In this document: one piece after another, positions 1-39,847 of the stretch | Layout: the number at the start of each line of letters is the position of its first letter | Numbering within the stretch: position 1 is the first letter of the stretch | Assembly (NCBI GenBank): GCA_023132875.1 | Contig: JAGLXN010000040.1 | Span: 1-39,847, forward strand | Source of the DNA: Candidatus Parcubacteria bacterium | Lineage (GTDB): Bacteria > Patescibacteriota > Minisyncoccia > JAHIHE01 > JAGLIN01 | Reading direction: 5' to 3' | Length of the DNA: 39,847 nucleotides | The notes under the pieces: generated by a model | Told to the model about the DNA's origin: nothing | Databases searched by the model: none | What the model saw: only the letters and a program-made list of their open reading frames with translations | Translations under genes and position numbers: made by a program

Positions 1-566
1 AAAATTAAAAATTAATTTTACCAACTATCGCTTCAGAGTCTGCCCTGAATTTAGTTCAGGGATGACAGAAAATGATAGAAATGATTTAATTTTAGGGCTT
101 GACAATATTTCTCCAGCATATATAATAAAAATATACTTGTTATTCAAGTCAACATATACATTTTATGATTTATATGGCAATCGAATAAAAAAGAGGGCTT
201 TTTGTGCCTGCAGTGTTTGCTGTCTAGGCTTGTTTTTGTGTTTTTGGAATTTATAATATTATAGCTAAATTGTTACATTGTTCTATTGTTAAATTTTTAT
301 GGGAACTGATCATGCTTACGGCAGACAAATTCGTAACCAGTTTCAAGATGTTTTCCAAGTAGACTAAAACAAAATTTTTAAATTTTGTAATTTTTAAATA
401 ATTTCTAATGACTAAATTTTTAAACAAGTGTTTCAATATTGTGTTTAGAAATTAAAAATTAAGATTTATTTATAAAATTAAAAATTATTAATTCTCTAAT
501 GTTTGTTTTTTTAGAGTTTAGAGTGAATTTACAATAATTGAGTTTTCAAACAATTAAATTATATTT

Positions 567-3500
567 ATGCTCAAAAAAAAGGAAATGACAAGTTTAAAAT
601 CAAGCAGGAAATATTTTGACAGAATAAGAGAATTAATAAGTCCGCCTTATTTGATAGAATCTCAAATTAATTCTTATAATTGGTTTATTGAAAGAGGATT
701 GAAAGAGCTTTTAAGCGAGGTTTCTCCCATTGTTAGTTTTAATAAAGAAATGGAGCTTGATTTCATTGATTATTATCTTGACAAGCCGAAATATGACGAA
801 GAAACCTCAAAGAAAAAGAATTTATCCTATGAAGCGCCTCTGCGATGCAAAGTTAGATTAACAGATGTGAAAGCTAAGGCAAAAAAAGAGCAAGAGATTT
901 ATTTTGGAGAGTTCCCCCTCATGACAGATCGTGGAACTTTTATTATTAACGGAGTGGAGAGAGTGGTTGTAGGACAGCTTATTAAATCCCCTGGAGTATT
1001 CTTTAGCGTTTCTTCTGAAAAAGAAGATAAAAAATATTTTGGCGCAAAATTAATTCCAACAAGAGGAGCATGGCTTGAAATAGAAACAGAAGCAAGCGGC
1101 GCTATTTTTGTTAGAATAGACAAGAAAAGGAAAGTAGCTGTTACTTCATTGCTCAGAGCTTTTAAAGAGGGATCTGATGATGGCTTGTTGAAACTATTTT
1201 CTGATGTTGATACTGGAAATGTGAAATTTATAAAAGAAACAATAGGTAAGGATTTAGCAACATCCCAGGCCGAAGGTTTTATTGAGGTATATAAGAGAGT
1301 TAGGCCTGGAGATTTAGCAACCGCTGACAATGCCAAGCAGTTAATTGAAGGAATGTTTTTTAAATTTGACAGATATGATCTTGGCAAGGTTGGAAGGCAT
1401 AAAATAAACCAAAGGCTTAATATTAATTTAGAAGACTCTGTTACTAACAGAATATTCCAGCCTAGTGATTTAGTTTTAACTGTTAAAGAAATAATTAGGC
1501 TTAATAATTCTCTTAATGCTGTTGGAGATGATATTGATCATCTTGGCAATAGAAGAGTAAGAATGATTGGAGAGCTTGTTCAGGAAAGGTTCAGGCTAGG
1601 ATTTATGAGAGTTGAAAGAAACATTAAAGATAGAATGAGCACTCTTGATTCAAATACAGTCACTCCTTCTCAGCTTATAAATACAAGGCCTCTTATCGCG
1701 GTTATAAGAGAATTTTTTATGTCTAGCCAGCTCTGCCAGTTTATGGACCAGGTAAATCCATTGGCCGAACTTGAGCACAAAAGACGCCTTTCCGCTATGG
1801 GTCCGGGAGGACTTACGAGGGAAAGAGCTGGATTTGAAGTTCGCGATGTGCATCGCAGCCATTACGGAAGAATTTGTCCGATTCAAACTCCTGAAGGTCC
1901 GAATATCGGCTTGGTAGGACATCTTGCTCTTTATGGAGAAATTAATGAATATGGATTTTTAGAAACTCCGTACAGAAAAGTTAAAGATAGCAAAGTCACA
2001 GAAAAGGTAGTGTATTTGGATGCTACAGAAGAAGAAAAGTCCAGCATTGCTCATGCTAGCGTTCCTTTTGATAAAAATTCCGGCAAATTCATTCAAAAAG
2101 AAGTTCAAGCAAGAGATAAAGGCAAGCCTGGAATAGTTGAAGCAGAAAAGATAGATTTTATGGATGTATCTCCTAACCAGGCAATTAGCGTTGCAACATC
2201 GCTTATTCCTTTTCTTGAACATGATGACGCGCACAGGGCACTTATGGGTTCAAATATGCAACGCCAGGCTGTTACTTGTATTATTTCTCAGTCTCCTGTA
2301 GTCGGAACGGGCTTTGAAAAAAAAGCTGCGCTTGATTCAGGACATATCATTCTTGCTGAAAAAGACGGAAAAGTTATTGAAGTTGATGGAACTCATATAA
2401 AAATTAAGAATTCAGATTCAGGATGGACATATCATAATCTTTCTAGTTTTGTCAGATCAAACGCTGCCACATGTATGACGCAATATCCGAGAGTGGAGAA
2501 AGGACAGTTAGTCAAAAAAGGAGATCTTATTGCTGACAGCTCTGGAACTGAAGATGGAGAACTTGCTCTTGGCCAGAATTTATTGGTAGCATTTATGCCT
2601 TGGGGAGGCTGTAATTTTGAAGATGCTATAATACTTTCACAAAAAGTTGTTGAAGATGATAGATTTAGTTCAATTCATATTGAAGATTTTTCAATTGATG
2701 TTCGCGATACAAAACTTGGTCCGGAAATTGTAACCAGAGATATTCCTAATGTTGGAGAAGAAAAATTAAAAGATTTAGATGAAGATGGAATTATAAGAAT
2801 CGGAGCGGAAGTTAGATCTGGGGATATTTTGGTCGGAAAAATTACACCGAAAGGGGAAAGCGATTTAACGGCTGAAGAAAGGTTATTGAGATCTATATTT
2901 GGCGAGAAAGCGAGAGACGTGAAAGATACTTCTTTATATCTGCAGCATGGCGAACAGGGAAAAGTGGTTGATGTAAAAATATTTTCAAGAGATCAGGGAG
3001 ACAAGCTTTCTAGCGGTGTCATAAAAAAAATACAAGTAAGCGTGGCGCAGTTAAGGAAGATTCAAGTTGGAGATAAATTAGCGGGCAGGCATGGAAATAA
3101 AGGTGTTATCTCAACAATTCTTCCCGTTGAAGATATGCCTTATTTGAAAGACGGAACCACTATTGATATAATTTTAAATCCTTTAGGCGTGGCTAGCCGT
3201 ATGAATATCGGCCAGATTCTTGAAACTCATCTTGGCTGGGCGGCAAGCAAGCAGGGATATAAAGTTGCTTGTCCTTCTTTGGCTGGCGTTACTGAAAAAC
3301 AGATAAAAGAAGAACTCAGAAAAGTCGGTCTTCCGGAAGACGGAAAAGTTCAGCTTTATGACGGTAAAACCGGCAAATCTTTTGAGAATAAATCTACCGT
3401 AGGAATTACTTATATGTTAAAACTGAATCATCTTGTCGAAGATAAAATACATATGCGTTCTATCGGCCCATATTCTCTTATTACGCAGCAACCGCTTGGA

Positions 3501-3800
3501 GGAAAGGCTCAGTTTGGAGGACAGAGATTTGGAGAAATGGAGGTTTGGGCGCTTGAAGGACACGGAGCCGCTCATACTTTACAAGAAGTGTTGACTATAA
3601 AATCAGACGACGTGCTGGGAAGATCAAAAGCGTATGAAGCAATTATTAAGGGCGAATCAATAAGAAGCCCTCACATTCCTGCTTCATTTCATGTTCTAGT
3701 AAACGAATTAAAAGCTCTTGGTTTAAGCGTTGATCTTATTGGAACAAAAGAAGAAAAATCTGAAGAAGAAGCAATAGAATCCAATAATTCAACAATATAA
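567..3800 (+). CDS. rpoB: DNA-directed RNA polymerase subunit beta
   Basis: 1077-aa ORF with RpoB motifs (GPGGLTRERAGFEVRDVHRSHYGRICPIQTPEGPNIGL, GDKLAGRHGNKGV, GGKAQFGGQRFGEMEVWALE). Confidence 0.99.
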   Translation: MLKKKEMTSLKSSRKYFDRIRELISPPYLIESQINSYNWFIERGLKELLSEVSPIVSFNKEMELDFIDYYLDKPKYDEETSKKKNLSYEAPLRCKVRLTDVKAKAKKEQEIYFGEFPLMTDRGTFIINGVERVVVGQLIKSPGVFFSVSSEKEDKKYFGAKLIPTRGAWLEIETEASGAIFVRIDKKRKVAVTSLLRAFKEGSDDGLLKLFSDVDTGNVKFIKETIGKDLATSQAEGFIEVYKRVRPGDLATADNAKQLIEGMFFKFDRYDLGKVGRHKINQRLNINLEDSVTNRIFQPSDLVLTVKEIIRLNNSLNAVGDDIDHLGNRRVRMIGELVQERFRLGFMRVERNIKDRMSTLDSNTVTPSQLINTRPLIAVIREFFMSSQLCQFMDQVNPLAELEHKRRLSAMGPGGLTRERAGFEVRDVHRSHYGRICPIQTPEGPNIGLVGHLALYGEINEYGFLETPYRKVKDSKVTEKVVYLDATEEEKSSIAHASVPFDKNSGKFIQKEVQARDKGKPGIVEAEKIDFMDVSPNQAISVATSLIPFLEHDDAHRALMGSNMQRQAVTCIISQSPVVGTGFEKKAALDSGHIILAEKDGKVIEVDGTHIKIKNSDSGWTYHNLSSFVRSNAATCMTQYPRVEKGQLVKKGDLIADSSGTEDGELALGQNLLVAFMPWGGCNFEDAIILSQKVVEDDRFSSIHIEDFSIDVRDTKLGPEIVTRDIPNVGEEKLKDLDEDGIIRIGAEVRSGDILVGKITPKGESDLTAEERLLRSIFGEKARDVKDTSLYLQHGEQGKVVDVKIFSRDQGDKLSSGVIKKIQVSVAQLRKIQVGDKLAGRHGNKGVISTILPVEDMPYLKDGTTIDIILNPLGVASRMNIGQILETHLGWAASKQGYKVACPSLAGVTEKQIKEELRKVGLPEDGKVQLYDGKTGKSFENKSTVGITYMLKLNHLVEDKIHMRSIGPYSLITQQPLGGKAQFGGQRFGEMEVWALEGHGAAHTLQEVLTIKSDDVLGRSKAYEAIIKGESIRSPHIPASFHVLVNELKALGLSVDLIGTKEEKSEEEAIESNNSTI

Positions 3801-3822
3801 TTTTATAACAATATAATTTTAT
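3791..3822. repeat. Perfect 16-bp tandem duplication at the rpoB-rpoC junction
   Basis: AACAATATAATTTTAT x2. Confidence 0.95.
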
Positions 3823-6800
3823 GACAAACATAGGCGTAAAAGTTGAAGATTTTAAGGCAGTTCGGCTCAAGCTTGCCAGCCCTGAAGAAATTTTAAATTG
3901 GTCTTGTGGAGAAGTTCTTAAGCCAGAAACGATAAATTATAGAACTCAGAGGCCGGAAAAAGACGGGCTGTTCTGTGAAAAAATATTCGGACCGACAAAA
4001 GATTGGGAATGCTATTGCGGAAAATATAAGAGGATAAGATATAAAGGTATTGTCTGCGATAAGTGTGGAGTGGAAGTTACAAAATCCATAGTCCGGAGAG
4101 AAAGAATGGGACATATAAAATTAGCCGTGCCTATTTCTCATGTCTGGTTTTTAAGAGGAGTTCCTTCAAGTATTGGTTTGGTGCTTAATATGTCTATTCA
4201 AGAGATGGAAAGAGTTATTTACTTCGCAAGCTATTTAATTACTGATGTCAATGAAGAAGAAAGAAAGGTAGTTTCTGATCAAATTGAAGCTGAATATAAA
4301 TCAAAAATTAAAAACGGAAAAAAGACTCTAACGGTTCCTGAGATTAATAATATTAAAGAGGCGAGAGATAAGGCGAAGGAGGAGTTGAGAAGCATTAAAA
4401 AACTTAAAGTTATTTCAGAAGTTGAATATAGGAATCTTTCTTTGAAATACGCGTCTGTCTTTAAAGCTGACATAGGAACTGAAGCTGTAAAAAAGGCATT
4501 GTATAATATTGATTTGAAAAAATTGGCTAAGAAATTGGAAAAAGAAATCTCTGAGTTGCCGAAAACTTCTGCTCAGAGAAAGAAAATGATGAAAAGGTTG
4601 AGGCTTGCGCGAGGTTTTATGAAAGCGGGAATAAAGCCAGAATGGATGTGTTTGACGGTCATTCCTGTTATACCTCCAGATCTAAGGCCTATGGTGCAGT
4701 TAGATGGAGGGAGGTTTGCGACTTCTGATCTTAATGATCTTTATAGAAGAGTTATTAATAGAAATAACCGTCTAAAAAAACTTATAGAACTAGGAGCTCC
4801 AGAGGTTATTTCCAGAAATGAAAAAAGGATGTTGCAAGAAGCTGTTGATGCGCTTATTGATAATAGTGCTAGGAGAGGACAGGCTACTATGGCAGCTACT
4901 GGAAAGAGAAGGCAATTAAGATCGCTTGCCGACATGTTAAAAGGAAAGCAAGGAAGATTTAGGCAGAATCTTTTGGGCAAGCGAGTTGATTATTCAGCGC
5001 GTTCGGTTATCGTTATTGGTCCGACTCTAAGGCTTGACCAGTGCGGACTTCCGAAAAAAATGGCTCTAGAACTTTTCAAGCCTTTTGTAATGAAGGAGCT
5101 TATAGAAAGAGGTTTTGCGTATAATGTGAGAAGCGCGAATAAATTAATAGAGCAAGGAATAACGGAAGTTTGGGATATTTTGGAGGAAGTAATTAAAAAT
5201 AAAGCGGTTCTTCTTAATCGCGCTCCAACTTTGCATCGTCTTGGAATTCAGGCTTTTTATCCAATTTTAATTGAGGGAAAGGCTATTCAGATTCATCCGA
5301 TGGTCTGTAAAGCGTTTAACGCTGATTTTGACGGAGATCAAATGGCTGTGCATCTTCCGCTTACCAAAGAAGCTCAAAAGGAATCAAGAGAAATAATGCT
5401 TTCTTCTAAAAATCTTCTAAAACCGGCAACTGGAGAGCCTATTGTAGTTCCTTCTCAAGATATAGTTCTTGGCTGTTATTATATGACTAAAATTATAGAT
5501 GGAACAAAAGGAAAAGAAAAGGCTTTTAATTCTTTTGAAGAAGCGGTAATTTCTTATGAGCTTGGCTTAATTGATCTTAGAGCTAGAATAAAACTTAAGA
5601 ATAATTCATGGGTCAAAGCTGAAAATTCGGCTTCGGGTGTTCAAAACCGAATTTCCGATCGCACAGAAAAATTTATTGAAACTAGTGTTGGACGCGTAAT
5701 TTTTAATCAATCATTGCCGGGAGAATTGTTATTTATAAACAAGATTATGGATTCTAACGCTCTTAAAAATCTTATAGCAGATGCTCTGGATACGATTGGA
5801 GAAGAAGAAACTGTGGAATTAATTGATAAAATCAAAAGCCTTGGATTTAAATACGCGACTAAGTCTGGGTTGAGCTGGGGGATGGACGATGTTATAATTC
5901 CGGACATTAAAGAAGAGCTTATAAAAAAAGGAGACGGAAAAATTGACGAAATTAGAGAGCAATACGAAGAAGGACTGCTCACAGAGAATGAAAGAAGAAT
6001 AAAATCAATAGAAGTTTGGAATAATGTTAAGGGCAAAATAGCTCAAGAGATCCCAGGCACTATAGGAGAGGAAAGTTCTGTGGCATATATGATTAATTCC
6101 GGAGCAAGAAGCAATTGGGCTGTTATAACTCAGATGGGAGGAATGAAAGGGCTGGTTGTAAATCCGTCAGGAGAAACAATTGAACTTCCCATTAAAAGCA
6201 GCTTTAAAGAAGGTTTTAATGTTTTGGAATATTTTATATCTACTCATGGCACCAGAAAAGGAATGGCCGACACGGCTCTTAGAACTTCAACAGCCGGTTA
6301 TTTAACCAGAAGGCTTGTTGATGTTGCGCAGGATGTTATTATTCATGAAAAGGATTGTTATGATACTAATGGAACTGAAGTTGTTGCCAATGAACATTTG
6401 GATATAGGACGGACAATATCAATGAGACTAAGAGGAAGAACAGCCTTAAAGGACATCAAAGATCCAAAGACTAAAAAAGTTATTGTCAAAGCTAATGATC
6501 AAATTAACAAAGAAGACGCGGGAAAAATAGAAAAAGCGGGAATTGAAAGAGTATGGATCAGAAGTATTGTTAATTGCAAGGCTAAGAGAGGAATATGCCA
6601 GGCATGTTACGGATATGATCTTGGGAAAAATAAGCTGGTAGAAATAGGGCAGGCGGTAGGAATAGTTACAGCTCAGGCAATTGGAGAGCCTGGAACACAG
6701 CTTACTATGAGAACATTTCATAGTGGAGGAGTTGCCGGTAAAGATATTACGCAGGGGCTTCCCAGAGTTGAAGAAATTTTTGAAGCAAGGCTTCCAAAAG

Positions 6801-7519
6801 GAAAAGCTATTATTTCTGAAGTTGATGGTATAGTTGAAGACATTGAAGAAACTCAGGATTCAAGAATTATTCATATCAAATTTAAACCAAAAGCGGAAGA
6901 TGTGGTCGATAAAGAGAAAATTGAAGATGTAAGAAGTTATGTGATTGATAAAGACATTTCAATTTTGGTTAAAAAGGGAGAATTAATAACAGCAGGACAG
7001 CAGTTGATTGAAGGGCATGTCGATATTCATGAATTATTTAAATTAAAAGAAATCAAAGAAGTACAAAGATATATTATCAAAGAAGTACAGCAAGTTTATA
7101 CTTCCCAAGGGGAAGGCATTGATGACAAGCATATTGAAATAATTATAAGACAAATGCTTTCAAGAGTTCGAATTAAAGATGTTGGAGATACTAGCCTGCT
7201 AATAGGAGACATCGTAGAAAAAGCTCAATTAACTGAAGCTAATAATGAGATTGAAAGAGAAAATAAAGAAAATAAAGGAGTAACAGATAAAATTAAAGAG
7301 CCTGCTGTTGTTAAGCAATTGCTTTTAGGAATAACAAAGGCGTCTCTTACCACAGAAAGTTTCTTGTCTGCCGCTTCTTTTCAGGAAACCGCGCGCGTTC
7401 TAATAGGCGCTGCTATTACCGGGAAAGAAGACAAGCTCAGAGGGCTTAAGGAAAATGTAATTATTGGAAGACTAATCCCATCGGGAACAGGATATTTCAG
7501 AAATATAGACAAAGAATAA
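3821..7519 (+). CDS. rpoC: DNA-directed RNA polymerase subunit beta'
   Basis: 1232-aa ORF with [12 protein letters not shown] catalytic motif, zinc-binding [47 protein letters not shown]. Confidence 0.99.
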
Positions 7520-7569
7520 AAAAATAAATTGTCAAATTGTCAAATTGCTGAATTGTTCTAATCTCCGCT

Positions 7570-7600
7570 GGCTCCATAGTCCCGATAGGGCTGTGGAGCC
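7570..7600 (+). repeat. GGCTCCATAGTCC hairpin family, copy 1 (terminator-like, followed by TTTTGTAATTTT)
   Basis: GGCTCCATAGTCCC-gata-GGGCTGTGGAGCC downstream of rpoC. Confidence 0.75.
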
Positions 7601-7735
7601 TTTTGTAATTTTGCTTTTACGGCGATTTTAAGCTATAATGAAATAAGAGAATAGAGACCATCGTGTTGTCTAGAATTTTGATTCAATTTTGAATGATAGA
7701 ATGTTTAAGCATTAAAAATTACAAATCCAAAATTA

Positions 7736-7765
7736 TCCGCCCGAGGCGGACCAGCCTCGGGCTGG
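7736..7765. repeat. Twin adjacent hairpins
   Basis: TCCGCC-CGA-GGCGGA immediately followed by CCAGCC-TCG-GGCTGG. Confidence 0.85.
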
Positions 7766-7978
7766 CAAATAACAAATAAATTACAATAACCAAAATCCAA
7801 AATGTCTAAAATAAAGTTTTGAATTTTGAATATTATAATTTTGAATTTGGTGCTTGACGGTTTTTTGTTACGGGAATGACAGATGCTTCGTATCTCGTAA
7901 TTAAAAATTTAGTTATTAAAAATTATTTATAAAATTACAAAATTAAAAATTATAAAATTAACAAACCTTTTGCAAACA

Positions 7979-8009
7979 GGCTCCACAGCCCTAAATGGAC
8001 TATGGAGCC
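7979..8009 (-). repeat. GGCTCCATAGTCC hairpin family, copy 2 (inverted)
   Basis: Reverse complement GGCTCCATAGTCCATTTAGGGCTGTGGAGCC. Confidence 0.75.
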
Positions 8010-8040
8010 AATGGTAACAATTTAACAATATAGTAATTAT

Positions 8041-10362
8041 ATGTCAAGAAAAAGAAGAAAAAAAAGGAGCTATAACGGCTTATCGTTTGGATTTCCAGAA
8101 ATTGAAATTGATGATTGGATTAAAAAAGATGTAATAGCTATCTTTCTTTTTGTTTTGGCGCTGATAAGTATTTTAAGTTTTGTGGATTTAGCCGGCGGAC
8201 TTGGAGAAAAATTAAGCGAAATTATAAAAATTTTATTTGGATGGGGGCTTATTCTTTTTCCGTTTGCTTTGATTTTGTGGGGATGGAAAATGCTTAAATC
8301 AGAAAGTATTTTTGAAAGCAGGGTTTCCGTGTTTGGAATAGTAATGATAGTTTTCTCTGTGCTTTCTTTCATGCATATTTTTTATGATCCGTCTGCAATG
8401 TTTGAAATTGCGAAAGCGGGCGGCGGCGGCGGTATTTTGGGCGCGATTTTAGCATGGACTCTAGTTAGCTTGGTTGGTAAATGGGGAGGTTTGATTATTA
8501 TTTCCGCGTTATTTTTAATATCTTTACTTTTGATTTTTGATATATCATTTATTGATTTATTGGGCAAGATTAAATTTGCGCGAAAAACTAATAAACTTAA
8601 TCTTGATAAAAAAAGCGGAGAAGAAGATGACGACGAGGATGAAGATGAAGAATATGAAGAAGAGGATGATGGTGATATTAAAATTAATATGGTCGGGAAA
8701 TGTAAAGAAAAAAAAGAAGGCATACTTTCTTCTATCGCGGGTAAAATTAAAAGAGACAAGAAAGAGCCGAAATTTTCGGTTAAAGCGATAGAAGATATGA
8801 ATGATTCGGACGAAGAATATGATGAAAAATATGATAAAAATAATAAAGTAGATAATGAAAACATTGAAGATAATTTTACTGATAGCTTAGATAACCACAA
8901 ACAAAAAGAAAAAAACTGGAAAATCCCTTCCTCCAGTATCTTAAATGGAAAAGATAGCGAGCCTACAAGCGGAAACATAAAAGCTAATTCAAATATTATT
9001 AAAAGAACACTTGCTAATTTTGGCATTGATATTGAAATGGGAGAAGTGAATGTTGGTCCCACTGTTACTCAATATACTTTAAAGCCGGCAGTTGGAATAA
9101 AGCTTAGCAGGATAACTGCGCTTCAAAATGATCTTGCTCTTGCCTTGGCGGCTAGATCGCTCAGAATAGAAGCTCCAATTCCTGGAAAATCCTGGATTGG
9201 ATTGGAATTGCCAAACCAGTCTGTTGCAATGGTTGGGCTGAAGAATATATTAAACTCTACTGAGTTTTATAATAGAAAATCTAATCTAAGTGTTATTTTA
9301 GGCAGGGATGTCGCAGGCAACGCGATTTTGGCTAATCTCGACAGAATGCCTCATCTTATGATCGCTGGATCTACGGGAAGCGGTAAAACAGTGTGCGTCA
9401 ATACTTTAGTTGCTAGTCTCCTTTTCCAAAATTCTCCAGAAATGCTCAAGTTTATTATGGTTGATCCAAAGAGAGTTGAGCTTACTTCTTACAATGATAT
9501 TCCTCATCTTTTAACTCCAGTTATTACCGATCCTGATAAAGCGATAAATTCTTTGAAATGGTCAATTACAGAGATGGAAAATAGATATGATTTACTGAGT
9601 CATTTAGGCTGTAGAAACATTGAATCATATAATCAGGCCGTGAGGACAAAATATAAGCAAAGAGAAATTCTGCCTTATATTATAATTATTATTGATGAAC
9701 TTGCTGATCTTATGGCAACGCATGGAAGAGAGGTTGAGGCCGCGATTGTCAGACTGGCCCAAATGGCCAGAGCTGTTGGAATTCATTTAGTTCTTTCAAC
9801 TCAAAGGCCGTCTGTTGAAGTTATAACGGGATTAATTAAAGCGAATATAACTGCTAGAATTGCTTTTCAAGTTGCAAGCCAAATTGACTCCAGAACCATT
9901 CTTGATATGTCCGGAGCTGAAAAACTTTTAGGAAGCGGAGATATGCTTTATCTTTCTGGGGATTCAAATAAGCCGAAAAGAATTCAAGGAGTATTTATTT
10001 CTGAAGAAGAGATTCAGACGATTGTAAACTTTCTCAAAGATCAAAAAGAAGAAGAGATGGAATATAATGAAGAAATAACAGAAACAAAAAAATCCTCGCT
10101 TGATTTGAATGGAGACGATAGCATAATTAATGATGATATGTATGATGAAGCGGTTGAAACCGTGATTAATGCAGGAAAGGCCTCCGCTTCGCTTTTACAG
10201 AGGAGGCTTAGAGTCGGATATGCCCGCGCCGCCCGCTTACTTGATCTAATGGAAGAACAAGGCATAGTAGGTCCTGCAAACGGAGCAAAGCCGAGAGAAG
10301 TTTATGGGATAGGAGAGGGCGAAGATGATAAAGAAGGTAATGAAAGCGAAGTGGAAGAATAA
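8041..10362 (+). CDS. ftsK: DNA translocase FtsK/SpoIIIE family
   Basis: 773 aa; N-terminal TM segments, acidic linker, Walker A AGSTGSGKTVCVN, IIIIDELADLM, C-terminal gamma domain (SLLQRRLRVGYARAARLLDLMEEQGIVGP). Confidence 0.97.
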   Translation: MSRKRRKKRSYNGLSFGFPEIEIDDWIKKDVIAIFLFVLALISILSFVDLAGGLGEKLSEIIKILFGWGLILFPFALILWGWKMLKSESIFESRVSVFGIVMIVFSVLSFMHIFYDPSAMFEIAKAGGGGGILGAILAWTLVSLVGKWGGLIIISALFLISLLLIFDISFIDLLGKIKFARKTNKLNLDKKSGEEDDDEDEDEEYEEEDDGDIKINMVGKCKEKKEGILSSIAGKIKRDKKEPKFSVKAIEDMNDSDEEYDEKYDKNNKVDNENIEDNFTDSLDNHKQKEKNWKIPSSSILNGKDSEPTSGNIKANSNIIKRTLANFGIDIEMGEVNVGPTVTQYTLKPAVGIKLSRITALQNDLALALAARSLRIEAPIPGKSWIGLELPNQSVAMVGLKNILNSTEFYNRKSNLSVILGRDVAGNAILANLDRMPHLMIAGSTGSGKTVCVNTLVASLLFQNSPEMLKFIMVDPKRVELTSYNDIPHLLTPVITDPDKAINSLKWSITEMENRYDLLSHLGCRNIESYNQAVRTKYKQREILPYIIIIIDELADLMATHGREVEAAIVRLAQMARAVGIHLVLSTQRPSVEVITGLIKANITARIAFQVASQIDSRTILDMSGAEKLLGSGDMLYLSGDSNKPKRIQGVFISEEEIQTIVNFLKDQKEEEMEYNEEITETKKSSLDLNGDDSIINDDMYDEAVETVINAGKASASLLQRRLRVGYARAARLLDLMEEQGIVGPANGAKPREVYGIGEGEDDKEGNESEVEE

Positions 10363-10667
10363 TTGAATTGCTAAATTGTTGTATTGTTTTTCTTGCGGGA
10401 ACTGGTTATGCTTACATCGGATAGATTTCCAATCAATTTCCAATGATTTAAAGAAACAAAATATAAGATACAATAACCAATAAATTTCCAAACACCACTG
10501 TCATTGCGAGGCTCATCAGAGCCGTGGCAATCCCGAGTCTATGCGCGCAGAACTTCAGTATAAAGCCGTGCAAAACTGAATTTGGGATCCTTCAGTCGCT
10601 CCGCTTTCTCAGGATAACAGAAAAGCAATAACAATTTAACAATACAACAATTTAACAATTTATTTAT

Positions 10668-11474
10668 ATGTTAACCCGATTTAAAACTAAAAAAGTAAAT
10701 ATTACTGTAACTGTCGGAGAATGTTTAAAAAAGAAAAGAGAAGAAAAAGGAATTTCAATTAAGGAAATTAGCGAAAAACTGAAGATAAAGATGAGCTATC
10801 TTGAAGATCTTGAAGAAAACAATTATGACAAGCTTCCTCCCGATGTTTATGTCAAGGGGTTTATTAGGAGTTACGCGCAATTTGTTGGATTTAATGCGCA
10901 GAAAATGGTTGATTTGTATAGCAAGGAAAAGTTAATTAATGACAAAATTGAAAACAAAAAAAATCCCAAAAGAAAAATCAATAAAGGGAGAAAATTTTTA
11001 ATTTCTAATTATATAATAATAACTCCAAAAATACTGACTGTTATTTTTAGTTTATTTATTTTATCTATTATTGGATATTATTTATGGCATCAGATAAGTT
11101 CTTTTAATTCAACGCCATATCTTTTTATTTCAAGTCCCATTGCGGATCAAGCATCAGACAAATCAGAAATAGAAGTTGCCGGAAAAACAGAAGCTCAAGC
11201 GGTCTTGAAAATAAACGGAGAAGATGTTTTTATTGATTCTGATGGCTATTTTAGTGAAATAATTCCGCTAGAATCCGGTAATAATATCCTTGTTGTTGAA
11301 GCCACAAATAGATTTAATAGAACTGCCAGGCAAGTAAGGAATATAGTCTATGAAAAAAAGCTTGATCCGGTTCCGGTTGATTTTTTAGAGAATGATATGT
11401 TTGAGGAAAGTAATGAGGAAAATACTAAAGAAAATATATTTTTTAATGAAGAAATGGAATTTATAGGGCCGTAA
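10668..11474 (+). CDS. RodZ-like protein: N-terminal HTH, single TM, extracytoplasmic Ig-like domain
   Basis: VGECLKKKREEKGISIKEISEKLKIKMSYLEDLEENNYDKLPPDVYVKGFIRSYAQFVG is the HTH_25/RodZ pattern; TM near ILTVIFSLFILSIIGYYL; Ig-like segment SSPIADQASDKSEIEVAGKTEAQAVLKINGEDV. Confidence 0.85.
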   Translation: MLTRFKTKKVNITVTVGECLKKKREEKGISIKEISEKLKIKMSYLEDLEENNYDKLPPDVYVKGFIRSYAQFVGFNAQKMVDLYSKEKLINDKIENKKNPKRKINKGRKFLISNYIIITPKILTVIFSLFILSIIGYYLWHQISSFNSTPYLFISSPIADQASDKSEIEVAGKTEAQAVLKINGEDVFIDSDGYFSEIIPLESGNNILVVEATNRFNRTARQVRNIVYEKKLDPVPVDFLENDMFEESNEENTKENIFFNEEMEFIGP

Positions 11475-11702
11475 TTGGAATTTTGAATTTTGAATAATGA
11501 ATAGGAAATAAATTTTTAATTTTTAATTTTGTAATTTTATAAATAAATCTTAATTTTTAATGTTTAAAAATTTAGTCATTAGATCATTATTTAAAAATTA
11601 AAAATTATAAAATTAACAAAACTTTTTGATAAGCTCAGGGTGACAATACAACAATTTAGCAATATAATAATATAATTTAATTAATTCCTAACAAACAAAT
11701 TT

Positions 11703-12743
11703 ATGGCAAAAGAAGAAGATAAAAAAAATAACGAAAAAAATGTAAATAGCGAAAAAAAAGAAAAACTAATAAAAGATACGCTGGATGAAATTAAAACCAG
11801 ATTTGGCGAGGGAGCTATTATGAAACTTGGAGAAGCAAAAACTTTAGACATTGAGTTTATTCCAACCGGATCAATTTCACTTGATATTGCTCTTGGCGGA
11901 GGAATCCCAAAGGGTAGAATAATAGAAATTTATGGTCCTGAGTCCAGCGGCAAGACAACATTGTCTTTACATATTGTTTCTGAATTACAAAAAAAAGGCG
12001 GAACAGCTGCTTTTGTGGACGCAGAGCACGCTCTTGATCCGGAATACGCGAAAAAGATCGGAGTCAAGACAAATGATTTGATCATTTCCCAGCCAGATAG
12101 CGGAGAGCAGGCTTTGGAAATCGTGGAAGCTCTTGTCAGATCAGAAGTCGTTGAGATGGTTGTCGTTGATTCTGTAGCTGCTCTTACTCCAAAAGCTGAA
12201 ATTGAAGGTGAAATGGGAGCCTCGCATATGGGTCTTCAGGCAAGGCTTATGAGCCAGGCGCTTAGGAAGCTTGCTGGAATTACGCATAAATCAAACACAA
12301 CTGTAATATTTATAAACCAAATAAGAATGAAAATTGGAGTTGTTTTTGGAAATCCAGAAACAACGACTGGGGGAAACGCCCTCAAGTTTTATTCATCTGT
12401 TAGAATTGAAGTCAGAAAATCAGCGCAGATAAAACAAGGAGAAAATATAATCGGAAACAGAGTTAAGGCAAAAGTTGTTAAAAACAAAGTAGCTCCTCCT
12501 TTTAAAACTACCGAGTTTGACATTATGTATAATGAAGGAATTTCGTATTATGGAGATATTTTAAATACTGGAGTTAAATACGGAATAGTTAAAAAAGGCG
12601 GAGCTTGGTATAATTATGGAGAAAATAAACTCGGTCAGGGCAGTGAAGCTAGCAAGAGATTTTTGAAAGAAAATCCAAAGATTGCAAATGAGATTATCAA
12701 AAAGATAAATGAAGCGGTAAAGAAAGAAGCGGAGAGCGCTTGA
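11703..12743 (+). CDS. recA: Recombinase RecA
   Basis: 346 aa; [13 protein letters not shown] Walker [19 protein letters not shown], no intein. Confidence 0.99.
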
Positions 12744-12840
12744 TACTTATATTAAATTTTACTTTGTCTAACGCTCAGTTTTGTTGGCTCCATTCTCCTG
12801 AATGGAGCCCCTTGTGTAAATATAAAGTGTAACTATGCTT

Positions 12841-13034
12841 GCTATATAGTGATATTACTTTAAATTAACTAGTTTGTCATTCTGAATTTAGTTCAGAATC
12901 TTTATGCAATCAAGGTTATGTTTGCTTATTTAAAACTAGACGTAGTAATCAAAAGATCTTGAAACAAGTTCAGAGCCTGTCCTGAATTCAGTTCAGGAAT
13001 GACAGGATAATTTAAAGTAATACCACTATGCAGC
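12841..13034. mobile_element. MITE-like palindromic element (~194 bp)
   Basis: 27-nt imperfect terminal inverted repeats: 12841-12867 GCTATATAGTGATATTACTTTAAATTA versus reverse complement of 13008-13034 GCTGCATAGTGGTATTACTTTAAATTA (24/27); inside are inverted TGTCATTC half-elements. Confidence 0.65.
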
Positions 13035-13050
13035 TGATAGGATTGTTTAA

Positions 13051-13158
13051 TGGAGTTTAACAAAAGACTCCAATCGGCAAACTGGAGTCAACGGAGTAAT
13101 AAAAGATGATAGTTTGGTCAAGGTTGATGCGGACAACGGAATTGTTAAAGTAATTTAA
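13051..13158 (+). pseudogene. Remnant of the C-terminal phosphohistidine (swivelling) domain of a PEP-synthase-like enzyme
   Basis: Open frame ...TGVNGVIKDDSLVKVDADNGIVKVI* resembles the terminal (V)LKDGDxVxVDxxxGIVxIL tail of PEP-utilizing enzymes; no start codon and no upstream domain. Confidence 0.55.
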
Positions 13159-13171
13159 AAAATAAAATAAT

Positions 13172-14116
13172 ATGCTCACAAAAAACTTTAAACAACTCTC
13201 AAAATCCGATGTTTCTATTGCTGGTGGGAAGGGGGCTTCGCTTGGAGAAATGGCAAATGCAAAAATTTCCGTACCTGAAGGTCTTGTGATTTTGTCGTCT
13301 GTTTTTGACAGATTCCTTGAAGAGACTAATCTTGGGATTAAAATAGAATCAATAATAAAAAAAGTAAATTATGAAGACATTGGCTCAGTTGATAGGGCTT
13401 CAAATGAAATTAGAGATCTGATTGCTGGCGCGAATATGCCGGAAGATATATCTGAAGCTGTTGTCAAAGAATTTGCTAAATTAAACGCTAAATATGTTGC
13501 TGTGAGATCTTCCGCTACTGCTGAAGATTCTTCAGCCGCGTCTTGGGCGGGGGAGTTGGAAAGCTATCTTAATGTTACAAAAAGCAATTTATTAGATTCG
13601 GTAAAAAAATGCTGGTCATCGCTTTTTACTCCTCGCGCTATATTTTATCGCTTTGAAAAAAAAATGAGCAAACAAAAAGTTTCTGTCGCTGTTGTTGTTC
13701 AAAAAATGATCCAGTCTGAAATTTCCGGAATTTGCTTTACTGTTCATCCCGTAACAAAAGATCATAATCAAATGGTCATTGAAGCTGGATATGGATTGGG
13801 CGAGGCTATTGTTGGCGGGAAAATTACTCCGGATACATATATAATTGACAAAAATTCAAAACATAGTTTTAATATTTTAGATAAGAATATTTCTGAACAA
13901 AAGATGATGATCGTAAAAAATAAAAATGGCACGGTTGAAAAAATTGTGCCGAGAGCAAAGCAAGGTAAACAAAAGCTAACCGATAAGCAAGTCAAAGAAC
14001 TCGCCAAAGTTTGTTTTGAAATAGAGAAGCATTACAAAAAACCGCAGGATATTGAATGGGCTTTAGGGAAAGACAAATTCTATATTGTTCAATCAAGACC
14101 AATTACCGCTTTATAG
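13172..14116 (+). CDS. PEP synthase / pyruvate-phosphate dikinase N-terminal ATP-binding domain only
   Basis: LSKSDVSIAGGKGASLGEMANAKISVPEGLVI, YVAVRSSATAEDSSAASWAGELESYLNV, ending FYIVQSRPITAL*; stops at the boundary of the PPDK_N domain. Confidence 0.9.
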   Translation: MLTKNFKQLSKSDVSIAGGKGASLGEMANAKISVPEGLVILSSVFDRFLEETNLGIKIESIIKKVNYEDIGSVDRASNEIRDLIAGANMPEDISEAVVKEFAKLNAKYVAVRSSATAEDSSAASWAGELESYLNVTKSNLLDSVKKCWSSLFTPRAIFYRFEKKMSKQKVSVAVVVQKMIQSEISGICFTVHPVTKDHNQMVIEAGYGLGEAIVGGKITPDTYIIDKNSKHSFNILDKNISEQKMMIVKNKNGTVEKIVPRAKQGKQKLTDKQVKELAKVCFEIEKHYKKPQDIEWALGKDKFYIVQSRPITAL

Positions 14117-14154
14117 CTTATTGTTAAGGAATTTGAATATTTACATTTTGAAAA

Positions 14155-14188
14155 GAAACTTGGTTTCGGGTACCCGAAACCAAGTTTC
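14155..14188. repeat. Perfect 34-nt palindrome
   Basis: GAAACTTGGTTTCGGGT|ACCCGAAACCAAGTTTC, no mismatch. Confidence 0.95.
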
Positions 14189-14242
14189 AGAATGGATAGG
14201 TGTATGTTAAAGATTTAATTCAAGTAATTTATTTTACATAAA

Positions 14243-14274
14243 AATATGCCAGTTTAAAAACTGGCATATTTTTT
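14243..14274. terminator. Bidirectional intrinsic terminator between convergent genes
   Basis: AATATGCCAGTTT/AAACTGGCATATT stem followed by T-run (and preceded by A-run) between 13172 (+) and rpsR (-). Confidence 0.85.
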
Positions 14275-14401
14275 CTCAACACAAAATCGTTTTTTTGTGT
14301 GATGTTTTAATACTAAGAAATTTGAATTTACACTCTAAAAAGTGAACTCCTATTCTGAAGTTTGGGTTTTAACCTGTAAAAATGTATTACTAGAACTATA
14401 T

Positions 14402-14629
14402 TTACTTTGAAACATATGGAAGTAATCCCATAAATCTTGCTCTTTTGATTGCGTTTGCGATCTGTCTTTGATGTTTTGTACAAGCTCCCGTTCTTTTTGG
14501 CTGCACAATTTTAGCGCGCTGATTTATAAATCTTCTCAGTGTTTGAGGGTCTTTATAATCTACATTTCTTTCTTTTTCAACACAAAACAAACATTGTTTT
14601 TTTGGTTGTAATATATCGCGATTCATCAT
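14402..14629 (-). CDS. rpsR: 30S ribosomal protein S18
   Basis: CLFC...DYKDPQTLRRFINQRAKIVQPKRTGACTKHQRQIANAIKRARFMGLLPYV. Confidence 0.97.
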   Translation of the reverse strand: MMNRDILQPKKQCLFCVEKERNVDYKDPQTLRRFINQRAKIVQPKRTGACTKHQRQIANAIKRARFMGLLPYVSK

Positions 14630-14652
14630 AATTAGTTAAGTTTATAATTTGT

Positions 14653-15141
14653 TTAAAACGGTATGTCTTCAATTTTTATCTCTTCATCATCATTAGAAAT
14701 GTTCTTCGGAGTTTGCTCGTTTGTTTGATTTTGGCTGGTATTATTTTGTGCAGGTTCTTCTTTTACCTGATTATTTTGATTAGCTTGATAAGTTGAACCT
14801 TCTTCTTGAGATCTTGGTCTCGGTCCCATTTGCATATTTTCCGCGATTATTTCTGTTTTTGATCTCTTGACTCCGTCCTGACCGTCCCATGTTCTGGTTT
14901 CCAGTCTTCCTTCAAAAAGAACTAATTGACCTTTTGTGAGATATTGTCCGCATATTTCAGCAAGTTTACCCCAGGCGACAATACTGTGATATTCAACTTT
15001 TTCTTGTTTTTCTCCGTTATTTGTATTCCAAACTCTGTTAGACGCGACACCGATTGAAGCTACGGTTTGGCCGTTCGGAGTAGTTCTGGTTTCAGGGTCT
15101 TTCGTTACCCTCCCTATTATTATAGCTTTGTTGAAATTCAT
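14653..15141 (-). CDS. ssb: Single-stranded DNA-binding protein
   Basis: MNFNKAIIIGRVTKDPETRTTPNGQTVASIGVASN, acidic tail DDEEIKIEDIPF. Confidence 0.97.
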   Translation of the reverse strand: MNFNKAIIIGRVTKDPETRTTPNGQTVASIGVASNRVWNTNNGEKQEKVEYHSIVAWGKLAEICGQYLTKGQLVLFEGRLETRTWDGQDGVKRSKTEIIAENMQMGPRPRSQEEGSTYQANQNNQVKEEPAQNNTSQNQTNEQTPKNISNDDEEIKIEDIPF

Positions 15142-15219
15142 AGTTTTAAATTAAACTGATTAAATTAGGTAGATAAAATTCATTCGTGAAAATTTGTTAT
15201 TGATTCGTATAAATTTGTT

Positions 15220-15936
15220 TTATATCATTGAATCTTCAAGAATTTCGTCAAGTTTATCTTCAAGGTCTTCAAGTTTTATCTTCTTTTTCTTTTTGCTTGC
15301 TCCCTTTTCTTCCTTTTCCTTCTTTTTCCCTTCTTCTTTTTCTAATTCCTGTGGAGTTATTTTTTCATCTGCTTTCTCTTTCTTAATTTCATCCTTCTTT
15401 TCAATATCTTCTTTTGGCATTATCTCTTTCTTTTTCTTTTCTTCAGTTTTTAAAATTTTCCTATCATCTTTCTTTTTTTGCTCTTCAGCTGTTTTAGTTT
15501 CTTCTTTTTTGTTTTCTTTTTCTTGCTCAGCCTTTTTTCTAGCAAATAATTTTTGTAGTTGGGCTAATTCTTCTTTACTCATCGGATTAGCTTGAAGCAT
15601 AAAATGTCTTAAAATATTTTTATTCATTTTAAGATATTTATCAATTTCTTTAAGTTTATTTCCTTCGCTGCTGAAATTGAAAAGACAATAGAAGCCAAAG
15701 CGATTCTTTTTTATAACATATGCCAGTTTGCGTTTTACCACTGGAAGATTTTTTAATTCTTCAGAACCTTCCTCTTTTGACATCTCAGTTTTTGATAAAA
15801 AAGGATGATCAAGTAAAGTTTCAAGCTTTTCCCCTCCTATCTTTAGAATTTCCTTTTCTATATCTCTGAAAGCAGATTTAATTTCCGCGCCTGTCATATT
15901 TGACGGCAGAATATAAAGTAGTTCGTAATTGTTCAT
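15220..15936 (-). CDS. rpsF: 30S ribosomal protein S6 with long K/E-rich C-terminal extension
   Basis: MNNYELLYILPSNMTGAEIKSAFRDIEKEI...KRKLAYVIKKNRFGFYCLFNF is S6; rpsF-ssb-rpsR order is the classic arrangement; residues ~125-238 are low-complexity charged. Confidence 0.92.
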   Translation of the reverse strand: MNNYELLYILPSNMTGAEIKSAFRDIEKEILKIGGEKLETLLDHPFLSKTEMSKEEGSEELKNLPVVKRKLAYVIKKNRFGFYCLFNFSSEGNKLKEIDKYLKMNKNILRHFMLQANPMSKEELAQLQKLFARKKAEQEKENKKEETKTAEEQKKKDDRKILKTEEKKKKEIMPKEDIEKKDEIKKEKADEKITPQELEKEEGKKKEKEEKGASKKKKKIKLEDLEDKLDEILEDSMI

Positions 15937-16201
15937 TTGATTATATTGTTATAAATTATATTGTTAAATTGTTCTATTGCTAGATTGTTATGCATGATAC
16001 AATAATATAGCAAGATGATTTTAAGTTAAATTTAGCGCAAAAAAAGCAGACATATATGGACCTTTGGGCGCAGAAATTAACTTATCTGTGCCATATATCT
16101 TTGATGCCTATATTTTATCATGGGGTTTTGTTTTTGGCAAGAGCAGTGGCATTTTAACATATAAACATTTTAACATATAAACAATAAAAATTGAGTTGAT
16201 A

Positions 16202-16230
16202 GTTCCATAGTCCTTTTAAGGCTGTGGAAC
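16202..16230 (+). repeat. GGCTCCATAGTCC hairpin family, GTTCC subtype
   Basis: GTTCCATAGTCCttttaaGGCTGTGGAAC. Confidence 0.7.
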
Positions 16231-16293
16231 CGTATCTGCAAACTGTATTTATTTATATTAACAATTTGCATTCAGGGTATTAAATTTTCACGG

Positions 16294-16809
16294 TTATAAA
16301 TCTAAAATATTCCAATTTTCCTTGTATTTATTAAGCCAGCCTTCACTATGTTCTTTAATGAAAGGGTGATCTGTTTTAAGTGTTTTGGAATAGTCTGGCA
16401 GAAGACGCCTCATGTCAGTATTTTTATGCGGTCTACCGTTCTTTCCAGGCAGTGACAGCCATATTTTATGAGCAGCGCTAATAACTTTAGCAACTGCTTT
16501 ACTGGGAATAATATAAATTATCGGAACTTTATTTATTTCGTTCGGTAAATCAACAAAACAATAATATAAGTTTTTTTCAATTAATTTTTCGTGTTTTACT
16601 TTCATATGCCAGCCATTATCACTGCCTTTTTTTAATCTTGTTTTTACTTGAATTGCCACTCGTCTTTTGCCTTTAATGTCAGTAACGATAAGATCTAAAT
16701 TTGAAGCTCCTTGTGGAGCAAGCCCAGCAATATGTCCCAATTCAAGCAAACGAAAAATAATATAATGTTCACCTGCTGCTCCCGTTAATGCTGTTTTATT
16801 GATTGTCAT
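16294..16809 (-). CDS. PD-(D/E)XK nuclease-fold-like hypothetical protein
   Basis: TGAAGEHYIIFRLLELGHIAGLAPQGASNLDLIVTDIKGKRRVAIQVKTR: GE...D...QVK spacing resembles PDDEXK-superfamily nucleases. Confidence 0.55.
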   Translation of the reverse strand: MTINKTALTGAAGEHYIIFRLLELGHIAGLAPQGASNLDLIVTDIKGKRRVAIQVKTRLKKGSDNGWHMKVKHEKLIEKNLYYCFVDLPNEINKVPIIYIIPSKAVAKVISAAHKIWLSLPGKNGRPHKNTDMRRLLPDYSKTLKTDHPFIKEHSEGWLNKYKENWNILDL

Positions 16810-16885
16810 AGTAAAAATTTAATAATATTTTGGATAATCCGTTTTTATGCGAATAAAATGTTTTTGTTATCATTGGTTTGTCTAC

Positions 16886-16995
16886 TGTCATCCTGAACTT
16901 GTTTCAGGATCTTTTGTATGTTAGGTTTTGTCTTAATTTATTTCACAAAATTAAATGTAACGGACGGTAGATTCTGAAATAAATTCAGAATGACA
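16886..16995. mobile_element. TGTCAT...ATGACA palindromic element
   Basis: Left TGTCATCCTGAACTTGTTTCAGGATCT; right reverse complement TGTCATTCTGAATTTATTTCAGAATCT. Confidence 0.65.
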
Positions 16996-17002
16996 TTTTT
17001 AC

Positions 17003-17034
17003 AACAATCCAACAATTTAACAATCCAACAATTT
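17003..17034 (+). repeat. 8-bp tandem array (AACAATYY)4
   Basis: AACAATCC AACAATTT AACAATCC AACAATTT directly downstream of ychF. Confidence 0.9.
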
Positions 17035-17037
17035 AAT

Positions 17038-18108
17038 CTAAATCTTAAACTCAATCACATCTCCATCTTGAACAATATATTCTTTCCCTTCTGTTCGTAA
17101 TAATCCTTTTTCAGTCGCGTTTTGCCATGATTCGGAATCTAATAATTTTTGCCAATTAATGATGCTAGCACGAATAAATTTTTCTTCAAAATCACCGTGA
17201 ATCGCGCGGCCTGCTTGCGGGGCTGTGGAATCTTTTCTGACTGTCCAGGCGCGCGTTTCGTCTTCACCTGTTGTGAGGAATGTTATAAGTCCCAATAGGT
17301 CATAGCATTTTACGATTAAATCATCTAAACTGGAAATATTTTCATCCAATTTTGTTTCGGCTTTAAATTCTTGAGCTTCTTCAATGGAAAGTTCTGATAG
17401 GTCTAGTTCAAATTTTATTGGGAGAAAAATTTTGTTATTGATCTCACTAAGAACTTCATTTACATTTATTTTTTGATTTTCATTAACATTCACTATATAA
17501 AAAACCGGCTTATTAGTTAAAAGCTGAAGTTCTTTGACAGCCTTTTTTTCATTTTCGTCTAATTCGACGCTATTTGCGAATTTTTCATTTTCAAGCGCTA
17601 GTTTATATTTTTCAAGAATATTTTGAAGCTCCATTGCTTCTTTCTTACCTGCTTTGACATCTTTTTGTATCTTTGACAAGCTCTTATTAATTGTTTCTAA
17701 ATCAGCCAAAATAAGCTCAAGATTAATTGTTTCAATATCATCTTTAGGATCTGTTTTGCCGCTGACATGAGTAATGTTTCTATCTTCAAATCCTCTTACA
17801 ATATGGACTATCATATCCACCTCTCTTATATTAGAAAGAAATTTATTTCCAAGTCCTTCCCCTTTGTGCGCGCCTTTTACAAGTCCGGCAATGTCAACAA
17901 ATTCAATGGCTGTGGGAATTATTTTCTTGCTTTTTGAGAATTCAGCTAATTCTTCCAACCTTTTGTCGGGCACTTTTACAATGCCAATATTTGGGTCTAT
18001 TGTGCAAAATGGATAATTTGAAATGTCTATTTCTTTTCTTGTTAATGCTTTAAATAGCGTGGATTTTCCTACATTAGGAAGTCCCACTATTCCGGCTGAA
18101 AATCCCAT
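17038..18108 (-). CDS. ychF: Redox-regulated ATPase/GTPase YchF
   Basis: GIVGLPNVGKSTLFKALT, DIAGLVKGAHKGEGLGNKFL, C-terminal TGS domain TTGEDETRAWTVRKDSTAPQAGRAIHGDFEEKFIRA. Confidence 0.97.
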   Translation of the reverse strand: MGFSAGIVGLPNVGKSTLFKALTRKEIDISNYPFCTIDPNIGIVKVPDKRLEELAEFSKSKKIIPTAIEFVDIAGLVKGAHKGEGLGNKFLSNIREVDMIVHIVRGFEDRNITHVSGKTDPKDDIETINLELILADLETINKSLSKIQKDVKAGKKEAMELQNILEKYKLALENEKFANSVELDENEKKAVKELQLLTNKPVFYIVNVNENQKINVNEVLSEINNKIFLPIKFELDLSELSIEEAQEFKAETKLDENISSLDDLIVKCYDLLGLITFLTTGEDETRAWTVRKDSTAPQAGRAIHGDFEEKFIRASIINWQKLLDSESWQNATEKGLLRTEGKEYIVQDGDVIEFKI

Positions 18109-18167
18109 GGAGTTGTGTTAGCTTATTAGGTTGTAGCTTCTTAGCTTCTTAGGGTTTATTTTTATAT

Positions 18168-18273
18168 TGTCATTCTGAGCGAAACGAAGAATCACGAGTC
18201 TACGCGCGCGGAACTTTCTATTATGTCAATACGACACTCTGAGCGAGATCCTTCGTTGATACTCAGGATGACA
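18168..18273. mobile_element. TGTCAT...ATGACA palindromic element
   Basis: Left TGTCATTCTGAGCGAAACGAAGAATC; right reverse complement TGTCATCCTGAGTATCAACGAAGGATC. Confidence 0.65.
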
Positions 18274-18380
18274 GCGTAGTTCAGGATGACAGTTTTTTTA
18301 CAATTCCGCATTCTTTCTACAGCTTACTTTAAAATTTTGTTTAGGTCAATCGTATTATTGGAATATGGAATATAGATAAA

Positions 18381-18424
18381 AAAATGAGGAAATAGAATGT
18401 TATCTATTATCCTCTTTTATTGGC
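18381..18424 (-). terminator. Intrinsic terminator of 18429-18635
   Basis: Minus strand GAGGAtAATAGA-taacat-TCTATTTCCTC followed by A/T-rich tail ATTTTTTT. Confidence 0.65.
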
Positions 18425-18428
18425 TTTT

Positions 18429-18635
18429 TTAGCCGTTTCTTCCTCTAAGAACAAGCCATGCCACTGCTAACAATCCCATTATGGCAAGTACCGGCGTATA
18501 TCCGGATTTTTCCTTCACATTTTCGTCTTTTGTAAGTCTATAAGATGCAGATTCTTCGGTATTTTTAAAACAAATAGTCGCTAGTGCAAGCATTAGCAGT
18601 ATCGCGAGCATGATCGTTATTATTTTTATGTCCAC
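18429..18635 (-). CDS. Small membrane protein (two predicted TM segments)
   Basis: MDIKIITIMLAILLMLALATICFK...TPVLAIMGLLAVAWLVLRGRNG; GTG start preceded by AGAAGGAAG Shine-Dalgarno; TTGACA -35-like box (reverse complement of 18681-18686). Confidence 0.7.
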   Translation of the reverse strand: MDIKIITIMLAILLMLALATICFKNTEESASYRLTKDENVKEKSGYTPVLAIMGLLAVAWLVLRGRNG

Positions 18636-18823
18636 TTATCTTCCTTCTATTTTTCTAAAGATTAGCACAGAATATTTTCTTGTCAATAATTCAACAATTT
18701 AACAATACAGCAATTTACTCATTTACTCTTCCAAAATTATATGTTTCTGTTATAATAAAATTATGGAGATGCAGCAGTGCTGCGTTTCTACGATAATGTT
18801 ATAAAAAATTAACAAAAACGATT

Positions 18824-19903
18824 ATGACTGACTATTTTAGCCAATTAAACCAAATGCTTGGGGCTTATGCGGGGATAACTATAGCATCTTATATTATTGC
18901 CATAGTTATTCTTATTGTTTTCTTTATTCTTGCCCAAATCACAAATTTTTTATTCAATAAGGTATTTAAAGCACTGACCGTTAAAACTAAAACTGAAGTT
19001 GACGATAAGATAATGAAAATATTAAATATGCCTATATTTTATTCTGTTGTTCTCCTTGGTGTTTATCAATCTTTTGATTATATCGGAGCTTTAGCAAATT
19101 ATTCTAGTGATTTTTCCAGAATTATAAAATCGTTGGCAGTGATAATCTGGATTTACGCAATTGCAAAACTTGCTAGTGTTATAATTTCTGAATTAGGGTT
19201 TAAATTTGTCGCTAAAACAAAATCAACCCTGGATGACGAACTGATGCCTCTTTTTCAGAAGCTTAGCAATATAATTATATATTTTGCCGGCATAATGTTT
19301 TTGCTTAAGATGTGGAATATTGACATTACTCCTCTTTTGGCTTCGGCCGGGATTATGGGTTTTGTGATCGCTTTTGCCGCACAAGATACTTTATCTCATT
19401 TATTCGGAGGAATTTCTATATATTTTGACAAGCCGTTCAAGGTAGGAGATCGCATTCAGCTTGAAAGCGGGGAAATCGGAAATGTTTTGGAAATTGGCAT
19501 CAGATCTACGAAAATAAAAACATTTGATGAAACTGTAATAGTTATTCCTAACAGCACAATAGCAAGTTCTAAAATTATAAATTACAATCAGCCGGAGGCA
19601 AAAATTAAAAACAAAATAAAAGTCGGAGTTGCCTATGGATCTGATATAGATAAAGTTAAAAAAACGCTTCTTGATATCGCAAATAATATAGAGGGCGCGG
19701 AAAAGGATCCTTTGCCATCAGTTAATCTTGTTGAGTTGGGGGAATATGCCTTGGAATTTGTTGTGACAATGTGGGTTGACAGCCCCTCAAATCAATTTGC
19801 CGTCAAAGTGAAAATGAATGAAGAAATTTACAAAAGATTTAACAAGGAAGGAATTTTAATTCCTTATCCGACGCAGAATATATATCTTAGAAATAGTAAA
19901 TAA
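18824..19903 (+). CDS. MscS family mechanosensitive ion channel
   Basis: 359 aa; TM region then ASAGIMGFVIAFAAQDTLSHLFGGISIYFDKPFKVGDRIQLESGEIGNVLEIGIRSTKIKTFDETVIVIPNS. Confidence 0.95.
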   Translation: MTDYFSQLNQMLGAYAGITIASYIIAIVILIVFFILAQITNFLFNKVFKALTVKTKTEVDDKIMKILNMPIFYSVVLLGVYQSFDYIGALANYSSDFSRIIKSLAVIIWIYAIAKLASVIISELGFKFVAKTKSTLDDELMPLFQKLSNIIIYFAGIMFLLKMWNIDITPLLASAGIMGFVIAFAAQDTLSHLFGGISIYFDKPFKVGDRIQLESGEIGNVLEIGIRSTKIKTFDETVIVIPNSTIASSKIINYNQPEAKIKNKIKVGVAYGSDIDKVKKTLLDIANNIEGAEKDPLPSVNLVELGEYALEFVVTMWVDSPSNQFAVKVKMNEEIYKRFNKEGILIPYPTQNIYLRNSK

Positions 19904-20176
19904 AATTCTATTGCTATATTGTTCTATTGTCATGCTGAATTCATTTCAGCATCTTTCAGTTGCTATATCTAGTTTATATTTAATTCACTAAACCCTATAT
20001 CTCACTTTTATAAATGATAGATGATATAGGACTGGTTATTGTAATATATTATAAATCTATCTGCCGACAAGCATGTTTCTTGGTCACTGTGGTTCATTTC
20101 GAGAGACAAAAAACGGTTAATTTGGAATAATACTATTATTACACGCAACAATAGAACAATTTAACAATTTAATACT

Positions 20177-20821
20177 ATGAAAATAATTTTAGATTTTGAC
20201 GATACAATTTTTAACACACATCGGTTAATGCGGGAGTTTTTAGAAATTGTTAAGAAATTTGGTTTTACCGAGAAGGAATTTTTTAAAGCGTACCAAAAAT
20301 GTAAAGAAAAAGTTGGTGATTTTAACCCTAAAACAATAATTGAATTATTAAATGAAATTAGACCATTTGATAAAACAAAAGCTGAAAAGAAAGTAAGTTT
20401 AATGTTGGACGATTTAAAAGATTTTATTTATTCTGATTTTTTTGATTTTGCCAAAAGTTTTAATAAAGAAGATTTGATTTTACTTTCATTTGGAACAACA
20501 GGCACGCAGAAAATTAAAATTAACAATTCAAAAATAGCGGAATTTTTTAAAGATATAATTATTACTTCAAGAGATAAAACAGACAAAACTGAAGATGTAA
20601 GGCCTATTTTTGAAAAATATAAAAAAGAGAAAATTTTCTTTATAGACGATAAAACAATTCAGGTTGATAATATAAAAAATAATTTTCCGGAAATTATAAC
20701 GATGGAAATGAAAAGGCCACAGGGTAGCGGTATAACTACAGAATCAAGATTAGCTGACCATATTATCAAAGATCTATATGACGCAAGAAACATTGTCGGT
20801 AATTATTTTGACAAAAACTAG
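20177..20821 (+). CDS. HAD-superfamily hydrolase
   Basis: MKIILDFDDTIFNTHRLMREF (DxD motif), ILLSFGTTG, FIDD. Confidence 0.75.
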   Translation: MKIILDFDDTIFNTHRLMREFLEIVKKFGFTEKEFFKAYQKCKEKVGDFNPKTIIELLNEIRPFDKTKAEKKVSLMLDDLKDFIYSDFFDFAKSFNKEDLILLSFGTTGTQKIKINNSKIAEFFKDIIITSRDKTDKTEDVRPIFEKYKKEKIFFIDDKTIQVDNIKNNFPEIITMEMKRPQGSGITTESRLADHIIKDLYDARNIVGNYFDKN

Positions 20822-20837
20822 TTAAATAAAAATCACG

Positions 20838-23300
20838 ATGGAAATAATTAGTCAAAAAGAATTGGAGAGGTTATACAATTTACAGAGAAAGGGAAAGTGG
20901 CAGACTGTCCAAAAAAATCAGATGAGATTAAAAGAAAAATTGTTGCAAGATTTTAAAGATGGCTGGTTTAATTACAAAAAACAGCACCCAAATATTGGGC
21001 CTGTTTTTGATTTGAAAAATAGAAATTCACAGGAATTTATAATTGATGAAAAAGTGGCAAATGAATTTAAGTTAAAAGAACACCTTAATGATTTTTTAAT
21101 AAAATCTCAAAATTCTACTGCTGGAATACGAGCTTTTGTGGATATTTATAATAGCCAAAATCCTCAGAAAATGTATAATGATTTGTTTCTTGCTGTTTTG
21201 GTGCAGGCAGAAGCGGAATTTTTAAAACAGATTCACAAAGAAACTCAAAAAAAATTAGAAAATGTCAATATAGACGAACTTTGCCAATCTCTTAGAAAAA
21301 ATATACCAGAGAAAAATATTGAAATTATTGAGGATATTTATAGATTAAAATTAGAGAATGTAATTGAGCTTATTAGAAAGGTCCCAATAAGGCTTGTTGG
21401 CGGAGAGGTGAGGCCACACACGGGTTCTTTTATAGAAATGGAAACGAGAATTTTAGTGCAAAATGGCATAAAAGTTATTACTCTTGAAAAATATTCCGAC
21501 ACTACCGCAATCTATATATTTTCTTATCTGTGCTTTTTGCTTGGCGCAACTGGAGCGACATATTACACTTCTAGCCATTCTTCAAATTATGTGTGTGGCA
21601 GAAAAGTGCTTGCGTCAGACGGATCTCAAATATTGCCTGATGTGTACGAAAATTACAGAATAATACTTAATAGAATTGTTAACGATGATATTTATAAAAG
21701 CAGAGAAGGATATAAGATTAAAATTTCAAAAAGTAATCATCCAAATATCTTAAATAATTTGTCTTATAAAAAAATAGCTAAATTATATTCTTCAATGTTG
21801 AACACGACCAAGGAAGATGTTGAGATTATAAATAAGGCAGCTTCTCGTGGCCATAAAATTATTATTAACGCTTTGAATGGAAGCTTGGGTAAAACCTTAA
21901 AGCCAATTTTTTCCGAACTGGAAATTAATCAAGGTGTTTTTGAATGGCTGTATGAAGAAGAAGACAGTCTTTTTAATACTGGTTTTATTGTTGTTAAATC
22001 AAAGGACAAAAAAACAGGCAGAAATTTATATGGCGTAGAACATTTAGGAGTAGATACAACGATACCTGATATAGTTAACACAATTTCTTATCCAAAACTA
22101 CTAAAAGGCAAACCGCTTGGAACTAAAATATATGAATGTGATCCAGATTCAGATAGATTTGTAATAAAACAGATTATGAATAAAAAGGACATTAGCTTGC
22201 TTGATAAATATGGCATTCAATATTATGAATTAGACAATGACAAAATACTTGCGGCGCCAAGCCCAAATAAAGTTTTTTTATGCTTGGATATTGTTGACTA
22301 TGAATTGATGAAAAACAGGGGAATCTGGGATAATTATTCTTCTCTTTATTTAATTACCTATGTTTCATGGCGCGCCTGGAGCGAGTTTGCTGATTCTGTC
22401 AAAGGTTTTAAAAAAATGGTTACCCTCGTTGGATTCAAAAACTTAACGGCGCTAAAGAAGAAAGTAGAAAAGTGGTATTTTAACACGGATAAACCGGAAT
22501 TAGTTTTGACAGACTCGCTTGGCAATAAAGTAGAAATAAATAGAACTAAGCGTGTTCGCATACATTGCGCGGAAGAGGAAAGCGGAGGAAGAGTCGCTGG
22601 AATGAATAAGGTGTGTCATAATCTTTTGGGAGAGAAAGTAATGATTATGCCAGAAAAAAGTGCTGCCGATTCATTGATTTCGGAACTTATTTATTCATCA
22701 AAATTACATTTGGAAAATAGTTCGGATTATATTATTACTAATTTTTTGGACAACCGTTTTAAAAAATATAATTTGGTGTCTAAAATAGATTTCAGATTAG
22801 ATATTTTACATGGAATTCCGCAAGGCGTAATTGCGCAAATGGATTATAAAAAACAGCAAGTAGAAATGAAAAAAGCAAGCGCGATTAAAACAAATTTTAA
22901 TAACTTCTTCTTTTCACTGGCAAAGGCGGTTGATAATGAACAAATAGTAAAACAAAAAGTGAAAGAAATACTAACAGAAATTATGCCTACGCATAAAGAC
23001 ACATGGTGCTGTTTGGATAAAATTATATTAACAGAAGAATTATTAGCAAAAGGGAAAAAGAGGCCAGAAGGGGTGATTATGACATTTGAACAAAAAAATG
23101 ATTTTATTCCTATTGTTAGTGAACTTGACTTTAGGCCTTCTGGAACAGACCCTTTAAAAAGCAAAGTCTATGGTGACGCTTTCGCTATATTGCCTGCCCA
23201 ACTTGGTCAAATTAAAAAAGATTTTGAAGAATTGGCTCAACGAGATTTATATGAAATTCTTGAAAAATATAATATAAAATCTGTTATTAAAAAAGAATAG
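20838..23300 (+). CDS. Atypical alpha-D-phosphohexomutase (phosphoglucomutase/phosphomannomutase-like), 820 aa
   Basis: Divergent family motifs in order: STAGIR; VGGEVRPHTGSFIEM; TSSHSSNY (cf. TASHNP); CDPDSDRF (cf. DGDxDR); RPSGTDPLKSKVYGDA (cf. RxSGTEPxxxVY). Confidence 0.7.
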   Translation: MEIISQKELERLYNLQRKGKWQTVQKNQMRLKEKLLQDFKDGWFNYKKQHPNIGPVFDLKNRNSQEFIIDEKVANEFKLKEHLNDFLIKSQNSTAGIRAFVDIYNSQNPQKMYNDLFLAVLVQAEAEFLKQIHKETQKKLENVNIDELCQSLRKNIPEKNIEIIEDIYRLKLENVIELIRKVPIRLVGGEVRPHTGSFIEMETRILVQNGIKVITLEKYSDTTAIYIFSYLCFLLGATGATYYTSSHSSNYVCGRKVLASDGSQILPDVYENYRIILNRIVNDDIYKSREGYKIKISKSNHPNILNNLSYKKIAKLYSSMLNTTKEDVEIINKAASRGHKIIINALNGSLGKTLKPIFSELEINQGVFEWLYEEEDSLFNTGFIVVKSKDKKTGRNLYGVEHLGVDTTIPDIVNTISYPKLLKGKPLGTKIYECDPDSDRFVIKQIMNKKDISLLDKYGIQYYELDNDKILAAPSPNKVFLCLDIVDYELMKNRGIWDNYSSLYLITYVSWRAWSEFADSVKGFKKMVTLVGFKNLTALKKKVEKWYFNTDKPELVLTDSLGNKVEINRTKRVRIHCAEEESGGRVAGMNKVCHNLLGEKVMIMPEKSAADSLISELIYSSKLHLENSSDYIITNFLDNRFKKYNLVSKIDFRLDILHGIPQGVIAQMDYKKQQVEMKKASAIKTNFNNFFFSLAKAVDNEQIVKQKVKEILTEIMPTHKDTWCCLDKIILTEELLAKGKKRPEGVIMTFEQKNDFIPIVSELDFRPSGTDPLKSKVYGDAFAILPAQLGQIKKDFEELAQRDLYEILEKYNIKSVIKKE

Positions 23301-23375
23301 AAAAAAGCCTCTGGATTATACAAAAAATAAATTTATTTAAAACTTACACATAAGTCCTATTATCATAATATTTTT

Positions 23376-24287
23376 ATGAATGAATTTTTCAATAAAAAAA
23401 TCCCTATTTGTAATTCTGTAAAAGAATTAAAGAGATTTCTTACAAAGTATAGCAAGTTTAAATTTTGTTTGTATCTTGCGTACAAAGATTCTAACGATTG
23501 GAATAAATCTACAAGCAGAGTTTATATGAATCAAGTTATTGATAATTTAATATATTTGCCTGTAAATATCAAAAAAGATGATAATGATTCGTTAAAAGAA
23601 ATTTATAATATCTCTGAATCTAGTGAACAAATTGTGGCAATTAATCAAACCCAACCGCATAAAAGCAATTCTGTACTAAAAGAATGGCTTCGAAATAATT
23701 CTGTTTCTAATATTGATGCGTTAATTAAAGATAAAAACAAAAAATTGGTGCCTTATGATTTAAATGGTCCTTCATTTGTTGGTTGGTTCAAAGATGAAGT
23801 TGATCAATTTCAAGATGAATGTGTTATTCTGTTAGGAGTGGGTGGAGTTGGAGAACCTATTGCCAGAAAAGTGATCAAAGAGAAACCATCTAAACTGATT
23901 CTTGTTGATATAGTTCCAAAAACTGAATTATGCGCTGAATTATCCAAGGAAGGAACTATTGAATATGCTTCCAGTTTAAATGAAATAAAATTAAATGATA
24001 AAAAAATTATTTTTATTAATTGTGCTGGCAAAGAAGGTGTTAGCGAATCTGGAACTGAGAAATTATTGATGAAATTTTTCAAAAAAGATTATATATTCGT
24101 TGATCTTAGGCCACATCTTCAAATTGATTTAGTTAAAAAGGCAACAAAGTTAGGATGGAAAGCATACACGGGTCATGGAATGAATGCAAGAAATGATTAT
24201 TCTCTATTAACAAAAATTGCTGAATTAATTGGAATTATTTCTATGCCATTTGATGAATTTAAAGAATTAGTTGCTAAAGCTTCTTAG
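23376..24287 (+). CDS. Shikimate dehydrogenase-like / Rossmann-fold protein
   Basis: CVILLGVGGVGEPIARKVIKEKPSKLILVDI dinucleotide-binding motif; INCAGKEG..., RPHLQIDLVKKATKLGWKAYTGHGMNARND resembles the aroE C-terminal region. Confidence 0.55.
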   Translation: MNEFFNKKIPICNSVKELKRFLTKYSKFKFCLYLAYKDSNDWNKSTSRVYMNQVIDNLIYLPVNIKKDDNDSLKEIYNISESSEQIVAINQTQPHKSNSVLKEWLRNNSVSNIDALIKDKNKKLVPYDLNGPSFVGWFKDEVDQFQDECVILLGVGGVGEPIARKVIKEKPSKLILVDIVPKTELCAELSKEGTIEYASSLNEIKLNDKKIIFINCAGKEGVSESGTEKLLMKFFKKDYIFVDLRPHLQIDLVKKATKLGWKAYTGHGMNARNDYSLLTKIAELIGIISMPFDEFKELVAKAS

Positions 24288-24383
24288 AAATATGCGAAAC
24301 ATTCAGCCATTTCGCATTAAGCGTGCAAATTAGGCAAAATTTTCGATTATTAGAAAAACAATCTTGTTTAATCTAAGATAAAG

Positions 24384-25157
24384 CTATTCAAATCTATATC
24401 CCGTAAAGTGAGAAATAATATCAGTTAATCCTTTTACATCTGCAGAGGAAGAAATATATCCATTTTTAGATTTGACCAGTTTTTTGCATTCCTTTGTTGC
24501 GTTGCTGGGGCAGGCTGTATATCCTGCGACTTTAAGAGCTGGAAAGTCTCCTTTCGTATCCCCGATATACAAAATATTTTCCGTTTTAATTTCCGATTTT
24601 TTAGCGGCAAATTTTAGTCCCGATCCTTTATTTGCTCCGCTGGGAGTTATGTCCACTGCCGTAGTGCTGTGAGTTAGTTCTATCACTTTCTCAAATTGAG
24701 AGAGTCTTTTTTTGACTATTTCAAAAAACTTTTCTATTTTCATTCCAGATGGCGGATTCAAACTTATGCAAATTTTCTTCCCTGGTTCTTTTTTGCCTCC
24801 AATTTCTTCAAGCAAGTCTGGTATGATTTCTTGAGATATTTTTTGTATTTTAAGAATATTTTTATTAATTATTGGATTTAATTCAAGTTTATGAGCTCTG
24901 GAATCAAATATAAAAATACCATTTTCGGCAACTGACCAAAAACCGATAGGCGGAAATCCTATATTGGCAAACATGCCTTCTATAAACCCAATTCCGCGCC
25001 CACTACACAGAACAATTGGCGGCAGATTTGGATTATCAAGCGCTTGCAATTGATGATTTTGAATTTTTCGCAATCCTTCAAGATTATTTGGTATAAATTT
25101 GCCACCTTTTCTAAGGCATCCTTCAATATCGGTGCAAATCATTTTTATTTTATTCAT
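24384..25157 (-). CDS. HAD hydrolase, Cof/sugar-phosphatase-like
   Basis: KMICTDIEGCLRKGGKFIPNN, LCSGRG, C-terminal NKGSGLKFAAKKSEIKTENILYIGDTKGDFPALKVAGYTACPSNA. Confidence 0.75.
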   Translation of the reverse strand: MNKIKMICTDIEGCLRKGGKFIPNNLEGLRKIQNHQLQALDNPNLPPIVLCSGRGIGFIEGMFANIGFPPIGFWSVAENGIFIFDSRAHKLELNPIINKNILKIQKISQEIIPDLLEEIGGKKEPGKKICISLNPPSGMKIEKFFEIVKKRLSQFEKVIELTHSTTAVDITPSGANKGSGLKFAAKKSEIKTENILYIGDTKGDFPALKVAGYTACPSNATKECKKLVKSKNGYISSSADVKGLTDIISHFTGYRFE

Positions 25158-25242
25158 TTTGGTTTTTATAAAAAGTTATTGTTATTTTAATTATGATTTT
25201 TTTGTAACGTTGTGTCAAATAAAAATTTTTGAAATAAAAAAA

Positions 25243-25264
25243 ATAGGATAATAAATTATCCTAT
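25243..25264 (-). terminator. Intrinsic terminator of 25285-26181
   Basis: Minus strand ATAGGATAA-tttа-TTATCCTAT followed by T8. Confidence 0.85.
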
Positions 25265-25284
25265 GCGTACTTTATATAAATATT

Positions 25285-26181
25285 TTATTTTCTCTCGGCA
25301 AGTTCTTTGAGAATTGTTTTAAGAATTGGAGTCTGCGGGAAATTTATTCCTTCGGGGGGAGTAAATAATTTTCCAGATTTCCATCCAGCACCTATTTCAC
25401 CGTTCCAGTTAAAGTTTTTATCAAGTTCAAGGGCGTAAATATCTCTATTTAAAAGGTTTTTTCCGCCCATTATTCTTCCGTCTAAAAATTTTATATTTTC
25501 GATTTTTTCATTAAACTCAAGAATCATCAATTTGATAAAATCAAGTCCTCTTGTGCCATGATCATGAACAGGTAGTCCTTGATATGTATATTCATTATTT
25601 CGCCAGCATATCTTAAATTCTTTTTCATTTGGCAAATTAAGCATACGCGCTTCAGTTTCTCTTCCGGGAAGATTTTTAGTTTTTTCATAAAGTGTAGCTC
25701 CGTTCTGAACGATAGCTTTTATATTAATTTCTAAAAATGAATCATCGTTGAATTGAGGGACAATAACCTTGTTATTGACTACAATTATCAAATCTTCAAT
25801 CCCTTTTCTGACGGCGGTTCTTTCAGGGTTTGTAATTTCTGATTTGCATCCCAATCCAGTGAAAGATGTGAGATGACAATCAAAAGAAGACTTTGATACT
25901 CTGACAGTAGCCATTAGATGATTTCGTCCGGGTGTTTTTATAATTATTCCCAGCCCTCCAGCTGCGAATCTAATATCTTTCACGCTGCCATTTTCCGGTT
26001 TTGGATCACTGATTATCCGTCTTTCGGCTATGTTGCTTGCTGTTTCAGGATTATCATCAATTTTAATTTTTATTGTTTTTTCAGTTTCTTTAATTATTCT
26101 AGCCTTAACTATGAGAAATTCCTCGCGTTCTTTTCGGGCTGTATAATTATCTAGTTTTGGCAAATTAATAATTTGATTCAT
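25285..26181 (-). CDS. Hypothetical protein
   Basis: 298-aa ORF with own terminator; no family recognised. Confidence 0.75.
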   Translation of the reverse strand: MNQIINLPKLDNYTARKEREEFLIVKARIIKETEKTIKIKIDDNPETASNIAERRIISDPKPENGSVKDIRFAAGGLGIIIKTPGRNHLMATVRVSKSSFDCHLTSFTGLGCKSEITNPERTAVRKGIEDLIIVVNNKVIVPQFNDDSFLEINIKAIVQNGATLYEKTKNLPGRETEARMLNLPNEKEFKICWRNNEYTYQGLPVHDHGTRGLDFIKLMILEFNEKIENIKFLDGRIMGGKNLLNRDIYALELDKNFNWNGEIGAGWKSGKLFTPPEGINFPQTPILKTILKELAERK

Positions 26182-26340
26182 TTTCTTTTATAATATATAA
26201 AAAATAAATTTACTTGAAATTATGAAAGGCATTAAAATTATCGGACAGGCAGGCTTTTCAAGGGATATGGAATATCATTTTGTCTAATTATAGTTCGACT
26301 TGCTCACTATGACAAATAAATATATCGTAATTTTCAAATA

Positions 26341-26366
26341 AAAAAAGGATGAAAAAGTATTCATCC
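26341..26366 (-). terminator. Intrinsic terminator of 26438-27148
   Basis: Minus strand GGATGAA-tacttt-TTCATCC followed by T6. Confidence 0.85.
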
Positions 26367-26437
26367 AATGATAAATTCTCCTTAGGCTCTTTATTAAGAA
26401 AGCGTCCAAAAAGAACTTATCCTTGGAAACACTAGTT

Positions 26438-27148
26438 TTATTTAATATTATTTATTTCACATAAGTTTTTGCCGATTTTTATCGCTTCAGCCATTTTTAC
26501 AGAGGCCATGTAGTCTGGCATTTCTATTAAATTATTAATAGACATGCCTTCACACCATAAAGTGATATATGGTGTGACAATTACTATTCCAGCTGGTCTG
26601 TTAAACTGGATATCTTTTATATTTTCCCATATTTCCGGCTCCCAGAGAAGCAGAGTTGTTTCTAGAGAGTCTGGTCCATTTCCAAATTCAGTCGAAAGAC
26701 CAATTTTGGATATTAGACCATGAAGTTCTGGCAGTTTCTCTTCTTTATTCCGCAACCTTGTTTCAAGTTCTAATTCCCTGTGTTCAATATTTAATTCTAT
26801 GGCTGCTTCAACGTCGATTGAGCCACATCCCAGTGAGATAAACCCAATTTCATCTTCTTGGTCAACATTGAATTTTCGTACTCCAGCAATTACAATCGCT
26901 TGATCAAACGCTGGCCATCCGCGTTCTTGAAAAATTCTTAAGAGAATAGAATTTTTACCATTTAATACAATCTCATTTTTCTTATCAAATGCCTTTTTGC
27001 ATTTAATGGTTACATCGGAGATTTCCTCAAAGGTCATTCGTCCTATTCGAACTGAACCTCCTCCAGATCTCTTTCCTATCATCTCTGCGAACTTTTCTAT
27101 GTCTGTTATATTAACAGTCAATTTTTCCTCATGTTTATTGTTTGTCAT
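26438..27148 (-). CDS. Hypothetical protein
   Basis: Start chosen at MTNNKHEEK (ATG at 27148) because of upstream CAAGGAGGACAAAAT Shine-Dalgarno; extended -10 TGTTATAAT (reverse complement of 27308-27316). Confidence 0.75.
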   Translation of the reverse strand: MTNNKHEEKLTVNITDIEKFAEMIGKRSGGGSVRIGRMTFEEISDVTIKCKKAFDKKNEIVLNGKNSILLRIFQERGWPAFDQAIVIAGVRKFNVDQEDEIGFISLGCGSIDVEAAIELNIEHRELELETRLRNKEEKLPELHGLISKIGLSTEFGNGPDSLETTLLLWEPEIWENIKDIQFNRPAGIVIVTPYITLWCEGMSINNLIEMPDYMASVKMAEAIKIGKNLCEINNIK

Positions 27149-27403
27149 ATTTTGTCCTCCTTGCAAAACGAGCTCCTTTTTCTCAAAAGGGTTACTAGTG
27201 TTTCACAAGATTTATTTATTGCTCTAATGAGCGATTTCTACTTTCTTAATTAGGAAGTTTCCTTTAAAAAAGCAGATATTTGCTCATTAGAAAAATTATT
27301 AAAGATCATTATAACATACCATAATAAAGCATGACATATATTATTTTTTTGTCAATATGTGATAAATACTAATAAATGATATTTTTCTGTGGATAATTCT
27401 ATT

Positions 27404-27431
27404 TTGCATAATTTTAAAACTATGTTATTAT
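27404..27431 (+). promoter_or_regulatory. Promoter of the RHH-nucleotidyltransferase gene
   Basis: TTGCAT - 16 nt - TATTAT. Confidence 0.5.
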
Positions 27432-27435
27432 ATTT

Positions 27436-27455
27436 GTATGACAAAGTATGACAAA
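27436..27455 (+). promoter_or_regulatory. Tandem 10-bp direct repeat, candidate operator
   Basis: GTATGACAAA GTATGACAAA, two perfect adjacent copies just after the -10 box and upstream of the ATG. Confidence 0.6.
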
Positions 27456-27472
27456 TTTTAATAATATTCAAA

Positions 27473-28273
27473 ATGAGAAATCGTTCAAGAATCACAATTA
27501 CCATAAAAAACGAATTGCTTAAAAATATTGATAGAATTATAGATGGTACTGAAATAAAAAATCGTTCTCACGCGATTGAGTTTTTGTTGGCTAAAAATTT
27601 TGGGGAGCAAAAAATCAAAAAAGCGGTTATTCTTGCTGGGGGAGGAGGAGTAGTGCCAAAAGGAAAAATAAAACCTGTTTCAAGAATTTTGACTGATTGC
27701 AAAGGAAAAATGTTTGTTGAGCATGTTTTTGATTGGCTTAAAAAAGAGGGGATTAAAGAAGTTATAATTTCTGCTGGCGATTTATCATTAGAAGTAAAAG
27801 ACAAAATTGGCGATGGATCTAAATTTGGTTTGCAAGTTTCTTATCTCTCAAAAGATACCGGAACCGCGAGTGTTTTAAAATATCTTGTTAACATTATAGA
27901 CGAGACATTCTTAATGATGAATGGCGATGTTCTATCCGATGTTGATTTGGATGAAATGTTTGATTTTCACAAAAAATCCGGAGGTCTTTGCACAATCGGA
28001 ATGATTTCGGTAAAAGAGCCGTCTTTGTTCGGAACTATAAAACTAAAAGGAAGCCAAATTGTTGATTTTATCGAAAAGCCGAAAGAGGGCAAGGAAGAAT
28101 CTTATTTAATAAATGCCGGGATTTATTTGGTTGAGCCGGAGATTTATAAGTCAGCTTCTTATAAGTGCTTGAGCTTGGAAAAAAATCTTTTCCCAGCTTT
28201 GGCAAAGAAAGGAAATCTTTTCGGATATTATTTGCAGGGAAAATGGTTCCATTTGGATAAAATTGGCAAGTAG
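27473..28273 (+). CDS. Ribbon-helix-helix domain fused to sugar-phosphate nucleotidyltransferase-like domain
   Basis: N-terminal MRNRSRITITIKNELLKNIDRIIDGTEIKNRSHAIEFLLAKNF is RHH/CopG-like; then KKAVILAGGGGVV...MMNGDVLSDVDL...FIEKPKEG...NAGIYLVEPEI is NTP_transferase-like. Confidence 0.85.
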   Translation: MRNRSRITITIKNELLKNIDRIIDGTEIKNRSHAIEFLLAKNFGEQKIKKAVILAGGGGVVPKGKIKPVSRILTDCKGKMFVEHVFDWLKKEGIKEVIISAGDLSLEVKDKIGDGSKFGLQVSYLSKDTGTASVLKYLVNIIDETFLMMNGDVLSDVDLDEMFDFHKKSGGLCTIGMISVKEPSLFGTIKLKGSQIVDFIEKPKEGKEESYLINAGIYLVEPEIYKSASYKCLSLEKNLFPALAKKGNLFGYYLQGKWFHLDKIGK

Positions 28274-28491
28274 TGTCGGTTAAGGTGATACATTGTAGAT
28301 TTTAATTTCACTGATAATAAAAATAAGAATCAACACAGTGTTAAATTGTCAAACTGTTAAATTGTCACACGCCTTGCTTGTCTCTGGCAATTTAACAATT
28401 TGACAATAAAAAACGTTTATAAAACAGCAAGAATTCAAAATAAGCACATCGGTTTCATACTGATCTTAATTAATATTTATTTATACTTAAA

Positions 28492-29565
28492 ATGAAATTT
28501 TTAATAATGGCTGGCGGTAAAGGCACGAGGCTTTGGCCAGTTTCCAGAAAAAACAAGCCGAAACAATTTCAAAAATTGATTAGTGACCAAACGATGCTGC
28601 AAGAAACTGTCAGTCGTCTTTTGTCTTTTGCTTCGTTTAAAGATATTTATGTCGCTACCAATAGATCTTATGCAGGAGAAGTTAAAGAAGAATTGCCTAA
28701 GTTGTCGGCAAGCAATGTCATAGGCGAGCCTGCTTTCAGAGAAAGGGCATCTTGTATTGCGCTTGCTTCAGCTATTTTTTCCAAAGAAGGAGAAGACGAA
28801 ATAATGGCTATTTTTCCTTCAGATCATTATATTAAAAAAGAAAAGGAGCTAATTCAAGTTCTGAAAGAAGCGGAGAAATTTTTAAATGACAATCCTGATC
28901 ATCTAATCGCTGTGGGAGTTAAGCCAACCGGACCAGAAACCGGCTATGGATATATAAACTATAATACAAAAAACATAGCTGGAAAAAATAACAAGAAATT
29001 TTATAAAGTTGAAAAATTTATTGAAAAACCGGATTTAAAAACAGCCAAAAAATATTATCAGGAAAATAATTTTTTATGGAATACCAGTATTTATTTATGG
29101 AAAACTTCGGCAATTATTGATAGATTTAAAAGGTTCATTCCCGATTCATATGAAAGATTATGCAGGATTAAAAAAGCGGTTGGCACTTCTGAATTTAAGG
29201 AAGTGTTAGAAAAAGAATATCCGTTAATGGATATGATCTCAGTGGAATATGGTATATTGGAAAATGACGATAAAACCGTTGTTGTTTCCGCGGACTTGGG
29301 ATGGAGTGATGTCGGAAGCTGGTCAGTGCTTAAAGATTCCTTAATTGATCAGGATAGTCATTTTGTAAAGGGGGAACATTTGGATGTCGGTTCAAAAAAC
29401 CTGCTTGTTTATGGTTCAAAAAAGTTGATTACGACTGTCGGCTTGAAGAATCTGATCATTGTTGATACTGATGACGCCATATTGATATGCGATAAAAATA
29501 ATTCTCAGCTTGTCAAAACTGTCGTAGAAAAACTGGAAAAAGACGGGAAAATAAAATTATTATAA
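28492..29565 (+). CDS. manC: Mannose-1-phosphate guanylyltransferase
   Basis: MKFLIMAGGKGTRLWPVSRKNKPKQFQKL, IFPSDHYI, GYGYI, FIEKPD, WNTSIYLWK, DLGWSDVGSW. Confidence 0.93.
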   Translation: MKFLIMAGGKGTRLWPVSRKNKPKQFQKLISDQTMLQETVSRLLSFASFKDIYVATNRSYAGEVKEELPKLSASNVIGEPAFRERASCIALASAIFSKEGEDEIMAIFPSDHYIKKEKELIQVLKEAEKFLNDNPDHLIAVGVKPTGPETGYGYINYNTKNIAGKNNKKFYKVEKFIEKPDLKTAKKYYQENNFLWNTSIYLWKTSAIIDRFKRFIPDSYERLCRIKKAVGTSEFKEVLEKEYPLMDMISVEYGILENDDKTVVVSADLGWSDVGSWSVLKDSLIDQDSHFVKGEHLDVGSKNLLVYGSKKLITTVGLKNLIIVDTDDAILICDKNNSQLVKTVVEKLEKDGKIKLL

Positions 29566-29587
29566 TTTATTTTTTAAAATACAAAGT

Positions 29588-30487
29588 ATGAAAATATTAG
29601 TTACCGGCGGAGCTGGTTTTATTGGTTCTAATTTGGTTCACGATTTAGTTGAAGAAGGTTATGAAATAATTGTTATTGATAATCTTTCTACTGGAAGCAT
29701 AGAGAATATTTCTGATGTAATGGATAAAATAAAATTTATAAAAGCTCCTTGCGCTGAAGTGTCAAATTTTAAGGAGTTAAAGGGCATAGATGGCATATAT
29801 CATTACGGGATTCCTTCTACAACGCAGTTATATCGGGACGATAGATCTCTTGTTGGGCATGCGGTTAATGAATTTATAGAAATTCTTGAACTTGCCAAAA
29901 GAGAAAATTGTAAAGTTATTTACGCGTCTTCCTCGTCAGTATATAATGGCAATGTTCCTCCGTTTCATGAAGAAATGACGGTTCATATAAAAGATTTTTA
30001 CACAGAAGCTCGTTATTTAATGGAAAGAGTAGCGAAGCTTTATAATGATTTTTATGGAGTCAGGTCTGTTGGATTCAGATTTTTTAGCGTATATGGTCCT
30101 CGCGAAGAAGCGAAGAAAGACTTTGCCAATCTTGTTTCGCAATTTTTATGGGACATGAAAGAAGGAAAAGCACCGCTGATTTATGGAGATGGAACACAGA
30201 CCAGAGATTTTACTTATGTAGACGATATTAATCGCGGTTTCAGGCTTGGAATGGAGGGTGATATAGACGGTGATGTCTTTAATCTTGGAACCGGCAGATG
30301 TTATAGCTTAAATGAATTAGTTGATATGCTCAATGAAATTCTCAATATTGACATTCAGCCGGTTTATAAAGAAAATCCGATTCAAAATTATGTTCAGGAA
30401 ACATTGGCTGATGCTTCCAAAGCCAAAGAGCATTTTGGTTTTGAGCCAAGAGTTCATTTAAAAGAGGGAATTGGAAAAATTATTTAA
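29588..30487 (+). CDS. NAD-dependent epimerase/dehydratase (UDP-glucose 4-epimerase-like)
   Basis: MKILVTGGAGFIGSNLVHDLVEEGYEIIVIDNLSTG; ASSSSVYN; GDGTQTRDFTYVDDINRGF; YMERVAK variant of YxxxK. Confidence 0.93.
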   Translation: MKILVTGGAGFIGSNLVHDLVEEGYEIIVIDNLSTGSIENISDVMDKIKFIKAPCAEVSNFKELKGIDGIYHYGIPSTTQLYRDDRSLVGHAVNEFIEILELAKRENCKVIYASSSSVYNGNVPPFHEEMTVHIKDFYTEARYLMERVAKLYNDFYGVRSVGFRFFSVYGPREEAKKDFANLVSQFLWDMKEGKAPLIYGDGTQTRDFTYVDDINRGFRLGMEGDIDGDVFNLGTGRCYSLNELVDMLNEILNIDIQPVYKENPIQNYVQETLADASKAKEHFGFEPRVHLKEGIGKII

Positions 30488-30494
30488 TATTTTT

Positions 30495-30920
30495 ATGGAA
30501 TTTTTTAAAAATCGCCATCCAAAAAGATTCGCGAAATTCTCAATAGTGGGCAGTTTTAATTTTTTGGTTGATATAATAGTTTTAAATATATTAAGTTATG
30601 TAACGGGATTTAATAAAGGTGTTTTCGCGGCTATTTTCAGCGCGATTTCTTTTTTGCTTGCGAATGTGAACAGTTATTACTTAAATAAAAAATGGACATT
30701 CAAGAGCAATAGTAAAAATTCAAGATATAAAGTGTTTTTGGCAGTAAGTATTATGGGAGTTTTTGTAAATGCAGTCGTAGTTTATAATTTTACCACATAT
30801 ATTAATCAGACTTATTTTTCTGATATTGTATGGTTGAATATCTCGAAAATAGTAGCAACATTGTTGGTAGTATTCTTCAATTATTATAGTTATAAAAAAT
30901 ATGTTTTTAGTGGAAATTAA
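30495..30920 (+). CDS. GtrA family membrane protein
   Basis: MEFFKNRHPKRFAKFSIVGSFNFLVDIIVLNILS...LANVNSYYLNKKWTF; start at 30495 avoids overlap with the upstream gene. Confidence 0.88.
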   Translation: MEFFKNRHPKRFAKFSIVGSFNFLVDIIVLNILSYVTGFNKGVFAAIFSAISFLLANVNSYYLNKKWTFKSNSKNSRYKVFLAVSIMGVFVNAVVVYNFTTYINQTYFSDIVWLNISKIVATLLVVFFNYYSYKKYVFSGN

Positions 30921-31209
30921 TTGCTATATTATATTGCTAAATTTCTCAATTCGTTAGTTCTATACTTCCTCCCAAGGCGGACAGGCTTGTGTGGAGCCTT
31001 TTGTAATTTTGGGAAAGAATTATCCTAAATCGATAGTCATACGAGATTAATCTCAGGATCCTTCGTTGATACTCAGGATGACGATAAATAAGTTCGTCAT
31101 TCTGAGGAGGGACGACGAAGAATCCCGAGTCTATGCACACAAAACAATTGCATTGCGTATGAGCCTTAAAGTGTTTGTATATTTATATGATGGTTGTGGA
31201 TAAGTGGGC

Positions 31210-31238
31210 TTGACGAGAGTTTTAATTTATAAGATAAT
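31210..31238 (+). promoter_or_regulatory. Near-consensus sigma70-type promoter
   Basis: TTGACG - 17 nt - GATAAT. Confidence 0.65.
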
Positions 31239-31351
31239 GCATATTAGGAATAATAAATTTAAAAAGCAGTCAATGTTAGCAATGATCGGAAAAAATAATA
31301 CCGGATTTCTCAAACCCTGTTTTTCTATTTTATATTTATTGTTTATAAAAA

Positions 31352-31380
31352 AATAACCTCAGTAAAGAGGTTATTTTTTT
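31352..31380 (+). terminator. Intrinsic terminator 1
   Basis: AATAACCTC-agtaaa-GAGGTTATT followed by T-run. Confidence 0.85.
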
Positions 31381-31382
31381 AT

Positions 31383-31406
31383 AGGCAAAAAATTTTGCCT
31401 GTTTTT
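31383..31406 (+). terminator. Intrinsic terminator 2
   Basis: AGGCAAAA-aa-TTTTGCCT followed by GTTTTT. Confidence 0.7.
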
Positions 31407-31450
31407 GAAAAACAAAAACAATTAAAACAAAAAAATTGGGAATGATAGGT

Positions 31451-31765
31451 ATGTACAAATTGATAATTGAAACTGAAGAAGATGATTTGAAAAATGGAAT
31501 TGATATAACCTTATTGACAATTGAAGCTATGAAAGTGGATAATATATCTTCTATAAATTATTCATTGCTCATTGAGCTCTTAAAAGGAAAAATTATTGAT
31601 AAGTCAATGAGATATATGATTCTTGAAGCAGAAAAAGCCGGATTTATAAAAAGGGGGCCAATAGTGAAAATTGATGATAATAGAAAATCAAGTCTTATGC
31701 TAATAACAGATAAAGGTTGTAATAGGCTAGAAGAAATAAAAAACAAAAAAAAGGAGGGAAGATAG
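31451..31765 (+). CDS. Hypothetical protein (small, possible winged-helix-like)
   Basis: ORF MYKLIIETEEDDLKNGIDITLLTIEAMK...; ORF-track start 31436 is TTG; ATGs at 31442 and 31451 are alternatives. Overlaps next gene by 1 nt (TAGTG). Confidence 0.65.
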   Translation: MYKLIIETEEDDLKNGIDITLLTIEAMKVDNISSINYSLLIELLKGKIIDKSMRYMILEAEKAGFIKRGPIVKIDDNRKSSLMLITDKGCNRLEEIKNKKKEGR

Positions 31766-32091
31766 TGTTATTTGCCGTAATACCGGAAGAAAGATCAAAG
31801 ATTCAAGATGTGGATTTTTTGACTTGTGTTGATTGTTCTGTGGAAGAAATAACGATCACACCTGAGAGAAAAGTAAAGAAAATAATATTATGTAGTCAAA
31901 AGTGCAATGGTAGAGTATGCTTTGATGATATAAGCAGAACTTGTGTAGTAGCAAGAATAATAGTAGAAGAATATGATTCCAAGCAAGGAGTAACTGATTT
32001 GACAGATTGTCTACGTGGGTCGACATCTTTCAAAGGGTCTGGATATTCTTTTGAACTGAAAAGTCATAAACAAAAAATGATTGCAGTATAA
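31765..32091 (+). CDS. Hypothetical protein, translationally coupled to the preceding ORF
   Basis: GTG start preceded by AAGGAGGG (31751-31758); four CxxC-like cysteines; intrinsic terminator overlaps the stop. Confidence 0.7.
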   Translation: MLFAVIPEERSKIQDVDFLTCVDCSVEEITITPERKVKKIILCSQKCNGRVCFDDISRTCVVARIIVEEYDSKQGVTDLTDCLRGSTSFKGSGYSFELKSHKQKMIAV

Positions 32092-32114
32092 CATTACCGC
32101 AATCTCTTTTTTTT
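32079..32114 (+). terminator. Intrinsic terminator of 31451-32091
   Basis: ATTGCaGTA...TACcGCAAT followed by CTCTTTTTTTT. Confidence 0.7.
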
Positions 32115-32166
32115 ATGAGGATTTTATATTAAAGGTGACGGGCACTTATAGGTGCCCGTCATCGAC

Positions 32167-32196
32167 GGTTCCATAGTCCCGAAGGGCTGTGGAACC
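32167..32196 (+). repeat. GGCTCCATAGTCC hairpin family, GGTTCC subtype
   Basis: GGTTCCATAGTCCcgaaGGGCTGTGGAACC. Confidence 0.75.
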
Positions 32197-32236
32197 GCAT
32201 TTGCAAAACAATATTTATATTAATAACTTGCGTTTA

Positions 32237-32269
32237 GAGTTCCACAGGACTATCGCCACTATGGAACTC
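32237..32269 (-). repeat. GGCTCCATAGTCC hairpin family, GAGTTCC subtype
   Basis: Reverse complement GAGTTCCATAG...CTGTGGAACTC. Confidence 0.65.
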
Positions 32270-32279
32270 TCGGGTTATT

Positions 32280-33257
32280 TTACAAAACCAATCCAACTTT
32301 TTCCTTCACCTCTCTCATAGTTTCCCGCGCGATAATTCTTGCTTTTTCAGCTCCTTCATTCAAAATCTTTTTTACTTCTTCCGGATTTTTTTCAAGTTCC
32401 TTTCGCTTTTTTCTAAAAGGCGCGAAATAATTTCCAATATCTTCAGCAAGCGCGTCTTTTAATTCGGAGAATTTTATATCTTTACTTCTAAACTTTTTAT
32501 CAAAATATTTTTTATTTCTTTCTGATCCAAACTTCTCCAATAAAGTTATGTAAAAACTGTAAATATCTTTATTATACTCAGTGGTTGAAATTGCCTTTCT
32601 TATTTTTTTCTCAATAACTTCCGGCTCGTTATTAATTCCAATATAAGATTTCGGTCCGTGGGATTTACTCATCTTTTTTGTCGGATCAGTTAGCGACATA
32701 ATTTTTGGAGTTTCGGTTACAATATCTTTCGGTTCTGGAAATATTTTTCCAAATTTATTATTGAAAAATCGTGCGATTTTTCTGGTAAGTTCAATATGCT
32801 GAAGCTGATCCTGTCCTACGGGAACGCCATAAGCTTTATACATTAAGATATCGGCAGCCTGAAGAACGGGATAGTCAAACAGACCCATATTAATATTCTT
32901 TTCTTGATCTTGAGATTTATCTTTAAACTGCGTCATTCTTTGCAGTTCTGAAATTGGAGTAACAGTATTTAAAATCCATGCCAGTTCTGTATGTTCGGGA
33001 ATTTGTGATTGGACTGCGATCACGCATTTTTTAGGATCTAGTCCGGCTGCCAAAAAATCCAAAGCCAAATCAAAAATTTGTTTCGGTTTTTCTTTCAAAT
33101 TATAATTTTCCGTAATTGAATGATAATCGGCAATAAAGAAAAAACATTCGTATTTGTCTTGAAGCTCCACGAAATTTTTTAACGCCCCAAGATAGTTGCC
33201 GATATGCAATTCTCCCGAAGGCTGAATCGCGCTGAAGATCGTTTGTTTTTTAATCAT
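32280..33257 (-). CDS. trpS: Tryptophan--tRNA ligase
   Basis: IFSAIQPSGELHIGNYLGALKNFV (HIGH-like), VPVGQDQLQHIELTR, KKMSKSHGP. Confidence 0.97.
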   Translation of the reverse strand: MIKKQTIFSAIQPSGELHIGNYLGALKNFVELQDKYECFFFIADYHSITENYNLKEKPKQIFDLALDFLAAGLDPKKCVIAVQSQIPEHTELAWILNTVTPISELQRMTQFKDKSQDQEKNINMGLFDYPVLQAADILMYKAYGVPVGQDQLQHIELTRKIARFFNNKFGKIFPEPKDIVTETPKIMSLTDPTKKMSKSHGPKSYIGINNEPEVIEKKIRKAISTTEYNKDIYSFYITLLEKFGSERNKKYFDKKFRSKDIKFSELKDALAEDIGNYFAPFRKKRKELEKNPEEVKKILNEGAEKARIIARETMREVKEKVGLVL

Positions 33258-33346
33258 AGTTTTATTATTATTTATAATCTAATTATAGCTTTATATAAAA
33301 AATATATCAATTTAAAATAGAGAAGGGGATTTTGCTTTTTAATCCC

Positions 33347-33703
33347 CTAAACTTCGGTTAACTTAAAATAATCATCATTTTTGCCAGACATGTCTATATG
33401 TTTTGTTTTTTTATACTTCTTTTTGCATTTTTTACACATATAATATATTCCTTCAGACATCACTCCATCTTTGTGTGTTTCAAGTTTTGAACCGCATCTA
33501 TAATTTGGACAAAAAACATCTTGTCTGGAGCTAAATTTCAGTAGAAAATATTTTTCAGTTTTCCTTTCGATTAATATTTTTTCAAGTTTATTTTCGCATT
33601 TTGGACATGTATAGAATTTGTGTCTATCTATTACGATTTCTAAATCGCAATAGGGGCAGAAGCATTGACTATTTTCAAGGGACATTACTAAAGATTGTGT
33701 CAT
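33347..33703 (-). CDS. Zinc-ribbon protein
   Basis: CPYCDLEIVIDRHKFYTCPKCENK, FCPNYRCGSK, YYMCKKCKKKYKK; strong SD (TTAGGAGGAG). Confidence 0.75.
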   Translation of the reverse strand: MTQSLVMSLENSQCFCPYCDLEIVIDRHKFYTCPKCENKLEKILIERKTEKYFLLKFSSRQDVFCPNYRCGSKLETHKDGVMSEGIYYMCKKCKKKYKKTKHIDMSGKNDDYFKLTEV

Positions 33704-33738
33704 TATTTCTCTCCTCCTAAGGGCTCGTCCCTAACTAA

Positions 33739-33760
33739 AAAACAGCTCTTAGGCTGTTTT
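33739..33760 (-). terminator. Terminator/attenuator hairpin in the 5' leader of the zinc-ribbon gene
   Basis: Minus strand AAAACAGC-ctaaga-GCTGTTTTTT. Confidence 0.65.
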
Positions 33761-33875
33761 GAATTTGCTCAATTATTCTAAAATATAAGAAAACACCAAA
33801 ACAGTCTAAATGCTATTTTGGCTCCACCAACTTGAAACTAGGTTAAATTTCATTTTTATTTCATTCATAAATTTA

Positions 33876-33904
33876 ATTATACAAGAGTATTTTTTATTTG
33901 TCAA
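33876..33904 (-). promoter_or_regulatory. Perfect-consensus sigma70-type promoter
   Basis: Minus strand TTGACA - 17 nt - TATAAT. Confidence 0.8.
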
Positions 33905-33917
33905 ATTTAAGTCTTTC

Positions 33918-34054
33918 TGTCATTCCGCGGAGGCGGGAATCCAGTAAGTCTCAATTAAATAATAATTTTCGTATAGTTTTATTAAGTGAGATAAACTAGA
34001 TCCCAGACATTTTTTCTAAAGCTATCGCTTTATAGAAAAAATTCTGGGATGACA
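33918..34054. mobile_element. TGTCAT...ATGACA palindromic element
   Basis: Left TGTCATTCCGCGG...GGGAATCCAGTAAGTCTCAATTAAAT; right reverse complement TGTCATCCCAGA...TCTGGGATCTAGTTTATCTCACTTAATAAA. Confidence 0.65.
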
Positions 34055-34095
34055 ATTTGTTAAAATGTTAGTATGTTTATATGTTAAAATGATTT

Positions 34096-35826
34096 TTAAA
34101 CTTCAATCACAACCGGTAGGATCATTGGCCGTCTTTGTGTTTTGTTAAACAGGAATTGTCCAATTTGGTCGCGTATATTGTCTTTTATATAAGCCCAGTT
34201 TGTGTCGTGTTCCGGTGCGGCCTTTTTATTCACGATTTCAGCCACTTTATTTTTCGTTTCTTTTATAAGTTCAGTTGATCCTTTCATATATATGAAACCG
34301 CGGGAAATTATGTCTGGAGAGCCGACTATTTTTCCGGTTTTACTATCTACTATAACTACGATAGTGAACATCCCATCTTCGCTCATTTGCTGGCGATCGC
34401 GAAGGACGATATTTCCGACATCGCCGACTCCGAGTCCGTCAACCATAACATAATTGGAAGGCACTTTTTCTTTTGTTATGGCGGCTGAGTTTTTTGTAAG
34501 TTCAACGACATTTCCATTTCCCGCCACGATCGTGTTTGATGGCGGTATTCCTAAATTCTCCGCGATATTAGCGTGCAGTCTAAGCATATAATAGTTTCCA
34601 TGTATAGGCATAAAGAATTTTGGTTTTATAAGATTTATCATCATCTTAAGATCCTCAATTTGGGCGTGTCCTCCAACATGGACATCCATCATTTTATAAT
34701 GCACAACATCTGCTCCTTGCCTGTAAAGCTGATCTTTTAAATTTTGCACGGTTCTTTCGTTTCCCGGAACTACGGATGAAGAGAAAATAACAGTATCCGC
34801 TTTTTTAATTTGAACATGCCTGTGCTCTTTATTTACGATTCTCATTAAAACCGCTCTTCCCTCTCCTTGCGCTCCCGTGCACATAAGGGAAACTTTGTCG
34901 TCAGGATAGTTTTTCATTTGTTCAGGCCTGATGATCGTTCCCCTCCTGAACTTTAGGTAGCCAAGCTTATTCGCAATTTCAATATTAGTTCTCATACTAT
35001 AGCCGTCAATAGCGACTTTTCTTCCGTATTTTTCGGAAATAGTAATGACTTGCTGGATTCTGCTTATCAGAGATGAAAAAGTTGCTACTATAATTCTTCC
35101 TTTTGCTTTTGAAATGATTCCATCAATGGTTTTTTGTATTTCTTGTTCGCTTATTGAGTGGCCGGGATGTTCAGCTCCGGTGCTGTCAGACATTAAAACA
35201 AGAACGCCTTGTGATCCGAGTTGGGCAATTCTTCCTATGTCTGCCGGCTTATCTGTCGTCGGGCTGTGATCAAATTTAAAATCTCCAGTGTGAATAACAA
35301 GTCCTTCTGGTGTGTAAATTGCCATACCTAGAACATCGGGGATATTGTGATTTACATGGAAAAATTCAACTCTGAAATTTCCCAAACTAATCTTGCTTTC
35401 GAAATTCACAACTTTTAAATTAAGAGGACCTACATTCGGATAATCTTCTTGTTTCTTTTTTATAATCCCCGCAGTCAAAGCGGCTGTGAACATCGGAGGA
35501 TTTCCCAATCTCGGCATAAGATGGGGAATGGCTCCAATATGGTCCATATGGCCATGAGTAATGAAGACTCCTTTTATATTTCGCTCTTTTCCTTTCAGGT
35601 ATTTTATATTTGGAATAATATAATCAATTCCAGGCATATCTTCTTCCGGAAATTGCAATCCCATGTCAACGATTATTATATCATTGCCATATTCAAAAAC
35701 TGTCATATTTCTTCCAACTTCCTCAAGCCCGCCGAGAGGAATTATGCGGAGTTTTTTTGCAGTTTGTCTTATTTGTCTTGTAGGTGTTATTTTTCTAAAA
35801 GGTCTCGTTTGTTTTTGTTGTATCAT
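34096..35826 (-). CDS. rnj: Ribonuclease J
   Basis: LRIIPLGGLEEVGRNMTVFEYG, THGHMDHIGAIPHL, HTGDFKFD, SDSTGAEHPGHSISE, HVGGHAQIEDLKMMINLIKPKFFMPIHGNYYML. Confidence 0.96.
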   Translation of the reverse strand: MIQQKQTRPFRKITPTRQIRQTAKKLRIIPLGGLEEVGRNMTVFEYGNDIIIVDMGLQFPEEDMPGIDYIIPNIKYLKGKERNIKGVFITHGHMDHIGAIPHLMPRLGNPPMFTAALTAGIIKKKQEDYPNVGPLNLKVVNFESKISLGNFRVEFFHVNHNIPDVLGMAIYTPEGLVIHTGDFKFDHSPTTDKPADIGRIAQLGSQGVLVLMSDSTGAEHPGHSISEQEIQKTIDGIISKAKGRIIVATFSSLISRIQQVITISEKYGRKVAIDGYSMRTNIEIANKLGYLKFRRGTIIRPEQMKNYPDDKVSLMCTGAQGEGRAVLMRIVNKEHRHVQIKKADTVIFSSSVVPGNERTVQNLKDQLYRQGADVVHYKMMDVHVGGHAQIEDLKMMINLIKPKFFMPIHGNYYMLRLHANIAENLGIPPSNTIVAGNGNVVELTKNSAAITKEKVPSNYVMVDGLGVGDVGNIVLRDRQQMSEDGMFTIVVIVDSKTGKIVGSPDIISRGFIYMKGSTELIKETKNKVAEIVNKKAAPEHDTNWAYIKDNIRDQIGQFLFNKTQRRPMILPVVIEV

Positions 35827-35875
35827 AATTTAGTATTTATTGGTTAGTATTTAGTATAATGGCATTGTTTTAAAT

Positions 35876-35996
35876 TGTCATCTCGAAGGAGTCGCAACGA
35901 CTGAGAGATCTATAAATTGAATAAATATAACTGTTCTGTTTGCATGGTAATATTCATAGATTTCTCACTCCGCTGCGGATCCGTTTCAAAATGACA
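35876..35996. mobile_element. TGTCAT...ATGACA palindromic element
   Basis: Left TGTCATCTCGAAGGAGTCGCAACGACTGAGAGATCTATAAATT; right reverse complement TGTCATTTTGAAACGGATCCGCAGCGGAGTGAGAAATCTATGAATATT. Confidence 0.65.
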
Positions 35997-36043
35997 AATA
36001 AAAATATTAAGTATCAAATTACTGAGTACTTGATACTGCATTG

Positions 36044-36127
<84 letters not shown>

Positions 36128-36212
36128 GAGTTAACTTATAACTGATAACAAATGACTGACAATAGCTGTGTTGGTCAGTGCTTTTAGCCAGTGTTTGTCT
36201 GTGTGCTATTTT

Positions 36213-37433
36213 TTATCTCCCAATTTTTCCTATAATCCCAAAAATATTCTCTTTACTTTTCTCCACCCCCGGTTGGTCGCAGGGGTTTACTCCTCTTAAT
36301 AAAGCGGAGTAAAAAGCGGTATATTGAAAGAGCGCCATAAATTGTCCGATTGTGTACGGCGAAATTTCTTCAAGTTCAAGATGGATCGCAGGAATGTTAT
36401 TATCAACAATATCCTGCCATGTTCCTTGAAATTCAGCTTTGATTATTTTATCTAAATAAATATTATTTAAATCGCCTAAAATTATATTTCGGCATTTGAT
36501 ATTTTTCAAATCATTTTCAACTTTTAAATCTTCTTTATGATCATTATTTTTAACAGTAATAAAAAATCCCAGTGAATTTTTTCTTCCGGAAATAAATCGT
36601 TGCAGAGTATGATGCTGGTTTTCCGGCGCTTCTCCGCCGTAGATTGTCTGGCCTAATTCATTTTTACAAACGCTTTCATGAAAAAGCTGTTTGATCAATT
36701 CAAAAAAGCCAGATAGCTTTTTAGAGTAGATTGACAAAAACATTTCAATATATCCTACTTTTTCAAGTTTGTCAAGGGTTAAAGCAATTTGTAAAGCAGG
36801 ATTATTTTTTAAATCTGATTGCGGATTACATGCTAAATACATCTCTTTCCCGCCTTTTATTATTTCTTCTGTATTTATCCTTACGATTTCAGTTGTAGCG
36901 AGAGCAGATTCTGTTAGGCCAGTGTATCTATCAGTTATTTCAATTTCTGGATAAAAAGAAACATCAAAATCTTTTATTTTTCTAATCTGATTCAACGCGC
37001 CGTCATTATCTTCTGTAATTGCTAAAATAGGATAGTCCTTGAAAGCAAAATAGTTTGACAAAACCTGAATTCTTGTTCCCGATTTGCTAGTTAAAATTAC
37101 CAAGGTTTCTTCTTTTTTGCATTTATTTTTTAAATATTTTATATAATCAGGTTCTTCAGTGTCTAATATAAAAACATTTTTATTGTCTTTTTCTCCAAGC
37201 GCGCTGAAAATTCCTCGGAAATTTGAAATTGACCCGCCGTTTCCCTCTACAATAATATTTTTCTTATCTTTATATTTTTCTTTCAATTTTTTTATTTCTT
37301 TCAAATCAGGAGTATATTTTGCAAAATTGGGAACAGGCGTATTTTTTATTTTCTCAATCTTTTCTTCAAATTCAGAAAAAGATAAATCTATAGTTGAATG
37401 ATCGAGATTTAATTTAAGTTTTGAGGTTGACAT
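36213..37433 (-). CDS. pgi: Glucose-6-phosphate isomerase-like (SIS domain)
   Basis: VEGNGGSISNFRGIF, TLVILTSKSGTRIQVLSNYFAF, GGEAPENQHHTLQRFISG, GVNPCDQPGVEKSKE. Confidence 0.88.
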   Translation of the reverse strand: MSTSKLKLNLDHSTIDLSFSEFEEKIEKIKNTPVPNFAKYTPDLKEIKKLKEKYKDKKNIIVEGNGGSISNFRGIFSALGEKDNKNVFILDTEEPDYIKYLKNKCKKEETLVILTSKSGTRIQVLSNYFAFKDYPILAITEDNDGALNQIRKIKDFDVSFYPEIEITDRYTGLTESALATTEIVRINTEEIIKGGKEMYLACNPQSDLKNNPALQIALTLDKLEKVGYIEMFLSIYSKKLSGFFELIKQLFHESVCKNELGQTIYGGEAPENQHHTLQRFISGRKNSLGFFITVKNNDHKEDLKVENDLKNIKCRNIILGDLNNIYLDKIIKAEFQGTWQDIVDNNIPAIHLELEEISPYTIGQFMALFQYTAFYSALLRGVNPCDQPGVEKSKENIFGIIGKIGR

Positions 37434-37482
37434 AAAACTATGTTGTTAAATTGTTATATTATTAAATTTGTTTACATCCGTT

Positions 37483-37505
37483 GGCTCCATACTTCGTGTG
37501 GAGCC
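37483..37505 (+). repeat. GGCTCCATAGTCC hairpin family, short copy
   Basis: GGCTCCATACttcGTGTGGAGCC followed by TTTTGTG. Confidence 0.65.
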
Positions 37506-37664
37506 TTTTGTGCTTTCAGGAAAGATTATGTTAACGGCGGTTTTAAGAAATATCTGGTTCAGGTCAGAGACACTGAACCAACGGTAAAATGAAATCCTAA
37601 AGGATAAATTCCGAGAACTTCATTTTTGTTTAAATGTTTATATGTTAAAATGTTTAGATGATTT

Positions 37665-39377
37665 TTACTTCCAAACCCTCTTTGTCTTCATGTACCATTT
37701 CTCAATCTCATTAAATCTATTAGAAGGTATGACTATATTGTTAAGCTCAACTCCATGCACTGAATTGCTGTGGAGATATAAATAGTTTGGGCTGTAAAGG
37801 AAAATGGCTGGAATATCCTCAACGACAAGTTTTTGAAATTCCTTATATTTTTCAGCTCTTATATTTTGATCTATTTCTTGTCTGGTTTCTTCTAAAAGTT
37901 TGTCAACTTCCGAATTATCGTATAAAGATAAATTCAAGCCGGATTCCTTTTTTTGCGAAGAGTGCCAGAAAGCAAACGGGTCAGGATCATAGTTAAGAAT
38001 TTGCGCGAATAAAATGGCTTCATATTCACGAGGTTTTATATAGTCATTTCGAAGTTCGTTTGTCTGAACGGTTTTTATTTCAATATTAACTCCTATTTCT
38101 TTCCACATCTGCTGGATTATTTTTGCAGTTTCAGAAAGTTCAGTCTGATCGTGTGTGATTAAAGTAAATTCTATTTTAATATCTTCTTTTTCTCTAATTC
38201 CATCGCCATCAGAATCAATCCATCCTGTCGCGTCAAGAGTATTTTTAGCATGTTCTTGGGCATAATCATAAACTTTTGTATCTGAATTATATCCTAACAA
38301 CTGCGGCGGTATTGGAGATTCTGAAGGGCTTCCTTCTCCTATCAGAATTTTTTCTATTAGTTTGTTCTTATCTATCGCGTGCGCAAGAGCTAATCGCACT
38401 TTTTTGTCTGAAAGCGCTTTATTTTTTGTTTGATTAAAAAATACCGCAAAATACCGCGGGATTTTGAGCCTGTATAAATTTGAATTTTCAAAATCCGCGA
38501 CCTTCTCTTTGTTTTTTGGAGAAAGATAATTTATTCCTTTAATCTCTTTTCGATTAAATGCTGATATTGCGTCTTCCTCTTTTTGAAAAAACTTAAATAC
38601 TAATTTTTCTATGTATGGTTTTTGAGCATAATACTCATCATTTCTGATAAATTCAATAGAGCTTATCTTTCCCTCCCTGTCTTTCGCAAACTGGCTGAAT
38701 TTGTACGGACCAGTTCCTATCGGCCTTAAATTATATTCGGCTAAAGGAAAATTATTTATTTCTTTAGGTTCCCATAAATGTTTTGGCAATATTCCAAAAC
38801 TAAGATTATTTAAGAAAGGAGAGTATGCGTTTTTTAAAATAAATTTTATTGTGTAATCGTCTATTTTTTCTGTTCTTATTCCTATCCAGTTTGATCTCAA
38901 AATACTGTTATAATCAGGATTTTGTATAGTTTGAATTGTATATATAATATCGTCTACAGTGAGCTTTTCTCCGCTATGCCATTTCACGTTTCTTTTTATG
39001 TAAAAAGTATAGCTTAATTTATCTTCTCCTATTTTATAATCTTCCGCAAGATCATTAACTAAATTTCCTTCCGTATTAAGTTTTAGAAGGCTGGAATATA
39101 TAATAGACGAAAGATCTGAGTCAATATCATTTGATTGAGATAGTATCGGGTTTATAAATCTTGGCTGTCCTATCATACCCTCTGCGTATTCTCCGCAAAA
39201 ATCCGGGACTTTTTGAGTGTTTTTTGTATAATAAGAAAAGCCCAAATAAACGCCGCTAACGACAATTAATAACAGTAAAAACTGAACAAACCTTCGCTCT
39301 TTTTTGCTTAAGACATAAAAAACTCTATTTAGTTTTCCTAAAAAACCTTTTATATTTTTTATAAGTTTTATTAATAT
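37665..39377 (-). CDS. Peptide/oligopeptide ABC transporter substrate-binding protein (SBP family 5), membrane anchored
   Basis: 526-aa tracked ORF with LTVDDIIYTIQ, RPIGTGPYKF, NQTKNKALSDKKVRLALAHAIDK; open frame continues upstream of the tracked TTG (39245) to encode ...LSKKERRFVQFLLLLIVVSGVYLGFSYY. Exact start unknown. Confidence 0.88.
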   Translation of the reverse strand: MLIKLIKNIKGFLGKLNRVFYVLSKKERRFVQFLLLLIVVSGVYLGFSYYTKNTQKVPDFCGEYAEGMIGQPRFINPILSQSNDIDSDLSSIIYSSLLKLNTEGNLVNDLAEDYKIGEDKLSYTFYIKRNVKWHSGEKLTVDDIIYTIQTIQNPDYNSILRSNWIGIRTEKIDDYTIKFILKNAYSPFLNNLSFGILPKHLWEPKEINNFPLAEYNLRPIGTGPYKFSQFAKDREGKISSIEFIRNDEYYAQKPYIEKLVFKFFQKEEDAISAFNRKEIKGINYLSPKNKEKVADFENSNLYRLKIPRYFAVFFNQTKNKALSDKKVRLALAHAIDKNKLIEKILIGEGSPSESPIPPQLLGYNSDTKVYDYAQEHAKNTLDATGWIDSDGDGIREKEDIKIEFTLITHDQTELSETAKIIQQMWKEIGVNIEIKTVQTNELRNDYIKPREYEAILFAQILNYDPDPFAFWHSSQKKESGLNLSLYDNSEVDKLLEETRQEIDQNIRAEKYKEFQKLVVEDIPAIFLYSPNYLYLHSNSVHGVELNNIVIPSNRFNEIEKWYMKTKRVWK

Positions 39378-39627
39378 TTATTTAAGACTTGTGTGCTTGG
39401 AGTGTCAGACGCAGTGAAACGGGGTTTGACTAGAAGTCTCGCATAATACTCGCTTTCAGGTAGAACTTCGCTATCGCTTCGTTCTACACTCCGAAACGCA
39501 ATAAAATTGAAGCGCGCAAGCCTAATTTATTTTAATCAAGACAGGACTTTAATTCTCTGGTCTTGATTAATATTCAATTAATATTAAATACCAAGCCTAA
39601 TATTAGCTACTTAATGCTTAATACTAT

Positions 39628-39846
39628 CTAATGCTGTATAAAACCGTAAAAAGCGGTGCCTAAAAATAATATAGCGAGAACTACTGTTGCGATAAAAAGA
39701 AATTTATCAAACCCTCTTTTGGTTTGGTATACATTTCCACTCCCGCCAAAAGTCTCGCTAAGTCCGGCGCCTCTGTTTTGAAGCAAGATTGAAATAATAA
39801 GAAGTACTGATATGATTATTTGAATTGTGCCGAGTGTTTTGTCCAT
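39628..39846 (-). CDS. secG: Preprotein translocase subunit SecG
   Basis: LGTIQIIISVLLIISILLQNRGAGLSETFGGSGNVYQTKRGFDKFLFIATVVLAILFLGTAFY. Confidence 0.93.
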   Translation of the reverse strand: MDKTLGTIQIIISVLLIISILLQNRGAGLSETFGGSGNVYQTKRGFDKFLFIATVVLAILFLGTAFYGFIQH

Positions 39847-39847
39847 A

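Follow-up and report, generated by a model that had tools for sequence, protein, structure and literature searches.

The perfect tandem decamer upstream of the RHH-nucleotidyltransferase (RHH-NTase) gene in the window, the whole stretch of 39,847 nucleotides analyzed here, is very probably an autoregulatory operator of that gene, although this assignment rests on sequence comparison and no binding or expression data stand behind it. Such an operator had been predicted in the first-pass annotation. The prediction is now supported by the conservation of the site throughout the protein family, by its absence at NTases lacking the RHH domain, and by its near-absence elsewhere, with binding itself being inferred. 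The site, its conservation, phasing, and family specificity, the domain make-up of the protein, and the erosion of its motifs were all computed.

The tandem decamer and its promoter

The features of the locus are listed in Table 1.

Table 1. Features of the RHH-NTase locus in the window.
Feature	Position	Strand	Basis or remark
−35 box TTGCAT	27404..27409	+	Sequence; TTGCAT at the same offset in loci L069, L070, L073, and L077
−10 box TATTAT	27426..27431	+	Sequence and promoter scan; offset to operator kept in close orthologues
Putative tandem operator, GTATGACAAA x2 (consensus GTATGAYAANGTATGAYAA)	27436..27455	+	Overlaps presumed transcription start
NikR-like RHH DNA-binding domain, residues 1–48	27473..27616	+	Strand R6-x-T8-x-T10; helices 13–22 and 31–43
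NTase-fold domain, catalytic motifs eroded	27617..28273	+	PF00483, E 8.4e-23; motif table
ManC-type mannose-1-phosphate guanylyltransferase	28492..29565	+	Likely same operon; RHH-NTase neighbor in 21 loci
NAD-dependent sugar epimerase/dehydratase	29588..30487	+	PF01370, E 3.4e-40; likely same operon; neighbor in 11 loci

The two copies of GTATGACAAA are exact and lie head to tail (27436–27445 and 27446–27455), as originally described, and the −35 and −10 boxes assigned at the outset were recovered with the same 16-bp spacer. The distances required slight correction: the pair begins 4 bp past the −10 box (about 5 had been given) and ends 17 bp, not 18, ahead of the ATG at 27473. The two strings proposed as weaker sites do exist, with ATGACA at 27331 instead of 27322 and GTCAAT at 27351, but their reading as operators was unsupported and was rejected, as they were no better than background.

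The probability of a perfect 10-mer tandem within the 325-bp intergenic region is ~0.0014 by dinucleotide shuffling, and two perfect decamer tandems were seen in the whole window against 0.2 expected. Taken alone, these statistics are suggestive only, being notable but not decisive. The second tandem, AAAATACCGC x2, lies at 38438–38457. In the 1.13-Mb genome, the GTATGACAAA word pair is present only once, and other matches, at two to three mismatches, were about as frequent as in the reversed-pattern control.

Conservation and specificity of the site

To the window gene, the family set added 78 RHH-NTase genes, which came from Patescibacteria, DPANN archaea, and a single Aminicenantes bin. The genome scan returned 79 loci, full-length or nearly so, and together with the window these gave 79 non-redundant upstream regions. 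The sequences derive from metagenome bins, and some taxon labels (e.g., Aminicenantes) are possibly mis-binned. The scan was seeded with the peptide NRSHAI, the conservation of which among RHH-NTases is therefore partly ascertainment; neither the R-x-T-x-T strand nor the DNA site was seeded.

Non-conservation upstream of orthologues had been named in the first-pass annotation as grounds for refutation, and this test was passed: the element and its 10-bp period are kept upstream of the close orthologues and in about half of the family. Close orthologues of the same family (66–89% identity) retain TTGCAT, the −10 region, and GTATGAYAAAGTATGACA or GTATGAYAAGTTATGACR between diverged flanks, and in L073 and L077 four to five decamers are arranged in register. 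In L069 (on a contig shared with L034), intervening DNA displaces promoter and operator to −232; around 1450–1690 of this locus, the operator is separated from the ATG by ~190 bp of hairpin-rich DNA that contains a second TTGCAT and resembles a small insertion. In L072, an extra gene precedes the RHH-NTase gene in the operon, and the site lies 905 bp upstream, ahead of the gene that opens the operon. A second operator site in L073 faces the divergent gene, where L077 has a similar tandem. The divergent gene of the window (26438–27147, minus strand) had no significant Pfam or NCBIfam match.

Pairs of GTATGA (at most one mismatch) on the same strand and exactly 10 bp apart occur in 37 of the 79 upstream regions, compared with 0.21 expected, with secondary peaks of 10 at 20 bp and 5 at 30 bp. 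The shorter word TATGA gave same-strand pairs at exactly 10 bp in 32/79 regions (control mean, 0.1). Inverted GTATGA pairs at 11 bp numbered seven, and none of the 79 regions had a pair with the 22-bp spacing of NikR sites. A site score of at least 10/12 was reached by 45/79 regions (57%) and 1.9% of control windows, and a score of at least 11 by 49% and 0.3%, respectively. The control windows were taken from the same loci with coding DNA included and are slightly less AT-rich than promoters; the stronger internal control is the sharp 10-bp peak relative to every other spacing within these upstream regions. The site was also perfect (12/12) in three of seven further RHH-NTases found independently by HMM, whereas homologous NTases without the RHH domain scored at least 10 at chance level (2/31). 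Site-bearing members are found among archaea (21/30) and bacteria (24/49), and the site occurs on both sides of a tree in which nearly all archaeal and bacterial RHH-NTases are separated. A site of at least 10/12 was missing from 34 of the 79 genes, among them the entire Microgenomates clade (14 rows), in which the RHH strand is unchanged despite the missing site. At the Roizmanbacteria-type loci L136, L140, L141, and L145–L147, no GTATGA array was seen; the promoter DNA of several has TTGACAAAAA or TTGACAAAANTCAA-like sequence in common, which may be an operator of another kind or a shared promoter.

The strict site GTATGAYANNGTATGAYA occurs only seven times in 384 genomes of the class, and five of the seven are at RHH-NTase genes. 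The sixth overlaps a small RHH antitoxin-like gene at its promoter and start, with a PIN-like toxin gene next to it (L176, G033:C53, around 1501–1518, minus strand), so that other RHH proteins may read the same operator word, and the seventh lies ahead of a ribonucleotide-reductase-like gene; these antitoxin/toxin and reductase identities were read from the sequence without a family search. Five genomes of the family or order without an intact RHH-NTase had no strict site. With one mismatch allowed, 14 of the 15 RHH-NTase genomes searched had a match, nearly always at the RHH-NTase gene. Since strict sites number one or two per genome and the additional one-mismatch sites in the 15 genomes (five, vs seven in the reversed control) do not exceed the control, a wide regulon was rejected. 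Among the additional sites, single operator-like ones near position 1504 of L161, L173, and L174 precede genes for archaeal GAPDH, a PfkB sugar kinase, and alpha-amylase; a small sugar regulon is no more than suggested by them, their count not being above the control.

The position of the array relative to the promoter differs between the two domains. Bacterial arrays begin just past the −10 box (4 bp in the window, 5 in L081, and 7 in L090 and L105), and in L049 and L054 the second word coincides with the −10 box (TTGACA-N16/17-TATGAT); this placement implies repression. At archaeal-type promoters the array is mostly on the opposite strand, and in 11 of 18 minus-strand sites it ends 11 bp (10 bp in one case) upstream of a TTTAAATA/TTTATATA TATA box. 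Archaeal activators can bind next to the BRE, upstream of the TATA box, and an array in this position could either support activation or get in the way of TBP/TFB.

The RHH-NTase protein and its gene neighborhood

The product of the window gene (266 amino acids) combines an N-terminal NikR-like RHH with a sugar-1-phosphate NTase domain. Pfam RHH_1 remained sub-threshold on this single protein (14.6 bits; gathering score, 20.5), and NCBIfam NikR models matched its RHH (residues ~5–48) with E values of 3.3e-6 to 3.6e-5, covering only residues from about 3 to 50 and falling far below their cutoff. A profile of the RHH region built from 32 relatives matched E. coli NikR (1q5v) at E 3.7e-7, followed by CopG at E 0.018. 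Together with the two helices in the AF2 model (pLDDT 90.9), the profile match identifies the N-terminal strand and helices, with their hydrophobic pattern, as an RHH domain. The strand of an RHH takes shape only upon dimerization, which the AF2 model does not cover. For the NTase domain, the closest PDB sequence matches are GDP-mannose pyrophosphorylases, which were also the best Foldseek matches of the AF2 model (E 5e-20). One of the top structural matches is the GMPPA/GMPPB complex. The PF00483 and Foldseek matches establish the NTP_transferase fold.

The catalytic signature (GxGTR...PK and the metal-binding Asp of WxD) is absent from the window protein, which has LAGGGGVVPKGK...KPVSRIL and WFHLD, with WFH in place of WFD. 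GxGTR, PK, and WxD are lost together in its clade, where NGD and EKP are kept. Among the 80 members, PK is retained in 59, GD in 76, and WxD in 56. GxGTR is found in 22/31 archaeal and 2/49 bacterial members, and all four motifs are intact in 15 of the 31 archaeal ones. The most eroded catalytic domains seen are those of L099, L106, and L124, in which the first metal-binding Asp is gone as well (NGD to NGH). The conservation of the RHH and the DNA site while the NTase motifs erode suggests that DNA binding has been retained and catalysis is dispensable. Judged from these motifs, the RHH-NTases appear to be a trigger-enzyme family turned into putative sugar-nucleotide sensors.

In the window, the gene order is RHH-NTase, ManC, epimerase, and GtrA. 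Across the family, RHH-NTase genes also neighbor PMM/PGM (17 loci) and GlpX FBPase (5 loci), and the neighbors suggest that the process under regulation is GDP-mannose and sugar-phosphate metabolism. An 820-residue protein encoded at 20838–23300 of the window has only weak phosphomannomutase domain matches (PGM_PMM_I, E 9.7e-6), and a similar 820-residue ORF lies directly upstream of the RHH-NTase gene in L070. A toxin-antitoxin interpretation of the RHH-NTase was rejected because its NTase belongs to PF00483, not to the minimal-nucleotidyltransferase toxins, and its neighbors are sugar genes.

Proposed mechanism and relation to known regulators

Here, we propose a mechanism in which binding, stoichiometry, cooperativity, the sign of regulation, and the ligand are inferred only. 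RHH dimers would insert their R-x-T-x-T beta-ribbon into the major groove at each GTATGAYA, with two (up to four or five) dimers placed 10 bp apart on one face of the DNA and binding together. Occupying roughly −3 to +17, the bound complex in the window would obstruct RNA polymerase, resulting in negative feedback on the RHH-NTase itself and probably also on the ManC and epimerase genes that follow. The input is likely received by the NTase-fold domain, which in the window clade has lost catalytic residues and kept part of the sugar-nucleotide pocket; binding of a sugar nucleotide or sugar phosphate may alter the affinity for DNA. Our best guess for the ligand, based on the fold and the gene neighbors, is GDP-mannose or mannose-1-phosphate.

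Among the alternatives, a functionless repeat, born by chance or slippage, is hardly tenable: a second perfect tandem decamer at 38438 and the AT-rich window would favor it, but the word, its period, and its promoter position are kept across loci with 33–89% protein identity, and chance is refuted statistically. The element could also be a true RHH operator bound by another RHH regulator, such as an antitoxin or a NikR-like protein. The strict site at the RHH antitoxin-like promoter does indicate that the word is not exclusive to RHH-NTases; nevertheless, this possibility earns little credence, given that RHH-NTase genes account for five of the seven strict sites, that none was found in the five genomes without an intact one, and that the linked protein best explains the co-occurrence across two domains of life.

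With respect to the sign of regulation, it is improbable, though conceivable above all in archaea, that the element is an activator site from which the RHH-NTase stimulates its own transcription. The archaeal-type arrays 11 bp upstream of the TATA box, beside the BRE, would suit an activator, but the arrays of the window and other bacteria lie 3–7 bp past the −10 box or on it, where a bound protein blocks the polymerase. Somewhat less remote, but still unlikely, is that the window protein is a working NTase moonlighting as a repressor, a PutA-like trigger enzyme and not a dead sensor. The archaeal members with all four motifs and the retained NGD and EKP of the window protein speak for catalysis, against which stand the joint loss, in the window clade, of the signature Arg, the PK Lys, and the second-metal Asp, and the persistence of GxGTR in just two bacterial members. 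An autoregulatory operator read by the linked RHH-NTase remains the preferred interpretation.

More broadly, the RHH-NTases may constitute a hitherto undescribed class of one-component regulators in CPR bacteria and DPANN archaea, in which a NikR-like RHH reading tandem GTATGAYAAN decamers would be joined to a sugar-NTase, ranging from an intact trigger enzyme to a dead sugar-nucleotide sensor. Such proteins would exert feedback on the operon that encodes them as well as on GDP-mannose and central sugar metabolism, and the promoter geometry would be opposite in bacteria and archaea. We regard the chances of this wider hypothesis as evenly balanced. No description of an RHH-nucleotidyltransferase regulator was found in the open-access literature searched, which does not prove its absence. 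Few Patescibacteria and DPANN archaea can be cultivated, so that little is known of how their genes are regulated; in this case, the regulator family and its DNA site are both legible from sequence in the two groups. The module that reads DNA appears to have the same recognition word in bacteria and archaea, even as the enzyme joined to it declines from a catalyst to a probable sensor, and the half-site of E. coli NikR appears to be reused in a new arrangement.

The half-site of E. coli NikR is GTATGA (PMC7055735, PMC4486848). NikR is the nearest RHH by profile, and it shares the R-x-T-I-T recognition strand and the identical 6-bp half-site with the RHH-NTases. However, its nickel-binding C-terminal domain is replaced by the NTP_transferase fold, and its operator GTATGA-N16-TCATAC differs from direct repeats at 10 bp; with the metal domain absent and the site geometry wrong, a true NikR was rejected. 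A regulatory use of an NTase fold related to GDP-mannose pyrophosphorylase is also made by the animal regulatory subunit GMPPA. GMPPA regulates GMPPB via protein contact, whereas in the RHH-NTase the sensor-like domain and a DNA-binding domain form one protein. CopG, MetJ, and other tandem-site RHH repressors bind as dimers to adjacent sites at their own promoters; the RHH-NTase differs from them in its word, its 10-bp direct repeats, and its fused NTase domain. Trifunctional PutA, in which an N-terminal RHH is fused to an enzyme, is an autogenous repressor (PMC5293562). The RHH-NTase resembles PutA in joining an RHH to an enzyme domain and in having a conserved site at its own promoter, but the analogy is only functional: the enzyme is unrelated, with NTP_transferase alone following the RHH and the proline dehydrogenase and P5C dehydrogenase domains absent; its catalytic motifs are often eroded, and the family is one of CPR and DPANN organisms.

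Follow-up and report, generated by a model that had tools for sequence, protein, structure and literature searches.

NadR and BirA are HTH–enzyme fusions, which control the pathway of their own substrate. In NikR, a ribbon-helix-helix (RHH) protein, the residues of the R-x-T-x-T strand contact the GTATGA site. In PutA, an RHH domain at the N-terminus is joined to a metabolic enzyme, and the protein represses its own operon autogenously (PMC5293562). GMPPA, a dead copy of GDP-mannose pyrophosphorylase and a non-catalytic partner of GMPPB, can sense GDP-mannose (PMC11228364). At glycolytic and gluconeogenic genes of the Thermococcales, the sites of TrmBL1/Tgr lie either upstream of BRE/TATA or downstream of TATA (PMC4706686).

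The window analyzed here is a stretch of 39,847 nucleotides from a Candidatus Parcubacteria genome. It contains an open reading frame of 266 residues (27473–28273, forward strand), which a sequence-only reading had interpreted as an RHH domain fused to a nucleotidyltransferase. The fusion was borne out by a Pfam match for the nucleotidyltransferase part, by NikR-model matches, and by the conserved architecture. In our assessment, the product is a transcription regulator that senses sugar and controls its own gene, with a probability of about 0.7. The sequence data establish the fusion and its conservation, the operator repeat with its association, and the loss of catalytic residues. Its DNA binding, for which the evidence is comparative only, its ligand, the sign of regulation, and the co-transcription with manC are all inferred.

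The NTP_transferase domain (GDP-mannose-pyrophosphorylase-like, NTase) covers residues 50–258 (27620–28246, forward strand). Residues 50–253 match Pfam PF00483 with an E-value of 8e-23 (81.6 bits, cut-off 21.2). The entry 7x8j was the top match both by PDB sequence (5e-22) and by fold in Foldseek (2.7e-20), and the nearest folds were the GDP-mannose pyrophosphorylases VTC1 and GMPPB. The window protein satisfied both the profile and the fold criteria of the sugar-1-phosphate nucleotidyltransferase fold, and failed to reach the curated score of the mannose-1-phosphate guanylyltransferase model NF052502 (94.9 bits vs. a cut-off of 440).

The NikR-type RHH domain occupies residues 1–43 (approximately 4–43; 27473–27601, forward strand). 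Pfam RHH_1, applied to residues 1–56 alone, yielded 18.5 bits, just under its cut-off of 20.5, and the NCBIfam nikR model matched the RHH part at 3e-6, far under its equivalog cut-off. A profile built from 24 N-termini of the family retrieved Escherichia coli NikR (PDB 1q5v) at 3e-7. The R-x-T-x-T recognition strand of NikR aligns with Arg6, Thr8, and Thr10 of the window protein; this strand and the NRS motif are shared with NikR, which satisfies the conserved-recognition-strand criterion for RHH/CopG–NikR domains. Among 59 scored homologues (58 bacterial proteins and one from Woesearchaeota), R6 is conserved in 48, T8 in 54, T10 and R31 in 58 each, and S32 in all. The nickel-binding C-terminal domain of NikR is absent, and the C-terminal part is NTP_transferase. 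In the AF2 model, calculated from a 27-sequence alignment (mean pLDDT 83), the NTase fold was confident. The RHH region formed two helices (13–22 and 31–43) at pLDDT values of 63–75, and its strand remained unpaired in the monomer. Confidence in the RHH part of the model is thus only modest, for which reason the RHH assignment rests on sequence.

Downstream of the fusion gene and on the same strand lie manC (mannose-1-phosphate guanylyltransferase with the ManC beta-helix, 28492–29565), an NAD-dependent sugar epimerase/dehydratase (29588–30487), and a small open reading frame (30471–30920), for which we keep the earlier name of a GtrA-like membrane protein. This arrangement agrees with the initial annotation. 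The manC gene is adjacent in eight loci, and adjoins the RHH-NTase gene in all window-clade loci read; the epimerase is found at +2 in five loci, and the same neighbor cluster at +3 in two. Co-regulation of manC with the RHH-NTase gene is probable, the co-transcription being inferred. The earlier suggestion that the neighbors are targets gained only indirect support, from this adjacency and from the location of the genome's sole perfect operator copy (see below). The RHH-NTase–manC spacer measures 218 bp in the window vs. 18–30 bp in four relatives, and contains a 30-nt inverted repeat (28338–28414, 83% complementary, 17-nt loop). Because the spacer of the relatives is so short, the repeat may be a small mobile element, and it is probably an insertion in the window lineage. 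It could uncouple manC from the predicted operator.

Across the family, the immediate same-strand neighbors of RHH-NTase genes include manC (7), glpX FBPase (4), PGK (4), GAPDH (3), and PfkB (4); transketolase, phosphorylase, and phosphoglucomutase/phosphomannomutase (PGM/PMM) genes were also found. Elsewhere in the window, an 820-aa protein (20838–23300) has only weak PGM/PMM similarity, and in one related genome a homologue of it immediately precedes the RHH-NTase gene. Two further proteins upstream of the fusion gene (25285–26181 and 26438–27148, both on the reverse strand) have no Pfam match.

The adjacency of manC also admits a reading in which the NTase domain is only a scaffold for oligomerization or protein–protein contacts, for example by pairing with ManC in the way that GMPPA pairs with GMPPB, and senses no metabolite on DNA. 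The GMPPA/GMPPB complex is among the closest folds, and GMPPA itself sets the precedent of a non-catalytic partner. The conserved pocket motifs GD, EKP, and NAG speak for ligand binding instead, and we regard a pure scaffold as improbable. Such a role would not be exclusive of a sugar-sensing regulator, because GMPPA itself senses GDP-mannose.

The alignment of the 59 homologues confirmed an erosion that had been noticed in the sequence alone, namely that the usual signature LAGGxGTRLxPLT...PKP is degenerate and the GD, EKP, and NAG segments are kept. In the nucleotide/catalytic segment (LAGGGGVVPKGKIKPVSRIL, 27620–27712, forward strand), both the catalytic Arg and the PKP-Lys of GxGxxxR...PK are lost. 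At the C-terminus (28241–28270, forward strand), KWFHLDKIGK replaces (Q/K)WFDxGTxExY..., with loss of the second metal Asp (WxD to WFH) and truncation of the helix. The GG loop, the metal-binding GD (first Asp), the EKP lysine, and NAG remain. The window protein does not meet the residue criterion of an active sugar nucleotidyltransferase, which comprises the catalytic Arg, the Lys, and two metal Asp residues.

Within the scored set, 34 of the 59 proteins keep Arg/Lys, the PK-lysine, GD, EKP, and WxD, and 25 do not. Most of the archaeal proteins read (17/20) match the full N-terminal signature pattern. Parsimony yielded seven changes in catalytic state, at least four of which are forced by well-supported branches. 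In the window clade, neither the PK-lysine nor the second Asp survives in any of the six readable members, all of which have a scrambled signature loop. The clade is under purifying selection, with a dN/dS in its closest pair of 0.04 over the NTase and 0.15 over the RHH domain. Its identity to intact members is 52% over the RHH and 37% over the NTase. The sequence-only reading had offered two options, a trigger enzyme or a nucleotidyltransferase fold repurposed for effector binding, and both appear to hold on different branches. To judge from their residues, the members with an intact catalytic set are probably trigger enzymes, and the window clade fits a nucleotidyltransferase fold that would have been kept as a sensor after the inferred loss of catalysis.

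Another sugar NTase is found in the vicinity of 19 of the 25 eroded members, vs. 2 of the 34 intact ones. We excluded this association as evidence because the tree contains too few independent events. A second eroded clade (ten loci) is found near a separate GlmU-like nucleotidyltransferase, and its neighbors are often YvcK-like, GAPDH, pyruvate kinase, and inositol-phosphatase-like genes.

It could be argued that the window protein still functions as a nucleotidyltransferase by means of an unusual active site and that the RHH adds only autoregulation, in the manner of a PutA-like trigger enzyme. The kept GG loop, GD, EKP lysine, and NAG are compatible with this proposal, as are the purifying selection on the NTase domain and the intact state of most relatives. 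The absence of the catalytic Arg, the Lys, and the second metal Asp throughout the clade, together with the truncated C-terminal helix and a bona fide manC next door, renders it unlikely in our view.

A feature absent from the earlier reading is a perfect 10-bp direct repeat, GTATGACAAA-GTATGACAAA, at 27436–27455 (forward strand; copies 27436–27445 and 27446–27455), which we propose as the operator. Just upstream lies a putative sigma-70-type promoter, TTTGCA-17-TATTAT (27403–27431, forward strand), assigned by consensus match; such a match is no commoner than in shuffles. The predicted operator coincides with the expected start of transcription, as would suit a repressor, and the same promoter–operator spacing is also visible in one relative (L134).

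The motif TATGACA-N3-TATGACA was fixed from the window alone, before the other promoters were read. In its general form, GTATGAYA with a 10-bp period, the repeat precedes RHH-NTase genes in Patescibacteria and archaea. In Patescibacteria, a score of 13/14 or higher was reached by 20 of 59 RHH-NTase promoters and by 1 of 289 controls taken from the same loci (p = 3e-16). When 8-mers were counted without bias, GTATGATA came first (20/59 vs. 3/289), and the TATGA spacings peaked at 10 bp (28), 20 bp (6), and 30 bp (3). In a fresh archaeal test set, at a looser threshold (score of 12 or higher), 13 of 20 RHH-NTase promoters carried the motif vs. 2 of 85 controls (p = 5e-10); most of these sites immediately precede the BRE/TATA box. 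These p-values overstate the effect because related sequences are not independent; the loci span many families with different neighbors. The TATGAY box is entirely missing from 21 of the 59 promoters, which means either that autoregulation is not general in the family or that the operator has drifted.

In the 59 genomes, the exact pattern TATGAYA-N3-TATGAYA occurs at 25 sites vs. 5 for the reversed pattern, and about 15 of the sites are upstream of RHH-NTase genes. CPR sites cluster at the RHH-NTase locus, sometimes heading its operon. Among the bacterial off-locus sites, one is at a PEP synthase promoter; the others are uninformative or within coding sequence. The window genome has a single perfect copy, at the RHH-NTase promoter, and we therefore claim no wider regulon there. 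The E. coli nikA promoter carries GTATGACGAATACTTAAAATCGTCATAC, the half-site of which, GTATGAC, is identical to the window box.

The GTATGAYA repeats might belong to another, unidentified regulator or to a promoter element, the RHH-NTase gene being merely one target. TATGAT does resemble a −10 element, and sites are also found before other carbon genes. The TATGAC variants are not −10-like, and the reversed pattern is much rarer. Furthermore, the site tracks the RHH-NTase gene across two domains with different neighbors and promoter machinery, and NikR, the nearest RHH, has its GTATGA half-site upstream of nikA. On this evidence, we consider an unrelated factor doubtful and retain the RHH domain as the predicted partner of the repeat.

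In the archaeal loci, a PGM/PMM gene follows the RHH-NTase in 14 of 20 cases, often overlapping or abutting. In the first 40 archaeal genomes, off-locus perfect sites (TATGATRAAGTATGATR) precede enolase, PFK, type II GAPDH, and FBPase_3; among 43 fresh genomes, there were two such sites before type II GAPDH and one before a glpX-aldolase. The fresh set contained 23 sites vs. 3 for the reversed control. In total, 7 of the 12 archaeal off-locus perfect sites are at glycolysis or gluconeogenesis genes (binomial 9e-10, assuming that 2% of genes qualify), and the other five precede a membrane pyrophosphatase and unclear genes. With its operator at GAPDH, enolase, PFK, and FBPase promoters, the DPANN RHH-NTase looks like a glycolysis/gluconeogenesis regulator. 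The position of the sites relative to BRE/TATA is mixed, and the two FBPase_3 promoters differ. A TrmBL1-like rule, in which upstream sites activate and downstream sites repress, could not be adopted with this geometry, and we claim no sign of regulation.

A glpX-FBPase gene is transcribed, in four archaeal loci, from a region that carries a site and is either close to the RHH-NTase operon or divergent from it; a class I aldolase follows the gene in three of them. In one archaeal genome (G735), the operator is separated from GAPDH by a short conserved open reading frame of about 40 aa. A similar one follows a perfect site in another (G796), where no GAPDH was seen.

The same-family orthologues show 66–89% identity in five genomes, and one more is cut by a contig end. 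With the count restricted to genomes whose match starts at profile position 6 or earlier, the window's class yielded full-length RHH-NTases in 16 of 384 genomes. A phylum-wide sample of Patescibacteria had them in 44 of 380, and the DPANN archaeal phylum that contains a Woesearchaeota MAG (L033) in about 85 of 279. The search for the same architecture elsewhere, advised at the outset, thus returned more than 100 genomes in two domains of life, which rules out two genes joined by a sequencing or assembly error. A fusion artifact or a decaying gene without function, for which only the eroded signature and the MAG origin of the data could be cited, is refuted by this conservation, by the intact frame and low dN/dS, and by the RHH being the better-conserved part. 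A viral contig scan gave no relative, and a phage origin was rejected.

In a tree with plain NTases as the outgroup, the RHH-NTases formed one group, with one plain NTase falling inside. Nearly all bacterial members made up a single clade nested within the archaeal ones; one was placed elsewhere among the archaea. This suggests a transfer from DPANN to CPR, although the tree was a quick one and its root relied on a single outgroup. RHH-NTases apparently constitute a large, undescribed family of tiny bacteria and tiny archaea. We found no literature on RHH domains with nucleotidyltransferases or on CPR or DPANN regulators; most subscription papers were outside the search, and the novelty is provisional.

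The best reading of the family is an autoregulatory trigger enzyme for central sugar metabolism, with DNA binding and ligand predicted. On three counts the family fits this definition: it has a DNA-binding domain, the domain is fused to an enzyme fold, and a repeat resembling an operator lies at the gene's own promoter. The further requirement of catalysis in the same polypeptide is not fulfilled by the window clade, as far as residues can tell, and the residues are intact elsewhere. The shared DNA target, before the family's own genes and before archaeal sugar-burning genes, makes it look like a sugar-sensing gene switch. In the proposed mechanism, a dimer of two RHH domains would use the R-x-T-x-T strand to bind the tandem GTATGAYA boxes in the promoter of its own gene, where the boxes are spaced by one helical turn. 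The sensor would be the NTase domain, presumably descended from a GDP-mannose-pyrophosphorylase-like enzyme; it may bind a hexose-1-phosphate, an NTP, or an NDP-sugar, and the bound ligand would change the DNA affinity or the state of oligomerization. The NTase of most members would still catalyze, as PutA does for proline, and would also make an NDP-sugar from the product of the neighboring PGM/PMM. In the window clade, catalysis would have been lost, the adjacent dedicated manC would make the NDP-sugar, and the RHH-NTase would serve as the sensor-regulator of the RHH-NTase–manC–epimerase–gtrA cluster. A broader scenario, which we advance tentatively and hold at slightly less than even odds, is that RHH-NTases are master regulators that sense sugar nucleotides and, in DPANN archaea, control glycolysis/gluconeogenesis together with NDP-sugar synthesis. 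They would have passed with the GTATGAYA operator to Patescibacteria, where one pair of protein and operator became functional at a bacterial promoter; several bacterial lineages, including that of the window, would then have lost catalysis independently and retained the protein purely as a regulator.

In the literature searched, we found no paper on the regulation of central carbon metabolism in the tiny genomes of Patescibacteria and DPANN archaea; the RHH-NTase offers a candidate regulator, a predicted operator, and predicted targets for both. The recurrent conversion of an enzyme-regulator to a pure regulator makes enzyme-to-transcription-factor steps comparable on one tree. With a regulator–operator pair apparently common to bacteria and archaea, the transfer of a circuit across domains becomes directly testable.

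Among the known systems, NikR has the closest RHH domain by sequence, sharing the R-x-T-x-T strand and, upstream of nikA, the GTATGA half-site. It differs in its nickel-binding C-terminal domain, the place of the sensor being taken by the NTase fold in the RHH-NTases, and in the arrangement of its site (GTATGA-N16-TCATAC), as opposed to 10-bp direct repeats. PutA (RHH–proline dehydrogenase/P5CDH) likewise joins an N-terminal RHH to a metabolic enzyme fold, but the enzyme is unrelated, its catalysis is kept, whereas that of the window clade is inferred to be lost, and the RHH-NTases are distributed in CPR and DPANN. The archaeal target set and site positions resemble those of TrmBL1/Tgr, which belongs to an unrelated protein family, recognizes the palindromic TGM motif, and is euryarchaeal. 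NadR and BirA are enzyme–regulator fusions too, but with different DNA-binding and catalytic folds. The GDP-mannose pyrophosphorylases (VTC1/GMPPB, with GMPPA as the sensor paralogue) are the top hits of the NTase domain both in fold and in sequence; in contrast to them, the RHH-NTase has an RHH and no beta-helix C-terminal domain, and it is predicted to act on DNA, not as an enzyme subunit.
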